Positions 1-64,000 of a stretch of DNA of 64,000 nucleotides are shown here, in pieces (the stretch's first letter is position 1; the number at the start of each line of letters is the position of its first letter). The notes under the pieces were generated by a model. It saw nothing but the letters and a program-made list of their open reading frames with translations. It made no database searches and was not told the DNA's origin. The position numbers were made by a program, and so were the translations under genes. The stretch comes from Actinacidiphila guanduensis (GTDB lineage Bacteria; Actinomycetota; Actinomycetes; Streptomycetales; Streptomycetaceae). The DNA is taken from NCBI RefSeq assembly GCF_900103985.1, contig NZ_FNIE01000007.1, positions 124,001-188,000 of the forward strand. Reading direction: 5' to 3'.

Positions 1-1
1 C

Positions 2-1003
2 CCCGACCTCACCCCCGCCGAGGTCGCCGCCGACCACTACCCGGCCACCGGCCGGTTCTGGGCCACCGCGTCCTACGGGCAGTTCCGGCTGCACCTGCAC
101 GCCGAGACCCGCTGGCTGCGGATGCCCCGCCCGGCCGGCGACTACCTGATCAGCCGCGACTGGGACGGCGCCGACCGCTCCGCCTACCTGCGCGACGCCA
201 TCGCCACCGCCGACCCCGTGGTGGACTTCCACGGATACGACGTCGTCTACCTCGTGGCCGACCCCGACGCCCCCGGCGTCGACTCCGACGCCACCAAGGT
301 GGTCAACCTCGCCTCGCCGATCACCGCCGACGGCAACCCGATGCGCCGGCTGGTCACCGTCTTCGAGCACCACCCGCCCGACCGCAACGTGCTCGCCCAC
401 GAGACCGGCCACGTCTTCGACCTGCCCGACCTCTACTACCGCCCGCCGGCCGGCAGCAATGCCGACTGGGACACCCACGTGGGCGACTGGGACCTGATGG
501 GCAGCCAGTTCGGCCTGGCCCCCGACCCCTTCGCCTGGCACAAATGGCGGCTCGGCTGGCTCGGCCCCGGCCAGGTCGCCTGCGTCACCGGGGTCGGCAC
601 CAGCTACCACGACCTCAGCCCCGACGAGACACCCGGCGGCACCAAGCTGCTCGTGGTGCGCACCGGCCTGGACAGCGCCCTGGCGATCGAGGCCCGCGCC
701 CGCACCGGCAACGACCGCACCGCCTGCACCCAGGGCGTGCTGCTCTACACCGTCCGCTCCGACCGCGAGTCCGGCGACGGGCCCATCGACGTGGTCGACG
801 GCCACCCCGGCACCTCCGCCTGCCCGGCCACCTCCGTCTACCCGCCGCTGGCCGACGCGCCGCTCGGCGTCGGCGAGTCCTACGCCCTGCCCGACGGCAG
901 CACCCAGGTCACCGTCACCGACCACCCCGCCGACGGCACCTGGAGCGTGCGGGTGACCGTACGGCCCGCGCACGGCACGCCGGACCTGCGGGCTGCGGGC
1001 TAG
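2..1003 (+). CDS. Secreted M6-family metalloprotease, 5' truncated by window edge
   Basis: The reading frame is open from base 2 and ends at TAG 1001-1003, so the true start lies left of the window. At least 333 residues are visible. Zinc-binding HETGH is encoded near 398-412, followed by VFDLPDLYY. The WDLMGSQFGL segment and the F-A-W-H-K-W-R-L-G-W block are typical of the immune-inhibitor-A-like M6 domain. A Met at 122 is internal: the upstream frame encodes conserved sequence (HYPATGRFWATASYGQFRL) that matches the downstream paralogue. It is presumably an exported Zn-dependent endopeptidase, but the signal peptide is outside the window. The next gene starts 2 nt later and is a clear paralogue, so the pair looks like a tandem duplication transcribed together. 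Confidence 0.85.
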   Translation, partial: PDLTPAEVAADHYPATGRFWATASYGQFRLHLHAETRWLRMPRPAGDYLISRDWDGADRSAYLRDAIATADPVVDFHGYDVVYLVADPDAPGVDSDATKVVNLASPITADGNPMRRLVTVFEHHPPDRNVLAHETGHVFDLPDLYYRPPAGSNADWDTHVGDWDLMGSQFGLAPDPFAWHKWRLGWLGPGQVACVTGVGTSYHDLSPDETPGGTKLLVVRTGLDSALAIEARARTGNDRTACTQGVLLYTVRSDRESGDGPIDVVDGHPGTSACPATSVYPPLADAPLGVGESYALPDGSTQVTVTDHPADGTWSVRVTVRPAHGTPDLRAAG

Positions 1004-1005
1004 CC

Positions 1006-2289
1006 GTGGCCGAGCCCGGGCGCACCCCTGCCGCCCCGCACCTGCTGCGCCGCCTGTGGGGCACCAAGCGGCTGCGGGCGGCCGCGCTCGCGGTGTGCGG
1101 GCTGCTCGCCGCCGGGTCCGCCGTCATAGCCCGCCCGCAGCCGCCCGGCGCACAGGGCCCGCCGCCCGCCTCCCGCCCCTGCGCGCTGCGCCAGGTCCCC
1201 GGCGTCGCGATGTCCGAGGGCTTCGCCGACCCGCCGGACAACGGCCACGGCCGGGAGTTCGCCCCCTCCACCGGCACGGTGCGCGCCCTGACCCTGCTGG
1301 TGGACTTCCCCGACGCCAAGGCCCCCTACAGCGCGCGCGAGCGCTACGGCGAGTTCTTCCCGGCCGTCCCCGAGTGGTACGCCCGATCCTCCTACGGCCG
1401 GCTGCGCTACGAGTCCACCCCGGTGCTGCGCTGGATACGCATGCCGCGGCCGTTCGCCGCCTACGGCATCGGCCGCGGCTACGGCTGGGACGCGCACACC
1501 GAGATGATGCGCGACCTGCTCAAGGCCGCCGGCACCTCGGTCGACTTCCGCGGCTACGACCTGGTCAACATCCTGGTCACGCCCAACGCGGGGCCGCCGG
1601 CCGACGAGTCCGTGCTCTCGGTGACCTGGACCGGCGCCTCGGCCGCCACCACCGACGACGGCGCCCACCTGGACAAGGTCTCCCTGATATACGGCCACGA
1701 CCAGTCCGGCTTCCGGGTCCTGGCGCACGAGAACGGGCACGCGCTCGGCCTGCCCGACCTGTACTCCGCCGACGACTTCCAGCGCACCGACCGCCTCGCC
1801 GGGCAGTGGGACACCATGTCGCTGGACTGGGGCCTGCAGGGCGACCTGCTCGCCTGGCACAAGTGGAAGCTCGGCTGGATACAGGACCGCCAGGTCGACT
1901 GCGTCACCGCCCCCGGCACCCGCACCTACCGGCTGCGGCCGCTGGAGACGCCCGGCGGCACCAAGGCGGTGGTCGTCCCGCTGGACGCGACCACGGCCTA
2001 CGTGCTGGAGCTGCGCGAGGCGCTCGGCAACGACAAGGACGCCTGCCGCCAGGGGATACTCGCCTACCGGGTGCGCACCGACGTCGACTCCGGCCGCGGC
2101 CCGGTCACCGTGCTGGACTCGCACCCCCGCACCAGCGCCTGCGACTTCAGCAGCAGCACCTTCAACGGGCTCAACGACGCGCCCTACGCGCCGGGCGAGG
2201 GCTGGAAGGACACGGCGGACGGCCTGTCCTTCACGGTGCTGCCGCCCGACGCGGCGGGTGACTGGCAGGTGCGGGTCACCCGCCGCTGA
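1006..2289 (+). CDS. Secreted M6-family metalloprotease
   Basis: GTG start 2 nt after the preceding stop; 427 aa. The N-terminus has a basic stretch (RRLWGTKRLR) and a hydrophobic core ending near AVIARPQ, read as a signal peptide or anchor; that is why GTG 1006 is preferred over the first in-frame ATG near 1210. The M6 domain carries HENGHALGLPDLYS at about residue 242, then WDTMSLDWGLQGDLLAWHKW. Paired Cys residues in the C-terminal part (D-C-V-T-A, D-A-C-R-Q, S-A-C-D-F) match those of the upstream paralogue. Predicted role: extracellular Zn-dependent peptidase. No strong ribosome site precedes the GTG, so translational coupling to the upstream gene is likely (inference). Confidence 0.82.
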   Translation: MAEPGRTPAAPHLLRRLWGTKRLRAAALAVCGLLAAGSAVIARPQPPGAQGPPPASRPCALRQVPGVAMSEGFADPPDNGHGREFAPSTGTVRALTLLVDFPDAKAPYSARERYGEFFPAVPEWYARSSYGRLRYESTPVLRWIRMPRPFAAYGIGRGYGWDAHTEMMRDLLKAAGTSVDFRGYDLVNILVTPNAGPPADESVLSVTWTGASAATTDDGAHLDKVSLIYGHDQSGFRVLAHENGHALGLPDLYSADDFQRTDRLAGQWDTMSLDWGLQGDLLAWHKWKLGWIQDRQVDCVTAPGTRTYRLRPLETPGGTKAVVVPLDATTAYVLELREALGNDKDACRQGILAYRVRTDVDSGRGPVTVLDSHPRTSACDFSSSTFNGLNDAPYAPGEGWKDTADGLSFTVLPPDAAGDWQVRVTRR

Positions 2290-2303
2290 GACCGGGCCGG
2301 GGC

Positions 2304-2732
2304 TCAGTCGAGCAGTTCCGCCTCCAGGGTGATCTGCACACCCGCGAGCGCCTTGCTGACCGGGCAGTTCGCCTTCGCGTCCTGGGCGGCCGCCTCGAAC
2401 GCCTCGGCGGTCAGCCCCGGCACGCGGGCCTTGACCGACAGGGTGATGCCGGTGATGCCCTCACCCGGCTGGAAGGTCACGTTCGCCACGGTGTCCACGG
2501 ACTCCGGCGGGGTGCCGGCGCCGGCCAGGCCGTGCGAGAGCGCCATCGAGTAGCAGGAGGAGTGGGCCGCGGCGATCAGCTCCTCGGGGCTGGTCTTGCC
2601 GTTCGCCGCCTCGGCCCGCGACGGCCACGAGATCTCGTACGTGCCGATGCCCGAGGTGTCGAGCGAAACCGTGCCGGCGCCGCCGATCAGCGGGCCCTTC
2701 CACTGGGTCGTCGCGGTGCGGGTGGTTGCCAT
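2304..2732 (-). CDS. OsmC/Ohr-family peroxiredoxin
   Basis: 142 aa from ATG 2732, preceded by GGAGG 7 nt upstream on the minus strand; the frame extends further upstream but without family similarity. The OsmC fold is recognised by the peroxidatic Cys in AHSSCYSM (C60) and the resolving Cys in ANCPVSKAL (C123), with conserved Glu 51 in SPEEL. The family reduces organic hydroperoxides or peroxide with a thiol partner in the cytoplasm. It converges with the M6 genes (14 nt between stops). A 12-bp tandem repeat and the tRNA-Lys terminator lie upstream. No regulator of the OhrR type is adjacent. Confidence 0.88.
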   Translation of the reverse strand: MATTRTATTQWKGPLIGGAGTVSLDTSGIGTYEISWPSRAEAANGKTSPEELIAAAHSSCYSMALSHGLAGAGTPPESVDTVANVTFQPGEGITGITLSVKARVPGLTAEAFEAAAQDAKANCPVSKALAGVQITLEAELLD

Positions 2733-2820
2733 GGGGAAGCCTCCAAGAGCTCCGGGTGTGCCAACGCCGGGCGGCACCCGCCGCCCGCGTGAACGCTACC
2801 TCGCCGGGCCCCGCCGACAC

Positions 2821-2856
2821 GACGGCGGACACGACGGCGGACACGACGGCGGACAC
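2821..2856. repeat. Three perfect 12-bp tandem repeats (gacggcggacac)
   Basis: Three exact copies of gacggcggacac run head to tail, followed by a partial fourth (gaca). They sit between the osmC start and the tRNA-Lys terminator. A short microsatellite-like tract with no coding role that I can see. Confidence 0.8.
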
Positions 2857-2860
2857 GACA

Positions 2861-2888
2861 AAGGCCCTCCGCAACCGCGGAGGGCCTT
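2861..2888 (-). terminator. Terminator of tRNA-Lys
   Basis: Perfect 12-bp stem (2861-2872 with 2877-2888) and a 4-nt AACC loop, immediately 3' of the minus-strand tRNA. The GC-rich stem with weak T tract is typical for Streptomyces tRNA genes. Confidence 0.8.
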
Positions 2889-2899
2889 CGCTGCTCAGG

Positions 2900-2973
2900 T
2901 GCGCCGCCAGGGACTCGAACCCCGGACCCGCTGATTAAGAGTCAGCTGCTCTAACCAACTGAGCTAGCGGCGC
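2900..2973 (-). tRNA. tRNA-Lys (anticodon CTT)
   Basis: Reading the minus strand, the acceptor stem GCGCCGC pairs with GCGGCGC. The D arm (TAGCTCAGTTGGTTAGAGCA), an anticodon stem CTGA/TCAG around CTCTTAA, and the T arm (GGGTTCGAGTCCC) are all present. The anticodon CTT reads AAG (Lys). Discriminator A; the CCA is not fully encoded. Confidence 0.95.
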
Positions 2974-3040
2974 CTGCTGACGTGGAAGACATTAGCACCC
3001 GCTGCCTGAGCTTGCGAAATCGGTCGTGTTCATGCCCCGT

Positions 3041-3667
3041 TCACGCGGTGCCGGGCGCGCTGACCAGGGGCGGAAGCGGCGGAACGGTCTTCGCCTGGGC
3101 CTCCCGTACGGCCCGCAGGCAGGCCCACAGCAGCACGTCGGGACCGGGCAGCCACGGGCTCGCGGTGTCGGGCGCCACGACCCAGTGCGAGCGGGTGGCA
3201 GCCGGCCCCGGATCGGCCCCCGGCGCCTCCTGGGTGTCCCAGCCGTCATCGGCCGGACCGTACAGCGGCGGTACCGTGACCGCGTCGCCGCGGCCGTGGC
3301 ACAGCAGCGGCGGCATCCTGCGGCCCCACTCCTCCCAGTCGAGCAGTGCGGGCAGCCGCTGGGCGGTGCCGGGGGCGGACAGCAGCAGCACCCGGCCGCG
3401 GTGCACGGCCACCGGGCCGCTGCCGGGGCCCGAGGCCCACAGTTGCTCCACCACCCGGCGCCCGAAGAGGGCCGGCATGTTCACCACGTCGAAGACGGTG
3501 CCGCAGGGCAGCACGCTGGGCGCGGTGGGGCGGGCCGACCAGAGGGCCTCGACGCTCCGCGGGAAGGCGCTGGCGGAGGCGAGCCAGGCGGCTCCCTCCG
3601 CGGTGACGTACGAGCTGTGGTGGCGGCGCTGCATCTCGTCCATGGCAACTACAGCTACCTGAGGCAC
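3041..3667 (-). CDS. Conserved actinomycete hypothetical (possible primase/polymerase-like N-terminal domain)
   Basis: 208 aa from GTG/ATG-rich start; Met 3667 is the longest start and Met-Asp-Glu-Met at about 3643 is a good alternative. I do not recognise a catalytic motif. The arrangement 'GTVFDVVNMPALFGRRVVEQLW ... GPVAVHRGR' then 'SAPGTA', 'VPP' and 'WVVAPDT' is of the kind Streptomyces annotations sometimes call bifunctional DNA primase/polymerase N-terminal-like; that label is from memory and tentative. The product at 12255-12698 shares the same order of short blocks (GPV, PPGTA or APGTA, WVV-P), so the two are probably distant paralogues. It is transcribed toward tRNA-Lys and separated from the next upstream gene by about 150 nt. 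Confidence 0.6.
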   Translation of the reverse strand: MPQVAVVAMDEMQRRHHSSYVTAEGAAWLASASAFPRSVEALWSARPTAPSVLPCGTVFDVVNMPALFGRRVVEQLWASGPGSGPVAVHRGRVLLLSAPGTAQRLPALLDWEEWGRRMPPLLCHGRGDAVTVPPLYGPADDGWDTQEAPGADPGPAATRSHWVVAPDTASPWLPGPDVLLWACLRAVREAQAKTVPPLPPLVSAPGTA

Positions 3668-3814
3668 CGTTGCACCTGTGGGTCATCCGTGGAAACCGGG
3701 ACGGAACGGGGCGCGAGGGAGTACCGTGCGCCCACGCGCGCAATTGCACGCGCGGTGTTCGATTCCCGATGGTCCTGCTCGCACAGGGTTCGCACCCGTG
3801 TGCGTACGGGCCTG

Positions 3815-4165
3815 CTACGGGGTGGCGCCGCCGCCCTTGATCAGGCGCTCGCCGAACTCGGCCATCTTGCGTGCGTAGTCCTCCGTCCAGCCGGCCTGCT
3901 CGGCGAGGGCCGCGAAGGTCAGCCGGTCGAAGCGGCGGGGGTCGGCGAGCTGGGCCGCGGCGATGGCCTGGAACTCCGTCGCCCGGTCGGCGGCCGCGCG
4001 GAAGGCGACGGCGAGCTCGGTCGCCCGCTGCAGCAGCTCGCGGGGGTCGTCCATCGACTCCAGCTCGAAGAAGCGGTCGGTGCCCTCCTCGGGTATCGCG
4101 CCCGGTTCGAACCGCAGCGGCACCGGCCGCCGCCACTGCGGCGTGCCGCCCGCATCGGACCCCAT
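3815..4165 (-). CDS. Small conserved hypothetical protein
   Basis: 116 aa. ATG 4165 chosen because GGAGGGAG lies 6-13 nt upstream and the longer frame is not conserved-looking. The product is mainly helical and charged (RFEPGAIPEEGTDRFFELE, then RELLQRATELAVAFRAAADR) and ends KGGGATP; no signal peptide, membrane span or catalytic motif. Function unknown. It follows the helicase operon by about 186 nt on the same strand. The gap (4166-4351) holds an imperfect hairpin around gccgcacc/ggtgcggc but no clear terminator. Confidence 0.65.
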   Translation of the reverse strand: MGSDAGGTPQWRRPVPLRFEPGAIPEEGTDRFFELESMDDPRELLQRATELAVAFRAAADRATEFQAIAAAQLADPRRFDRLTFAALAEQAGWTEDYARKMAEFGERLIKGGGATP

Positions 4166-4351
4166 CTCGGCTCCCTCCACCGACGCCTCCCTCCATTGTG
4201 CGGGGTCCTTCCCCCGAGCGGACGCGGCCCCCCGCCCCGGGGGTTCCCGTACAGTGCCGACAGCCGCGCGACCAGCCCATGGCGAGGTGCAGGAGGCAGC
4301 GGCGGGGAACCCCGTGGCGGGGTGCCGCACCCGCACAAAGAACCGTGCGGC

Positions 4352-5743
4352 TCAGAGGGCAACGCGATGTTCCGCGAGGTGGGAGAGCACCGCGTGGTTG
4401 GCCTCCCAGCCGTCGGGGAACTTCACGGTGACACCGAGCCGCACCGGCTCGGAGGAAGGGTGCTCGTCGAGCAGTTCGGCGACCCCCGCGCGGCACACGA
4501 CGACACACGCGTGCCGGTGCCGCGAGGCGAGCACGCACAGCCGCCCCGTCTCCAGGTGGAAAGCCGTCGCGTCGGGCCGCCCCGACAGCGGGTGGAGGAC
4601 CACCGTGACGTCGAACTCCCGCCCCTGCAACCGGTTCGCGGTGTCCACCGCCACCCCGGCCACCCCCACCTCCGAAAGCGCCGCCCGCACGGCCGCCGCC
4701 TGGTCGCGGTGCGCGGTGCCGACCGCGATCCGCTCGGCTGTGAGCGGCGCGGGCTCGTCCGCCGAGAAAGCGACCCCGCCGCGGTCCAGCAGCCGCCGCA
4801 CCACGGCGGCGACGGCCCGTACCGCCTCCGGATCGGTCCGCGGGGTGTGCCGGGCGGGCAGCTCCAGCAGGCCCCAGCCGCTCTCGGCGGCCTCGTCCAG
4901 CACGCGGTCCACCGGCCCGCCGTCGCCCGCCGCGCCGAAGCCGAGCCGCCGGTCGCCCTCCCCGGTGCCGCTGCGGAAGGGCGTGTACGGGTAGAACGCC
5001 CGCGACACCAGCGGCGCCGCCGACGCCGGCAGCCGCCAGGACACCGGCAGCCGGTGCTGCGGCAGCCCCGGGTTGTGCGCCAGCAGCGTCACCACCGCGC
5101 TCGCCGAGGGGTCCCAGCTCAGCCCGGCCCACTGCTCGGCCCCCACCACGCTGAAGGGGTCCAGCTGGCCCGGGTCGCCGACGAACAGCGCCCGCTCGAA
5201 GAGGCCCGCGACCTGCAGCAGCGCGTCCGAGCGCATCTGGTACGCCTCGTCCACGATCGCGTGCCGCCACGGCTCGGTGTCCTTCACGTACGCCCACTTC
5301 GCCGCCGTGGCGATCACCACCTGCCGCTCCCGCAGGTCCGCCACCGAGGTGGACTTCGCGATCGAGGGGTGCCGGTCGAGCGCCGGGTCCGGCGGCGAGT
5401 CGCTGCCGTGCAGCCGTCCCACCGGCAGTTCGGGGTCGGCCGTGGCCAGCCGGGCCGCCAGGTCGTCCACCTGCGCGTTCGTCTGCGCCACGATCATCAG
5501 GGACTCGCCGGCCGCGGCCAGTTCGCGGGCCGCGCGCACCACGAGCGTGGACTTGCCCGCGCCCGGCGGGGAGTCCACCACGACCCCCCGCGCGCTGCCG
5601 TGCAGGGTGTCGGCGAGGATGCCCGCCGTCGCCTCGGCGGCCGCCCGGCCGGGGTCGAACGGCTCCGCGCCCCTCCCGTGGCCGAACCTCTCGTACGGGC
5701 TGCCGGCCGGGTCGGGGCCGGTGCTGCGCACGGGCTGCGTCAC
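4352..5743 (-). CDS. SF1-type DNA/RNA helicase ATPase (AAA domain)
   Basis: 463 aa. Walker A is SPPGAGKST (residues 58-66), Walker B-like IVDEAYQM, then a motif III-like block LFVGDPGQLDPF. C-terminal motifs are VGTAHRDQ, then TANRLQGREFDVTVVLHPL and LCVLASRHRHACVVV, matching the motif V/VI region of UvrD/Dna2/NAM7-like superfamily 1 helicases. Short for a helicase, with little beyond the two RecA-like lobes. The start ATG overlaps the stop of the upstream gene as ATGA, so it is translated as the last member of a three-gene operon with an unknown protein and a PD-(D/E)XK nuclease. Predicted role: ATP-driven strand separation or translocation working with that nuclease in DNA repair or defence (inference). 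Confidence 0.82.
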   Translation of the reverse strand: MTQPVRSTGPDPAGSPYERFGHGRGAEPFDPGRAAAEATAGILADTLHGSARGVVVDSPPGAGKSTLVVRAARELAAAGESLMIVAQTNAQVDDLAARLATADPELPVGRLHGSDSPPDPALDRHPSIAKSTSVADLRERQVVIATAAKWAYVKDTEPWRHAIVDEAYQMRSDALLQVAGLFERALFVGDPGQLDPFSVVGAEQWAGLSWDPSASAVVTLLAHNPGLPQHRLPVSWRLPASAAPLVSRAFYPYTPFRSGTGEGDRRLGFGAAGDGGPVDRVLDEAAESGWGLLELPARHTPRTDPEAVRAVAAVVRRLLDRGGVAFSADEPAPLTAERIAVGTAHRDQAAAVRAALSEVGVAGVAVDTANRLQGREFDVTVVLHPLSGRPDATAFHLETGRLCVLASRHRHACVVVCRAGVAELLDEHPSSEPVRLGVTVKFPDGWEANHAVLSHLAEHRVAL

Positions 5744-7362
5744 AGGTAGTCCTCCGGGGTCACGGGGTCGGGTGCGTCGGCGACGGGTGCCGCGGGGGCG
5801 CCGGGAACGGCGGACTGCGGCGGGCCGCCGTGCGTCCAGGGCGTCTGCTCGGCGTCCGGCAGGGCGGGCCCGCCGCGCGGGTCGTGCTCGAACAGGGTGA
5901 AGACGACGGTGTCGCCCACCTGCGGCACCGAACCCTCCTTGGGGGTGCGCCCGCTGCCCATGCCACCGGTGAGCTTGACGGTCACCCGCCAGCCGGGCGC
6001 GGGAGCGGCCCGCTCCGGCTCCTCCGGGCCGCGCGGCTCCACCGCCACCAGCTCCGCGCTCTGCGCCGAGCGCGCCCCCGGCAGCGCCCGGTACGCCTTC
6101 GTGCCCGGCTCGGCCTGCGGCAGGTCGTCGGTGGCGACGGTGAGCACCGGCCGGGGCATCGGGCGGCGGCCCTCCGACCAGGTCATCACGACATCCAGCA
6201 CGGTGCCGCTGAACGCCTCGCCGGACAGCCGCCGCACCGCCATGGCGAGCGGGTCGTCCAGCGCCTCCTGGGCGGCCAGCCGCGCCTGGGCCGTCTCGCG
6301 CCCGGCGAGCTTCTGCGCGGCGGTCACCGCGTCGTCCCGCTTGGGCTGCGGCGGCTCGCCGGCCCGCACCCGGTCCCGGTGGCCGGTGAACGACCAGCGG
6401 TCCCGCTTCCAGCGCTCCGCCACGTGCTCGGCCTCCGGCAGCGTCCGCAGCAGGTCGAGGCCGTGCCAGACGTCGTCCCAGGTGGGCCGCAACTGCGAGG
6501 CGACCAGCTCGCGCACCTGCTCCTGCGCGGCGGCGACCTCGGCTCTGCGGCGGGCGTCGTCCCCCGCCTCTTCCAGCGCGGCCCGGGCCCTGTCGTAGCG
6601 GGCGAGGGCCGGCGCCAGCACGCGGTTGTCGAAGACGGGGTCGGTGGCCGGGCCGGCCGGCGGGCTGACCAGCAGGCCGTCAGGGGTGCGGCCGGTCTGC
6701 GCGCGGGCGGCGGCCGCGGGCCCGTCCAGCCCCGGCGGCGGGTCGATCCAGCCCAGCAGGGCGCCCAGGTGCTGGTCCTCCATTGCGCTCTGGCCGGTGG
6801 CCCAGTGCCGGGTGAGCAACTCCGTCATGGCGAGCAGCAGGCTGCTGCCGGGGGTGCGGGCGCGCTCGGCGTAGTGGGTGAGCCAGCGGCCGAGCAGCGG
6901 CACCGGCACGGGCACCGGGTGCGGCGCCTCCGGGTCCTCCACGGTGCGCAGGAAGCGGGTCGAGCGGCCGACCAGCCGCACGAACTCCACGGCCGCGCTG
7001 TTGGGCACCACGATCTGCAGCGCGTCCGCGCACAGCTCGGTCTCCTCGCGGTTCCGCGTCGCCGGCTCGACCTCCACCTCGTCCGACAGCCGCTCCACCT
7101 CGGGCAGCAGCGCCTCGGCGAGCCCGGCGAAGAAGCCGAACCGCAGCTCGCGGTCGAGCGGCTGGGGCACCACGAGCAGGGTGGGCACGGCCCGGTCGGT
7201 GCCGACCATCGCCCCCAGCGGCGCCCCCGCCTCGCCCGCGGTGGTCAACGGCACGAGCACGAGCGGCCGTTCGGCCACGTGCCGATGGCGTACGGTCGCC
7301 GCGGCCACGGCCCTGCGCGCCGCCACGGCCTCGGCCCGCGCCAGCGTGTGCAGCACGCTCAC
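5740..7362 (-). CDS. Unknown protein, middle gene of nuclease/helicase operon
   Basis: 540 aa from GTG 7362, which overlaps the upstream stop (GTGA); its own stop overlaps the helicase start (ATGA). No signal peptide or membrane span. I recognise no known family. The N-terminal 150 residues look globular (VPTLLVVPQPLDRELRFGFF, then ADALQIVVPNSAAVEFVRL). The centre is helical and charged (ALARYDRARAALEEAG, VAAAQEQVRELVASQLRPTW), and the C-terminal part is beta-rich (GWRVTVKLTGGMGSGRTPKE, QVGDTVVFTLFEHD), suggesting an OB-like or beta-barrel nucleic-acid-binding domain (speculative). Its position between a nuclease and a helicase with 4-nt overlaps on both sides argues for an obligate partner protein, perhaps an adaptor or substrate-recognition subunit. 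Confidence 0.75.
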   Translation of the reverse strand: MSVLHTLARAEAVAARRAVAAATVRHRHVAERPLVLVPLTTAGEAGAPLGAMVGTDRAVPTLLVVPQPLDRELRFGFFAGLAEALLPEVERLSDEVEVEPATRNREETELCADALQIVVPNSAAVEFVRLVGRSTRFLRTVEDPEAPHPVPVPVPLLGRWLTHYAERARTPGSSLLLAMTELLTRHWATGQSAMEDQHLGALLGWIDPPPGLDGPAAAARAQTGRTPDGLLVSPPAGPATDPVFDNRVLAPALARYDRARAALEEAGDDARRRAEVAAAQEQVRELVASQLRPTWDDVWHGLDLLRTLPEAEHVAERWKRDRWSFTGHRDRVRAGEPPQPKRDDAVTAAQKLAGRETAQARLAAQEALDDPLAMAVRRLSGEAFSGTVLDVVMTWSEGRRPMPRPVLTVATDDLPQAEPGTKAYRALPGARSAQSAELVAVEPRGPEEPERAAPAPGWRVTVKLTGGMGSGRTPKEGSVPQVGDTVVFTLFEHDPRGGPALPDAEQTPWTHGGPPQSAVPGAPAAPVADAPDPVTPEDYL

Positions 7363-8876
7363 CTGCGCCCCCCGTTCCCGGCGCCGTCCGCGCCGCCGAG
7401 GACCGTCCGAGCCGCGCCGGGCCTCGTGGGGGCGTCGGGGGCGGCCGCGCGTTCCGCGGTGGGCGGGCTGTCGGCGGCTGTGTCCGGCTCGGCCGCGCCT
7501 GCCGCGTGCCTGCCGTTCGCGGCGGCGGAGGCGGCCGAGTGCTCGCTCTTCGTGACCGCGGGCCCCTCGTGGTCGCCGGTGGCCGCCCGGGGCACATCGG
7601 CCCGCGGCGCGGTTCGGGCGGTTCCGGCCGTCGGTGTGTCCGGTCCGCCGGCCCCGGCTGCTGCGGCCGTGTGCTGTCCGGACGGGCCGGCGGTGGTCGT
7701 CTGCGGCTCTCCGGCCCCGGAGGCGGCCGCGTTTCCGGCGGGGCCGCTCGGCGGGGCGGGGGGTTCGGGGCTCCTGCTCGCGGGGACGGTCGCGGCTGCC
7801 GCGGTCAGCGCCTCCGCCCTGAGGGCGGCCGCTCGGCGCAGGGCGCCGACCGCCGGGTCGTCGGGGTCGCCCGCCTCGCCGTGGGCCGCGGCCAGCACCG
7901 CCTCCACCGTGGTGAGGCCGCCCAACTCGCCGCGCAGCGACCGTCCCAGCGCCTCCACCCTGCCGTCCGCGCGGGAGCGGTCCCGGCAGTGGAAGGCCAG
8001 CTCGCAGGTGGACAGGCACTCGGGTGCGTACGCGGCCGGCACCGCCTCCACCGCGGCGGCCAGCTCCGCGCGGGGCCGGGTCGGGGTACGGCCGTCGGGG
8101 CCGTAGGCGAGGTCGAAGGTGGTGCCCTCGGGCAGCGCGTCGGCGATGTCCGCGATCCGGGTGAGCCGGGTCAGCTGGCGCCGCGTCACGGCGAGCTGCT
8201 TGCGGATGTCCACGCGGTCGGCGGTGGGCAGGTTGGAGAAGTCCTTCGGGCAGACCAGCAGGATCTCCGGGCGGGTGCGGCCGGGCGCGAGCGCGTCCAG
8301 CGCCAGCACGTACACCGCGGACTGCCGGGCCGCGGCACCCACCTTCGTGGCGTCCGCGCCGCCGTCCAGGATCGGGAAGGACTTGATCTCGACCACGGTC
8401 CACGTGCCGTCCGGCGCCACCGCGACCGCGTCCGGCTCCAGGTACGCCGTCGAGCCGGCCACGTCCAGGGCGAGCAGCGGGTGGTCCAGCAGCGTCCAGG
8501 TGCCGGGGGCGGCCTCCGCCAGTGCGATACGGGTGCGGTGGACGCGGCCCTCCGGACCCGGCGCGGCGAGGTCGGGCAGCTCGGCCCGGCCCTCGGCGCC
8601 GAGCAGGCGCAGCAGTTCGGCGCAGCCGTCTTTCTTGACCCGGGCCTCGAAGGCGTGGCCGCGCGAGAAGGCGAAGCGGGACTGGCCGAAGCGGGCGGGT
8701 GCGCCGAGCGCGTCGGACAGGGCGCCCTTGTCCACACCGGCGGCGTCCATCAGGGCGCGGCGCCGGCATCCGGGGTTCGCCGCCAGCGCGGCCAGCGCAC
8801 GCGCGTCCATGGGCCGGGGCGGGACGGCTGCGCCGCGCAGCGCGGCGAGCCGCTCCCGCAGGTGCGTAGTACTCAC
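7359..8876 (-). CDS. PD-(D/E)XK (RecB/Cas4-like) nuclease with Cys cluster
   Basis: 505 aa from GTG 8876. The nuclease core shows GHAFEARV (H74), then LEPDAVAV (D149) and VVEIKS (E163-x-K165): the GxxxE, PD and EXK motifs of RecB/Cas4-type nucleases. C37 near the N-terminus and C287, C291, C297 after the core (Cx3Cx5C) have the layout of the 4Fe-4S cluster of AddB/Cas4 proteins. Residues about 340-505 are an Ala/Gly/Pro/Thr-rich low-complexity tail without recognisable fold. First gene of the operon; a GTGA overlap links it to the unknown middle gene. Predicted: Fe-S-dependent exonuclease or end-processing nuclease acting on DNA with the helicase. No Cas1/Cas2 or CRISPR array is present, so a Cas4 role is excluded here. 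Confidence 0.78.
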   Translation of the reverse strand: MSTTHLRERLAALRGAAVPPRPMDARALAALAANPGCRRRALMDAAGVDKGALSDALGAPARFGQSRFAFSRGHAFEARVKKDGCAELLRLLGAEGRAELPDLAAPGPEGRVHRTRIALAEAAPGTWTLLDHPLLALDVAGSTAYLEPDAVAVAPDGTWTVVEIKSFPILDGGADATKVGAAARQSAVYVLALDALAPGRTRPEILLVCPKDFSNLPTADRVDIRKQLAVTRRQLTRLTRIADIADALPEGTTFDLAYGPDGRTPTRPRAELAAAVEAVPAAYAPECLSTCELAFHCRDRSRADGRVEALGRSLRGELGGLTTVEAVLAAAHGEAGDPDDPAVGALRRAAALRAEALTAAAATVPASRSPEPPAPPSGPAGNAAASGAGEPQTTTAGPSGQHTAAAAGAGGPDTPTAGTARTAPRADVPRAATGDHEGPAVTKSEHSAASAAANGRHAAGAAEPDTAADSPPTAERAAAPDAPTRPGAARTVLGGADGAGNGGRR

Positions 8877-9133
8877 CCGCGAAAGTGTGGCACTACGCGG
8901 TGACAACACGCTGTGGCGGTGCGGGCGCGGCTCCCGCCGCGGTCGTACTCGCCGTCCCCGGCCGCCAGGCCGGTGGTGGGTGCGCGGCCCCCGCCGCAGG
9001 GGGTTCCCTTTCGGTGCCGAGTGCTGCCCGGGGCGGTGCGGGTGCGGCAACTCGCCGTGGGCGTTCCGCGCGTTCCCGGCCGCGGCCCGGTGCCTGGCTG
9101 GTGGGGGTGCCCCCTCTGGGGGAGCAGCTCCAC

Positions 9134-9187
9134 CCCCAGAGCTTCGCCTGGGGGTACCCCCAGCGCCCCTGTGGAGCTTGCCCTTTG
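9134..9187. repeat. Interspersed repeat in the 8877-9224 gap
   Basis: The 348-nt gap between the nuclease start and the PAP2 stop holds no convincing gene. It contains a copy of a repeat (ccccagagcttcgcctgggg then tacccc, then gagcttgccctttg) that recurs in inverted orientation at about 15021-15072 and, partially, near 27585-27630. The hairpin-forming ccccagag/ctctgggg-type ends suggest a REP-like element typical of Streptomyces intergenic regions. Confidence 0.6.
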
Positions 9188-9224
9188 TGCGCAGGGCGGG
9201 CTGTGCAGGCCCGGGGTGCCGCGG

Positions 9225-10163
9225 CTACGGGTGGGTGGCGGGTTCGCCGTCGGTGGGGGGTGCCGGGGAGGGGATCGCTCGGGGTGCGGGCGGGGCCGGG
9301 GGCTCGGAAGCGGTCGGGGCCGGTGCCGGGGCGGCGGTGGGTGCGGGTGCGGGGGTGGTCAGGGCGAGCGACTGCTCGGCGGGGGCTGTGGGGAGGACGC
9401 GGGAGCGCACCGCGTCGGTGAGGCGCAGCGCCGGCTTGGCGAGGAGGAAGCCGATACCCATCACGGCCACGCCGGCACACGCGTCCATCAGGTAGTGGTT
9501 GGCGGTGCCCATCACGACGAGCGCGGTGACCAGCGGGTACAGCACGCCGATCCCGCGCAGCACCCGGTGCCGCCCGTACCGGAAGAGCATGATCCCGCAC
9601 CACAGCGACCATCCGACGTGCAGCGACGGCATCGCCGCGTACTGGTTGGTGAGGTGCCCCATGCCCCGCGGCGCGCTCGCGTCGGTGCCCCACCAGCCGT
9701 AGGACCCGTACTGCGCCATCGTGTCGATGAACCCGTGGCCCCCGGTGAGCAGCCGCGGCGGCGCCGTCGGCACCGCGGTGAAGCCGACCAGCCCGATGAA
9801 CGTGGAGATCATCAGCCAGGTGCGGGCCACCCGGTAGTGGGTGGGCCGGCGGCGCCACAGCCAGACCAGGACCGCGGGCGTCACGATGTAGTGCAGCGAG
9901 GCGTACGCGAAGTCCGCCGGGACGCCGAGGAAGGCGTGCCGGGTGAAGAGCCGGTTGAACCAGCGCTCGGGGTCCAGGTGCAGCAGCTGCTCGAAGTGGA
10001 GGATGTCCAGCCCGTGTTGTACCGCCTCGCTCACGTCGCCGCGCACGAGCACGCGGGCGCCGGAATAGAGGCCGTAGACCACGGCGATGAGCGGCAGCTC
10101 GGTCCACCAGCGGAGACGGCCGCGGTAGGCGGCAGCGCGCGGCGCGGTGGTGGTCATCGTCAT
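9225..10163 (-). CDS. PAP2-family membrane phosphatase/phosphotransferase (AUR1-like)
   Basis: 312 aa with about five or six hydrophobic segments. PAP2 signature residues are visible: PSLHVGWS (motif C2 His) and TANHYLMDACAG (motif C3 His and Asp). The lack of a clear KxxxxxxRP C1 motif and the pattern RWFNRLFTRHAFLGVPADFA resemble the inositolphosphotransferase (AUR1/IPC-synthase-like) branch. Acts on a lipid phosphate in the cytoplasmic membrane; substrate unknown. The C-terminal 60 residues are a Pro/Ala-rich cytoplasmic tail. Start ATG 10163 (MTMTTTAPRAA). Divergent from a TetR regulator across a perfect palindromic operator, so it is the likely regulated target. Confidence 0.82.
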   Translation of the reverse strand: MTMTTTAPRAAAYRGRLRWWTELPLIAVVYGLYSGARVLVRGDVSEAVQHGLDILHFEQLLHLDPERWFNRLFTRHAFLGVPADFAYASLHYIVTPAVLVWLWRRRPTHYRVARTWLMISTFIGLVGFTAVPTAPPRLLTGGHGFIDTMAQYGSYGWWGTDASAPRGMGHLTNQYAAMPSLHVGWSLWCGIMLFRYGRHRVLRGIGVLYPLVTALVVMGTANHYLMDACAGVAVMGIGFLLAKPALRLTDAVRSRVLPTAPAEQSLALTTPAPAPTAAPAPAPTASEPPAPPAPRAIPSPAPPTDGEPATHP

Positions 10164-10229
10164 GCGGACGTGTCTCCAGGTTCTGCGAAGGCCGCGGCCC
10201 GGTGGTCATCGACGTGTTGGCGTACGCTC

Positions 10230-10248
10230 TACCGTACGACGTACGGTA
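10230..10248. promoter_or_regulatory. Probable TetR operator (taccgtacg-a-cgtacggta)
   Basis: A 19-nt palindrome with perfect 9-bp arms around a single central base, in the 235-nt space between the divergent PAP2 gene and TetR gene. Size, symmetry and position fit a TetR-family operator controlling both genes. Confidence 0.75.
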
Positions 10249-10398
10249 AATCGCGCGCACCCCGCCCCCGGGGTGTTTCCGGACACCCCCGGTCGGTCAT
10301 GTGTTCAACCCTGCGTGGCGGGGTATGCACCCGAGGACGCCCGGCCCCGCCCACGGGTTGCCTGCCGCGAGGTACGAAGGACGAGAACAGAGATCCCG

Positions 10399-11094
10399 AT
10401 GTCCGTGCCCCAGCCGGTCCGCTCCCCACGGCGCCGAGCACCCCGCAACACGCTCAACCCGGATCGTATCCTCGATGCCGCCATCGCCCTGCTGGATCGG
10501 GACGGCGCCGAGGCGTTCACCATGCGCGCGCTCGCCGAGGAGCTGGGCGTGGCCACCATGGCGATCTACTCGCACTTCCGGAACAAGGACGAGATCAGCG
10601 ACGCGGTGGCCCAGCGCCTGCTGGACGGGATCGAGTTGCCCTGCGGCGGCGCCCTCGCCCCCCGCTGTGAGCTGCGCGAGGTCTGCCTGGGGGTCCACCG
10701 GCTCTTCACCGAGCACCCCTCCGCCCTGCAACTGCTCACCAGCCGCCCTCTGCGCGGGGACGACGCGATCGGCGTCATCGACCGCATGCTCGCGCTGCTG
10801 CGCCGCAGCGGGCTGTCCGCCAAGGACGCCGTGCGCGCGCAGGTCACCCTGATGCAGTACATCGTCGGCTCCGCGCTGTGGAGCATCCGGCGCTCGCGGG
10901 CGCTGTGCGAGGAGGGGGCGCGCGAGCGGGTGCGGGCGAAGTTCGACGCCCTGTCGCCCGAGCGGTACCCCACCCTGACCTCGCTCGCGCCCGAGCTGAT
11001 GTGCGCTCAGGAGGACGCCGTGGCGCAGTTCGAGTGGGGCCTGGACCACCTGCTGTGCGGGCTGCTCGCCGGCCAGGGACCGCCCGAGGACTGA
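10399..11094 (+). CDS. TetR/AcrR-family transcriptional regulator
   Basis: 231 aa from ATG 10399. The N-terminal helix-turn-helix is at about residues 25-65 ([18 protein letters not shown], then [20 protein letters not shown]). The C-terminal part (LLDGIELPC to the end) resembles the TetR_C-type ligand domain of the tetracycline-repressor branch. A longer frame begins at 10147, but its first 84 residues are low-complexity and cross the operator, so it is rejected. It is divergent from the PAP2 gene and probably represses both that gene and itself through the palindrome at 10230-10248. The ligand is unknown. Confidence 0.88.
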
Positions 11095-11119
11095 GGCGCG
11101 AAGCCTTTCCGGGGCGACC

Positions 11120-11345
11120 GGGGGCGGCCGTCCGAGGTTCGGCCGGGGCCTTCCGAAGCTGGTCAGGGCTGGTCAGGGCTGGTCAGGGCCGTCCGAGGTT
11201 CGGCTGGGGCCGTCCGAAGCTGGTCGGGGCTGCCCGAGGGCTGTCGGAGGTCCGTCCGAGGTTCGGCCGGGGCCGTCCGGGGGCGTCCGAGGTTTTCCGG
11301 AGTCGGCCGGGGTGCCGCGGGGCCGGTCCGAGGCCGGCCGGCATT
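11120..11345. repeat. Degenerate repeats in the 11095-11494 gap
   Basis: The 400-nt gap downstream of the TetR gene holds about three imperfect copies of a roughly 45-nt unit built from ggccgtccgaggttcggc, ggggcc-ttccgaagctggtc and variants. Inside the first copy a 10-bp unit (ggtcagggct) is repeated three times in tandem around 11160-11188. No gene is evident; the unit has no long hairpin. Confidence 0.65.
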
Positions 11346-11494
11346 CCCCGGGATGTTCTCCCGGCGCGGCCGGGCCCCGGGCCGCGCGGCACGGCTCGAG
11401 CGCGGTGGGCCATCATGGAGGGTCCCTCCGGCGGCCGCCAGGCTGCCGGGAGCACACCCGTACGCCCCGACCCCGCCCCGGGAGGCCCCGCCCC

Positions 11495-12094
11495 ATGACC
11501 GTGCCGGAACCCCGTCTCCACCTGGTCCGGCACGGGCAGACCGAGTGGTCCCGCACCGGCCGGCACACCGGCCGCACCGACATCCCGCTGACCGCCGAGG
11601 GGGAGCGCACCGCGCGGCTGCTCGGCGAGCGGCTCGCGGGGGAGCGGTGGCGGCACCTGGCCGACGCCGAGGTGCGCACCTCCCCGCTGGCCCGGGCGGC
11701 CAGGACGGCCGCGCTCGCCGGGTTCGTCCGGGCCAAGGAGTGGGACGCGCTCCTGGAGTGGGACTACGGCGGCTACGAGGGCCTGACCCCGGCGCAGTTG
11801 CAGCAGGTCAGCCCCGGGTTCCACATCTGGCGCGACGGGGTGCCCGGCGGCGAGGAGCTGGCCGCGGTGGCCGCGCGGGCCGACGAGGTGGTGGCCTGGG
11901 CCCGCTCCACCCCCGGTGACGTGCTGGTCTTCGCCCACGGCCACTTCCTGCGGGTGCTCGCCGCCCGCTGGCTGGGCCTGGACCCCGCGTTCGCGGCCGC
12001 GCTGCGCCTCGACCCCGCCTCCCTTTCCGTCCTCGGCTGGGCCTACGGCGCTCCCGCCCTGGAGCGGTGGAACGACACCGCGCACCTGGAGTAG
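11495..12094 (+). CDS. Histidine phosphatase (phosphoglycerate mutase superfamily)
   Basis: 199 aa from ATG 11495, preceded by GGAGG at 11481-11485. Catalytic RHG motif in LVRHGQTEW (H13 forms the phosphohistidine), the conserved [10 protein letters not shown] segment, and the second His in [10 protein letters not shown]. Length and motifs fit the GpmB/CobC-type branch of broad-specificity phosphatases; the [12 protein letters not shown] block supports an acid-phosphatase-like function rather than glycolytic mutase. Cytoplasmic; substrate not predictable. Confidence 0.88.
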
Positions 12095-12254
12095 CCCCCC
12101 GTCCCACCCGCCCCACCACCCCCGAACGGGGGCGTGGCGCGGGCAATCGCCAGGGAGCGCCACCCCGCGGGGGCGGGTCCTGCGCGGGTCCCGCGCCGTT
12201 GGATGGGGTGTGGCGCCGCACCCGGCCGGCGCCGGGAGAGACAGGGAGGTTGCC

Positions 12255-12698
12255 GTGGAGGAGAGCTGCCCCTCGAACCACAGCCGGAAGGAGGGCGCGG
12301 CACCGCCGCGCGAGGTGGTGACCGTGCCATCCCGGCAGGGCCTGGAGGCCGCCGATCTGCTGCGGCTGAGCACCGGGGTGGGCCCGGTGTTCCACGACCG
12401 CGGTGCCGACAGCCTCGCCTTCCTCGTGCCGCCGGGCACCGCCGAGCAGTGGGACCTGCCCGGCAGCCAGTGCCACCGCGCCGCCGCCGACCCCTCGGCC
12501 GGCGGCTGGGTCGTCCCGCCCCACACCGACACGGCGGTCACCGACCCCCAGATCCTGCGCGCCGCCCTGGGCCGCGCCGCCCAGACCATCCGCCTGGCCG
12601 ACGCCTTCGCCCAGTCCCCCCAGGACCCCGCCGCACCGCCCCCGGACGATGCGGCGCACCCCCACCCGGACCCGTCCACGGGGCAGCAGCCCCGCTAG
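12255..12698 (+). CDS. Small conserved hypothetical protein, stop codon inside a MITE-like terminus
   Basis: 147 aa from GTG 12255 with GGGAGG at 12244-12249. The product begins MEESCPSNHSRKEG and contains VVTVPSRQGLEAADLLRL, LVPPGTAEQW and WVVPPHTDTAVTDPQ; the C-terminal tail is Pro/Asp-rich. Function unknown. It shows the same order of short blocks as the protein at 3041-3667 and may be a distant paralogue. The TAG stop (12696-12698) is part of the CTAG that begins a degenerate copy of the MITE found intact at 38107-38285, so the native C-terminus may have been altered by that insertion (inference). Confidence 0.65.
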   Translation: MEESCPSNHSRKEGAAPPREVVTVPSRQGLEAADLLRLSTGVGPVFHDRGADSLAFLVPPGTAEQWDLPGSQCHRAAADPSAGGWVVPPHTDTAVTDPQILRAALGRAAQTIRLADAFAQSPQDPAAPPPDDAAHPHPDPSTGQQPR

Positions 12699-12815
12699 GG
12701 CTTGTCGGACACATCCCGCTCGGTGGGCCGGGCCCCTGTGTGCTCCCCCCGCCCTCGGCGGGGCTCAGCCGCGTTGCGGGTCGTCGGCGCAGCCCTCCCC
12801 CTGCGTCTGCGGCCC
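12695..12815. mobile_element. Degenerate, truncated MITE copy
   Basis: Begins ctagggcttgtcggacacat, matching 17 of 20 positions of the terminal inverted repeat of the intact element at 38107-38285. Further on, gccgcgttg and ggtcgtcggcgcagccc match its interior. The right terminus is not recognisable, so this is a decayed left part. Coordinates of the right limit are approximate. Confidence 0.65.
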
Positions 12816-12998
12816 GGGGGGTACCCCCCACCCTCCGCACCTTGTGAGCTGGGGGCACCCCGCCGAAGGTACGGGGGAGCACCGGCCCAAGCGGTCCCGC
12901 CTTGCCGGGCGGACGTCTCTCTTGGCCGGACGCGTTCCGGCGCCCACGGGCAATCCGCGCCTGCCGGCCGGACCCGCGCTTCGCCGCCCGGCGGCCGG

Positions 12999-13480
12999 GC
13001 CTGGTCCGCAAGGGGCCGGTGGGCTTCGCCGCTTGGTGTGCGGCAGGTGTGCCCGGAGCGGGGGCGGGTGCCGTGATCCCGTGGCGGGCGGGTCGCGCCT
13101 GGTCCGCAGGGGGTCGTTGGGGTGGGCTTCGCGGCTTGATGTGCGCGGGGCGGGGCCGTGATCCCGCTGCGGGCGGGTCGCGCCTGGTCCGCAGGTGGCT
13201 GGTGGGGCGGACTTCGCCACCCGGCGTGCCTCGGATGTGCCCAGCACGGGGGCGGGGCCGCGATTCCGTGGCAGGGGGCCGGGGCTCGTGCGCAAAGGGC
13301 CGGTGCGGTGGACTTCGCTGCTTGGCTTGGCTCGGGTGTGCCCGGCACGGGGGCGGGGCCGTGATCCCGCGGCGGCCGGGTCGGGCCTGGTGCGCAGGGG
13401 GCCGGTGGAGTGGACTTCGCTGCTTGGCGTGGCTCGGGCGTGCTCGGGGCGGGGCGGGTGCCGCGGGTGGGCCCGGATCG
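12999..13480. repeat. Five imperfect tandem repeats of about 85-102 bp
   Basis: Units begin near 12999, 13097, 13182, 13283 and 13385. Each starts with a gcctggtccgcag-like box, continues with a ggccggtgg-like box and gacttcgctgcttgg, and ends with gggggcggggccgtgatccc and ggcggccgggtcg variants. The array fills most of the 813-nt space between the hypothetical gene and the spermidine-synthase-like gene. Long open frames cross it on both strands, but they encode repeats rich in Arg/Gly/Ala/Trp and look spurious. Confidence 0.75.
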
Positions 13481-13511
13481 GTCGTGAGCCGGCGGGGCCG
13501 ATAATCGGGGG

Positions 13512-14363
13512 GTGGCACGGAATCGGCGCGGGGCGGAGGCGGTCACCGCCAGGGTGGGCGGTGGGGTGGCCGAGCTGCGGCCCGATCCGGAGCGGGCGCA
13601 GGGGTGGACGCTGCTCGTGGACGGTGCCCCGCAGTCGCACGTGGACCTGGCCGACCCCGCGTACCTCGACTTCGCGTACCAGCGGCGGCTCGGCCACGTG
13701 ATCGACCTCGCCGCCCCGCCGGGACAGCCGCTGCGGGTGCTGCACCTGGGCGGCGGTGCCCTGACGCTGGCCCGCTACACCGCGCACACCCGGCCCCGCT
13801 CCACCCAGCAGGCCGTGGAGATCGACACCGCGCTGACCGCCTTCGTCCGGGCCGAACTGCCCTGGGACCGCACCTGGCGGATCAAGGTCCGCGGCGGCGA
13901 CGCCCGCGAGGCCCTGGCCAAAGTGCCGGACGGCTGGGCCGAGTTGGTGATCGCCGACGTCTTCGCCGGCGCCCGCACCCCCGCGCACCTCACCACCGCG
14001 GAGTACCTCGCCGAGGTGCGCCGCGTGCTCGATCCGCTCGGCTACTACGCGGCCAACCTCGCCGACGGCGCGCCGCTCGCCTTCCTGCGCGGCCAAGTCG
14101 CCACCGCCCGGGCCGTGTTCGCCGAGACGGCGCTCGCCGCCGACCCCGCGGTGCTGCGCGGCAGACGGTTCGGCAACGCGGTGCTGCTCGCCGCCGACCG
14201 GCCGCTGCCCGTCGCGGAGTTCACCCGCCGGGTGGCCGGTGACCCGCACCCCGGCCGGGTCGAACACGGCCGCGCGCTGGCCGACTTCACCGCGGGCGCC
14301 GCGCCCGTCACCGACGCCACCGCGGCCGCCTCGCCCGCGCCTCCGCCCGGCGCCTTCGACTGA
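13512..14363 (+). CDS. Spermidine-synthase-like SAM-binding protein
   Basis: 283 aa from GTG 13512. A Rossmann SAM-binding core is seen in LRVLHLGGGALTLARY, the acidic ribose-binding residue in QQAVEIDTALT, then VRGGDAREALAKVPDGWAEL and VIADVFAGA: the aminopropyltransferase/methyltransferase pattern of the actinomycete fused or spermidine-synthase-like family. The C-terminal 30 residues are Ala/Pro-rich. Polyamine synthesis is not proven; many actinomycete members are orphan. It converges with the 14377-14898 gene (13 nt between stops) and follows a tandem repeat array. Confidence 0.8.
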   Translation: MARNRRGAEAVTARVGGGVAELRPDPERAQGWTLLVDGAPQSHVDLADPAYLDFAYQRRLGHVIDLAAPPGQPLRVLHLGGGALTLARYTAHTRPRSTQQAVEIDTALTAFVRAELPWDRTWRIKVRGGDAREALAKVPDGWAELVIADVFAGARTPAHLTTAEYLAEVRRVLDPLGYYAANLADGAPLAFLRGQVATARAVFAETALAADPAVLRGRRFGNAVLLAADRPLPVAEFTRRVAGDPHPGRVEHGRALADFTAGAAPVTDATAAASPAPPPGAFD

Positions 14364-14376
14364 GCGGCCCGCAGGG

Positions 14377-14898
14377 TCAGTTGTCGTACGCCTGGACGGT
14401 CGGCGGGTGGCCGTTCCACGTGCAGAAGACCGAGGACGCGGCCGTGCCCGAGGCCGAGGTGAACGTCACGCGCAGCCAGCCCGGTTGCGAGGTCCACACC
14501 TGCATTCCCCAGCCGGGGCGCGGAGTTGCCGACACCAGGGACGCGGAGGACGCGCCCAGGTCCAGCACCACCTGGCCGCCCGCGGTGGTGTAGCTGTGCA
14601 CGTCCCCCGCGGGGTTCGGCGGGGGAGCCGACGCGGAGGGCGGCGCGGAGGTCGACGGCGTGGCCGAGGCGGGGGCCGAACGGTGCGGCACGGAAGGCGA
14701 CTTGGGCGGCGGCTTCGGCTTCGGGCTGTGCGTGGCCGAGGAGATGGCCGGCGGCGAGGTACGGACGGCGATCGGCAGCGTCCGGGGCGGGCCGTACGCG
14801 GTGTCGTGCAGCACGGAGCGCACGCCGAACCACGACAGCGTTGTCGCTGCCGCTGTGGCCAGGGCCCACACCCCGCTGTGCAAAACCGTCCGCCGCAC
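14377..14898 (-). CDS. Membrane-anchored extracytoplasmic hypothetical protein
   Basis: 173 aa from GTG 14898. An N-terminal hydrophobic segment (VWALATAAATTLSWFGVRSV) acts as an uncleaved anchor or signal. A Pro/Ser/Lys-rich spacer follows (about residues 50-100), then a C-terminal globular domain with GGQVVLDLGASSASLVSATP, GWGMQVWTSQPGWLRVTFTS and SVFCTWNGHPPTVQ. I recognise no family; such proteins are common beside Streptomyces response regulators (from memory). It is divergent from the two-component operon at 15233 across a 334-nt gap. Confidence 0.7.
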   Translation of the reverse strand: MRRTVLHSGVWALATAAATTLSWFGVRSVLHDTAYGPPRTLPIAVRTSPPAISSATHSPKPKPPPKSPSVPHRSAPASATPSTSAPPSASAPPPNPAGDVHSYTTAGGQVVLDLGASSASLVSATPRPGWGMQVWTSQPGWLRVTFTSASGTAASSVFCTWNGHPPTVQAYDN

Positions 14899-14971
14899 CC
14901 CGCCATCTTGGCCTACGGGGCGGCCATTCGCCGTAGGGCTCCCGCCTCGTCGCCGACTGCCGCACCGTCGT

Positions 14972-15072
14972 GGCTGGTCGCGCAGTTCCCCGCGCCCCTG
15001 TTCAACTCGCCCTTTGCGCCCAGAGCAAGCTCTACATGGGTGCCGGGGGTACCCCAAGGCGAAGCTCTGGGG
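14972..15072. repeat. REP-like repeat in the 14899-15232 gap
   Basis: Contains ggctggtcgcgcagttcccc followed by gcgcccc (14972-14998), a short repeat seen several times at 27.4-27.9 kb, and then (15021-15072) an inverted copy of the repeat at 9134-9187. No gene is seen in this gap; the response-regulator ribosome site (ggagg, 15213) lies at its right end. Confidence 0.7.
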
Positions 15073-15232
15073 AAACGGCGCGCCCAGCCAGGTGCGGGCG
15101 GCAGCCGGCACCGTGGGAGAACCCCGACGGCGGGAAGCCGCATCCGCGCAACGCGAGGCGACAGCCGGCGGCGCAATGGAACCCCGGCGGCGGGAGCCGC
15201 ACCCGCAGCCTCCGGAGGATAGGTTGCCCCCC

Positions 15233-15928
15233 ATGGCAAGTGTGCTCGTCGTCGAGGACGACCAGTTCGTGCGGTCCGCGCTGATCCGCCACCTGAGCGG
15301 CGCCGGCCACACCGTCCGCAGCGTCGGCACCGCCCTGGAAGCGCTCCGCGAGGTCGCGCAGGTGGGCTCCGACGTGGTGATACTCGACCTGGGACTGCCC
15401 GATCTGGACGGCTCCGAAGCGCTGAAGATGCTGCGCGGCCTGAGCGACGTCCCCGTGATCGTCGCCACCGCCCGCGACGACGAGGCCGAGATCGTCCGGC
15501 TGCTGAACGCCGGCGCGGACGACTACCTCGTCAAACCCTTCTCCCCCGAGCACCTTTCGGCCCGGCTCGCCGCCGTCCTGCGCCGGGCCAGGTCCGGCGG
15601 GGGCGCGGCCCCGGACCCGCTGCTGCGCGTCGGCGGCCTGGAGATCGACACCCGCCGCCGGCTCGCCGCCCTGGACGGCACCGCACTCGACCTGACCCGG
15701 CGGGAGTTCGACCTGCTGGCGTTCCTGGCCGCGCGCCCCGGCGCGGTGGTCTCCCGGCGCGAACTGCTCGCCGAGGTGTGGCAGCAGTCCTACGGCGACG
15801 ACCAGACCATCGACGTCCATCTGTCGTGGCTGCGCCGCAAGTTGGGGGAGACCGCGGCGCGGCCGCGCTACCTGCACACGCTGCGCGGCGTCGGGGTCAA
15901 GCTGGAGCCGCCGGGAGCCCCCCGGTGA
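15233..15928 (+). CDS. OmpR/PhoB-family response regulator
   Basis: 231 aa from ATG 15233 (GGAGG at 15213). Receiver domain residues 1-120: acidic pair ED at 8-9/10, phospho-acceptor D52 in VVILDLGLPDLDG, Thr in IVATARDD and Lys in DDYLVKPF. The C-terminal winged helix (residues 130-225) has LDLTRREFDLLAFLA and TIDVHLSWLRRKLGE, giving DNA binding. The following kinase gene overlaps the stop codon by GTGA, so they form a standard two-component operon. The signal is unknown. Confidence 0.93.
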   Translation: MASVLVVEDDQFVRSALIRHLSGAGHTVRSVGTALEALREVAQVGSDVVILDLGLPDLDGSEALKMLRGLSDVPVIVATARDDEAEIVRLLNAGADDYLVKPFSPEHLSARLAAVLRRARSGGGAAPDPLLRVGGLEIDTRRRLAALDGTALDLTRREFDLLAFLAARPGAVVSRRELLAEVWQQSYGDDQTIDVHLSWLRRKLGETAARPRYLHTLRGVGVKLEPPGAPR

Positions 15929-17244
15929 GATGGGCGCTGATCCGGGTGTCGCTCGCGGTCACCGCGATGGTGGTGATCGCCTTCGCGGTGCCGCTCGGCC
16001 TGGTGGTCAAGGAACTGGCCAGGGACCGCGCGCTGACCAACGCCGAGCGGCAGGCCGCCGCGGTGGCGCCCGCACTCGCCATCACCACCGACCGGGCCCA
16101 GCTGGCGCGGGCGGTCGCCACCGCGCAGGCCGGCGGCGCCAACCGGATCGCGCTGCGCATCCCCGCGACGCCCGGCTCCCCCGCGGTGGACCTCGGCCGC
16201 CACCACGCGCCCGCCGCCGACCTCGCGGCCGCCTCGGCGAACGGCCAGGCCGCGACCGTACGGGTGCCCGGAGGGTACGCCCTGCTGCGGCCCACTGCGG
16301 TGGGCTCGGGCACGATCGCCGTCGTGGAGGTCTTCGTGCCCGGCGCGGACGTCACCCGGGGCGTGGCCACCGCCTGGCTGATGCTCGCGGCCGTCGGGCT
16401 CTGCCTCGTCGCGGGCTCCGCGCTGGTCGCCGACCGGCTCGGCGGCCGGACGATCCGGCCCGCGGTGCGGCTGGCCGCCGCCGCCCGCCGGCTCGGCGAG
16501 GGCGACCTGGCGGTCCGGGTCCGCGAGGACGGCCCGGCCGAACTGCGGGCGGCCGCTGCCGCGTTCAACGCCATGGCCGACCAGGTCGTCCAACTCCTCG
16601 CCAACGAGTGGGAGCTGGCCGCCGACCTGTCGCACCGGCTGCGCACCCCGCTGACGGTGCTGCGGCTCAACACCGCCTCCCTGGGGGAGGGTCCGGCCGC
16701 CGAGCACACCCGGGCCGCGGCCGCCCAACTGGAGCGCGAGGTCGACCAGATCATCCGCACCGTGCGCGAGCAGCACGGTCGCGGCGGCCCGGGCGCCCCG
16801 CCCGCCGGGTGCGACGCAGCCGAGGTGGTGCGCGAGCGGATGGCCTTCTGGTCCGCCCTCGCCGAGGACGAGAACCGCCAGGTCGCAATGGCCGGCGCGG
16901 ACGAGCCGGTACGGGTCCCGGTGCCCCGCGCGGAACTGGCCGCCGCCCTGGACGCCACCCTCGGCAACGTCTTCCGGCACACCCCGGAGGGCACCGCTTT
17001 CTCGGTGGACGTGCATGGCTTCGAGCGCGCGGTGATCCTGCTCGTCTCCGACGCGGGGCCCGGCGTCGCCGACCCCGAGGCGGCGCTGCGCCGCGGCCAC
17101 GGCCAGGGCGGCCAGGGCTCCACCGGCCTCGGCCTGGACATCGTCCGCCGGGTCGCGGAGTCCGCCGGCGGCGAGGTGGCGATCGGCCGCAGCGTGCTGG
17201 GCGGCGCGGAACTGCGGATACGGCTGCCCCGAACGGCCGTCTGA
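15925..17244 (+). CDS. Membrane sensor histidine kinase
   Basis: 439 aa from GTG 15925, overlapping the regulator stop. First transmembrane segment at about residues 5-27, a 120-residue extracytoplasmic sensor region, second transmembrane segment at about 149-168, then HAMP (RTIRPAVRLAAAARRLGEGD). The H box is LAADLSHRLRTPLTVLRLN with phospho-acceptor H237. ATP-binding boxes: GNVFRHT (N), VSDAGPGVAD (G1) and GSTGLGLDIVRRV (G2). Partner of the upstream response regulator. A strong terminator hairpin follows at 17274-17301. Confidence 0.93.
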   Translation: MRWALIRVSLAVTAMVVIAFAVPLGLVVKELARDRALTNAERQAAAVAPALAITTDRAQLARAVATAQAGGANRIALRIPATPGSPAVDLGRHHAPAADLAAASANGQAATVRVPGGYALLRPTAVGSGTIAVVEVFVPGADVTRGVATAWLMLAAVGLCLVAGSALVADRLGGRTIRPAVRLAAAARRLGEGDLAVRVREDGPAELRAAAAAFNAMADQVVQLLANEWELAADLSHRLRTPLTVLRLNTASLGEGPAAEHTRAAAAQLEREVDQIIRTVREQHGRGGPGAPPAGCDAAEVVRERMAFWSALAEDENRQVAMAGADEPVRVPVPRAELAAALDATLGNVFRHTPEGTAFSVDVHGFERAVILLVSDAGPGVADPEAALRRGHGQGGQGSTGLGLDIVRRVAESAGGEVAIGRSVLGGAELRIRLPRTAV

Positions 17245-17273
17245 CCGCCGGACAATCCGTCACCAGGCCGTCA

Positions 17274-17301
17274 CCCGGCCGTCACCCCAGTGACGGCCGG
17301 G
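17274..17301 (+). terminator. Terminator of the two-component operon
   Basis: Perfect 12-bp stem (17274-17285 with 17290-17301), 4-nt loop, 30 nt after the kinase stop. Confidence 0.75.
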
Positions 17302-17409
17302 AGTGGCGGGGGCACAGGGGCGAACCTAGCGTCGAGTCGGCGGCCGAGCCGCCGTTCCACGTCCACGGGCCCCGGCACGGGTGCCCATCTTGGGAAGCAG
17401 GGTTGGCCG

Positions 17410-18519
17410 ATGGCAAGACGAGCGGTGGCGATGGCGGCGTGCGCGGCGAGCGCATTGGCGGCGGGACTGGTGGGAGGAGCGCCGGCCCGGGCCGCGAGCA
17501 GCAGCCCCGGAGCGTGGCACGTGGTGCGGGCGGGGGAGTCGGTCCAGGCGGCGGTGGACGCCGCCCGCCCCGGCGACACCGTCCTCCTGCTGCCCGGCGT
17601 CTACCAGGGCGGCATCCAGCTGCGCACCTCGGACGTGACCCTGCGCGGCACCGGCGCCGGCCTGACCGTCATCCGACCGGCCGCCGCCCAGACCGCCGCA
17701 TCCGGGAGCGCCCCCGACGCCGGCGCCCCCGCGCCGACCACCGCCGCCGGCTGCGCCGCCGCCGGCGACGGTGTCTGCGTCACCGGCGCCAGCGGCGTCC
17801 ACATCACCGACCTCGCCGTCACCGGCTTCGCCGCCTACGGCATCCGCGCCGCGAAAGCCGACGCGCTGACCGTCAGCGGAGTGCGGGCCGACGACAACGG
17901 CCTGTACGGCATCGGCCAGGAGCAGTCCGTGCGCAGCCGGTTCACCGGCAACCGCGCAGCGGGCAACGGCGAGGCCGGCCTCTTCGTCGCCAACACGGTG
18001 AGCGAGGAGGCCGGCGCCACCGACACCCAGGGCACCGAGGTCAGCGGCAACACCCTGACCGGCAACCACATGGGCCTGGTGGTGCGGCGGCTGCGCGACG
18101 TCACCGTCGCGCGCAACACCCTGTCCGGCAACTGCGCCGGCGCCTTCCTCGTCGGCGACGAGAACACCCCCAGGGCCGGCGAGCTGACCGTCCGGGACAA
18201 CACCGTCACCGCGAACAACGCCTACTGCGCGGCCAACGCCCACCTGCCGTTCGTGCAGGGCGCGGGCATCGTGCTGACCGGCATCGAGAACACCGAGCTG
18301 ACCGGCAACACGGTCACCGACAATGTGGGCACCTCGCCGCTGTCCGGCGGCATCGTGCTCTTCCCGAGCTTCGTGGGCGCGCCCAACTCGGGGAACACCG
18401 TGCGGGACAACACCGTCCTGCGCAACGGCCCGGCCGACCTCGCCGACAGCGACCACGGCACGGGCAACACCTTCACCGGCAACGACTGCCGCGTCTCCCT
18501 CCCCGCCGGCCGCTGCTGA
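17410..18519 (+). CDS. Secreted right-handed parallel beta-helix protein
   Basis: 369 aa from ATG 17410. Signal peptide: MARRAVAMAACAASALAAGL... ending near APARA-AS (about residue 28). The mature part starts with WHVVRAGESVQAAVDAARPG and LLLPGVYQGG, typical of pectate-lyase/NosD-like beta-helix proteins. It continues with repeated coils marked by N-x-L/V-T-G-N (NTLTGNHMGL, NTLSGNCAG, NTVTANNAY, NTVTDNVG). Likely binds or cleaves polysaccharide outside the cell; no lyase active site is recognisable. Monocistronic after a terminator. Confidence 0.82.
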   Translation: MARRAVAMAACAASALAAGLVGGAPARAASSSPGAWHVVRAGESVQAAVDAARPGDTVLLLPGVYQGGIQLRTSDVTLRGTGAGLTVIRPAAAQTAASGSAPDAGAPAPTTAAGCAAAGDGVCVTGASGVHITDLAVTGFAAYGIRAAKADALTVSGVRADDNGLYGIGQEQSVRSRFTGNRAAGNGEAGLFVANTVSEEAGATDTQGTEVSGNTLTGNHMGLVVRRLRDVTVARNTLSGNCAGAFLVGDENTPRAGELTVRDNTVTANNAYCAANAHLPFVQGAGIVLTGIENTELTGNTVTDNVGTSPLSGGIVLFPSFVGAPNSGNTVRDNTVLRNGPADLADSDHGTGNTFTGNDCRVSLPAGRC

Positions 18520-18607
18520 AGCCCGGCCCCCATCTGTCCCCGACCGGCCGGGCCGGCCCGCTGGGCGGCCGCGGCCGGACCGCACCGCTCACGAGAAAGG
18601 GCGGCCC

Positions 18608-19702
18608 ATGACCGCTCCCGCGCGTACCTCGCCCGCCACTGCCACCGCCACGGCCCCGCTGTCCACGCCGCCTCCGCCCGAGGCGGCGGCCGCGCCGTCC
18701 GCCTCGATGCGGCTGCGCGAACTGGCCTTCGGGGCCGCCGCGGCCGCCGCCGTGCGCGCCGCCTGCCGGCTCGGCCTGCCCGACGCGCTCGGCGACGAGC
18801 CGCGCAGCGCCGAGGACCTCGCCGCCCGGCTCGACCTGCCGGCCCAGCCGCTGCGCCGGCTGCTGCGCGCCCTCGCCTGCCACGAGGTGTTCGCCGAGCA
18901 GCCCGACGGCCGCTTCGCCCACACCCCGATGTCACGCCTGCTGCGCCAGGACGAGCCCGGCAGCCTGCACCACATCGCGCTGTGGTGCACCGAGCCGTGG
19001 ACCTGGGACGCCTGGCCGCGGCTGGAGGACGCCGTGCGCACCGGCCGCGACGTCTTCGGCGACCTGTACGGCAAGGGCTTCTTCGCCCACCTCCACGAGG
19101 ACGCCCCCGAGTCCGCCCGCGTCTTCGACCGCGCCATGACCTCCTCCAGCCGCCAGGCCGCCCGCGACCTGGCCGCCTACGTGGACCTCACCGGGGTCCG
19201 CTCGGTCGCCGACATCGGCGGCGGCCAGGGCCTGGCGCTCGCCGAACTCCTGGAGAAGGAGCCGGCGTTGCACGGCACCCTGCTCGACCTGCCGGCCGTC
19301 GTGGCCGGCGCCGACCCCCGGCTGCGCCCCGGCGGCGCCCTCGCCGACCGGGCCGACCTGGTGGCGGGCGACTGCCGCGAGGCGATCCCGGTGGCCGCGG
19401 ACCTCTACGTGCTGAAGAACATCCTGGAGTGGGACGACGCCAGCACCCGCGCCACGCTGCGCAATGTCGTCGCCGCCGCCGAACCCGGGGCCCGGGTCCT
19501 GGTGATCGAGAACCTGGTGGACGACAGCCCCTCCATGCGCTTCACCACCGCGATGGACCTGCTCCTGCTCCTCAACGTCGGCGGCGCCAAGCACACCAGG
19601 GCGAGCATGACCCACCTGATGGAGGAGGCCGGCCTCCCCGTCTCCTCGGTCGCCCCGATCAACCCCTACCTCGACGCCTTCGAGTCCCGCACCCCCGCCT
19701 AG
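18608..19702 (+). CDS. SAM-dependent O-methyltransferase
   Basis: 364 aa from ATG 18608, with AGAAAGG about 8 nt upstream. The N-terminal 35 residues are Thr/Pro/Ala-rich. A dimerisation winged-helix region (residues 38-110; LRELAFGAAAAAAVRAACRL) precedes the SAM domain with motif I ADIGGGQG, LLDLPAVVAGAD and VLKNILEWDD. This layout is that of plant-type/actinomycete antibiotic O-methyltransferases (methyltransf_2). It converges on the spore-pigment cluster across a 20-bp bidirectional terminator, so it might modify the pigment but is transcriptionally separate (inference). Confidence 0.87.
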   Translation: MTAPARTSPATATATAPLSTPPPPEAAAAPSASMRLRELAFGAAAAAAVRAACRLGLPDALGDEPRSAEDLAARLDLPAQPLRRLLRALACHEVFAEQPDGRFAHTPMSRLLRQDEPGSLHHIALWCTEPWTWDAWPRLEDAVRTGRDVFGDLYGKGFFAHLHEDAPESARVFDRAMTSSSRQAARDLAAYVDLTGVRSVADIGGGQGLALAELLEKEPALHGTLLDLPAVVAGADPRLRPGGALADRADLVAGDCREAIPVAADLYVLKNILEWDDASTRATLRNVVAAAEPGARVLVIENLVDDSPSMRFTTAMDLLLLLNVGGAKHTRASMTHLMEEAGLPVSSVAPINPYLDAFESRTPA

Positions 19703-19730
19703 CCGAACCGCCCTGTGAGGCCGGTACGGA

Positions 19731-19776
19731 AAAAGCCGTTCCCCGCACCCGGAAGGGGGTGCGGGGAACGGCTTTT
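19731..19776. terminator. Bidirectional terminator, 20-bp perfect stem
   Basis: Arms 19731-19750 and 19757-19776 pair perfectly with a 6-nt loop. Runs of A before and T after make it work for both the methyltransferase (plus) and the whiE-type operon (minus). Confidence 0.9.
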
Positions 19777-19794
19777 CGGTGCGGGCGCCGCCGG

Positions 19795-20916
<1,122 letters not shown>

Positions 20917-20981
20917 GGGGTTCTCCTTGGGTGGGGGGAGCGGTGGGGACGGGCGGCCCGGCGCCCTTCTCGGGGAGGGGG

Positions 20982-22229
20982 CTAGTGCGGGCCGTCGCCG
21001 GCGCGGCGCAGCACCAGGGCCGCGTTGCAGCCCATCAGCCCGCGGCCGAGCACCAGGGCGGTGCGCAGCGGCGCGCTGCGCGCCTCGCCCGTGACGACGT
21101 CGAGGTCGTGCCTGACCTCGGCGACATTGGGGGTGGGCGGGACCACCCCGTGCTCCAGTGCGAGCACGGCGGCGGCCGCGTCCAGGGCGGCGGCGGCCGC
21201 GTAGGCACGGCCGAAGCCGGTCTTGGGGGCGGTGACGGGCACGCTCGCGGCCCGCCGGCCCAGCGCGTCGGAGATGGCCAGCGCCTCGGCCTGGTCGGCG
21301 GCCGGCACGCCGAGCGCGTCGGCGAAGACCACGTCGACCTCCTCGGGCGCGCACCCGGCCTCGGCGAGCGCGGCCTTCGCCGCCCGGGCCAGGCCCTCGC
21401 GGGAGTCCGCCCAGTCGCGGGTGCCGGTGAAGGTGGCGGCGTGGCCGGCCACCTCGGCCCGCACCGGCGCGCCCCTGCGCCGGGCCGCCTCGGCCTCCTC
21501 CACCACGAACATCGCGCCGCCCTCGGCGGGTGCGAAGCCGCAGGCGTCCGCGGTGAAGGGCAGGTAGGCACCGCGCGGCCGCTCGGCCAGGCTCAGTTCG
21601 CGGTAGCCGAGCTGGCAGACGGCCGAGTAGGGGGCGAGCGGCGCCTCGGTGGCGCCGGCCACCATGGCGTCGGTGCCGCGGGCGATGGCGCGGGCGGCGT
21701 GCGCGAACACGTCGAGCCCGCCGGCCTCGTCGTCGCACAGCACCCCGCAGGGGCCCTGGAAGCCGCCGCGGATGGAGATCTGGCCGGTGCTGGCGGCGTA
21801 GAACCAGGCGATCGACTGGTACGGGCCGACGAACTGCGGGCCGCGGCCCCACAGTTCCTGCAGCTCGCGCTGGCCGAACTCGCCGCCGCCGGAGCCGGCC
21901 GCGGTCACCACTCCGATGGCGAACGGCGATTCGGGGTCGGTGGCCAGGTGCGCCTCGTCCAGGGCCATGTCGGCGGCGGCCATGGCGAAGTGCGTGAAAC
22001 GGTCGGTCTGGACCAGGAAGCGGTCCTCGACCAGGTCGGCCGGGTCGAAGCCGGCCACCTCCCCGGCCACCTTGAGCGGCAGTTCGGTGCAGCCCTCCCG
22101 GGTGACCGGGCCGAGCACGAACTCGCCCTGCTGCACGGCCTTCCAGAACGCCTCGGTGCCCACCCCGTTGGGAGCGACGACGCCGAGCCCGGTCACCACC
22201 GCCTGCCGCCGCGCGCGCGATCCGCTCAT
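20982..22229 (-). CDS. Type II PKS chain length factor, KS-beta (WhiE ORFIV-type)
   Basis: 415 aa from ATG 22229, overlapping the KS-alpha stop (ATGA). Thiolase/ketosynthase fold without the active-site Cys: the segment [15 protein letters not shown] has Glu168 where KS-alpha has Cys169. Most CLFs have Gln here; whether Glu is normal for spore-pigment CLFs needs an alignment. [19 protein letters not shown] and [11 protein letters not shown] are further family blocks. It dimerises with KS-alpha and sets polyketide length. Confidence 0.92.
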
Positions 22230-23494
22230 GACGTGCTCCTCTCGGCGTGCGCCAGCACCACCGCGGACTGGAAGCCGCCGAAGCCGCTGCCGACCGACAG
22301 CACCGACCGCAGGTCGGCCTCGCGGGCGGTGCGCGGCACGTAGTCCAGGTCGCACTCGGGGTCCGGCGTGGTGTAGTTCGCGGTCGGCGGGATCACCCCG
22401 CGGGCCAGCGCCAGCGCGCACGCGGCCAGTTCGATCGCCCCGATCGCGCCGAGCGAGTGCCCGACCATCGACTTGATCGAGCTCATCGGCACCTTGCGGG
22501 CGTGCTCGCCCAGCGAGCGCTTGACGGCGGCGGTCTCGTGCCGGTCGTTCTGCTTGGTGCCCGAGCCGTGCGCGTTGACGTAGTCCACCTCGGTGCGGTC
22601 GATCCGCGCGTCGGCGAGCGCGGTGTCGATCGCCCGGGACATCTCCCGGCCCTCGGTGGTCAGCCCCGTCATGTGGTACGCGTTGCCGAAGGTGGCGAAG
22701 CCGCGCAGCTCGCAGTGGATCCGGGCGCCGCGCCGCCGGGCGTGCTCCCACTCCTCCAGCAGCAGCACCGCCGAGCCCTCGCCGAGCACGAAGCCGTCCC
22801 GGTCCGCGTCGAAGGGGCGCGAGGCGTGCTCGGGGTCGTCGTTGCGGGTCGAGGTGGCCTTGATCGCGTCGAAGCAGGCCACCGTGATGGGGGAGATCGG
22901 CGAGTCCGCCGCGCCGGCCACCATGAGGTCGGCCTTGCCGTCCTGGATGGCATGGAAGGCGTGGCCGACCGCGTCCAGCCCGGAGGTGCAGCCGGTGGAG
23001 ACGGTCTGCACCGGGCCGCGCACGCCCAGGTCCTCGGCGACCTCCGAGGCCAGCGCGCTGGGCTGGAAGGCGCGGTGCAGGTGCGGGCCGGCCTTCGCCG
23101 GGTCCACGTCCCAGCGGCTGCCGCGCGCGCTGACCTCGACGTAGTCGTGTTCGAGCCGGGTGGTGCCGCCGACGGCGGAGCCCAGGGTCACCCCGAGCCG
23201 CCACGGGTCCTCCGCGGCGGTCTCCAGCCCGCTGTCGCGGACCGCCTCGCGGGCGGCGGCGAGCGCGAACTGCACGTACCGGTCGGACCGTTCCGCCTGC
23301 TCGCCGGTGATGCCGGCCGCGGCGGGGTCGAAGTCGCACTCGGCGGCGATCCGGGAGCGGAAGCCCGCGGGGTCGAACAGGGAGATCCCGCGGGTCGCCG
23401 TGCGGCCCGAGGTCAGCAGGTCCCAGAAGGCCGGCACACCGGTGCCTCCGGGCGCCACCACCCCGAGACCGGTGACCGCGACCCGCCGGCTCAT
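22226..23494 (-). CDS. Type II PKS beta-ketoacyl synthase, KS-alpha (WhiE ORFIII-type)
   Basis: 422 aa from ATG 23494, overlapping the cupin stop (ATGA). Active-site Cys169 lies in [14 protein letters not shown]; the two catalytic His are in [11 protein letters not shown] and [14 protein letters not shown]. Catalyses decarboxylative condensation of malonyl-ACP units. The gene order cupin-KS-CLF-ACP-aromatase-cyclase is that of the whiE (grey spore pigment), curamycin and sch clusters. Confidence 0.94.
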
Positions 23495-23937
23495 GCGCGC
23501 GCCCCGGCCGGGTCGGGAGGCGCCGTCCGCGCGGGCGCGGTGCCCGCGGCATCCTCGGCGTCCTCGGTGTCCACGTGCCCGAGCTCCGGGCGCGGGGCCA
23601 GCGGACCGAGGTGGAAGACCATCCGGGCCTCGGTGCCGCCGACGTTGCGGAAGCGGTGGCGCACGTCCACCGGGATCATCAGCCCCTGGTCGGGCCGCAG
23701 CGGGTGCGTGGTCCCGTCGAGGTCGACCTCCAGCTCGCCGCTCACCACGTACACGAACTCCTCGGAGTACGGGTGGTAGTGCTCGCCGATCCGCTCGCCG
23801 GGCTGCATGATGGCCAGCCCCATGAAGCCGCTGGTGGCGCCGACCGAGGTCGGCGTCAGCACGGCCCGCAGGTCGCCGCCGCGCCGTGTGTTGGGGCTTG
23901 TGTCGTCGAGGTGCACGATGCGTGCGCTACTGCTCAT
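23491..23937 (-). CDS. Cupin-fold protein of spore-pigment cluster (WhiE ORFII-type)
   Basis: 148 aa from ATG 23937 (AGGAG 6 nt upstream); a GTG at 23940 is adjacent. The single cupin domain has the metal-binding pattern [20 protein letters not shown] (H, H, E) and the second motif with [12 protein letters not shown]. The role in spore-pigment biosynthesis is probably an oxygenation or cyclisation helper. The C-terminal 35 residues are Asp/Ala/Pro-rich. It lies 126 nt downstream of the ORFI-type gene. Confidence 0.88.
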
Positions 23938-24063
23938 CACGGTCTCCTTGTGTGGGTGGCTCTCCCGCCCCTGCCCGGGTCGATCCGGTGCCCGGGGACA
24001 GCGGGGCGCCCTTCGGCCCGTACGCCCCGGGGCACCCCTGCGGGTGCCTCGGGGCCGGACGGC

Positions 24064-25218
24064 TCAGTGCGAGCGGCGGTCGGTGATGGGGGTCATGAGG
24101 TGGCCGCCGTGGGCGAGGCCGGTCAGGGTCTCGGGACCGGCCGCGTCGTCGGAGCCGCCGGGGATCAGCAGGGCACGCAGCTCGGCGTCGTCGGCCGCGG
24201 GCCGGGCGACCGCGGACAGGGGGCCGCGGACGTCGACCATGCGGACCAGGACGTCGCCGCGGTGGAAGACGGTCGCGGCGGCGAGCGGGTGCGCGGGGTC
24301 CGCGGTGGCGGCCCGGTCGAGCCGCTCCAGCAGCCGGGCGGCCTCGGCGGCGGCGCCCGGCCGGACCGGGTAGAGGAAGGCGTGCCGGGTGGTCGGGCCG
24401 CCGGGCTCGGAAGCGTCGGCGCCGTCGGCGGCCGCCTCCTCCGGCGCGGTGTGGCTGGCCGCCGGCAGGGCCGCGCGGGCGAAGAAGGCCCGGGCGGAGG
24501 CCGGGTCGGCCAGGTCCCTGGCCTCCTCCAGGTACGGGTTGATGGCCTCCTCCACGGCCCGCACCTCGGGCTGGGCGGCCACGTGCCGCAGCGCGTTGCC
24601 CAGGTCGCCGGCCACCTCCACGGCCCGCACCACGCGGTTGCCGTGCATGAAGAGCGAGGTGCGCAGCAGCCGGGTGGTGTCGTCCACCCGGGCCTGCGGC
24701 GACTCGTAGTCGGCCAGCAGCTTGGCCACCGGCTCCTCGCTGCCGGGCTTGACCGTGAAGGTGATCGCGTGCCGCACCACGCCCGAGGTGCACAGCGGCG
24801 GCGCCGGGATCGGGTCGAGCCCGGCGGCGGGCCGCGCGGTGCGGGCGGCGGCCGGCGTGCCCGGCTCGGGGGTCTCGCGGACCACCACGTACCGCAGCGA
24901 GGTGGTGTCGCGCACGCACCCGTGCAGCGGCTCGACCATCGCGCGGTGCTCGGCGCTCTCCACCCACTCCATGAAGGGCTCGCTGCTCTCCCACTCGCTG
25001 GTGATCAGCCACTGCGAGGAGTTGCCCAGCGACTGGCAGAGCTGGTCGGAGATGTGGCCGGGTACGGCGGCCACCTGGTGGCGTATCTGCTCGTACGCCT
25101 GAAGGAAGCGCTCCTGCCGGCCGTCGAGCACGTCGAGCAGCAGGACCACGCGCAGCCGGGCGGTGCCGGCCGCGGCGGAGGGAGCGGAAGGGGCGAGCCG
25201 GTCGTCCAGAGTCGTCAC
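24064..25218 (-). CDS. WhiE ORFI/SchA/CurD-type protein of spore-pigment cluster
   Basis: 384 aa from GTG 25218 (GAGAGGAAAG upstream). Three ABM-like (antibiotic-biosynthesis monooxygenase-like) segments are suggested: LRVVLLLDVLDGRQERFLQA, RHAITFTVKPGSEEPVAKLL and HAFLYPVRPGAAAEAARLL. Conserved SSQWLITSEWESSEPFMEW and SLFMHGNRVVRAVEVAGDLG match the WhiE-ORFI family. The exact reaction is not known. First gene of the minus-strand operon; the promoter lies in the 335-nt divergent region shared with the FAD hydroxylase. Confidence 0.88.
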   Translation of the reverse strand: MTTLDDRLAPSAPSAAAGTARLRVVLLLDVLDGRQERFLQAYEQIRHQVAAVPGHISDQLCQSLGNSSQWLITSEWESSEPFMEWVESAEHRAMVEPLHGCVRDTTSLRYVVVRETPEPGTPAAARTARPAAGLDPIPAPPLCTSGVVRHAITFTVKPGSEEPVAKLLADYESPQARVDDTTRLLRTSLFMHGNRVVRAVEVAGDLGNALRHVAAQPEVRAVEEAINPYLEEARDLADPASARAFFARAALPAASHTAPEEAAADGADASEPGGPTTRHAFLYPVRPGAAAEAARLLERLDRAATADPAHPLAAATVFHRGDVLVRMVDVRGPLSAVARPAADDAELRALLIPGGSDDAAGPETLTGLAHGGHLMTPITDRRSH

Positions 25219-25343
25219 GGAAGTTCTTTCCTCTCAAGGGTGCGGGCGCGGGGCCGTCGCCTGCCAACGGGTCGGGGCCGGTCCGGGCCGGGCCGGTGTG
25301 GTCCGGGTCCGGCCGGGGGCGGGCCGCGGCCGTGGCGCGCGGT

Positions 25344-25370
25344 GCCATCCGCATATGCGGACGGGATGGC
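25344..25370. promoter_or_regulatory. Nested palindrome in the divergent whiE-type promoter region
   Basis: The 25219-25553 gap holds no gene. In it, the perfect 12-bp palindrome ccgcatatgcgg (25349-25360) lies inside outer arms gccatcc (25344-25350) and ggatggc (25364-25370). This is the most AT-containing motif of an otherwise very GC-rich region, about 126 nt before ORFI and 184 nt before the hydroxylase start. Candidate operator for a sporulation regulator; identity unknown. Confidence 0.5.
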
Positions 25371-25553
25371 GAGGCCGCTTAACCCGATGCTTACGCCGGG
25401 TCCTGATTCGTGCGCGGCACGTGAGGCGGGCGAGTGAAGCAGCGCCCGGGCACGGCCCCGGGGCGCGGCGGCAGGGAAAGGAGCAGAGCGCGGGCGGGTG
25501 CCGCCCGCACTCCACCGAACCCGGGCGCCGCCCACCCCATGCCGGAGACCGCC

Positions 25554-27296
25554 ATGACGAACCCCAGCCCCGCCTCCCCGTCCCCTTCCCCGTCCTCTTC
25601 TGCGTCCCTTTCCGAGTCCCCCTCTCCCGCCGCCCCCGCCGACGAGCAGGTGCCCGTCCTCATCGCCGGCGGCTCCCTCGTCGGCCTGTCCGCCTCCCTC
25701 TTCCTCGGCCGGCTCGGCGTGCCGCACCTGCTCGTCGAGCGGCACATGGAGACCTCGCACCACCCGCGCGGCCGCGGCAACAACGTCCGCACCATGGAGC
25801 TGTTCCGCACCGCGGGCGTGGAGCCGGCGATCCGCGAGGCCGCCTCCGTGCTCGCCGGCAACCACGGCATCCTGCAGGCCGGCTCGCTGACCGGCGACGA
25901 CCAGGAGTGGCTCTTCCGCACCATCGACCCCGGCGGCGCGCTGTCCCGCATCAGCCCGTCCGGGTGGTGCCTGTGCAGCCAGAACGACCTGGAGCCGGTG
26001 CTGCTGCGGGCCGCCCGCGACCTCGGCGGCGACATCCGCTTCGGCACGGAGCTGGTCTCCTGCGAGCAGGACGCCGACGGGGTGACCGCGCGGATCACCG
26101 ACCGCGAGTCCGGGCGGACGACGACCGTCCGCTCCGACTACCTGATCGCCGCCGACGGGCCGCGCAGCCCCGTGCGCGGCCGGCTCGGCATCGGCATGAC
26201 CGGGCCCGGCGACCTCTTCCACAACGTGAGCATCACCTTCCGGGCCAAGCGGCTGGCCGACGTCGTCGGCGACCGGCGGTTCATCGTCTGCTACCTCACC
26301 AACCCCGACAGCCCCGGCGCCCTGCTGCCGGTGGACAACACCGAGAACTGGGTCTTCCACGCGCCCTGGAAGCCCGACGACGGCGAGACGCTGGAGGACT
26401 TCGGCGACGAGCGCTGCGCCCGGCTGATCCGCACCGCGGTCGGCGTGCCCGACCTGGAGGTCGAGATCACCGGCAAGGCGCCCTGGCACGCGGCCGAGCG
26501 GGTCGCCGAGCGGTACGGCGAGGGCCGCATCCTGCTCGCCGGCGACTCGGCGCACGAGATGTCGCCCACCGGGGCCTTCGGCTCCAACACCGGCATCCAG
26601 GACGCGCACAACCTGGCGTGGAAGATCGCCGCCGTGCTCGCCGGGTGGGCCGGGCCCGGGCTGATCGGGACCTACGACGCCGAGCGGCGCCCGGTCGCGC
26701 TCGCCACCGCCGCCCGCGCCTCGGCGCGCTCTGCCGAGCACAGCCACCCCGGGTACGATGTCGCCCCCGCCGGCGGGCGGCAGGCCGGGATGCTCGCCGT
26801 GGTGCTCGGCTACCGGTACCCGGAAGGCGGCGCGGTGGTCGGCGCCGATCCCCAAGGGGCCGTCGTACCCGCGGAGTTCAGCCCCGTCGCGGTGCCCGGC
26901 GGCCGCGCGCCGCACCTGCGCGTGGAGCGCGGCGGCGAGCGGATCTCGACGCACGATCTGTACGAGCGGGTGCCGGTGCTTCTCGCCGGGCCCGAGGGTG
27001 CCGCCTGGTATGAGGCGGCGGGCGTCGCGGCCGAGCGGACCGGGGTCCCGCTGGAGCGGTACCGGATCGGCTCGGACCTCACTGTCCTGGCGCCCGAGGG
27101 GGCCGGCGCTCCGCCCGAGGGGCGGCCCCAAGACGGCTCCGCCGCACCGGACTTCGCCCGCATGCACGGGATCGCCGCCGACGGCTGCGTGCTCGTCCGC
27201 CCCGACGGCGTCGTCGCCTGGCGCGCGCCCCACTCCGAGGAGTCGCCTGCGGCGCGCCTCGAGGAAGTGCTGCGCGAGGTCTTCCGCCTCGCCTGA
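25554..27296 (+). CDS. FAD-dependent aromatic hydroxylase (WhiE ORFVIII/SchC-type)
   Basis: 580 aa from ATG 25554 (GGAG 7 nt upstream). Ser/Pro-rich first 25 residues, then the dinucleotide-binding VLIAGGSLVGLSASLFLGRL, HHPRGRGNNVRTMELF, DYLIAADGPRSPVR (DG motif) and LLAGDSAHEMSPTGAFGSNT (GD motif), characteristic of class A flavoprotein hydroxylases such as TetX and RdmE. The C-terminal thioredoxin-like domain ends with VAWRAPHSEES. It hydroxylates the aromatic polyketide using NAD(P)H and O2. Divergent from the PKS operon, as whiE ORFVIII is in S. coelicolor. Confidence 0.92.
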   Translation: MTNPSPASPSPSPSSSASLSESPSPAAPADEQVPVLIAGGSLVGLSASLFLGRLGVPHLLVERHMETSHHPRGRGNNVRTMELFRTAGVEPAIREAASVLAGNHGILQAGSLTGDDQEWLFRTIDPGGALSRISPSGWCLCSQNDLEPVLLRAARDLGGDIRFGTELVSCEQDADGVTARITDRESGRTTTVRSDYLIAADGPRSPVRGRLGIGMTGPGDLFHNVSITFRAKRLADVVGDRRFIVCYLTNPDSPGALLPVDNTENWVFHAPWKPDDGETLEDFGDERCARLIRTAVGVPDLEVEITGKAPWHAAERVAERYGEGRILLAGDSAHEMSPTGAFGSNTGIQDAHNLAWKIAAVLAGWAGPGLIGTYDAERRPVALATAARASARSAEHSHPGYDVAPAGGRQAGMLAVVLGYRYPEGGAVVGADPQGAVVPAEFSPVAVPGGRAPHLRVERGGERISTHDLYERVPVLLAGPEGAAWYEAAGVAAERTGVPLERYRIGSDLTVLAPEGAGAPPEGRPQDGSAAPDFARMHGIAADGCVLVRPDGVVAWRAPHSEESPAARLEEVLREVFRLA

Positions 27297-27422
27297 GGGT
27301 TGCTCTCCGGCGGGGCGCGAGTACGGCTCCCCGCCGCGAGGGCCCCGCCTCGCCGCCGCGTGCCTGCCGGCGCCCGGAGGAACGGCAACCCGCCGCAGGC
27401 GCTTCCCTGGCTTCCCAAGAAC

Positions 27423-27585
27423 GGCTTCCCGCCGTGGGGGCTTCTCCGGGTTCCCGCCCGCGGGCGGGTCCTGGGCTGGTCGCGCAGTTCCCCGCGCCCC
27501 CAAGAAGGGCTTCCCGCCGTGGGGGCTTCTCCGGGTTCCCGCCCGCGGGCGGGTCCTGGGCTGGTCGCGCAGTTCCCCGCGCCCC
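27423..27585. repeat. Exact 78-bp direct repeat, two copies
   Basis: Copies at 27423-27500 and 27508-27585 appear identical and are separated by 7 nt. Each begins ggcttcccgccgtgggggct and ends in ggctggtcgcgcagttcccc plus gcgcccc. The ending is the REP-like motif also seen at 14972. First half of the 964-nt gene-free region 27297-28260. Confidence 0.85.
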
Positions 27586-27629
27586 TGGGTTGTACGGGGC
27601 TCGCTGTGCGCGCAAGGGCAAGCTGTATA

Positions 27630-27953
27630 GGGGCGCGGGGAACGGCGCGGGAAGAGGCCACCGTCCTTGGGACGGCAAAGGCCCCCGTGGGGCAGACGGG
27701 AACCCGAAAGGGGCGCGGGGAACGGCGCGGGAGGAGGCCACCGGCCTCGGGACGGCATTGGACCCCGTGGGGCAGATGGGTTGCCGTTCTTGGGGGCGCG
27801 GGGAACTGCGCGACAAGCCACTGACCGGCCTGTGGCCGGGGACGGTGGGGTGGGGGCAGACGCGTAGCAGTAGGGGCGCGGGGAACTGCGCGACCAGCCC
27901 ACCACCGGGCTGCGGCCGGGGACGGCGAGGTGGGGGCAGACGGGACCGAACAC
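27630..27953. repeat. Four tandem diverged copies of an about 80-bp repeat
   Basis: Units start at 27630, 27710, 27793 and 27873. Each opens with ggggcgcggggaac-g/t-gcgcg, the reverse complement of the motif ending the 78-bp repeat just upstream, and closes with a ggggcagacgg-like box. Copies 1-2 and 3-4 resemble each other most. Together with 27423-27585 this gives inverted arrays facing each other. The remaining 27954-28260 holds small hairpins (28095-28117; 28211-28229). Confidence 0.8.
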
Positions 27954-28210
27954 CCGCTGACAGGTGGAAAGTTCCGCTCAGAGAACCCCGTCTGAGGGGG
28001 ACTCAGGCCGTTCACCCGGTCTGAAAGCCGCTCAGAACGCGAGGCCCGCGCGGGCGGGCGCCCCCGATCCCACCGTGGAGCCGCCCGCAAGGGCCGGGTG
28101 GCCGCACAGGCCACCCGAAGGGCCGATGGGGTCACCCCCTTGCGGCCCTCTCCGGTGGCGGACCTCGCCGCCGTGGCAGACGGTGATCACGTCGTCGCTG
28201 CGCTTTGTCG

Positions 28211-28229
28211 GGCTGACACGCTGTCAGCC
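28211..28229. promoter_or_regulatory. Palindrome ggctgaca-cgc-tgtcagcc
   Basis: Perfect 8-bp arms with a 3-nt centre, 31 nt upstream of the start of the Ser-rich exported protein. Could be an operator or a leader hairpin; no family is assigned. Confidence 0.5.
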
Positions 28230-28260
28230 GGCGCATCCGACGGCGGAAGGAATCGTCCCC

Positions 28261-28686
28261 ATGCGTACTGCCCGCACCCTTGTGGCCGGAGCCGCACTGA
28301 CCGCCTGCATCGCCCTCGCCGCTCCCGCCGCCTACGCCACGGGTGCCGTCAACGCCTACGACCCGAGCAGCCACAACTCGTCCTCGTCCTCCTCGGCCTC
28401 GACCGGCTCCTCGGCCGGCTCCTCCACCGACTCGTCGACCGACTCCTCCACCGGCTCCTCCACCGACTCCTCCTCCGCCGGTGGCGACAGCTCGCACGGC
28501 TGGACCGGCCAGGGCTCGGACGACAGCCAGTGGCACAAGCCGCACGGCGGCATGCACACCGGCGGCGGCGGCATGTCGCTCGGCGGCGGCAGCAGCCTGG
28601 CGGCCGGCTCGGTCCTGCTGCTCGGCGGCCTCGGCGCCGGCACCGTGATCCTGCGCCGCAAGAAGACCGCGGGCGCCCTCGCCTGA
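28261..28686 (+). CDS. Ser-rich exported protein with C-terminal membrane anchor, putative sortase substrate
   Basis: 141 aa from ATG 28261 (GGAAGGAA upstream). Signal peptide residues 1-26 (cleavage near AYA-TG), a Ser/Thr/Gly/Asp-rich stalk (37-78), His/Gly-rich segment (WHKPHGGMHTGGGG), a hydrophobic span (112-130) and a positive tail LRRKK. That is the layout of a cell-wall sorting signal, but no LPXTG or LAXTG is present; the nearest is MHTG at 98-101. The next gene encodes a sortase, so the two are probably functionally linked. Might form a surface or spore-wall stalk (inference). Confidence 0.8.
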   Translation: MRTARTLVAGAALTACIALAAPAAYATGAVNAYDPSSHNSSSSSSASTGSSAGSSTDSSTDSSTGSSTDSSSAGGDSSHGWTGQGSDDSQWHKPHGGMHTGGGGMSLGGGSSLAAGSVLLLGGLGAGTVILRRKKTAGALA

Positions 28687-28895
28687 CCCAGCCCGACCCG
28701 GTATGACCCGGCCTGATCCGGCCCTGACTCCGGTCCGGCCAGAAGCACCCCCCGGTCCCGCGGACCGGTTCGGCGTGGCCACCGTCCGTGCACAGCGGTG
28801 GCCACGCTGTTTCCGTTCCCCCACGGGACCCGCCCCCGTATCCGGGCGGGCGCCGACCGCCCGCCCCGCCGTTCTCCCGAGAAAGGCAGCACCGC

Positions 28896-29609
28896 ATGGC
28901 CACTCGGCCCCCGCAGCGCGACCCCGGGACGGCTGACGCCCCGCGGCCGGCCAAGGACAACGGCTCCCGCGCCCTGCGCTGGGCGACCGCGGCGACCCTG
29001 GTCGGCGTCTTCCTCGTCTACCACTCGCTGAACTCCTCCGGCACCGACATCGCCGTCGGCGCCCCCTCGCCGCCGGCCGCCGCCGCTGCCGCCGCGGCGC
29101 CCCCCAGCCCCACCACCGCGCCGCCGGCCACCGGGCTGTCCATGCCGCCCTCGGTGCCCACGAATCTGAGCATCCCGCGGATCGGCGTGAACGCCCCCTT
29201 CACCGCCCTGAACATGGACGCCTCCGGGGTGCTGCAACCGCCGCCGGAGAACAACCGCAACCTCGTCGGCTGGTACCAGGGCGGCGTCACCCCGGGCGAG
29301 CTCGGCAACGCGATCGTCGCCGGGCACGTGGACACCACCACCGGGCCCGCGGTCTTCTTCCTGCTCTCCTTCCTCAAGAAGGGCGACACCGCGGCCATCA
29401 CCCGGGCGGACGGCACCGTGGCCACCTTCCAGGTCGACTCCGTGCAGACCTTCTCCAAGGGCGCCTTCCCCGACCAGGAGGTCTACGGCGACACCCCCGA
29501 CGCCGAGCTGCGCATCATCACCTGCGGCGGCGCCTACGACCACAAGACGAAGGACTACGAGGCCAACGTCGTCGTCTTCGCCCACCTCGCCAAGGCCGGC
29601 CGAGCCTGA
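28896..29609 (+). CDS. Class F-type sortase
   Basis: 237 aa from ATG 28896 (AGAAAGG upstream). An N-terminal transmembrane segment at about 29-45 (WATAATLVGVFLVYHSL), a Pro/Ala-rich spacer, then the sortase domain with NLVGWYQGGVTPGELGN, catalytic His144 in VAGHVDT and Cys210 in RIITCGGAYD, followed by YEANVVVFAHL. These blocks match actinobacterial class F sortases. It acts outside the membrane to attach proteins to the wall or perform a related transpeptidation. It is 209 nt downstream of the Ser-rich putative substrate gene; a terminator follows at 29644-29688. Confidence 0.9.
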   Translation: MATRPPQRDPGTADAPRPAKDNGSRALRWATAATLVGVFLVYHSLNSSGTDIAVGAPSPPAAAAAAAAPPSPTTAPPATGLSMPPSVPTNLSIPRIGVNAPFTALNMDASGVLQPPPENNRNLVGWYQGGVTPGELGNAIVAGHVDTTTGPAVFFLLSFLKKGDTAAITRADGTVATFQVDSVQTFSKGAFPDQEVYGDTPDAELRIITCGGAYDHKTKDYEANVVVFAHLAKAGRA

Positions 29610-29643
29610 CCCCCCGCTGCGCACAGCGGCACAGGAACGGCCG

Positions 29644-29688
29644 AGGGGCGGCACGACGCTCGCGGACAGCGAGCGTTAAGCCGCCCCT
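29644..29688 (+). terminator. Terminator after the sortase gene
   Basis: Two-part hairpin: outer 9-bp stem (29644-29652 with 29680-29688) and inner 8-bp stem acgctcgc/gcgagcgt, followed by a T/C-rich stretch. Confidence 0.75.
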
Positions 29689-29801
29689 TCCGCTTCCTTA
29701 AGCCCGCCCTAAGAACCCTGCTGCCCGTCCTGAACTGGTCTTTTGTCCGATCCGGGCCCGCTAGCGTGCTGCTCCCACCCCCCAGTACGAGGCAGGCAGT
29801 C

Positions 29802-31310
29802 ATGGCACCACGCACCCACCGCCGCCGTCCGGGACGCACGCTCCGGGCGGTCGGCGCCCTCACCGTCGCGGCCGCCGCGGCCGGTACCGCCTTCGCGCTG
29901 GCCGGCTCGGCCGACGCCGCCACCGTGGGCGCCGCGTACTCCACCACCAGCCAGTGGGAGACCGGCTGGACCGGCCAGTACGACATCGTCAACGACGGCA
30001 GCGGCGCGCTCGACGGATGGACCCTCAGCTTCGAGCTGCCGGCCGGCGCCCGGATCAGCTCGCTGTGGAACGGCGCCTTCACCGTCTCCGGCCGGACCGT
30101 CACCGTCACCCCGCAGGGCTGGGACCGCACGATCGCGGCCGGCGGCAAGGTCCAGATCGGCTTCGTGGCCGCCCTGCCGGGCACCTCGGGCGCCACCGCC
30201 GCCGTCACCCCGGCCGACTGCCGCATCAACGGCGCCTCCTGCTCGGTGGACGGCACCCCGACCGCCCCGCCCACCGGCCGCCCGACCACCACCCCGCCCG
30301 CCACGCAGAGCCCCACCCAGACCCCGACGCAGACTCCCACGCAGAAGCCGACCCGGACCCCCACCGCGAGCCCGACGAAGACCTCCGCGCCCCCCACCGG
30401 CGGCGGCTCGACCGCGACCGGCGGCTTCTCCCCGTACGTCGACACCTCGCTCTACCCCGCCTACGACCTGACGGGCGCGATGCGGGCCGACGGCGTCAAG
30501 CAGTTCAACCTCGCCTTCGTGCTCGCCGGCGGCGGCTGCACCCCCAAGTGGGGCGGCAGCACCGACCTCGGCAGCGACGCGGTGGCCGCGCAGATCGGCG
30601 CCGTCCGGTCGGCCGGCGGCGACGTGCGGGTCTCCTTCGGCGGCGCCAACGGCACCGAACTCGCCGCCGCCTGCTCCTCCGCGAGCGACCTGGCCGCCGC
30701 GTACGGCAAGGTGGTCGACCAGTACAAGCTCACCAAGGTGGACTTCGACATCGAGGGCGGCGCCCTGGCCGACAGCGCTGCCAACACCCGCCGGGCGCAG
30801 GCCATCGCCCAACTGCAGAAGAGCCACAGCGGCCTGGAGGTCTCCTACACCCTGCCCGCGATGCCGAGCGGCCTCACCCAGGACGGCATCGACCTGCTGG
30901 CGAACGCCAAATCCAACGGAGTGGACATCCACGCGGTGGACATCATGGCCATGGACTACGGCTCCTCGTTCACCGGCGACATGGGCCAGTACGCCATCGA
31001 CGGCGCCACGGCCACCCAGGCGCAGGTCAAGAGCGTGCTCGGGATCTCCGACGCGGCCGCCTGGCAGAAGATCGCGGTCACCCCGATGATCGGCGTCAAC
31101 GACGTGAGCACCGAGACCTTCACCGTCGCCGACGCCGGCAAGCTCGCCGCCTTCGCTCAGTCCAAGGGCCTGGCGTGGCTGTCGATGTGGTCGGCCGCCC
31201 GGGACAAGCAGTGCCCCGGCGGCGCGCAGAGCTGGGCCTCGGCCACCTGCTCCTCGGTGGCCCAGTCCGACGGCGCCTTCGCCAAGGCGTTCGCCGCCTA
31301 CACCGGCTGA
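29802..31310 (+). CDS. Secreted chitinase, CBM2 plus GH18
   Basis: 502 aa from ATG 29802. Signal peptide ends near ADAAT (about residue 40). The CBM2-type domain spans about 41-145 (TTSQWETGWTGQYDIVNDGS, SSLWNGAFTVSGRTVTVTPQ), followed by a Thr/Pro linker (about 150-205) with repeated PTQTPTQ. The catalytic GH18 barrel has KVDFDIEGG, a DxDxE-type motif whose Glu is the acid/base, and MAMDYGSSF. It hydrolyses chitin outside the cell. No perfect DasR or CebR box is seen; actggtct at 29734 is only a half-site. Two stacked terminators separate it from the convergent bglC. Confidence 0.9.
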   Translation: MAPRTHRRRPGRTLRAVGALTVAAAAAGTAFALAGSADAATVGAAYSTTSQWETGWTGQYDIVNDGSGALDGWTLSFELPAGARISSLWNGAFTVSGRTVTVTPQGWDRTIAAGGKVQIGFVAALPGTSGATAAVTPADCRINGASCSVDGTPTAPPTGRPTTTPPATQSPTQTPTQTPTQKPTRTPTASPTKTSAPPTGGGSTATGGFSPYVDTSLYPAYDLTGAMRADGVKQFNLAFVLAGGGCTPKWGGSTDLGSDAVAAQIGAVRSAGGDVRVSFGGANGTELAAACSSASDLAAAYGKVVDQYKLTKVDFDIEGGALADSAANTRRAQAIAQLQKSHSGLEVSYTLPAMPSGLTQDGIDLLANAKSNGVDIHAVDIMAMDYGSSFTGDMGQYAIDGATATQAQVKSVLGISDAAAWQKIAVTPMIGVNDVSTETFTVADAGKLAAFAQSKGLAWLSMWSAARDKQCPGGAQSWASATCSSVAQSDGAFAKAFAAYTG

Positions 31311-31335
31311 ACCGCCGTCAGGGCCCCGTACCCGG

Positions 31336-31381
31336 CGGGCCGCGTTCCTGTCCTCCCCCCACGGGACAGGACCGCGGCCCG
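31336..31381. terminator. Terminator between chitinase and bglC (first of two)
   Basis: 18-bp stem with one mismatch (31336-31353 with 31364-31381) in the convergent intergenic space. Confidence 0.75.
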
Positions 31382-31402
31382 TCCGCCGTCGGGGAAAGCG
31401 GC

Positions 31403-31442
31403 GCCGGGCGGCTGCCGGACACCACTCCGGCAGCCGCCCGGC
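31403..31442. terminator. Terminator between chitinase and bglC (second of two)
   Basis: Perfect 17-bp stem (31403-31419 with 31426-31442) and a short loop, 55 nt from the bglC stop. Confidence 0.75.
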
Positions 31443-31497
31443 CTGTTGCCGGCACGCCGGGACGGCACCCTCGAACCGCCCTGGCGCACCTGATCCC

Positions 31498-32970
31498 TCA
31501 GGACGTCCCGTCCTCCTCCGGGCCGTCCGGAAGGACGTTGTCGCGGGCCACGCCCGCGTACCAGCGCGCACTCCGCTTGGGGATGCGCCGCTGGGTGCCG
31601 AAGTCGACGTACACCGCGCCGAAGCGCTTGCTGTAGCCGTAGGACCACTCGAAGTTGTCCATCAGGGACCACAGGAAGTAGCCGCGCACGTCGGCCCCGT
31701 CCGACAGCGCCCGGTGCACGGCCGCGAGGTGGCCGCGCAGGTAGGCGATCCGCCGGGGGTCGTTGACGGTGCCCTCGGGTGAGATGTAGTCGTCGAAGGC
31801 CGCGCCGTTCTCGGTGACCATCATCGGCAGCTGCGGGTGCTCGCGGTGCACCCGCATCAGCAGGTCGTACAGGCCGGTGGCGTCCACCGCCCAGCGCATC
31901 GCCGTGGTCTCGCCCGGAGAGAGGTGGAAGGCCACGTGCTCCGAGCCCGGCCAGGGCGAGTAGTCGCTGGCGCCGTGGCCGTCGTTGCGGGGCAGGTCGG
32001 CGCTCTCGCGGCCGTCGGAGACCAGCGTGGGGGTGTAGTAGTTGATGCCCAGCAGGTCGATCGGCCGGGAGATCTCCTCCAGGTCGCCGGGCCGGACCAG
32101 TGCCTCCCAGTCCACCAGGTGGCCGGTGTCGGCGATCAGGTCGGCGGGGTAGCCGTCGCCGAGGATCGGGCCGAGGAAGACCCGGTTGCCCACCGCGTCG
32201 ATCCGGCGGGCGGCGTCCAGGTCGGCCGGCGACTGGGTGAGCGCGCGGACCTGGTGCAGGTTGAGGGTGATCGAGGTCTGCGCGGAAGCGGGGAGTACGG
32301 AGCGCAGGACCCCGATCGCCCGTCCATGGGCGAGGTTGAGGTGGTGCGCGGCCTTCAGCGCCGACTCGGGGTCGGTGCGGCCGGGCGCGTGGACGCCCGA
32401 GCCGTAGCCGAGGAAGGCCGAGCACCACGGCTCGTTGAGAGTGGTCCAGTAGGGCACGCGGTCGCCGAGCGCCTGCGCCACGATCCCGGCGTACTCGGCG
32501 AACCGCTCGGGGGTGTCGCGCACCGTCCAGCCGCCGACGTCCTCCAGGTCCTGCGGCAGGTCCCAGTGGTAGAGCGTGGTGACCGGGGTGATGCCCCGCT
32601 CCAGCAGCTCGTCCACCAGCCGGCGGTAGAAGTCCAGGCCGCGCTGGATCGCCGGGCCGCGGCCGGTGGGCTGCACCCGCGACCAGGACACCGAGAAGCG
32701 GTAGGCGCCCAGGTTGAGGTCGGCCATCAGCGCGACGTCGTCGCGGTAGCGGTGGTAGTGGTCGGCCGCGATGTCCCCGGTGTCCCCGTTGAGGACGCGG
32801 CCGGGCGTATGGCTGAAGGTGTCCCAGATCGAGGGGGTGCGGCCGTCCTCGGCCGCGGCGCCCTCGACCTGGTAGGCGGCGGTGGCCGCCCCCCAGACGA
32901 AGCCGGGGGGGAAGCGGAGCGGGGCCGGGCTCGCCGAGAGCTCCGGACTCTCTGAACGGACAGCTGTCAC
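31498..32970 (-). CDS. bglC: GH1 beta-glucosidase (cellobiose hydrolysis)
   Basis: 490 aa from GTG 32970. Family 1 signatures: [20 protein letters not shown] near the N-terminus, acid/base Glu in [12 protein letters not shown] and nucleophile Glu in MVTENGAAF, plus [20 protein letters not shown] at the C-terminus. No signal peptide: an intracellular enzyme that splits cellobiose and short cello-oligosaccharides brought in by CebEFG. Same strand as and 126 nt downstream of cebG, in the conserved cebEFG-bglC order known from S. coelicolor and S. scabies, hence the symbol. Confidence 0.93.
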
Positions 32971-32999
32971 AGGGGACTCCAGGGGAATCAGGGGTCGAC

Positions 33000-33065
33000 G
33001 GGAGAGGAGGGGCGGGGAGAGGCGGGGCGGCGGGGGAGAGGAAGGAGAAGGAGGAGCAGGAGGGG
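33000..33065. other. Purine-rich low-complexity tract between cebG and bglC
   Basis: About 65 nt almost free of pyrimidines on the plus strand (runs of ggagagg, gggg, ggagaagg), i.e. a pyrimidine-rich leader ahead of the minus-strand bglC. No operator or terminator is evident here. Confidence 0.6.
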
Positions 33066-33096
33066 CCGGGCGTGCGGCCCTCCTGCCGGCGGGGGG

Positions 33097-34011
33097 TCAG
33101 CTCTTGACGGCACCCGCCGTGATGCCGCCGACGATCTGCTTCCCGAGCACGGCGAAGACCAGCAGCAGCGGCAGCGTGGCGACCAGCGCCCCGCACACCA
33201 CCACGGCGTGGTTGATGGTGTGGTCGCCCGAGCCCAGTCCCTGCAGGGCCACCTGGACCGTCGGGTTCTGCTGGTTGAGTGCGATGAACGGCCAGAAGAA
33301 GTCGTTCCAGGACTGCACGAAGACGAGCATGCCGAGCACCGCCATCGCCGGCCGGGCGATCGGGAAGACCACGTGCCAGATGATCCGCAGCGAGTGGGCG
33401 CCGTCCACCCGGGCGGCCTCGATCAGCTCCACCGGCAGCGCCTCGGAGAGGAACTGGCGCATGAAGAACACGCCGAAGGCGGCCACCAGCGAGGGCAGGA
33501 TCACCGACTGGATGTGGCCCACCCAGCCGATGTTGCTGACGATCTGGTAGAGCGGGATCACGGTCAGCTGCGGCGGGATGGTCATCGTGGTGACCACCAC
33601 CGTCAGCAGCGCGTTGCGGCCGCGGAACTGCAGCTTGGCGAAGGCGAATCCGGCGAGCGTGGCGAACAGCACCGTGCTCAGCGCCACGCACCCGGCCACG
33701 ATCGTCGAGTTGATCAGGGCCTTGGTCATGTCGACCTGGTCCCAGACGATCTTCAGGTTGTCGATCAGGTGGCTGCCGGGCAGCAGCGGTGTCGGCGGGG
33801 TGACCAGTTCGGTGTCGGTGCGCGAGGCCGCGACCACCGTCCAGTACAGCGGGAAGAGCGAGAGCAGCGTCGCCAGGATCAGGAAGGCGTACGCGATCGG
33901 CCCGCCGTTCTGCTGCTTGCCGGCGCCGCCCGCGCGCAGCCGGCGGCGTTTGGTGGCCGGGTCCGAGCGGCGCGGCGCGGTGCCGGCGATCGGCTGGGTG
34001 ATGTCTGCCAT
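33097..34011 (-). CDS. cebG: Cellobiose ABC transporter permease CebG
   Basis: 304 aa from ATG 34011, 3 nt after the cebF stop. Six predicted membrane spans; the binding-protein-dependent transport loop (EAA motif) is EAARVDGAHSLRIIWHVVFP. Basic N-terminus (RRSDPATKRRRLR). Inner-membrane component of the CUT1-type cello-oligosaccharide importer; the ATPase (MsiK in streptomycetes) is encoded elsewhere, as usual. Confidence 0.93.
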   Translation of the reverse strand: MADITQPIAGTAPRRSDPATKRRRLRAGGAGKQQNGGPIAYAFLILATLLSLFPLYWTVVAASRTDTELVTPPTPLLPGSHLIDNLKIVWDQVDMTKALINSTIVAGCVALSTVLFATLAGFAFAKLQFRGRNALLTVVVTTMTIPPQLTVIPLYQIVSNIGWVGHIQSVILPSLVAAFGVFFMRQFLSEALPVELIEAARVDGAHSLRIIWHVVFPIARPAMAVLGMLVFVQSWNDFFWPFIALNQQNPTVQVALQGLGSGDHTINHAVVVCGALVATLPLLLVFAVLGKQIVGGITAGAVKS

Positions 34012-34014
34012 GGG

Positions 34015-35013
34015 TCAGCCCCCAAGCTTGCGGCGGTTGGCCCGCATGACGAGCAGCTGGACCGCGCCGATCAGCAGCAGGATCAGCAGCATCACCCAGG
34101 CCACGGCGGACGCCTGGCCGAGTTCGCCGATCTGCCAGCCCTTGTCGTACATGTACAGGCTCAGCGTCTGGTACTGGTGGTCGGTGCCGCCGGAGTAGCC
34201 GACGGTGCCGCCGAACATCAGTGGCTCACCGAAGAGCTGGGTGGCGCCGATGGTGGAGACGATGATGGTGAAGAAGATCGTCGGCCGGATCGAGGGGATC
34301 GTCACGCTGATGAACTGGCGCCAGCGCGAGGCGCCGTCCAGCGCGGCCGCCTCGTACAGGTCGGCCGGCACCGCCTGCATCGCGGCCAGGTAGATCAGCG
34401 CGTTGTAGCCGGTCCACCGCCATGTGACGATCGCCGAAATGGCTATCTGCGCCGGCCACTTGGAGGACGACCACTGCACGTGGCCGATGCCGACGTGTCC
34501 CAGCAGCTGGTTGATCATCCCGTAGTCGGGGTTGAACAGCTGCACGAAGACCAGCGTCGCGGCGGCGATCGAGGTCGCGTACGGGGCGAGGATCGCCACC
34601 CGGAAGAAGCCCCGGGCGCGCAGCTTGTAGTTGAGCAGGTGGGCCAGGCCCAGCGCCATCAGCAGCTGCGGGACGGTGGAGATCACGCCGAGGGTGAAGG
34701 TGTTGCGCAGGGCGCCCCAGAAGAAGCTGTTGTCCCACAGCTCCCGGTAGTTGCGCGCGCCCACCCACGTGGCGTGGGTGCCGAGCTGGACCTCGTTGAA
34801 GGAGAGCCAGCCGGTGTAGATCAGCGGGAAGAGGCCGAAGGCGGCGAAGCAGAGGAAGAACGGGGCGATGTAGACGTACGGGGATGCCTTGGTGTCCAGC
34901 CGGAACAGCTTGGCGCGCCAGCCGGCGGGCGGGCCGGGGTCGCCGCTCAGGCGGGGGGCGGTCCGGGACGACCGGGGGCTGCCGTCGGACGTCGCCCTGA
35001 CGGAGGTGGCCAC
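34015..35013 (-). CDS. cebF: Cellobiose ABC transporter permease CebF
   Basis: 332 aa from GTG 35013. Six membrane spans, the first at VYIAPFFLCFAAFGLFPLIY; EAA loop EAAALDGASRWRQFISVTIP. Partner permease of CebG (MalF-type). It is separated from cebE by 206 nt that include a perfect 13-bp hairpin at 35159-35197, which probably lets the binding protein be made in excess. Confidence 0.93.
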   Translation of the reverse strand: MATSVRATSDGSPRSSRTAPRLSGDPGPPAGWRAKLFRLDTKASPYVYIAPFFLCFAAFGLFPLIYTGWLSFNEVQLGTHATWVGARNYRELWDNSFFWGALRNTFTLGVISTVPQLLMALGLAHLLNYKLRARGFFRVAILAPYATSIAAATLVFVQLFNPDYGMINQLLGHVGIGHVQWSSSKWPAQIAISAIVTWRWTGYNALIYLAAMQAVPADLYEAAALDGASRWRQFISVTIPSIRPTIFFTIIVSTIGATQLFGEPLMFGGTVGYSGGTDHQYQTLSLYMYDKGWQIGELGQASAVAWVMLLILLLIGAVQLLVMRANRRKLGG

Positions 35014-35158
35014 GAGTGCCGTCCTTCCGGTAGGGGATCAGCGGGGGAACTGCGGGGACTGCTCGCACTGCGGGAACCTGCGGGGCACCGCGGGTACTGC
35101 CGGGGCCCCGCCGGTGCGGGGAGGGGCGGGTGTGCGGCCGCCGGAGGGGCGGCACTGC

Positions 35159-35197
35159 GGGCCGCCCGGCAGGCGTCGGGCCACTGCCGGGCGGCCC
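35159..35197 (-). terminator. Intra-operon hairpin between cebE and cebF
   Basis: Perfect 13-bp GC stem (35159-35171 with 35185-35197), 13-nt loop, 23 nt after the cebE stop. By analogy with malE-malF intergenic hairpins it would stabilise the cebE transcript or cause partial termination. Confidence 0.7.
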
Positions 35198-35219
35198 CGA
35201 GCGGGGGCGCTCCGGGGGG

Positions 35220-36563
35220 TCAGCCCAGGTCGCCGAGCTGGTCCTTCACCTGGGCCTGGACCTTCTTCCACGCGGCGGCCTTGGAGGTGCCGCGCTGCTC
35301 CATGTCCAGCAGGCCGTTCTGCGTGATGATGTCCTTCACCGCGCCGTCGTTCGGCCCGATCGGGGCCGGCTGGATGCTGTGCGCGGTGGCGGTGAAGATC
35401 TTGCCCACGGGGGTGCCGGGGAAGTAGTCGTTGGTGGCGTTCTGCACCGCCGGGTCGTCCAGACCGGCCTTGGTGGAGGGGATGTTGCCGAACTTCTGGA
35501 ACACCTTGACCTGCTGCGCGGGGGCGGTCAGCCACTGGGCGAGCGCCTCGGCCTCGGCGACGTGCTTGCCCGACTTGGGCACCGCGAGGAAGGAGCCGCC
35601 CCAGTTGCCGGCCTGCGGCGGCTGGGCGATGTCCCACTTGCCCTTGTTCGCCGGGCCCGAGTTCGCGGCCACCTGGCCGACCATCCAGCTCGGGCAGGCG
35701 ACGGTGGCGAACTTGTTCGTCTTGAAGGCCGCGCTCCAGGTGTTGTTGGAGTCGAACTGCTGGAGCTTGGCGGTCAGCCCGTCCTGCACGGCCTGCGCGG
35801 ACAGGTCCCACGCGGTCTGCACACCCGGGCTGGAGGCGTAGATCAGCTTGCCGGAGGCGTCGGAGTACTGCGTGGTCTGGCTGGAGAGCACCGCGTTGAA
35901 CAGACCGCCGGCCGAGTCGGTGAAGGCCACGCCCGCGGGCGCCTTCTTCTTGAACCTGTTGCCGACATCGACGAACTTCTGCCAGTCACCCGCCCACAGC
36001 TGCGCCACCTGGTCCCGGTCGGTGGGCAGGCCCGCCTTCTGGAACATGTCCTTGCGGTAGCAGATCGCGGTGGGGCCGACGTCCGTGCCCACACCGATGA
36101 TCCGCCCGTCGGAGGTGGTGGCCTCCTTCTCCTTGTAGTCCAGCCAGTTGGAGGCGTCGAAGCCCTTGACCGACTTGAAGTCCACGAACTTGTTCGCGTA
36201 CTGCGGCTGGACGGCGTTGGCGACGAACCCGATCTCGATCGCCTGGATGTCGTCCAGACCGCTGTTCTGGGTCAGGTGCAGCTTCAGGGAGTTCCAGTAC
36301 GCACCGCTGTCGGAGACGTTGTCTTCCTTGATCGTGATGTTCGGGTGCAGCCGGTGGTACTCGGCGAAGAGCTTGGCGCCGGTCTTGTCGTCGTAGCCGA
36401 ACGACCCGAAGTCGCCGATCCGCAGGGTGATCTGCTCGTTGGACGACGAGCCCTTGCTGTCGTCCTTGCTGTTGCTGCTGCAGCCGGTGATCAGGGTCGC
36501 GCAGGCTGCGAGACCCGCGACCGCGATGGCGGCGGTCCTGCGGGTTCTGCCGGAAGTGCGCAT
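35220..36563 (-). CDS. cebE: Cellobiose/cellotriose-binding lipoprotein CebE
   Basis: 447 aa from ATG 36563. Lipoprotein signal with lipobox LITGC (Cys28), then a Ser/Asp/Lys-rich linker and a family 1 extracellular solute-binding domain (ITLRIGDFGSFGYDDKTGAK, EIGFVANAVQPQYANKF, ICYRKDMFQKAGLPTD). It captures cello-oligosaccharides for CebFG. A perfect CebR box lies 74 nt upstream of the start, giving cellobiose-dependent repression. Confidence 0.94.
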   Translation of the reverse strand: MRTSGRTRRTAAIAVAGLAACATLITGCSSNSKDDSKGSSSNEQITLRIGDFGSFGYDDKTGAKLFAEYHRLHPNITIKEDNVSDSGAYWNSLKLHLTQNSGLDDIQAIEIGFVANAVQPQYANKFVDFKSVKGFDASNWLDYKEKEATTSDGRIIGVGTDVGPTAICYRKDMFQKAGLPTDRDQVAQLWAGDWQKFVDVGNRFKKKAPAGVAFTDSAGGLFNAVLSSQTTQYSDASGKLIYASSPGVQTAWDLSAQAVQDGLTAKLQQFDSNNTWSAAFKTNKFATVACPSWMVGQVAANSGPANKGKWDIAQPPQAGNWGGSFLAVPKSGKHVAEAEALAQWLTAPAQQVKVFQKFGNIPSTKAGLDDPAVQNATNDYFPGTPVGKIFTATAHSIQPAPIGPNDGAVKDIITQNGLLDMEQRGTSKAAAWKKVQAQVKDQLGDLG

Positions 36564-36636
36564 TCCACTCTCCTTGTCAGGGTGGGTCGTGCGGTGCGGT
36601 GGTGCGGTCCTTCGGGTCGTGCGCGGAGCAGGTGTG

Positions 36637-36650
36637 TGGGAGCGCTCCCA
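36637..36650. promoter_or_regulatory. CebR box upstream of cebE (TGGGAGCGCTCCCA)
   Basis: Perfect 14-bp palindrome identical to the CebR consensus of S. griseus and S. scabies (from memory), between the divergent cebE and cebR. Confidence 0.95.
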
Positions 36651-36783
36651 CTAGGCTTGCCGGAACACTCACGCCTGGGAGGGGTCAGTGTCAAGACGTG
36701 AAGTCGATTTCGTTGCCGGAACGTATCCGGGTCGGACGGATGGTCATTTCTTGAACGGATGGCGCTGCCTGGGGCTTGTAGTG

Positions 36784-36797
36784 TGGGAGCGCTCTCA
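36784..36797. promoter_or_regulatory. CebR-type box upstream of cebR (TGGGAGCGCTCTCA)
   Basis: One mismatch from the consensus; 65 nt before the cebR start, so it likely mediates autoregulation. Confidence 0.8.
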
Positions 36798-36861
36798 CGC
36801 GACGCTCCTCAGCGGAAGCACCGGGCGCTAAGGTGGCGCGCAATGAGTACAGGAGGCTGCA

Positions 36862-37890
36862 GTGGCCATGAACGGGCGGCACAGCGGACGGCCCACCCTT
36901 GAGGAGGTGGCGGTCCGGGCCGGGGTGGGACGGGGGACCGTCTCCCGGGTGATCAACGGCTCGCCGCGGGTCAGCGACCGCGCGAAGGCGGCGGTGGAGG
37001 CGGCGATCGCCGAACTCGGGTACGTCCCGAACCGGGCGGCCCGCGCGCTGGCCGGCAACCGCACCGACGCCATCGCGCTGGTGATCCCCGAGCCGGAGAC
37101 GCGGCTGTTCGCCGAGCCCTACTTCTCCGACATCATCCGGGGCATCGGCGCCGAGCTCGCCGACACCGACATGCAGCTGCTGCTCACCTTGATCCGCACC
37201 CCCAAGGAGCGGGCCCGCTTCGCCCAGTACCTGGCCGCCCACCGGGTGGACGGCGTGCTGCTGGTCTCCGTCCACGAGGACGACCCGCTGCCGGACCTGC
37301 TGGAGCAGCTGGAGATGCCGGCCGTGCTCAACGGGCGCCGCTCGGACCTGGAGTCCGTCTCCTACGTGGACGCCGACAACGTCGGCGGCGCGCGGGCCGC
37401 GGTCGCGCACCTGCTGGAGCGGGGCCGGCGCGCCGTGGCCACCATCACCGGGCCGCTGGACATGTACGTCGCCCGCTCGCGGCTGGACGGCTACCGGCAG
37501 GCGGTCCGGGAGGCGGGCGCGGACGGCTCCGAGGAGCTGGTGGTCGCCGGGGACTTCACCGAGGAGGGCGGCCGGCGGGCGATGCGCGAGCTGCTCGCCC
37601 GGCGTCCCGACGTGGACGGGGTGTTCGCGGCCTCCGACCTGATGGCGGCCGGCGCCCGGGCCGTGCTGCGCGAGGCGGGCCGCGCCGTGCCCGACGACGT
37701 GGCCCTGGTCGGCTTCGAGGACTCCGCCATCGCCCGCCACATGGACCCGCCGCTGACCTCGATCCGCCAGCCCACCGAGGAGATGGGCCGCACCATGGCG
37801 CGGGTCCTCCTGGAGGAGATCGCCGAGCGGGCCGCCGTGCGGCGGCACGTGGTGCTCGCCACCGAGCTGGTCCGGCGCGAGTCGGCCTGA
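36862..37890 (+). CDS. cebR: LacI-family repressor of cellulose/cellobiose utilisation, CebR
   Basis: 342 aa. GTG 36862 is chosen since AGGAGG (36851-36856) is 5 nt upstream; ATG 36868 is in frame. LacI helix-turn-helix at residues 12-35 (TLEEVAVRAGVGRGTVSRVI) with hinge NRAARALAG, then a periplasmic-binding-like effector domain ending ATELVRRESA. It binds TGGGAGCGCTCCCA and is released by cellobiose. It is divergent from cebE. A terminator hairpin follows at 37922-37976. Confidence 0.94.
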   Translation: MAMNGRHSGRPTLEEVAVRAGVGRGTVSRVINGSPRVSDRAKAAVEAAIAELGYVPNRAARALAGNRTDAIALVIPEPETRLFAEPYFSDIIRGIGAELADTDMQLLLTLIRTPKERARFAQYLAAHRVDGVLLVSVHEDDPLPDLLEQLEMPAVLNGRRSDLESVSYVDADNVGGARAAVAHLLERGRRAVATITGPLDMYVARSRLDGYRQAVREAGADGSEELVVAGDFTEEGGRRAMRELLARRPDVDGVFAASDLMAAGARAVLREAGRAVPDDVALVGFEDSAIARHMDPPLTSIRQPTEEMGRTMARVLLEEIAERAAVRRHVVLATELVRRESA

Positions 37891-37921
37891 CCGCCGGCCG
37901 GCCGCCCCGGGCGCGAACGCG

Positions 37922-37976
37922 CCGCCGGGGGCGGCTGGGCACACGTGGGGGTGTGCGCCCAGCTCGCCCCCGGCGG
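37922..37976 (+). terminator. Terminator after cebR
   Basis: Perfect 12-bp outer stem (37922-37933 with 37965-37976) with an inner gctgggc/gcccagc stem. Confidence 0.75.
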
Positions 37977-38106
37977 TCCCTGTGGGGGGAATCGGGAAAC
38001 GGGTCAGGGGTGGGACCGGGTCCGGTCGGCTCCCGGCAGGTCCGCTCGGCACCTCCCGGCGCCTCCTGGCGCCCTGCCGGCAGGACCCGGTCCCAGGGCT
38101 GGTCGG

Positions 38107-38285
38107 CTAGGGCGTGTCTGACAAATCCCGCCTGGTCGGCGGGCCCTGGCACGCACGCTCGCGGCGTTGTCGGTCGTCGGCGCAGCCCGCTGCGCTCTCC
38201 TCCCTCCGCCTTGCGATCGCACGCACCAGACCCCGCCGACCCCGCCCTCACGGGCGGACGCCGCTATTTGTCAGACACGCCCTAG
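38107..38285. mobile_element. Intact 179-bp MITE with 20-bp perfect terminal inverted repeats
   Basis: Left end 38107-38126 and right end 38266-38285 are perfect inverted repeats beginning CTAGGGCGTGTCTGACAAAT; the terminal CTAG is palindromic and could be the target site. The interior has no coding capacity. The right CTAG supplies the TAG stop codon of the GH64 gene read on the minus strand. A degenerate copy lies at 12695. No related transposase is in the window. It fills the 37891-38281 gap together with the cebR terminator. Confidence 0.88.
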
Positions 38286-40078
38286 TAGCCGACGGCGACC
38301 TCCATCCACTGCGGGTTCTGCATGGAGGTGTAGGCGGCCTGGCCGGCCACGTCGTCGTACGGGAAGCCGTAGGCGAGGCCGTTGATGCCGTGGTCGTGCC
38401 AGAACTTGGCGTACCAGTTGGCCGGGTCGCCCGAGTAGAACTTCGTCGGGTCCTGCTGCTGGTCGGCGGGCAGGGTGGCCGTGTGGCGGTTGAGCGCCGC
38501 GCACATCGACGGGTTGCCGGCCAGGGTGCCGGCGCAGCCGAAGATGTCCGAGGTGGGGGCGTTGACGCCGACCGACTGGGCGTAGGAGGTGAAGTAGTTC
38601 TGGTTCACCCCGCCGCTGCGGAAGGACGGGTCGCTGCCGGGGGCGATGATCCGGTAGGGCGCCTGGGTCTGGGCGAGGACCTTGAACGCCTGGGGCACGG
38701 AGTTCTGGAACTGCTGGAAGACCGCGTCCCGGCTCTCGTTGAACAGGTCCTGGCTGTCGCCGAGCTGGATGTCCTGGCCGGAGTGGGAGTGCAGCCGGAT
38801 CGCCAGCGGCAGGCCCCAGGCGTCGACCCGGGTGGTGTTGCCGTTGAAGACGTCCGGGCCGATGGTGAACTCGATGAAGTCGTAGTACTGGCTGGCCGGC
38901 GAGCCGAGGTAGAAGTACATCCGGCCGGAGGAGTTGGCCGGCATGTCGAAGTACGGCTGGTCGGCGATCGAGTGCGTCTGGCCGTTGAAGCTCCAGTACA
39001 CCTGGCTGTCCGGGTACTGGCCGTTGGTCCGGTTGAGGATGGCGACCTCGAGCACGTTGTTGGCCGCCGGGATCTTGCTGGTGTCGCCCCAGAACGCGTC
39101 GTTCGGCGGCGGCGAGGTGGGCGGCGGGGTGGCGCCGGAGGTCAGGTGGACCTGGAACTCCCACAGCGAGTCGCCGTAGGCGGTGGCCCGGGCGGTGGCG
39201 TTGATCCGCACGTAGCGGCCGGTGCCGGTCACGTCGAGGTTCTGCACTCCGCCGGTGCTCGTCGTGGTCGAGTAGATCGTCGTCCAGTTGGTGGCGTCGT
39301 CGGAAACCTGGATCTGGTAGGCGGTCGCGTAGGCCGTCTCCCAGTTCAGGCCGATGCCGCAGATCGGCTCGGAGGCGCCGAGGTCCACCCGCAGCCACTG
39401 GGGGTCGCTGAAGGCGCTGGACCAGCGGGTGCCGGTGTTGCCGTCCACTGCGGCCGAGGCCGGGGTGCCGGCGTTCTCGGAGGAGGAGGCGGTGGCCGGG
39501 CGGTTGAGGGCCGCGTTGTCGGTGCTGCAGGCGGACGGCTGGCCGCTGGTGCCGCCGTAGACCTGGAACTCCCACAGCGAGTAGCCGTACTGGGTGCCGC
39601 GGACGGTCCCGTACAGCCGGACATAGCGCCCGGAACCGTTTACGGCCAGCGTCTGGTTGCCGCCGGTGCCGGTGGTGGTGGAGTAGATGTCGGTCCAGGT
39701 GGCCGCGTCGGCCGAGGTCTGGATCTTGAACGCCTTGCCGTACGCGGTCTCCCAGTTGAGCACCACCTGGGTGATGGTCTGGGTGCTGCCGAGGTCGACC
39801 TGCAGCCACTGCGGGTCGGCGGCGGCCGACGACCAGCGGGTGCCGGTGTTGCCGTCCACGGCGGCGGAGGCGGGGGTGCCGGCGTTCTCGGTGGAGGACG
39901 CGGTGGCCGGCCGGCCCTGGGAGAGCAGTGTGCCGGCCGCGCGGGCCGGGGACTGCGAGGTGACGACCAGGGCGAGGCCCGCGACGAGGGCGAGCAGGAG
40001 GGTCGCGACGAGATACGGCCGGGATCTGTCGTGCCGTCCGGGCCGCGGCCGCACCGGGAGGGTAGTGCTGCCTGACAT
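38282..40078 (-). CDS. Secreted GH64 beta-1,3-glucanase with two F5/8C (CBM32-type) domains
   Basis: 598 aa from ATG 40078 (GAGGAG 8 nt upstream). Signal/anchor segment YLVATLLLALVAGLALVV. Two tandem discoidin-like carbohydrate-binding domains (about residues 48-175 and 185-310) share NAGTPASAAVDGNTGTRWSS and the SLWEFQV ending. A short Pro linker precedes the GH64 thaumatin-like catalytic domain (about 320-598) with IPAANNVLEVAILNRT, YYDFIEFTIGPDVFNGNTTR and DHGINGLAYGFPYDDVAGQA. It degrades laminarin-type glucans. Stop codon TAG lies in the terminus of a MITE; the last conserved block (PQWMEVAVGY) seems complete, so the enzyme is probably intact. A 14-nt palindromic box lies upstream. Confidence 0.9.
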   Translation of the reverse strand: MSGSTTLPVRPRPGRHDRSRPYLVATLLLALVAGLALVVTSQSPARAAGTLLSQGRPATASSTENAGTPASAAVDGNTGTRWSSAAADPQWLQVDLGSTQTITQVVLNWETAYGKAFKIQTSADAATWTDIYSTTTGTGGNQTLAVNGSGRYVRLYGTVRGTQYGYSLWEFQVYGGTSGQPSACSTDNAALNRPATASSSENAGTPASAAVDGNTGTRWSSAFSDPQWLRVDLGASEPICGIGLNWETAYATAYQIQVSDDATNWTTIYSTTTSTGGVQNLDVTGTGRYVRINATARATAYGDSLWEFQVHLTSGATPPPTSPPPNDAFWGDTSKIPAANNVLEVAILNRTNGQYPDSQVYWSFNGQTHSIADQPYFDMPANSSGRMYFYLGSPASQYYDFIEFTIGPDVFNGNTTRVDAWGLPLAIRLHSHSGQDIQLGDSQDLFNESRDAVFQQFQNSVPQAFKVLAQTQAPYRIIAPGSDPSFRSGGVNQNYFTSYAQSVGVNAPTSDIFGCAGTLAGNPSMCAALNRHTATLPADQQQDPTKFYSGDPANWYAKFWHDHGINGLAYGFPYDDVAGQAAYTSMQNPQWMEVAVGY

Positions 40079-40133
40079 GGTGGGTTCTCCTCAACCGGGT
40101 GGGGTCCGTGATGGAGGCCGGGGAGTGCCCAAG

Positions 40134-40147
40134 TGAGAGCGCTCTCT
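40134..40147. promoter_or_regulatory. Variant CebR-like box upstream of GH64 gene (TGAGAGCGCTCTCT)
   Basis: Palindromic core gagagcgctctc, three differences from the CebR consensus, 56 nt before the GH64 start. It could bind CebR weakly or another LacI-family regulator. The rest of 40079-40426 holds the GH5 terminator and no gene. Confidence 0.6.
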
Positions 40148-40333
40148 GGCGAGGTGATGTTTACAAGGCGCGTACATCGGCGTCAATAAGTTGTTCAAGA
40201 CTGGCCTGTTGGCCCTGCCCGCTGTTTCGAGTCCCGAACGGACAACGGCCTGCTCACGCGGGAATCGCCGGACAAGGCGGACAATCGGGCGGGTGGGCAC
40301 GGGAGTTGCCCCGGCGGGCCCGCGCCATGCGGA

Positions 40334-40374
40334 GGGGCGGCCCCGTACACGCCATCCATGTACGGGACCGCCCC
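40334..40374 (-). terminator. Terminator after GH5 cellulase gene
   Basis: 16-bp stem with one mismatch (40334-40349 with 40359-40374), about 50 nt beyond the stop. Confidence 0.7.
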
Positions 40375-40426
40375 GGTCTTCGGGGGTGCGGAACCGGCCG
40401 GTCTGGCCGGCCGTCCGCGGTGCGGG

Positions 40427-41923
40427 TCAGCCGAGGGCCGCCAGGTGGTTCTTCAGGCCCTGCCCGTAGGCCGTGGGTGTCCCGTCGTAGTCGGAGATCA
40501 GCGACGGGCCCGACGAGCAGTCCCAGGTGTTCCAGGTCCAGCCGAGGTAGGACAGGTGGTGCGCGTCGAGCCAGTCCATGAAGGAGTCGACGAAGGAGTG
40601 GGCGCAGGTGTTCTCGCCGATCTCACCCGCCACCAGCGGCACCTGCTGGGCCACCGGGGCCAGTTGGGAGTCCCAGCAGGACCGGGTGGCGCAGGAGTTG
40701 AAGTTGTAGACGTGGACGGCGGCCGCGAGGTTGCCGGCCGGGTCGGTGGGCTCGTGGGCGAGCCAGCCGGTCAGGTCGTTGGAGTAGGCGAGGCCGCCGA
40801 GCATGATCACGTTGCGCGCGCCGGTGCCGCGCACCGCGTCGACCAGGTCCTGCATGCCGGCCACTTGGTAGGAGATGCCCGGGCAGGTGCCGCCGTCGCG
40901 CCAGCAGGTCCACGCCTGCTCGGAGGTGGCGGTCGCGCGGTCCGGGTAGGGCTCGTTGAACAGGTCGAAGACCACCGCGGTGTCGTTCTTGAAGGCATTG
41001 GCGACCGAGGTCCAGAACGGGATCGCGTACTGCGCGTCCGGCATCGGCTTCTGGCAGGTGGCGTTCACGTCCGAGCAGCCCGCGGAGTTGCCGGTGTACA
41101 GGCCGTGCGTCCAGTGCAGTTCGACGATCGGGGTGATGCCGTGGGCGACCAGGCGGTCCACCCAGCCGGTGATCGCCGCGATGTACTCCTGGCCGGCGTC
41201 CTGCGCGGGCACGTACGAAAGCCCCTCCCAGCAGTCCTCGTTGAGCGGGACGCGGACCGCGTTGACGCCCTTCCAGCTGGTGATGGCGTCGATCGCCGCG
41301 TCGTCCACCGGGCCGTCGAAGATGCCGTTGCCCTGGGCGCAGGCGAACTCCGTGCCCGAGCGGTTGACCCCGTGCAGCACGACCTGCCGGCCGGTGGAGT
41401 CCACCAACTCGTTGCCGGCGACGTGGAGTTCCGGCGGGGCGGTGCCGCCGCCGGGCGGCGAGGTGGGCGGTGACGTCGGGGGCGAGGTCGGGGGAGTGCC
41501 GTCCTGGTTGCAGACGGTGCCGTTGAGCGTGAAGACCGCCGGGCTCGGGTTGCTGCCCGACCACGAGCCCAGGAAGCCCGCGCTCACCGTGCCGCCGCTG
41601 GGAATCGCCGCGTTCCAGGACTGCGAGGCGACGGTGACGGTGCTGCCCGACTGCGACCAGGTGCCGTTCCAGCCCTGGGTGACCCGCTGGCCGCCGGGGA
41701 AGTCGAAGGTGAGCTTCCAACTCGTGGTGGCCGCCGCGTTGTTGGTGATGACCACACCGCCCTGGAAGCCGGTGTCCCACTGGTTGTCGACCGAGTAGGC
41801 CACCGAGCAGGCCGGGGTGGCGCCGGACGCGGGCGCGCCCAGGGCCGGGAGGAGCGCTGCCGCCGCCGCGGCCGTGGTCGCGGCGGCCAGCGAGAGGGCC
41901 GCCGCGCGCGTGGGTCGTCGCAT
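40427..41923 (-). CDS. Secreted GH5 cellulase with N-terminal CBM2
   Basis: 498 aa from ATG 41923 (AGGAG 7 nt upstream). Signal peptide ends near ASGATP (about 36). CBM2 domain about 37-140 ([40 protein letters not shown]), linker of TSPPTSPPTSPP, then the GH5 barrel: VLHGVNRSGTEFAC, acid/base in FDLFNEPYPD, nucleophile in LVAGEIGENTCAH. Endoglucanase or related beta-glucanase acting on cellulose outside the cell. Divergent from the GH48 gene; a two-mismatch CebR site lies 145 nt upstream. Confidence 0.92.
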   Translation of the reverse strand: MRRPTRAAALSLAAATTAAAAAALLPALGAPASGATPACSVAYSVDNQWDTGFQGGVVITNNAAATTSWKLTFDFPGGQRVTQGWNGTWSQSGSTVTVASQSWNAAIPSGGTVSAGFLGSWSGSNPSPAVFTLNGTVCNQDGTPPTSPPTSPPTSPPGGGTAPPELHVAGNELVDSTGRQVVLHGVNRSGTEFACAQGNGIFDGPVDDAAIDAITSWKGVNAVRVPLNEDCWEGLSYVPAQDAGQEYIAAITGWVDRLVAHGITPIVELHWTHGLYTGNSAGCSDVNATCQKPMPDAQYAIPFWTSVANAFKNDTAVVFDLFNEPYPDRATATSEQAWTCWRDGGTCPGISYQVAGMQDLVDAVRGTGARNVIMLGGLAYSNDLTGWLAHEPTDPAGNLAAAVHVYNFNSCATRSCWDSQLAPVAQQVPLVAGEIGENTCAHSFVDSFMDWLDAHHLSYLGWTWNTWDCSSGPSLISDYDGTPTAYGQGLKNHLAALG

Positions 41924-42067
41924 GTGCGACTCCTGGAGTGGGGGGAGTGTGGGGGGGAGTCGAACGGGTGGCGCCGTGCTCGCGCCGGGTCGTGGGCGGA
42001 ACGTGCCCGGCTGCCACGGGGACGTGGGACAACCGGGCCCGATGGGCAGGATGGGCAGGATGGTGCG

Positions 42068-42081
42068 TGGACGCGCTCCCA
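42068..42081. promoter_or_regulatory. Imperfect CebR box (TGGACGCGCTCCCA) upstream of GH5
   Basis: Two mismatches from consensus, in the 408-nt divergent promoter region (41924-42331) between GH5 and GH48 genes. Confidence 0.6.
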
Positions 42082-42221
42082 CTGGTCCGCCGCAGACCAT
42101 AGCGGTAAGTCGTCCCGGTCGGTAGGGGTGAGGTAAAGACCTGGAGCCTTTTCCGGGCTGTTCGGTCGTCACCAGGGCTTTGTGCTTCACCTCTTGACAG
42201 TGCGTCAACCCGGCTCGATGG

Positions 42222-42235
42222 TGGGAGCGCTCCCA
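42222..42235. promoter_or_regulatory. CebR box upstream of GH48 gene (TGGGAGCGCTCCCA)
   Basis: Perfect consensus palindrome 97 nt before the GH48 start, placing this cellulase under CebR control. A ttgaca-like hexamer (42194) stands just upstream. Confidence 0.93.
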
Positions 42236-42331
42236 CTGGTTCACTCGGGGAACGTCTGCCGGCCCTGCCGGCGGCGGCCCCGGGATCCCCCCACACATCC
42301 CCCCACACGAACCGCGAGGAGGACCTCCCCC

Positions 42332-45259
42332 ATGCCCGGAGGAAGACCGCATCGCAGACGGCTGCGACGGCTGGTGACGGCCTTCGCGGCCGCCCTTGCC
42401 GTTCCGCTCGCCATGACCGTGGCCGGCGGCGGCTCGGTGGCGCACGCCGCCGACGTCCAGTGCAGCGTCGACTACACGACCAGCGACTGGGGCTCCGGCT
42501 TCACCGCCAACGCCAAGATCACCAACCTCGGCGGCTCGGCCGTCAACGGCTGGACGCTGACCTACTCCTACGCCGGCAACCAGCAGTTGCAGAGCGGCTG
42601 GAACGGCACCTGGTCGCAGTCCGGCAAGGCGGTGACTGTCAAGTCGCTCGACTGGAACAAGACAATCGCCGCGGGCGGCAATGTCACCACGAGTGCCAAC
42701 TTCACCTACAGCGGCACGAACGCGGCGCCGACGAGCTTCTCGGTCAACGGCACCGTCTGCGGCGGCGCCCACCAGCCGCCGCTCCCCGTCCTGACCAGCC
42801 CGGCATCCGGTGCCACGTACAACGCCGGGGCCACCATCCCGCTGGCCGCGACCGCCGTCGCCGCCGACAGCGCGACCATCACCAAGGTCGAGTTCTACGA
42901 CGACGACACCCTGCTCGGCACCGACACCACCGCCCCGTACACCTTCGACTGGTCAAGCGTGCCGGCAGGCGACTACTCGGTGTATGCCAAGGCATATGAC
43001 AGCCTGGGCGCGAGCGGGGAGTCCACCCCGGTCGGCGTCCACGTGGCCGCCGGGCCCTCGATCCTGGCCACCCCGGCGCAGGTCTCCGTGCAGCAGGGCG
43101 GCACCGGCACCTTCGCGGTGAAGCTGTCCAGCGCCCCGGCGTCCAGCGTCACGGTGGCCGTCGCGCGCACTTCCGGCAACAGCGGCCTGAGCGTGAAGTC
43201 CGGCGCGAGCCTGACCTTCACGCCGTCCAACTGGAGCACCGCGCAGACCGTCACCCTGGCCGCCGACAGCTCCGGCACCGGGGCGGCGACCTTCGCCGCC
43301 ACGGCCACCGGCTACCTCAAGGCCGAGGTGACCGCCACCGAGATCGGCGCCACCAGCGACTACGACGCGCGCTTCCTGTCGCTGTACGGCAAGATCACCG
43401 ACCCGGCGAACGGCTACTTCTCCCCGGAGGGCATCCCGTACCACTCGGTGGAGACCCTCATCGTGGAGGCGCCGGACTACGGGCACGAGACCACGTCCGA
43501 GGCGTACTCGTACATGATCTGGCTGCAGGCGATGTACGGCCAGGTCACCCAGGACTGGAGCAAGTTCAACGCGGCCTGGGCGACCATGGAGAAGTACATG
43601 ATCCCCACGCACGCCGACCAGCCCAGCAACAGCTCCTACAACGCGAGCGCGCCGGCCACCTACGCCCCCGAGCACGACCTGCCCTCGCAGTACCCGGCGG
43701 TGCTCGACAAGAGCGTGCCGGTCGGGCAGGACCCGATCGCCGGCGAGCTGAAGTCCGCCTACGGCACCGACGACATCTACGGGATGCACTGGCTGCAGGA
43801 CGTGGACAACGTCTACGGCTACGGCGACACCCCCGGCGGCGGCTGCGAGCTGGGCCCGAGCGCCGACGGCCCGTCGTACATCAACACCTTCCAGCGCGGC
43901 TCGCAGGAGTCGGTCTGGGAGACGGTGCCGCAGCCGACCTGCGACGCCTTCAAGTACGGCGGCAAGAACGGCTACCTGGACCTGTTCACCGGCGACTCCT
44001 CCTACTCCCAGCAGTGGAAGTACACCGACGCACCCGACGCCGACGCCCGCGCGATCCAGGCCGCCTACTGGGCGGACACCTGGGCCAGTGCGCAGGGCAA
44101 GGAGGCGGACGTCAAGGCCACCGTCGCCAAGGCCGGCAAGATGGGCGACTACCTGCGGTACTCGTTCTTCGACAAGTACTTCAAGAAGATCGGCAACTGC
44201 ACCAGCCCGACCTCCTGCCCGGCGGGCACCGGCAAGGACAGCGAGCACTACCTGCTGTCCTGGTACTACGCCTGGGGCGGCTCCGAGGGCTCCGGCGGCG
44301 GCTGGGCCTGGCGGATCGGCGACGGCGCCTCGCACTTCGGCTACCAGAACCCGCTGGCGGCCTACGCGCTGACCACCGACCCGAACATGGCCCCCAAGTC
44401 GGCCACCGGCAAGCAGGACTGGACCACGAGCCTGGGCCGGCAGCTGGAGTTCTACCGCTGGCTGCAGTCCGACGAAGGCGCGATCGCGGGCGGCGCCACC
44501 AACAGCTGGGGCGGCGCCTACGGCCAGCCCCCGGCCGGCACGCCCACCTTCTACGGGATGGCGTACGACTGGGAGCCGGTCTACCACGACCCGCCGTCGA
44601 ACCAGTGGTTCGGCATGCAGGCGTGGTCGATGGAGCGGGTCGCCGAGTACTACCAGCAGACCGGTGACACCAAGGCCAAGGCGGTGCTCGACAAGTGGGT
44701 GGCCTGGGCGATGTCGCAGACCACCGTCAACGCCGACGGCACCTTCCAGATCCCGTCCGACCTGCAGTGGACGGGCGCACCCGACACGTGGAACCCCAGC
44801 AGCCCGGGGAGCAACGCCAACCTCCACGTGACGGTCTCCGCCTACGGCAACGACCTGGGCGTCACGGCGGCCTTCGCCAAGACGCTGTCCTACTACGCCG
44901 CCAAGTCCGGCAACACGGCCGCCAGGACGATGGCCAAGCAGCTGCTGGACGGCATGTGGGACCACTACCAGGACCCGCTGGGCATCGCGGCCCCCGAGAC
45001 CCGCGCGGACTACTCGCGGTTCAACGACCCGGTGTACGTGCCCTCGGGCTGGACCGGGACGATGCCGAACGGGGACAGGATCAACTCCAGCTCCACGTTC
45101 CTGGAGCTGCGGTCCTTCTACAAGAACGACCCCAACTGGTCGAAGGTCCAGTCCTACCTGAGCGGCGGGGCGGTACCGACCTTCACCTATCACCGGTTCT
45201 GGGCGCAGGCGGACATCGCCATGGCGATGGGCACCTACGCGCTGCTCTTCGGCGCGTGA
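42332..45259 (+). CDS. Secreted GH48 cellulase (cellobiohydrolase) with CBM2
   Basis: 975 aa from ATG 42332 (GAGGAGG upstream). Signal peptide ends near AHAAD (about 41). CBM2 about 42-145 ([20 protein letters not shown]), then a Big/Ig-like domain ([20 protein letters not shown]) about 150-240, a further beta domain, and the GH48 catalytic module from about 345 ([20 protein letters not shown]). It contains the catalytic acid region [21 protein letters not shown] processive exocellulase that releases cellobiose, the ligand of CebR. Usually the key enzyme for crystalline cellulose; paired here with GH5. Confidence 0.95.
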
Positions 45260-45285
45260 GTCCGCCCGCCGAGGAGTGATCGACG

Positions 45286-45329
45286 GCTCCGGCGGGACCC
45301 CGGGCGGCGGGGCCCGGGCCCGCCGGAGC
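45286..45329 (+). terminator. Terminator after GH48 gene
   Basis: Perfect 11-bp stem (45286-45296 with 45319-45329) followed by ttt. Confidence 0.8.
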
Positions 45330-45360
45330 TTTCCGGTGCCGATCGGGCACGAACACGAAG

Positions 45361-45393
45361 AAGCCCCGGTCTGCGTGACGCAGGCCGGGGCTT
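45361..45393 (-). terminator. Terminator of tRNA-His
   Basis: 15-bp stem with one mismatch (45361-45375 with 45379-45393), directly 3' of the minus-strand tRNA. Confidence 0.8.
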
Positions 45394-45400
45394 GATCGGC

Positions 45401-45477
45401 TGGGGTGAGTGACGGGACTCGAACCCGCGACATCCTGGACCACAACCAGGTGCTCTACCAGCTGAGCTACACCCACC
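45401..45477 (-). tRNA. tRNA-His (anticodon GTG)
   Basis: Minus strand: extra 5' G (position -1) opposite C73, acceptor GTGGGTG with CACTCAC, anticodon stem CCTGG/CCAGG around TTGTGGT, T arm GGGTTCGAGTCCC. CCA is encoded (45403-45401). Confidence 0.95.
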
Positions 45478-45570
45478 TTGAGCGGCGCTTGTCCCCTTCC
45501 GGGGTGGCGCCGCCTGCAAAAGTGTACAGGGTGGCGAGGGGTGGTCGCGCCCTCGTTTCCGGCGGCCGGG

Positions 45571-46206
45571 TCAGGCCGTCGGCGGGGCCTGCGGGGCCGG
45601 GTGCGGGGCCGCCGGGAGCACGTGCCTGGCCGCGATCGACCGGGCCGTGTCGGTGTCCGGGCCGGGCGCCGGCACGAAGACGGCCTCGCGGTAGTAGCGC
45701 AGCTCCGCGATGGACTCGCGGATGTCGGCCAGCGCCCGGTGGTTGCCGTTCTTCTCGGGGCTGTTGTAGTACGCCCGCGGGTACCAGCGGCGGGCCAGCT
45801 CCTTGACCGAGGAGACGTCCACGATCCGGTAGTGCAGGTGCTGCTCCAGCGTCGGCATGTCGCGGGCGAGGAAGCCCCGGTCGGTGGAGACCGAGTTCCC
45901 GCACAGCGGCGCCTTGCGCGGCTCCGGGACGTGGCCGCGGACGTAGTCCAGCACGATCTTCTCCGCCTCGGCCATGCCGACGCCGCCGGCCAGCTCGTCC
46001 AGCAGCCCGGACCTGGTGTGCATCTGCCGGACGATCTCCGGCATCGACTCCAGCGCCTCGGCGGGCGGGCGGATCACGATGTCCACCCCCTCGCCGAGGA
46101 CGTTCAGCTCGGAGTCCGTGACGAGCGCGGCCACCTCGATGAGCGCGTCGTGCGCCAGTGACAGTCCCGTCATCTCACAGTCGATCCACACCATCCGGTC
46201 GTTCAT
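45571..46206 (-). CDS. orn: Oligoribonuclease
   Basis: 211 aa from ATG 46206; a GTG at 46215 is in frame but would overlap the adpA stop. DEDDh exonuclease motifs: WIDCEMTGLS (Exo I: D, E), CGNSVSTDRGFLARDMP (Exo II) and NHRALADIRESIAEL (Exo III H and D). Degrades nanoRNA and pGpG (last step of c-di-GMP breakdown). It lies 5 nt after adpA on the same strand, an arrangement conserved in Streptomyces where ornA and adpA are co-transcribed (established knowledge). The C-terminus has an Ala/Pro-rich tail of about 30 residues. Confidence 0.95.
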   Translation of the reverse strand: MNDRMVWIDCEMTGLSLAHDALIEVAALVTDSELNVLGEGVDIVIRPPAEALESMPEIVRQMHTRSGLLDELAGGVGMAEAEKIVLDYVRGHVPEPRKAPLCGNSVSTDRGFLARDMPTLEQHLHYRIVDVSSVKELARRWYPRAYYNSPEKNGNHRALADIRESIAELRYYREAVFVPAPGPDTDTARSIAARHVLPAAPHPAPQAPPTA

Positions 46207-46211
46207 GTGTC

Positions 46212-47588
46212 TCACCCTACGGGGCGATCACGGGGTCCCGGCAGTGCGGCGCCGAGCCCTCGGGCCGAGCGCAGCCTGGCCCGGGCCGCCCCGTCGGGCA
46301 CGTCGGCCCGCCCGGGCTGCTCCGGCACCCGGCCGCCGGGCGTGAAGGCGTCCGGGTCGCCCTTGGCGGGACCCTTGGCCGGGCCCTTGGCCGGGGCGGC
46401 CAGGACCTGGGCCCTGCCGGCGATGCCGGGGGCGCCCCCGCGCAGCGCGGCCGCCTCCGGGCCGGCAGCGGGCCGCTCGGGGCGGTCCGCGCGGTGCTCG
46501 GGCCGCTCGGGCCGCTCGGGGTCGTCCTGGGGCCTGCGGGCGCGGTAGGCGGCCCGGTAGGACGCGGGCGAGGAGCCCAGCTGCCGCCGGAAGTGCCCGC
46601 GCAGCGCCACCGGCGAGCGGAAGCCGCAGCGGCCGGCCACCTCGTCCACCGAGTAGTCCGACGTCTCCAGCAGCCGCTGTGCCTGCAGCACCCGCTGGGT
46701 GATCAGCCACTGCAGGGGCGCGCTGCCGGTCAGCGACCGGAACCGCCGGTCGAAGGTGCGCCGGCTCATGTACGCGCGCGCGGCCAGCGCCTCGACGTCG
46801 AACTGCTCGTGCAGGTGCTCCAGCGCCCACGCGACCACCTCGGCCAGCGGGTCCGCACCGATCTCCTCGGGTAAAGAGCGGTCCAGGTGCCGCTGCCCGG
46901 TCTGCCAGTCCGCCCGCCGGGGCGGCACCACCAGGCGGCGGGCCAGGGCAGCCGCGGCCTCGGCGCCGTGGTCGGTGCGCACCACGTGCAGGCACAGGTC
47001 GATGCCGGCCGCGGTGCCGGCCGAGGTGAGCACGTCCCCGTCGTCCACGAACAGCTCGCGCGGGTCGACGTGCACCGACGGGTAGCGCTTGGCGAGCGTG
47101 GGCGCGTACATCCAGTGGGTGGTGGCCGGACGGCCGTCCAGCAGCCCCGCCGCCGCGAGCACGAAGGCGCCGGTGCACAGCCCGATGATCCGCGCGCCCT
47201 CCTCGTGCGCCCGCCGGATGGCGTCGAGCGCCTCGGGCGGGGGCGCCTGGGATATGGAGCGCCAGGTCGGCACGACCACCGTGCCGGCCCGGGAGAGCGC
47301 TTCCAGACCGTACGGAGCCGTCAGCTCCAGGCCGCCGGTGGTGCGCAGCGGGCCCTCCTCACCGGCGCACACCAGCAGCCGGTAGCGGGGCACCCCCGCG
47401 TCCTGCCGGTCGATGCCGAAGACCGACAGCGGGATGGAGCTCTCGAAGATCGGCCCACCGCTGAAGAGCAGCACGGCGACGACCTCGGGCCGGCGGCGCG
47501 CGGAGAGCTTGCGGATGGCGCGAGGCGATGCCGATGGTGCTTGCGACGGAGTGTCCGTCGCCGTACCGGAACTGGACTCCTGGCTCAT
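46212..47588 (-). CDS. adpA: Pleiotropic regulator AdpA (BldH), AraC/XylS family
   Basis: 458 aa from ATG 47588 (GAGGGG upstream); a TTG 9 nt earlier is less likely. An N-terminal DJ-1/PfpI-like dimerisation domain (about 38-210; VVAVLLFSGGPIFESSIPLS, IIGLCTGAFVLAAAGLL) is followed by two AraC helix-turn-helix motifs (FDVEALAARAYMSRRTFDRR, SVDEVAGRCGFRSPVALRGH). A single in-frame TTA codon (46874-46872) lies between the two domains, as in other Streptomyces adpA genes, making translation depend on the bldA tRNA. The C-terminal tail after RAAYRARR (about 90 residues, KGPAKGPAKG repeats) is low-complexity and longer than in the classical 400-residue proteins. Confidence 0.96.
   Translation of the reverse strand: MSQESSSGTATDTPSQAPSASPRAIRKLSARRRPEVVAVLLFSGGPIFESSIPLSVFGIDRQDAGVPRYRLLVCAGEEGPLRTTGGLELTAPYGLEALSRAGTVVVPTWRSISQAPPPEALDAIRRAHEEGARIIGLCTGAFVLAAAGLLDGRPATTHWMYAPTLAKRYPSVHVDPRELFVDDGDVLTSAGTAAGIDLCLHVVRTDHGAEAAAALARRLVVPPRRADWQTGQRHLDRSLPEEIGADPLAEVVAWALEHLHEQFDVEALAARAYMSRRTFDRRFRSLTGSAPLQWLITQRVLQAQRLLETSDYSVDEVAGRCGFRSPVALRGHFRRQLGSSPASYRAAYRARRPQDDPERPERPEHRADRPERPAAGPEAAALRGGAPGIAGRAQVLAAPAKGPAKGPAKGDPDAFTPGGRVPEQPGRADVPDGAARARLRSARGLGAALPGPRDRPVG
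46872..46874 (-). other. TTA (leucine) codon of adpA
   Basis: In DRS-L-PEE, reading tct-tta-ccc on the minus strand; codon 239 counted from ATG 47588. The only plausible bldA-dependent codon that I checked in this gene. Confidence 0.93.
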
Positions 47589-48369
47589 GGAGCTCAAGCC
47601 CCCCTCGTATCGACGCGTCGTCCCCTCGGTCCTGCACGTAATCCCCCGCTGAACAAGGCGCAGCCACCATGATCAAATCTACTGTGTCAGGTGGGGCGTT
47701 AGTGACAAGTTCACCATCTGATGCCAAGTCGACAAGACAACGTGGCGTAAAGCATTCGATCACGAAGCGTTTCATTCGTCGGGCTCACTGGGAAGTACGC
47801 CTCGTGGCCGCGGGTGACCGCCGAACTCCGCCTGCGTCCCGCCGCATCGTAGAACCGCAGGTGGCGCAGGTGTTAGTGCGGGTGGCGCCCAACGATCCTG
47901 TAACGGCCGGAAGTTGGCCGAAAACAACCGCTGTGGTGCGGGGTTGCGCGTACAAGCGGTGTGGTTGCCCGCGGGGGAACGGGCGGCGGCAGCACCGCTG
48001 GTGGGGCCGCGCGGGTGCTGATCGCGTGGCGGGCGGCCGCGCGGGAGCGGCGATCGGCGGGAACGGCGGAAACGATTCGGCGGCGATGCGCCCCCGCGAT
48101 GCGCCCGTGCGCCCGTCCGTGCGGCCGGTTGGCGCGATGGCGTTGCACTCTTCGCCCGGCTCCGGCATTCTCCTGGGAACCCGGGGTACGGAAGACCCTG
48201 TGAAGACCCCGTCATGCCTGTGCAGGCGGACTTCGCGGCCGTACCCTGGAGGGAGTGGGACGGGAAGTGGCGAACTGGCCGAAACCGGCTGCTGCGGCGG
48301 CCCGCCCCATGCGAACCGTCCTGTCCGCTGCTCGGCGCGTGAGCGCCGCCTTCGCCGAGAATCCGCATC
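47589..48369. other. Long adpA-usp intergenic region
   Basis: 781 nt without a supported gene. 47640-47960 is less GC-rich than its surroundings and contains the BldD-like box (47701-47715) plus several taa and att stretches that fit promoters for adpA. 47960-48360 is GC-rich. A GTG-rich frame across it (47669-48574) is low-complexity and considered spurious. Confidence 0.6.
47701..47715. promoter_or_regulatory. BldD-like box (AGTGACAAGTTCACC)
   Basis: Matches the published BldD consensus pattern AGTGA-n-TCACC (from memory) with a 5-nt spacer, 113 nt upstream of the adpA start. adpA/bldH is a reported BldD target in S. coelicolor, so the site is plausible. Confidence 0.7.
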
Positions 48370-48891
48370 ATGGCCGGTCATGAGATTCCCGAGCCCGCCG
48401 ACGGCAGGCCGCTCGCCGAGTCGGCGGCGCTGCCCGAGCTGGCCACCGCGCGGCACCACTCCTGCGACCCGGCCTTCCGGCACGGCGTCGTGGTGGGCTT
48501 CGACGGTTCCGTCTCCAGCGAGCGCGCCCTGTCGTACGCCATCGGCATGGCCCGCAGGACGCAGTCCGCGCTGATCATCGTGCACGTGGCCAACCGGCTG
48601 CCGGCCACGGTGTGGGCCGGCTGCGAGCCCCCCGTTTTCGTCGACGTCCCCGACCACCGCACCGAGGTGCTCGGTCTGGAGCTGGCCTGCTCCGACCACC
48701 TCGCCGAGATCTCCTGGGTGCTGGTCGAGCGCGGCGGCGACATCTGCCACGAGCTGGAGGAGGTCGGCCGGGAGTACGAGGCCGACGCCATCGTGGTCGG
48801 CGGCACCCACGGGATGGTGGGGCGCATCTTCGGCACCGTGGCCGGGCGACTGGCGCGACGGGCCCAGCGGCCGGTGGTGGTCATCCCGTAG
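48370..48891 (+). CDS. Universal stress protein, UspA family
   Basis: 173 aa from ATG 48370 (no strong ribosome site). Single Usp domain: VVVGFDGSVSSERALSYAIG at the N-terminal strand and helix, ALIIVHVANRLP, and the ATP-loop AIVVGGTHGMVGRIFGTVAG ending RPVVVIP. Probably an ATP-binding cytoplasmic stress protein. The adjacent 48892-49114 is GC-rich simple sequence (repeats of gtggccgtg) without a gene. Confidence 0.88.
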   Translation: MAGHEIPEPADGRPLAESAALPELATARHHSCDPAFRHGVVVGFDGSVSSERALSYAIGMARRTQSALIIVHVANRLPATVWAGCEPPVFVDVPDHRTEVLGLELACSDHLAEISWVLVERGGDICHELEEVGREYEADAIVVGGTHGMVGRIFGTVAGRLARRAQRPVVVIP

Positions 48892-49114
48892 GGCCGGTCC
48901 ATCCGGCGGGCCCGCGGCTGTCAGGCCCGTGCCGTCGTGAGGCCCGCGCTCGTCACGTCCGTGGCCGCGGCCGGGTGCCCGTAAGGTCCGTGTGGCCGTG
49001 TGGCCGTGGTCCGTGCGGCCGTGAGTCCTGAGGCCGTGGGCCCCTGTGGGCCCCACCGGGCCCGCGTACGGTGCCGGTGGGGCCTGGCTCGGGGCGGCCG
49101 CCGCTGGCGGCCGG

Positions 49115-50929
49115 CTACTCCACGGTCACCGACTTCGCCAGGTTGCGCGGCTTGTCGATGTCCCGGCCGAGCGCCACCGCGGTGTGGTAGGCGAACAGCT
49201 GCAGCGGGATGCCCATGAGGATCGGGTCCAGCTCGTCCTCGTTCTTGGGCACCACGATGGTGTGGTCGGCCTTCTCCTGCTCCTGGTGCGCCACGGCGAG
49301 GATGCGGCCGCTGCGGGCCTTGATCTCCTCCAGCGCCGCCCGGTTCTTCTCCAGCAGGTCGTCGTCGGGCACGATCGCCACCGTGGGCATGGCCGGGTCG
49401 ATCAGCGCCAGCGGCCCGTGCTTGAGCTCGGAGGCCGGGTACGCCTCGGCGTGGATGTAGCTGACCTCCTTCAGCTTCAGCGACGCCTCGCGGGCCACCG
49501 GGTAGCCGCGCACCCGCCCGATGAAGAGCATCGAGCGCGCCTCGGCGAAGTGCAGGGCCAGCCGCTTGATCTCCGGCTCGGCCTTGAGGATCTCGTCGAT
49601 CTGGCTGGGCAGCCGGCGCAGCCCCTCGATGATCCGCCGCCCGTCGGCCACCGACAGGTCCCGCACCCGGCCCAGGTGCAGCGCCAGCAGCGCGAAGGCG
49701 ACCACCGTGTTGGTGAAGCACTTGGTGGAGACCACGCAGACCTCCGGCCCGGCGTGCACGTACATCCCGCCGTCCGCCTCGCGGGCGATCGCCGAGCCCA
49801 CCACGTTCACCACGCCCAGCACCCGCGCGCCCTTGCGCTTGAGCTCCTGGACGGCGGCGAGCACGTCGTAGGTCTCGCCGGACTGCGAGACGGCCACGTA
49901 GAGCGTGTCGGGGTCCACCACCGCGTTGCGGTAGCGGAACTCCGAGGCCGGTTCGGCGTCCGCGGGGATACGGGCCAGCTCCTCGATCAGCTGGGCGCCG
50001 ATCTGGCCCGCGTGGTAGCTGGTGCCGCAGCCGAGGATCTTGATCCGGCGCACCCCGCGCGCCTCGCGGGCGTCCAGGTTGAGCCCGCCCAGGTGGACGG
50101 TGGCGAACCGGTCGTCGATCCGCCCGCGCAGCACCCGGTCCACCGCCTCGGCCTGCTCGGAGATCTCCTTGTGCATGTACGTGTCGTGGCCGCCCATGTC
50201 GTACGACTCGGCCTCCCACTCCACGGTGGTCGGCGTGGCGGTGGTCCTGGACCCCTCGGTGGTGTACGTGCGGAAGTCGTCGGCCTTCAGCGTGGCCATC
50301 TCGCCGTCCCCGAGGGTGACCACCTGGCGGGTGTGGGCGACCAGCGCGGCCACGTCCGAGGCGACGAACATCTCCTTCTCGCCGATGCCGAGCACGACCG
50401 GCGAGCCGTTGCGGGCGACCACGATGCGGTCGGGGAAGTCGCGGTGCAGGACCGCGAGGCCGTAGGTGCCCTCGATCGCCCGCAGCGCCTCGCTGACCCG
50501 CTGCTCCAGCGTCTCGGCCTGCGAGCGGCCGATCAGGTGCGCGAGCACCTCGGTGTCGGTCTCGGAGGCGAAGACGGTGCCCTCGGCGGTGAGGCGGGCG
50601 CGCAGCTCGGAGGCGTTGTCGATGATGCCGTTGTGGACGACGGCCACCTTGGCGTCGCCGTCCAGGTGCGGGTGGGCGTTGGTGTCGCTGGGGGCGCCGT
50701 GGGTGGCCCAGCGGGTGTGGGCGATGCCGGTGGTGCCGGCGAAGCGCTTGGGGATGCGGGACTCGAGTTCGCGTACCCGGCCCTTCGCCTTGACCGTGCG
50801 CAGGTCGCCGGTCTTGCCGGTGATCACGACGCCGGCCGAGTCGTAGCCCCGGTACTCCAGCCGCTGCAGACCCTCGAGCAGCAGCGGCGCGACGTCGCGC
50901 CTGCCGATGTAGCCGACGATTCCGCACAT
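49115..50929 (-). CDS. glmS: Glutamine-fructose-6-phosphate aminotransferase (isomerising)
   Basis: 604 aa from ATG 50929. The N-terminal class II glutaminase starts MCGIVGYIGRRDV (Cys2 nucleophile) with ARTRWATHG-like GIAHTRWATHGAP. Two SIS domains carry ILGCGTSYHAGQIGAQLIEE and YVAVSQSGETYDVLAAVQEL; the C-terminus is KSVTVE. First step of UDP-GlcNAc synthesis from fructose-6-P and glutamine. Its neighbour order with adpA and des genes matches the glmS2-type locus of S. coelicolor (from memory), where a second glmS also exists. The 200 nt upstream show no recognisable glmS ribozyme. Confidence 0.95.
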   Translation of the reverse strand: MCGIVGYIGRRDVAPLLLEGLQRLEYRGYDSAGVVITGKTGDLRTVKAKGRVRELESRIPKRFAGTTGIAHTRWATHGAPSDTNAHPHLDGDAKVAVVHNGIIDNASELRARLTAEGTVFASETDTEVLAHLIGRSQAETLEQRVSEALRAIEGTYGLAVLHRDFPDRIVVARNGSPVVLGIGEKEMFVASDVAALVAHTRQVVTLGDGEMATLKADDFRTYTTEGSRTTATPTTVEWEAESYDMGGHDTYMHKEISEQAEAVDRVLRGRIDDRFATVHLGGLNLDAREARGVRRIKILGCGTSYHAGQIGAQLIEELARIPADAEPASEFRYRNAVVDPDTLYVAVSQSGETYDVLAAVQELKRKGARVLGVVNVVGSAIAREADGGMYVHAGPEVCVVSTKCFTNTVVAFALLALHLGRVRDLSVADGRRIIEGLRRLPSQIDEILKAEPEIKRLALHFAEARSMLFIGRVRGYPVAREASLKLKEVSYIHAEAYPASELKHGPLALIDPAMPTVAIVPDDDLLEKNRAALEEIKARSGRILAVAHQEQEKADHTIVVPKNEDELDPILMGIPLQLFAYHTAVALGRDIDKPRNLAKSVTVE

Positions 50930-51129
50930 GTGCCGTCCCTCTCGGTCGTCCTGTTCGGTGGTGCTGATCCGTGCTCGGCCGGTGGTCCGGGCTTGCCCTG
51001 TCCTGGCCTGTCCTCGGGCGTCTGCCCGGGCGTGCCGGCCGTTCCCGGCGCTTCTGCCCTGCTCGGCCTTCTTGGCCCTCGGTGTCCCTTCCCGGCCCCT
51101 CGGTGTCCCTTCCCGGGCGGGCCGCCCGC

Positions 51130-51405
51130 TCAGCCGTAGACGATGCGGCGCAGTTGCCGGTGGGAGAGTGCGGCGGGGGCCACCGCCCGGTGCGGCAGCT
51201 CCTCGCCGATCCGCTCGAAGATCTCCGCGTTGACCAGGCCCTTCGCCTGGAGTTCGCGGTGTCTGCGGCGGACGAACTCCTCCGTCGTCTCGTCGAAGTA
51301 GGCCAGGACGTCGAGGACCACCCGGGCCGCTTCCCCGCGGTGCAGCGGGGTGGTGCGGACCAGGTGGTCGATCAGGTCTTCGTAGGACGTCCGGCGTTCG
51401 AGCAC
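51130..51405 (-). CDS. Small conserved actinomycete hypothetical protein
   Basis: 91 aa from GTG 51405; a stop lies shortly upstream in frame, so no earlier start exists. Predicted helical, charged, cytoplasmic: RTSYEDLIDHLVRTTPLHRG, ARVVLDVLAYFDETTEEFVR, ending ALSHRQLRRIVYG. The helical pattern is reminiscent of small nucleic-acid or partner-binding domains, but no function is assigned. It lies 200 nt upstream of glmS on the same strand. The ribosome site is weak. Confidence 0.7.
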   Translation of the reverse strand: MLERRTSYEDLIDHLVRTTPLHRGEAARVVLDVLAYFDETTEEFVRRRHRELQAKGLVNAEIFERIGEELPHRAVAPAALSHRQLRRIVYG

Positions 51406-51445
51406 CCGTTGATATTCATCAGATCATCTCCGCTTTGCAAGAATT

Positions 51446-51463
51446 CTGCCCGGTTTCGGGCAG
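51446..51463 (-). terminator. Possible terminator after the desABCD operon
   Basis: 7-bp hairpin ctgcccg-gttt-cgggcag, about 105 nt beyond the desD stop. Weak, so only tentative. Confidence 0.45.
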
Positions 51464-51567
51464 GGTTCGCGGCGTGGAGAGGGCCGATCGGGTGAATTCG
51501 GGGGTCGGGAGAGGCCGGCTCGGGGGCCGGCGGGCCTGTGGGCCGGGCTCAGGGGCCGGCGTCGGGT

Positions 51568-53700
51568 TCAGGGGGCTGCGGGGCCGGTGGGCCGTGCGCG
51601 GCCGGTCCGCCGGTGGCAATCGGTGTGCTCGGCGTACGCGGTGTTCTCGCCGTTTGCGCCCCTCTCGCCGGGTCCGCCGGGTCCGCCGTGCCTGCCGTAC
51701 TCGGCGAGCGGGTTGCGGAGGGTGCCGGCGAACTGGAGCGCCGCCGAGGGGTCGGAAAGATCCACCATCTGGCGGTTGTCACGCAGCTGGAGCCGGTTCA
51801 GGCAGGACCTCGCGAACTCGGGGGCGAACAGGTCGTGGCGGCGGAAGGCGTCCGCGAGCTGCGGGTGGGCCCGCTGGTAGTCCGCCGCGCAGGCCGCGAC
51901 CGTCCGCCAGAAGACCGTCTCGTCCAGGACGTTCCCGGTGTGGAGGATCGCCGACAGGAAGCGCAGGAAGCCGTCGAAGACGTCGGTGAACACCGAGAGC
52001 ACCTGCTGCTCCGCCGGCACCTCGGCCCGTATCCGGCGGACCGCCGGCGGCAGCGGGGTGCGGTCGCCCATGACGACGACCTCCTCGGCGATGTCCTTGA
52101 AGACCACCCGGTCCACCGCCCCGTCCGCGTCCAGCACCAGGATCACGTTCTCGCCGTGCGGCATGTACGCCAGGTCGTACGCGAAGAGGCTGTGCAGCAC
52201 CGGCACCAGGTAGGCGTCCAGGTAGCGGCGCAGCCAGCGCTCGGGGGGCAGGCCCGAGCGGGCGACGAGCGCGGCCGCCAGCGAGCCGCCCGCGCTGTCG
52301 GTGTGCAGCAGCGCCGCCATGGTGACCAGGGACTCGCCCGCCGCCAGGCCCGGCACCGGGCTCTCCCGCCACAGGGCGGCGAGCATCTTGCGATAGGGGG
52401 AGCCGGGGGCGGTCGCGGCCTCGTAGGGCAGCGGGTGGTAGCCGACCGACGCGCACTCGCGGATGATCGAGAAACGGGCGGCGGTGAGCGTCGGGTCGGC
52501 GGCGATCAGGCCGGCGACCCAGTCGTTGATCGCGGGTGTGGCCTCCATGTAGGCCGCGGACAGCCCGCGCAGGAAGCCCATGTTCAGCACGGACAGCGAG
52601 GTCTTCACGTAGCGCCGCTCGGGGTGGGTGGCGTTGAAGAAGGTGCGTACGGACTGCTGGGGCAGGTGCGCGTCGTCGCCGGGGCCGAGCAGGACCAGGT
52701 GGCGCTGGGCGACCTCGCCGGCGAAGGTCACCGCGATCCGGTGCTCCCACTGCCAGGGGTGCACGGGGACCAGCAGGTAGTCCGCCGGGTCCAGGCCCTG
52801 GTCGCGCAGCACGGCGTCGAACCGCCGGCGGGTCGCCGGGTCCAGCTCGCCTTCCAGCAGGGACGCGTACGTGACACCGGCGCCCGCCGCGAAGCGGGTG
52901 CGCTCCTTGCGGGCGGCGAGCCACATCAGGCGGACGGGGGCGCCGGCTTCGGGCGCGTAGGCGGGCAGGTCGTTCACCCCGAAGCCGAGGCGGCCGCTGT
53001 TGGCCACGAAGCAGGGATGGCCCTCGGTCATGGCGGCTTCCACGGCCTGGAAGGGGGCGCGGGCCAACTCGGCGGCGGTGGAGGGGCGCCGGGCGTCCGC
53101 CTCGGCGGCGAACCGGTAGGCGAGCGAGGCGAGGGTGGCGGTGATCTCCTCCATGTAGACGGGGAGGATCTCGGGCGTGAGGGTGAGGGAGGTGCGGAAC
53201 TCGGTGAGGAAGGCGAGGGCGTCCAGCGGGAGGGGGGTACCGGAGCCGGGGGGTGCGGTGGTGGTCCGGGGGGCGGTGACCGCTGCCGTGTGCGATGGGG
53301 TGTCCGGTGGGATTGTCGTGGCCGCACAGGGGGTTGTCTCCCGGGCGGGTTCCGGAGCTGGGTCCGCTGCGGGTTCCGGGGCGAGGGCGGTGCGCTCGAT
53401 GGAGGCCGGGTCGATGTGCCAGTGGTCCAGGGCGAGGCGGCAGGCGGTGAAGCGGTAGCGCATGCGGCCGTCGTCGCTGAGCAGGGTGTACGGGGTGGCG
53501 CCGCGGGGTGCGGGCTCCGCCTCGGGCGCCGGCTCCGTCTCGGGAGCGGGGGCGGGCTCCCGTTCGGGTTCGGGGTGGATCAGCCGTTCGTGAGCGAACT
53601 CGGCGAGGGCCTTGCGCAGGAGGTGGCGGGTGGCGCGCTGCCACAGCTCGGGGGTGAGGTGGGCGGTGGCCGACGGGGGTACGGCGGGCTGGTGGGTCAT
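51568..53700 (-). CDS. desD: Desferrioxamine synthetase, IucA/IucC family
   Basis: 710 aa from ATG 53700, whose ATGA overlaps the desC stop. The NIS synthetase core includes EGHPCFVANSGRLGFGVNDL, VPVHPWQWEHRIAVTF, TSLSVLNMGFLRGL and YMPHGENVILVLDADGAVDR, ATP- and substrate-binding blocks. It condenses N-hydroxy-N-succinylcadaverine units into desferrioxamine E/B. Longer than typical DesD (about 590): Glu/Pro/Ala-rich insertions at about residues 43-68 (PEREPAPAPETEPAPEAEPA) and 107-155, and a Gly-rich C-terminal extension. These low-complexity inserts flank the conserved N-terminal segment and are probably surface loops. Confidence 0.93.
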   Translation of the reverse strand: MTHQPAVPPSATAHLTPELWQRATRHLLRKALAEFAHERLIHPEPEREPAPAPETEPAPEAEPAPRGATPYTLLSDDGRMRYRFTACRLALDHWHIDPASIERTALAPEPAADPAPEPARETTPCAATTIPPDTPSHTAAVTAPRTTTAPPGSGTPLPLDALAFLTEFRTSLTLTPEILPVYMEEITATLASLAYRFAAEADARRPSTAAELARAPFQAVEAAMTEGHPCFVANSGRLGFGVNDLPAYAPEAGAPVRLMWLAARKERTRFAAGAGVTYASLLEGELDPATRRRFDAVLRDQGLDPADYLLVPVHPWQWEHRIAVTFAGEVAQRHLVLLGPGDDAHLPQQSVRTFFNATHPERRYVKTSLSVLNMGFLRGLSAAYMEATPAINDWVAGLIAADPTLTAARFSIIRECASVGYHPLPYEAATAPGSPYRKMLAALWRESPVPGLAAGESLVTMAALLHTDSAGGSLAAALVARSGLPPERWLRRYLDAYLVPVLHSLFAYDLAYMPHGENVILVLDADGAVDRVVFKDIAEEVVVMGDRTPLPPAVRRIRAEVPAEQQVLSVFTDVFDGFLRFLSAILHTGNVLDETVFWRTVAACAADYQRAHPQLADAFRRHDLFAPEFARSCLNRLQLRDNRQMVDLSDPSAALQFAGTLRNPLAEYGRHGGPGGPGERGANGENTAYAEHTDCHRRTGRARPTGPAAP

Positions 53701-54374
53701 CGGGCGGCCTCGAACTGCTCGCGGGTGCACGTGCTCAGCAGCGCGTCCTTCTCGGGCTTGCGGACGACGCGGACGGGGACGAAGCCGACCGCCGCGTTGA
53801 GCCGCTGCACGGCGGTGTTGCGGACGTCCGGCTCCACCACGACCCGCCGTACGGACGGGTCCGCGAACAGCTCGGCCAGCACCGCGGTGATCACCGCGCG
53901 GGTGAAGCCGTGGACGGGCGGGGTGCCGGGGCCGGCCGGGGCGACCAGGAAGTGCATGCCGACATCGCCGGGCTCGGGCTCGTACAGCCCGGGGAGTTCG
54001 ACGTGCGCGGGGTCGTAGCGCTCCATCAGGCAGACGGGTTCCGGGCGGCGCGGGCCCCCGCCGTACGGGGCCTCGCCGGCGGCCTCTCCGGGCGGCGTGC
54101 CGTACCGCTCCCGGCCGTAGGGCCACGTGCCGTATTCGCCGATGAACGCCGCCTGGTACGGGGAGGCTTCGACCTCGGCGTAGGCGCGCTCGACGTCCGC
54201 GCGGCTCGCCTGCGACATCAGCCAGAAGGAGGACTTGGGGTGGGTGACCCAGCGGTGCAGCAACTCGGCGTCGGCGGTGGGGCGGACGGGCCGGAAGGAG
54301 ATGCGGGCCGGGTCGGGGGCTTCGGGTGCCCCGGTGCCCGGGTGCTCGCCGCGGGGGGCTTCGGGGCGGGTCAT
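53697..54374 (-). CDS. desC: Acyl-CoA N-acyltransferase of desferrioxamine synthesis (GNAT/IucB-like)
   Basis: 225 aa from ATG 54374, overlapping the desB stop. GNAT fold: [20 protein letters not shown] at the N-terminus, then [30 protein letters not shown] and [20 protein letters not shown], ending [19 protein letters not shown]. It acylates N-hydroxycadaverine with succinyl-CoA or acetyl-CoA. A 20-residue Gly/Pro insertion ([20 protein letters not shown]) interrupts the central region. Confidence 0.93.
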
Positions 54375-55663
54375 ACGCTGAACTCCTGGAAGGCGATGGC
54401 GGTCTCCACCCGGTACGGCTCCTCGCCGCCGAGCAGCTGACGGATGATCCGCGCGTTGCGGTAGGCGGCCATGCCGAGGTCGGGCGCCGCGAAGCCGTGG
54501 GTGTGCAGCTCGGCGTTCTGCACGTAGATGCCGCGGCCGGTGATGTCGATGGCGTAGTCGCGGGTGACGTCGAAGCGGCCCCGGCCGTCCCAGCGGATGC
54601 GGTCGCGGACGGGGGCGAGGAAGTCCGGCACCTGGTAGCGGTATCCGGTGGCCAGGACCAGGCCCTCGGTGGTGAGTTCGTGGTCGCGGCCCAGTTCGCG
54701 CTGGCGCAGGCCCAGGGTGTAGCTGCGGGTCGCAGGGTCGTAGGAGGCCGCTTCGAGCGAGGTGTTGGTGAGCAGGCGGGTGGGGACCTTGCCGCGGTGG
54801 CTCCTTGTGTAGAGCAGGTCGAAGATCGCGTTGATCAGCTCGGCGTTGATGCCCTTGTAGAGCCCCTTCTGGGAGGCGCCGAGGGCGTCGCGGACATCGC
54901 CGGGCAGCGCGTGGAAGTAGTCGACGTACTCCGGGGAGGTCATCTCCAGGGTGAGCTTGGTGTATTCGAGCGGGAAGAAGCGCGGGGAGCGGGTCACCCA
55001 GTTGAGCGTGTAGCCGTGGGCGTCCATGTCCTGCAGCAGATCGTGGTAGATCTCGGCGGCGCTCTGACCGCTGCCCACCACCGTGATGCTCCGCTTGGCC
55101 TGCAGGGACTTCTTTGCCGCCAGGTAGCCGGAGTTGTGCAGGAAGTCGCCGCCGAGGCCGTCGCAGGCGGGCGGCAGGTGGGGCGGGGTGCCGGTGCCGA
55201 GCACCAGGCGCGGGGCGCGGTAGGTGTGCCCGGTCGCGGTCCGGACCGCGTACTGCCCGGTCCGCTCGTCGTAGGTCACTTCGGTGACGGGCCGGCCGAA
55301 GCGGATCGAGGGCAGGCGGGCGGCGGCCCAGCGGCAGTAGTCGTTGAACTCCTCGCGCAGCGGGAAGAAGCTCTCGCGGATGTAGAAGGGGTACAGCCGG
55401 CCCCGCTCCTTCAGGTAGTTGAGGAAGCTGAAGGGGGAGGTGGGGTCGGCGAGCGTCACCAGGTCGGAGAGGAAGGGCGTCTGGAGGGTGGCGCCCTCCA
55501 GGAACATCCCCGAGTGCCAGTCGAAGTGGGGCTTGGCCTCCAGGAAGAGGCCGCGCAGTCCCGGCAGCGGTTCGGTGAGGCAGGCCAGGCCGAGGTTGAA
55601 AGGGCCGAGGCCGATCGCGATGAAGTCCGGGTCGCCGGCGGCGGACTCAGCAGGCGTGGACAA
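54371..55663 (-). CDS. desB: Cadaverine N-monooxygenase (IucD-like)
   Basis: 430 aa. The best start is TTG 55663, with GGGAGAG 5 nt upstream; it overlaps the desA stop by 17 nt. FAD-binding [38 protein letters not shown]-binding [19 protein letters not shown] and [12 protein letters not shown] define the lysine/ornithine N6-hydroxylase family. Hydroxylates cadaverine with O2 and NADPH. Confidence 0.93.
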
Positions 55664-57140
55664 GCGGCTCTCCCAGGTCGAGGTGGCGGGCGGCGTGCTC
55701 GGCGATCAGGTCGAGCACGGCGGCGATGTCGTCGGTGGTGGTGCGGGGGTTGAGCAGGGTGAGCTTCAGGTGGTGGCGGCCGGCCACGGTGGTGCCGGCG
55801 ACCACGGCCTCACCGGAGGCGAACAGGGCCTTGCGGGCATGCAGGTTGGCGCTGTCGATCGCGGCGGGGGAGATGGCCGGGGCGGCCGGGTCCTCGGGGG
55901 TCCGCCGGGGGACCCAGCGGAAGGTGAGGGTGGACAGGGCCGGGCGGGTGACCACCTCGAACCTCGGGTCGGCCGCGAGGAGGTGCCAGGCGCGGTCGGC
56001 GAGGTCGACCACTTCGTCGAAGAGGGCGCCCACGCCGTCGGCGCCCATCACCCGCAGCGTCGTCCACAGCTTCAGGGCGTCGAACCGCCGGGTGGTCTGC
56101 AGGGACTTGTCCACCTGGTTGGGGATGTTCTCGGCGGCGGCCCGGCGCGGGTTGAGGTAGTCGGAGTGATAGGTGGCGTGCCGCAGCGCCGTGCGGTCCC
56201 GGACCAGGACCGCGCTCGAACTGACCGGCTGGAAGAAGGACTTGTGGTAGTCGACGGTCACCGAGTCGGCCTGCTCGATGCCCGCCAGCAGGTGGCGGCG
56301 GGTGGGGGAGACCAGCAGGCCGCAGCCGTAGGCGGCGTCCACGTGCAGCCAGGTCCGGTGGCGGGCGCAGAGGGCGGCGATCTGCGGGAGCGGATCGATG
56401 GAGCCGAAGTCGGTGGTGCCGGCGGTGGCGACGACGGCCACCGGCACCGTCCCCTCGCGCACGCAGCGCTCCAACTCGTGCTCCAGCGCGGCCGGTTGCA
56501 TCCGCCGCTCCTGGTCGGCGGGGACCGTGACCACGGCGTCGGCCGGCAGGCCCAGCAGCATCGCCGACTTGCGGACGCTGAAGTGGCCGTACTCGGAGGT
56601 GAGGATCCGCATCCGCGCGGCCGGGACGGCGCCGGTGCCGGCCGTCCTCGCCGCGGCCTCCTCGCGGGCGAGCAGCAGAGCCTGGAGGTTGGACTGGGTG
56701 CCGCCGCTGGTGAACACGCCGTCCGCGGCCGGGCCCAGGCCGATCCGGGCGGCGGTCCAGTCGATCAGCCGGCGCTCGATCAGGGTGGCGCCCGCGCTCT
56801 GGTCCCAGGTGTCCAGCGAGGAGTTGACGGCCGCGATCACCGCCTCGGCCGCCACCGCCGGGATCGCCACCGGGCAGTTGAGGTGGGCGAGGTAGCGGGG
56901 ATGGTGGAAGTAGACGGCGTCCCGCAGGTAGACCTTCTCCAACTCGGCGAGTGCGGCGGCCGTGTCGCCGAGCGGCCGCTCCAGGTCGATCGCGTCGACG
57001 TCCGGGGCGAGCGCTTCGGGGGCGATGCCGCTGAACGGTCTGTCGGTCGCGGCCAAGGTGGCCGCCACCCGCTCGACTGCCTGGGTGACGGAGCGGTGGT
57101 ACTCCTTCGTCGTGGCGTCACTGAGCAGGTGTGAGCGCAT
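55647..57140 (-). CDS. desA: PLP-dependent lysine decarboxylase of desferrioxamine synthesis
   Basis: 497 aa from ATG 57140. Group II decarboxylase: [33 protein letters not shown] (PLP-binding D-A-A-Y) and [20 protein letters not shown] with the Schiff-base Lys. It makes cadaverine from lysine, the first step of desferrioxamine biosynthesis. First gene of desABCD; an iron box lies 33 nt upstream. Confidence 0.95.
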
Positions 57141-57172
57141 GGGGGCAGGACCTCTCATCCGGAGACGTTGAG

Positions 57173-57191
57173 TTAGGTAAGCCTAACCTAA
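57173..57191. promoter_or_regulatory. Iron box (DmdR/IdeR-type operator)
   Basis: TTAGGTAAGCCTAACCTAA, a near-perfect match (one difference) to the 19-bp consensus TTAGGTTAGGCTAACCTAA-type palindrome bound by DmdR1/IdeR with Fe(II). Positioned for repression of desA under iron-replete conditions. Confidence 0.95.
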
Positions 57192-57311
57192 CTCAACCAC
57201 TCCGGACCGCTCTTCCACCCCCCTCGTCCCTCGGGTTCCGGCCCTGCGCCCAGACGTCCGCGGCCGCTCCCGCGCAAGTGCTCCCGCGGTCCTTCCCCGC
57301 TCCGCCCTCCG

Positions 57312-58478
57312 TTACCCCGCCAGGCCCAACTCCCTTGCGATCAGCATCCTTTGCACCTCGCTGGTGCCCTCGCCGATCTCCAGGATCTTGGCGTCCCGCC
57401 ACATGCGCGCCACCGGGTACTCGTTCATGAACCCGTAGCCGCCGTGGATCTGGGTGGCCTCGCGGGCGTTGGTCACCGCGATCTCCGAGGAGTAGAGCTT
57501 CGCGATCGCCGCCTCCTTCTTGAACGGCTCCCCGCTCACCAGCCGCGAGGCCGCGTCCCGCCAGGCCAGCCGCGCGGTGTGGGCGCGCATCTCCATGTCG
57601 GCCAGCTTGAACTGGATCGCCTGGTTGGCCCCGATCGGCCGCCCGAACGCCTTGCGCTCGCCCGCGTACGCCAGCGACTCGTCCACACAGCCCTGCGCGA
57701 GGCCGGTCGCCAGTGCCGCGATCGCCACCCGCCCCTCGTCGAGGATCCGCAGGAACTGCGCGTACCCGCGGCCCTGCTCGCCCAGCAGATTCGCCGCCGG
57801 GACCCGGCAGTCGTCGAAGGACAGCTCGCGGGTGTCCGAGGCGTTCCACCCGACCTTGCTGTACTTCTTCGACACCGTGAAGCCCGGCGTGCCCGAGGGC
57901 ACGATGATCGAGGAGATCAGCGGCCGCCCGTCCGGCTTGCGGCCGGTCACCGCCGTCACCGTGACCAGCCCGGTGATGTCGGTGCCGGAGTTGGTGATGA
58001 AGCACTTGGTGCCGTTGATCACCCACTCGCCGGCGGCCTCGTCCAGCCGCGCGGTCGTCCGGGTGCCGCCGGCGTCCGAGCCGCCCGCCGGCTCGGTGAG
58101 CCCGAAGGCGCCGAGCATCTCGCCCGAGCACAACTTGGGCAGCCAGGTGCGCTTCTGCTCCTCGGTGCCGAACCGGTAGACCGGCATCGCGCCCAGCGAC
58201 ACCCCGGCCTCCAGGGTGATCGCCACCGAGGAGTCCACCCGGGCCAGCTCCTCCAGCGCCAGCCCGAGCGCGAAGTAGTCCCCGCCCATGCCGCCGTACT
58301 CCTCCGGGAACGGCAGCCCGAACAGGCCCATCCGCCCCATCTCCCGCACGATCTCGTACGGGAACTCCTCCTGCTCGTAGAACTCGCCGATCTTCGGCGC
58401 GATCACGTCCCGGGCGAACTCCGCGACGGTCGCGCGCAGTGCCTCGTGCTCCTCGGACAGACGGTGGTCGATCGACAT
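57312..58478 (-). CDS. acdH: Acyl-CoA dehydrogenase (isovaleryl-CoA type)
   Basis: 388 aa from ATG 58478, 2 nt after the hmgL stop. Acyl-CoA dehydrogenase fold: MGRMGLFGLPFPEEYGGMGG, AFGLTEPAGGSDAGGTRT, YAGERKAFGRPIGANQAIQF, QIHGGYGFMNEYPVARMWRD and IGEGTSEVQRMLIAREL. The context with a carboxylase and HMG-CoA lyase points to isovaleryl-CoA (leucine) oxidation with broad branched/short-chain specificity. Last gene of the accD1-accA1-hmgL-acdH operon; no terminator is obvious before the des region. Confidence 0.93.
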   Translation of the reverse strand: MSIDHRLSEEHEALRATVAEFARDVIAPKIGEFYEQEEFPYEIVREMGRMGLFGLPFPEEYGGMGGDYFALGLALEELARVDSSVAITLEAGVSLGAMPVYRFGTEEQKRTWLPKLCSGEMLGAFGLTEPAGGSDAGGTRTTARLDEAAGEWVINGTKCFITNSGTDITGLVTVTAVTGRKPDGRPLISSIIVPSGTPGFTVSKKYSKVGWNASDTRELSFDDCRVPAANLLGEQGRGYAQFLRILDEGRVAIAALATGLAQGCVDESLAYAGERKAFGRPIGANQAIQFKLADMEMRAHTARLAWRDAASRLVSGEPFKKEAAIAKLYSSEIAVTNAREATQIHGGYGFMNEYPVARMWRDAKILEIGEGTSEVQRMLIARELGLAG

Positions 58479-58480
58479 GG

Positions 58481-59446
58481 CTACTGCTCCTGGTGGGTCA
58501 GGGCGCGGACGGTACGGGACGGGCTCGGCCGTCCCAACTGCTCCGCCATCCAGACGCTTGTGGCGCTGAGGCGGACGAGGTCGACCCCGGTGCGGATGCC
58601 GAGTCCGTGCAGCATCCAGACGAGGTCCTCGGTTGCGAGGTTTCCGGTGGCGCTCTTCGCGAACGGGCAGCCGCCCAGCCCGCCGGCCGAGGCGTCCACC
58701 ACGGTCACGCCCTGCTGCAGCGCGGCCAGGGTGTTGGCCAGCGCCTGGCCGTAGGTGTCGTGGAAGTGCACCGCCAGCTGCTCCACCGGCACCCCGCCGC
58801 CGGTCAACTCCGCGAGCAGGGCGGTGACATGGCCGGGGGTGGCCACCCCGATGGTGTCGCCGAGGCTCAACTCGGTGCAGCCCATCGCGTGCAGCCGCCG
58901 GGCCACCCCCGCGACCTGCCCGATCGGCACCGGGCCCTCCCAGGGGTCGCCGAAGCACATCGACAGGTAGCCGCGCACCCGCAGCCCCTCGGCCCGGGCC
59001 CGCGCCACGACCGGCTCGAACATCGCCAGCGACTCGTCCACCGTCCGGTTCAGGTTGGCCCGGGCGAAGGACTCCGTGGCGCTGCCGAAGACCGCGATCT
59101 CCCGCACGCCCAGCTCCAGGGCGCGCTCCAGCCCCCGCTGGTTGGGCACCAGGACGGGAAGGCGCAGCGCCGGGTCCGCGAGGAGGTCGGCGAGCTGCGG
59201 CACCAGCTCGGCCGCGTCCGCCAACTGCGGCACCCACTTCGGGTGGACGAAGCTGGTCGCCTCGATCGTGCGCAGCCCCGCCCCGGCCAGCCGGTGCACG
59301 AACTCGGCCTTCACCGACGTCGGCACCACCGTCTTCTCGTTCTGCAGACCGTCCCGCGCCCCCACCTCGTGGATGCGCACCTCGGCCGGCAGCCCGCCCG
59401 CCGGCACGGCCATCGGCAGCCCCTCCGGCAGCCCGCTCCCACTCAT
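58481..59446 (-). CDS. hmgL: Hydroxymethylglutaryl-CoA lyase
   Basis: 321 aa from ATG 59446, overlapping the accA1 stop (ATGA). DRE-TIM barrel: VRIHEVGARDGLQNEK, TSFVHPKWVPQLADA, AVHFHDTYGQALANTLA and the active-site Cys loop GLGGCPFAKSATGNLATED. Cleaves HMG-CoA to acetoacetate and acetyl-CoA, the last step of leucine degradation. Confidence 0.95.
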   Translation of the reverse strand: MSGSGLPEGLPMAVPAGGLPAEVRIHEVGARDGLQNEKTVVPTSVKAEFVHRLAGAGLRTIEATSFVHPKWVPQLADAAELVPQLADLLADPALRLPVLVPNQRGLERALELGVREIAVFGSATESFARANLNRTVDESLAMFEPVVARARAEGLRVRGYLSMCFGDPWEGPVPIGQVAGVARRLHAMGCTELSLGDTIGVATPGHVTALLAELTGGGVPVEQLAVHFHDTYGQALANTLAALQQGVTVVDASAGGLGGCPFAKSATGNLATEDLVWMLHGLGIRTGVDLVRLSATSVWMAEQLGRPSPSRTVRALTHQEQ

Positions 59447-61755
59447 GACGACTCCCCGAAGGGCGCGCCGGCCCCCGCGTCAGGGCCGGGCTCGGTGGTG
59501 CGTTGGGCGGCGGGCCCCGATGTGGCCGTTGGGCTTGCCCCTGCGTCGGGCCGGGCTACTGCGGCGTCGGGGGCTGGCTCAGCGGTGGGCTGGGTGGTGG
59601 GCTCCGCCTGGGCTGCCGGGCTCGGCCCCGCGTGCGGCTGGGCTGCTGTGGTGCCGGCGGCGGGCTGGGTGGTGGGCTGGGTGGCGGCTGCCGGGCTCGC
59701 GCCCGCGTCGGGCCGGGCCGCTGCGGCGCCGGAGGCAGGCTCGGCCGACTGCCCGTCCGCTGCCGGGGCCACCACGGCCAGCACCTGGTCCATCGCCACC
59801 GCGCTGCCCGCGGCCACGTCCAGCTCGGCCACCGTCCCGTCGTGCGGGGCCGTGATCACGTGCTCCATCTTCATCGCCTCCACCACCAGCAGGCTCTGCC
59901 CGGCGACCACCTCGTCGCCGACCGCGACCTTCACCACCGTGACCGTGCCCGGCATCGGCGCGGTGAGGGCGCCGCCCCCGGCACCCGCCGCCGTCCCGCG
60001 CAACGCGGCCGCCACCGGGTCGTACACCTGCACCCGCCAGCTGTCGCCCTCCCGGCCCAGCCACACCCCGCCCGGCTCGCCCGGTCCCCCCGGTTCGAAT
60101 GCCGCCTCGAAGGCGGTGACCGTCCCATCCCGGTGCAGCAACACCCGCGCCCCGTCCACGGACACCCGTGCCTGGACCGCGGGGCCCTCACCCACGCGCA
60201 CCTGCTCGCCGGCCACCCGCACCATCACCGGATCGTGCCCCGCCACCCGCAGCTGGTGGACCGTCCACGCCGGCTCCCCGCCCAGCCGCCACCCGTTCGG
60301 CACCGAGAAGGGGTCCACCCAGCCGCCCGCCTCGGCCACCGGGCCGAACTCCCGCTGCCGCAGCAGCGCCGCCGCCGCGTAGACCTCCTCGGGCACCTGC
60401 GGGAGCAGCAGGCTCCCGCCCTCCCGGTCGATCAGCCCGGTGTCCAACTCGCCCGACTCCACCGCCGGGTGCTCCAGCAGCCGCCGCAGGAACCCGGTGT
60501 TGGTCTCCAGGCCGAGCACCACCGTGCCGCCCAGCGCCGCCCGCAGTCGGCGCAGCGCCGTCGCCCGGTCCGGGCCGTAGGCGATGACCTTGGCGAGCAT
60601 CGGGTCGTAGGCGGTACCGACCTCCGTGCCCGGCGCCAGTCCTGAGTCCACCCGCACCCCGGCGCCCGAGGGCTCGCGCAGCTCCAGCACGGTGCCCGCC
60701 GACGGCAGGAAGTCCAGCCGGCCCCCGCCCGCCCGTGCCGCCTCCGCGCAGACCCGGGCCTCCACGGCGTGCCCGGTCAGCCGCACCTCCTCCTGCCCGA
60801 ACGGCAGCGCCTCTCCGCACGCCACCCGCAGCTGCCACTCCACCAGGTCCAGCCCCGTCACCAGCTCGGTCACCGGGTGCTCGACCTGCAGCCGGGTGTT
60901 CATCTCCATGAAGAAGTAGGCGCTCGGGTCCGCACCCGGCACGATGAACTCCACCGTCCCGGCCCCGGTGTAGCCGCACGACTTCGCCGCCTGGACGGCC
61001 GCCTCGCCCATCGCCGCCCTGGTTGCGGGGTCGAGCAGCACCGAGGGGGCCTCCTCGATGAGCTTTTGGTGCCGCCGCTGCAGCGAGCACTCCCGCTCGC
61101 CCAGGTGCACCACGTTGCCGTGGCCGTCGGCGAGCACCTGGATCTCGATGTGCCGCGGCCGGTCCACCCAGCGCTCCACCAGCAGCGTGTCGTCCCCGAA
61201 CGAGCCGCGCGCCTCCCGCCGGGCCGCCGCGATCTCCTCGGCGAGCAACCCGGCGTCCCGCACCAGCCGCATGCCCTTGCCGCCGCCGCCCGCTGACGGC
61301 TTGAGCAGCACCGGCATGCCGATCTCCCGTGCCGCCGCGGCCAGTTCCTCATCCGACAGCCCGCTGCCGCTGCTCCCGGGCACCACCGGCACGCCCGCCG
61401 CCCGCACGGTCTGCTTTGCCCGGATCTTGTCGCCCATCACCTCGATCGCCTCGGCCGGCGGCCCGATGAACACCAGCCCCGCCTGTGCGCAGGCCCGGGC
61501 GAAGCCCGCGTTCTCCGCGAGGAACCCGTACCCCGGGTGCACCGCCTCTGCGCCCGCCGCCCGCGCGGCCCGCACCAGCTCCGCCGCCGACAGGTAACTG
61601 TCCACGCGCACCGCCGCGTCGGCCTCCCGCACGTGCCGGGCGTCCGCGTCCGCGTCGGTGAACACCGCCGCCGACCGCACCCCCAGCTCCCGCAGGGTGC
61701 GCATCACCCGCACCGCGATCTCCCCGCGGTTGGCCACCAGCACGGTGCCGAACAT
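59443..61755 (-). CDS. accA1: Acyl-CoA carboxylase alpha subunit (biotin carboxylase plus BCCP)
   Basis: 770 aa from ATG 61755, chosen because GGGAGGGG lies just upstream and MFGTVLVANRGEIAVRVMRT is the family N-terminus; ATG 61860 would add 35 low-complexity residues. Biotin carboxylase: HPGYGFLAENAGFA, PSAGGGGKGMRLV, EMNTRLQVEHPVTEL. The biotinyl domain has VVEAMKMEHVITAPHDG. After the BCCP an unusual Ala/Pro/Thr-rich tail of about 105 residues follows, with imperfect repeats of ARPDAGASP. It carboxylates 3-methylcrotonyl-CoA or related acyl-CoA with AccD1. Confidence 0.93.
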   Translation of the reverse strand: MFGTVLVANRGEIAVRVMRTLRELGVRSAAVFTDADADARHVREADAAVRVDSYLSAAELVRAARAAGAEAVHPGYGFLAENAGFARACAQAGLVFIGPPAEAIEVMGDKIRAKQTVRAAGVPVVPGSSGSGLSDEELAAAAREIGMPVLLKPSAGGGGKGMRLVRDAGLLAEEIAAARREARGSFGDDTLLVERWVDRPRHIEIQVLADGHGNVVHLGERECSLQRRHQKLIEEAPSVLLDPATRAAMGEAAVQAAKSCGYTGAGTVEFIVPGADPSAYFFMEMNTRLQVEHPVTELVTGLDLVEWQLRVACGEALPFGQEEVRLTGHAVEARVCAEAARAGGGRLDFLPSAGTVLELREPSGAGVRVDSGLAPGTEVGTAYDPMLAKVIAYGPDRATALRRLRAALGGTVVLGLETNTGFLRRLLEHPAVESGELDTGLIDREGGSLLLPQVPEEVYAAAALLRQREFGPVAEAGGWVDPFSVPNGWRLGGEPAWTVHQLRVAGHDPVMVRVAGEQVRVGEGPAVQARVSVDGARVLLHRDGTVTAFEAAFEPGGPGEPGGVWLGREGDSWRVQVYDPVAAALRGTAAGAGGGALTAPMPGTVTVVKVAVGDEVVAGQSLLVVEAMKMEHVITAPHDGTVAELDVAAGSAVAMDQVLAVVAPAADGQSAEPASGAAAARPDAGASPAAATQPTTQPAAGTTAAQPHAGPSPAAQAEPTTQPTAEPAPDAAVARPDAGASPTATSGPAAQRTTEPGPDAGAGAPFGESS

Positions 61756-61867
61756 CGCCCCTCCCGCTCCGCCACGCTCCTGCCCGCTTCGTGCTTCCGC
61801 TGCTCGGCCCGGCCCCGGCACCGTCCCGGGGGTGCCCGGCGAGGTCGTCTCTGTGGTCATCTCGGCC

Positions 61868-63496
61868 TCACATCCGGAAGACGCCGTAGCCCGGCGCGGT
61901 CGGGTCGGCTGCCGGCAGGGGGGCGTTGGCGCACGCGGTCAGGGCCAGGCCCAGCACGGTGCGGGTCTCCAACGGGTCGATCACCCCGTCGTCCCAGAGC
62001 CGGGCGGTGGCGTAGTACGCGCTGCCCTGCGTCTCGTACTGCTCGCGGATCGGCGCCTTGAACGCCTCCTCGTCCTCCTCGCTCCACTTCTCCCCGGCGG
62101 CCGCCAACTGGTCCCGCTTGACGGTGGCGAGCACGGATGCCGCTTGCTCCCCGCCCATCACCGAGATCTTGGCGTTGGGCCACATCCACAGGAACCGGGG
62201 GCTGTAGGCGCGGCCGCACATCGAGTAGTTGCCCGCGCCGTAGGAGCCGCCGATCACCACGGTCAGCTTCGGCACCCGGGCGCAGGCGACCGCCGTGACC
62301 ATCTTGGCGCCGTGCTTGGCGATGCCGCCCGCCTCGTACTGGCGGCCCACCATGAAGCCCGAGATGTTCTGGAGGAACACCAGCGGGATGCCCCGCTGGT
62401 CGCACAGCTCGATGAAGTGGGCGCCCTTGAGGGCGGACTCGGCGAACAGGATGCCGTTGTTCGCCACGATGCCCACCGGGTGGCCCTGGATGTGGGCGAA
62501 CCCGGTGACCAGCGTCGTGCCGTACTCCGCCTTGAACTCCGCGAAGCGGCTGCCGTCCACCAGCCGGGCGATCACCTCGCGCACGTCGTAACGGGTGCGG
62601 GAGTCCACCGGCACCACCCCGTAGAGCCCTTCGGGGTCCACGGCGGGCGGCTCGGCCGGCCGGACCGTCCACGGCAGCGGCCCGCGGGCGGGCAGGGTCG
62701 CCACGATGTCCCGGACGATGGACAGGGCGTGCGGGTCGTCCTCGGCGAGGTGGTCGGTGACGCCGGAGGTCCGCGCGTGCACCTCGCCGCCGCCCAGCTC
62801 CTCCGCCGTGACGACCTCCCCGGTCGCGGCCTTCACCAGCGGTGGGCCGCCCAGGAAGATCGTGCCCTGGTTGCGCACGATCACCGCCTCGTCGCTCATC
62901 GCCGGGACGTAGGCGCCACCGGCGGTGCACGAGCCCATCACCGCGGCGATCTGCGGGATGCCGCGGGCCGACATCGTGGCCTGGTTGAAGAAGATGCGGC
63001 CGAAGTGGTCCCGGTCCGGGAATACCTCGTCCTGCCGCGGCAGGAAGGCACCGCCGGAGTCGACCAGGTAGACACAGGGCAGCCGGTTGTCGAGGGCGAC
63101 CTCCTGGGCGCGCAGGTGCTTCTTGACCGTCATCGGGTAGTAGGTGCCGCCCTTGACCGTCGCGTCGTTGGCCACCACGACGACCTCGCGGCCCGAGACG
63201 CGGCCGATCCCGGCGATCACCCCGGCCGCCGGCGCCTGGCCGTCGTACATGCCGTCGGCCGCGAGCGGGGACAGCTCCAGGAAGGGCGAGCCGGGGTCCA
63301 GCAGGCCGTCCACCCGGTCCCGGGGCAGCAGCTTGCCGCGGGAGGTGTGGCGCGCGCGTGCCTTCTCCCCGCCGCCGAGGCGCGCGGCGGCGAGTTTGCC
63401 GCGCAGGGCGGCGCCGAGGGCGGCGTGCGCCTGCGTGTTGGCCCGGTACGCCTCCGACGCCGGATCCGCGGCGCTGGAGAGGGCGGGTGATGCCAT
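61868..63496 (-). CDS. accD1: Acyl-CoA carboxylase beta subunit (carboxyltransferase)
   Basis: 542 aa from ATG 63496. Carboxyltransferase halves: [40 protein letters not shown] (typical of methylcrotonyl-CoA carboxylase beta), [20 protein letters not shown] and [20 protein letters not shown]. Transfers carboxyl from biotin on AccA1 to 3-methylcrotonyl-CoA. First gene of the operon; two palindromic operators lie immediately upstream. Confidence 0.94.
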
Positions 63497-63513
63497 GGTT
63501 CGGCCCCCCGTGT

Positions 63514-63529
63514 GTTAGCGGTCGTTAAC
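63514..63529. promoter_or_regulatory. Operator 1 (GTTAGCGGTCGTTAAC)
   Basis: 16-nt imperfect palindrome just upstream of accD1; 15 of 16 positions match the reverse complement of operator 2. Likely bound by the divergent TetR protein. Confidence 0.85.
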
Positions 63530-63542
63530 TCGATGGCTCTAC

Positions 63543-63558
63543 GTTAACGCCCGCTAAC
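63543..63558. promoter_or_regulatory. Operator 2 (GTTAACGCCCGCTAAC)
   Basis: Inverted second copy, 22 nt before the TetR start. From memory, AccR of S. avermitilis represses the equivalent accD1A1-hmgL-fadST4 operon and its own gene. Confidence 0.85.
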
Positions 63559-63580
63559 GGGATTGTCTAGACTCGACCGC

Positions 63581-64000
63581 ATGAGTCCGACCAAGGCTGT
63601 GGAAAACCGGCGCGAGCAGATCCTCAGGGAGGCCGCGCGGCTCTTCGCCGAGCGCGGGTTCCACGGCGTCGGCGTGGACGAGATAGGGGCCGCCGTCGGC
63701 ATCAGCGGCCCGGGCCTGTACCGGCACTTCACGGGCAAGGACGCGATGCTCGCCGAACTGCTCGTGGGCATCAGCGGGCGGCTGCTGGCCGCCGGCCGGA
63801 TGCGCGTGGCGGAGACCCCGGACCCGGCCGAGGCGCTGGACGCGCTGATCCGCGGCCACATCGACTTCGCCATCGACGACCGCCCGCTGATCACCCTGCA
63901 CGACCGCGAACTCGACCGGCTGCGCGAGACCGACCGCAAGCTCGTCCGCCAGTTGCAGCGGCAGTACGTGGAGGAGTGGGTCGCGGTGGTCCGGCGGGTC
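63581..64000 (+). CDS. accR: TetR-family repressor of the acyl-CoA carboxylase operon, 3' truncated by window edge
   Basis: 140 residues visible from ATG 63581, open at the window end. Helix-turn-helix in the first 60 residues (QILREAARLFAERGFHGVGV, EIGAAVGISGPGLYRHFTGK), then the helical ligand domain (DALIRGHIDFAIDDRPLITL). Divergent from accD1 with two operators between them. From memory it is the AccR/AcdR-type regulator responding to short-chain acyl-CoAs; the symbol is by context. Confidence 0.85.
   Translation, partial: MSPTKAVENRREQILREAARLFAERGFHGVGVDEIGAAVGISGPGLYRHFTGKDAMLAELLVGISGRLLAAGRMRVAETPDPAEALDALIRGHIDFAIDDRPLITLHDRELDRLRETDRKLVRQLQRQYVEEWVAVVRRV

Follow-up and report, generated by a model that had tools for sequence, protein, structure and literature searches.

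The window analysed here is a stretch of 64,000 nucleotides from Actinacidiphila guanduensis (contig NZ_FNIE01000007.1, positions 124,001 to 188,000), and all coordinates without a locus number refer to it. Three overlapping genes, here called A, B and C, occupy 4352-8876 on the reverse strand, exactly the interval given in an earlier note made from the sequence of the window. The genes, their junctions and two neighbouring genes are as follows:

7359..8876, reverse strand: gene A, 505 aa, predicted iron-staple nuclease of the Cas4/AddB/DNA2 type
7359..7362, reverse strand: 4-nt overlap of A and B, reading GTGA
5740..7362, reverse strand: gene B, 540 aa, without known family; the triad's signature gene
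5740..5743, reverse strand: 4-nt overlap of B and C, reading GTGA
4352..5743, reverse strand: gene C, 463 aa, minimal SF1B (DNA2/UPF1-like) helicase
3815..4163, reverse strand: gene D, 116 aa, a neighbour of the core copy
3041..3667, reverse strand: Prim-Pol-like (PF09250) or SCO3374-like gene, also a neighbour of the core copy

The 4-nt overlaps and the GTGA at the A/B junction had been reported correctly, and the ATGA reported for the B/C junction was a trivial slip. No LexA/SOS box was found immediately upstream of A, and the matches with three mismatches that occur across the window are uninformative.

The A protein appears, from its residues and its predicted fold, to be an iron-staple RecB-type nuclease of the PD-(D/E)XK kind. 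Its parts and signature residues are these:

Residues 22-57: N-terminal winged-helix-like part
Residues about 60-345: nuclease core
Residues 380-505: C-terminal disordered tail (AF2 pLDDT <50)
8382..8438, reverse strand: nuclease motifs E147-P148-D149 ... E163-x-K165, located by residue conservation
Q185-Y189: QxxxY motif, after E163-x-K165 and beyond the 8382..8438 span
8766..8768, reverse strand: C37, the proposed first cysteine of the iron staple
7986..8018, reverse strand: C287-x3-C291-x5-C297, the C-terminal three cysteines of the iron staple

No Pfam, NCBIfam or PADLOC model reaches its cut-off against A, although there is a weak match to MarR_2, and a profile search of PDB sequences gave nothing meaningful, the matches being short ones to designed proteins. 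The earlier assignment of A as a PD-(D/E)XK nuclease with an AddB/Cas4-like cysteine cluster is nonetheless borne out by its signature residues, which are present and near-invariant. D149, E163, K165 and Q185 are unchanged in all copies of the core type (76/76), and C287, C291 and C297 are 100% conserved across the core, accessory and distant-class copies. C37 is a cysteine in 74/76 core copies, in 42 of 43 others (with one gap) and in 3/3 distant-class copies, and all eight positions (the D, the ExK pair, the Q and the four cysteines) are kept in the three copies from another actinobacterial class. This residue pattern is that of the RecB-family nucleases with an iron-staple Fe-S cluster, among them AddB, DNA2, Cas4 and Bad (PMC7430649). 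In the AF2 model, pLDDT exceeds 80 over most of residues 1-280 and is below 50 in 284-298 and 380-505, so that the cysteine-loop region (284-298) is modelled at low confidence. A Foldseek search of the PDB with this model returned Cas4 SSO0001, RecE, ACE1 (Cas4-like), MGME1, EXO5 and AdnA as leading matches; the list, headed by Cas4 and RecE, is a coherent PD-(D/E)XK set, though the E-values are modest (best 2.4e-3).

The third gene had been read as a minimal SF1 helicase, a description that fits well. AAA_11, AAA_12, AAA_30 and Viral_helicase1 pass their Pfam cut-offs, UvrD_C_2 reaches only E 0.15, and the best PDB matches of a C profile are DNA2 (E 3.7e-12), SMUBP2 (6e-12) and UPF1 (3.9e-8), all of which are SF1B helicases. 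C is also homologous to the helicase of the TM0106 nuclease-helicases (E 8.6e-20), and its PADLOC matches are partial and to helicase parts only. The protein is minimal, with no more than about 58 residues ahead of its Walker A motif:

5546..5572, reverse strand: Walker A motif of C, SPPGAGKST, residues 58-66

This motif and the stretches DEAYQ, GDPGQ, TANRLQGRE and SRHR are near-invariant, with P59-K64 and T66 of the Walker A invariant and S65 nearly so. A search of the same genome with TIGR00376 gave no match at E 1e-5.

The middle protein, B, had been described as belonging to no recognisable family, and neither Pfam, NCBIfam nor PADLOC contains a match for it. Its profile finds no meaningful match among PDB sequences and no known helicase domain, and a search of a phage collection yielded no B homologue. 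The AF2 model of B (mean pLDDT 79, pTM 0.75) has an N-terminal alpha/beta domain and two further recognisable parts:

6256..6639, reverse strand: long, stalk-like helices, residues 242-369 (AF2 model, DSSP)
5896..6216, reverse strand: beta-barrel, residues 383-489 (AF2 model)

Foldseek comparison of this model with the PDB and viral libraries gave nothing significant (best E 0.027), the weak matches to the barrel being only HerA, EF-Tu and UPF1. In UPF1 and DNA2, the stalk and the 1B domain come before domain 1A. The modelled order of B, in which helices and then a barrel come before C, resembles this arrangement, and C, starting about 58 residues ahead of its Walker A, has no room for a 1B domain. 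It may tentatively be suggested that the stalk and 1B barrel of an SF1B helicase have been displaced into B, perhaps with a degenerate RNase H-like N-terminal domain, and that B and C would together make up one split helicase, a reading in keeping with the presence of UPF1 (E 0.22) among the weak matches; however, there is no sequence match, the barrels of EF-Tu and HerA score equally well, and we regard the suggestion as somewhat short of an even chance. A sequence proof that B corresponds to the 1B/stalk or RNase H-like region of the TM0106 proteins failed, two attempts with hhalign detecting no sequence relation. By inference only, B might be a DNA-guiding scaffold.

The three genes are tightly linked. 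B was found in 70 of the 395 genomes surveyed in the class, and A in the same 70, with a single additional marginal match of 44 residues to A elsewhere; in ten of ten genomes without B, A and C are missing too. Wherever the flanking DNA is complete, the examined loci have the genes in the order A-B-C, in Streptomycetaceae and the order's other families, in further actinomycete families, on Streptomyces plasmids and in a distant actinobacterial class; the overlapping starts are kept in most loci, including those of the distant class. No fusion of A, B and C was seen, each examined locus having them as individual genes. In one distant copy (L192 1280-2860) the B frame is broken, by assembly error or as a pseudogene. 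Because the gene order is conserved and A and B co-occur in 70/70 B-positive genomes, the layout is not due to chance. Overlapping starts are common in Streptomyces, and the genes might be co-transcribed as a general DNA-metabolism operon whose products act separately and form no complex. This is very unlikely, given that A and B are never apart in 395 genomes, that they are lost jointly, and that the gene order persists in duplicated copies, in plasmid copies and in a second class. The survey did not find the three genes separated, and B has no recognisable helicase domain; the earlier view of the locus, as coding for a DNA-processing machine of several subunits unlike any system described, is thus supported.

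The known systems that had been named as possible models for this layout, AddAB, DISARM and Hachiman, proved to be the wrong ones, since C is an SF1B (DNA2/UPF1-like) helicase, not a UvrD-like or SF2 motor, and PADLOC finds none of the components of those systems in A or B. AddAB and AdnAB likewise team an iron-staple nuclease (AddB) with SF1 motors, but those motors are UvrD-like SF1A domains in large subunits, whereas C is minimal and SF1B, and the UvrD_C_2 match is too poor to place the triad among them. PADLOC detects neither DrmA nor DrmB of DISARM in A, B or D, and only partial helicase matches in C; the HamA nuclease and HamB SF2 helicase of Hachiman are found in none of A, B and C. DISARM, Hma, Hachiman, Mokosh and Gabija resemble the triad in combining nuclease and helicase functions, and helicase motifs of C recur in MkoA/MkoC and GajB, but A and B match no PADLOC model. 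Wadjet is also excluded as a family for the triad: JetABCD adjoins some accessory copies, but the triad is unrelated to it and mostly occurs without Jet genes.

The closest known system is Bad, the monomeric, single-chain bacterial DNA2-like enzyme of Geobacillus, which has an Fe-S cluster, 5'-3' helicase activity and ssDNA endonuclease activity and whose gene adjoins a type III methyltransferase (PMC7430649). The A-B-C gene order is the domain order of Bad, an iron-staple nuclease followed by a conserved middle part whose structure is unknown and an SF1B helicase, and a neighbourhood with a restriction-type methyltransferase is a further likeness; Bad, however, is one polypeptide and rare, whereas the triad is three genes and core to a whole family. 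The eukaryotic repair enzyme DNA2, the best match of C among solved structures, also combines an Fe-S RecB-type nuclease with an SF1B helicase, but in a single chain that has no B-like part. The TM0106 (TIGR03491) proteins join a RecB-like nuclease, an RNase_H_2 domain and an SF1B helicase homologous to C, but the examples used are single chains, and B is not detectably related to them. Immediately downstream of one distant triad, in the other actinobacterial class, lies a gene for a TM0106 RecB/RNase_H_2 nuclease (L183 4362-6056). The triad shares with DNA2 and Bad the iron-staple RecB-type signature, in residues and predicted fold, and an SF1B helicase of the DNA2/UPF1 group, and it differs from them in that nuclease and helicase are not in one polypeptide. 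It is accordingly proposed to be a split variant working like DNA2/Bad and no plain member of that group, B having been compared, with a negative result, with the TM0106 proteins.

On these grounds, A, B and C probably form a three-subunit helicase-nuclease of the DNA2/Bad type, against which it counts that DNA2 and Bad are single chains. In such a complex, A would be the Fe-S (iron-staple) PD-(D/E)XK nuclease that cuts single-stranded DNA, and C would be the motor, of the SF1B type and with a presumed 5'->3' polarity. B would bridge the two, and the helices and barrel for guiding DNA, which are missing from the minimal C, may come from it. Judging from Bad and DNA2, such a complex would engage DNA at a 5' single-stranded end or at a flap, then unwind and cut it. 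No description of a three-gene DNA2-like system was found in the open-access literature searched. If this reading is right, a conserved DNA2-like machine is present in bacteria of the Streptomyces type, a group with linear chromosomes to which major antibiotic producers belong; such an activity has been considered rare in bacteria. Its subunits, being separate proteins, could moreover be produced and assayed one by one, and B would give practical access to the uncharacterised central part of the bacterial enzymes of DNA2 type.

The earlier note had left the function between replication-fork repair and antiphage defence, and the answer differs by copy. B is present in 34/35 genomes of the same genus, the lone exception being 71% complete, and in 137/148 genomes of the order. 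Among the 56 core loci with full flanks, the neighbours occur at consistent offsets: gene D in 55, the Prim-Pol-like gene in 55, a spermidine-synthase-like gene in 53, a histidine phosphatase gene in 52 and a PAP2 gene in 49. PADLOC gave just two weak partial matches in the ten genes flanking the core copy, and SbcCD, Jet and Z genes (the last described below) are missing from its neighbourhood. The core locus, to which the copy in the window belongs, is thus vertically kept and chromosomal, and is no defence island. Because it is core to Streptomycetaceae and has a conserved, non-defence neighbourhood, genome maintenance is likelier than defence, and the core copy most likely serves flap, fork or end processing. 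That it is instead an antiphage or anti-plasmid system fixed in Streptomycetaceae, which would destroy foreign single-stranded or free-ended DNA by unwinding and shredding it, would accord with the genes beside Bad and beside the paralogous copies, but sits poorly with the near-universal, syntenic occurrence and bare defence content of the core locus, and we consider it improbable. Gene D, which has no Pfam family and no PADLOC match, and the Prim-Pol-like gene, whose product matches PF09250 at E 6.5e-6 with catalytic motifs not evident by eye, may be further parts of the core unit.

A minority of the family's genomes carry a second, diverged B (37-48% identical), and these paralogous copies are the ones that lie beside defence genes. 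In all 11 second copies examined in Streptomycetaceae, a gene here called Z (about 281 aa) lies directly upstream of A as the constant first gene of the cassette; Z (e.g. L178 9971-10816) belongs to no family and has a weak UVR-motif match (E 0.08). These 11 copies and both Streptomyces plasmid copies all adjoin defence or restriction genes, several of the 13 loci being close relatives. In most cases the partners share the strand of C and are no more than about 320 nt away from it; they include DrmD- and DUF499/DUF1156-type genes:

L070-L072 and L077: BPTD_3080 restriction endonuclease next to C
L073-L075: DndI-like helicase next to C, with Wadjet too in L073
L068/L250: Snf2/HKD helicase and then type III R-M endonuclease, next to C
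L069/L251: DrmD-like helicase with DUF1156 and DUF499 proteins, next to C
L076/L249: Orf5/HEC-06 next to C, with DrmD-like and DUF499 genes farther out
L178 and L179 (two Streptomyces plasmids): Wadjet next to C
L067: PD-Lambda-1, convergent

The best explanation of this distribution is that Z-A-B-C is a mobile version of the triad that would be used together with restriction or antiphage operons. In the A proteins of six accessory copies (L067-L072), K165 is gone through a Lys to Arg change, and in five of them E163 is lost as well, while the cysteines are kept; these proteins, which stand beside restriction systems, are probably nuclease-dead, and because of this loss nuclease activity would not be essential to every version. 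In family f124 (probably Streptosporangiaceae; L215-L218), Z-A-B-C has a different, repeated neighbourhood with an NYN-domain gene and others, so that Z alone does not mean defence. The core copies form one group in the phylogeny (SH-aLRT 90), whose outgroup branch is very long; the tree is compatible with either a Z-linked or a core ancestral state. It is possible, if still doubtful, that Z-A-B-C is a defence engine of an exchangeable and so far undescribed kind, with an unvarying four-gene helicase-nuclease cassette paired in operon-like order with varying recognition or restriction partners (BPTD_3080 with a methylase, DrmD-DUF1156-DUF499, type III R-M, DndI-like helicase, Wadjet), and that its three-gene form was domesticated as a core maintenance machine in Streptomycetaceae. 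A core repair-type copy and a mobile restriction-adjacent copy would, if confirmed, represent one DNA-processing engine common to genome maintenance and immunity. A divergent SbcD-SbcC pair is adjacent to Z-A-B-C in L064-L066, L073-L075, L178, L179, L224 and L233, hinting at cooperation with end processing of the Mre11-Rad50 type.
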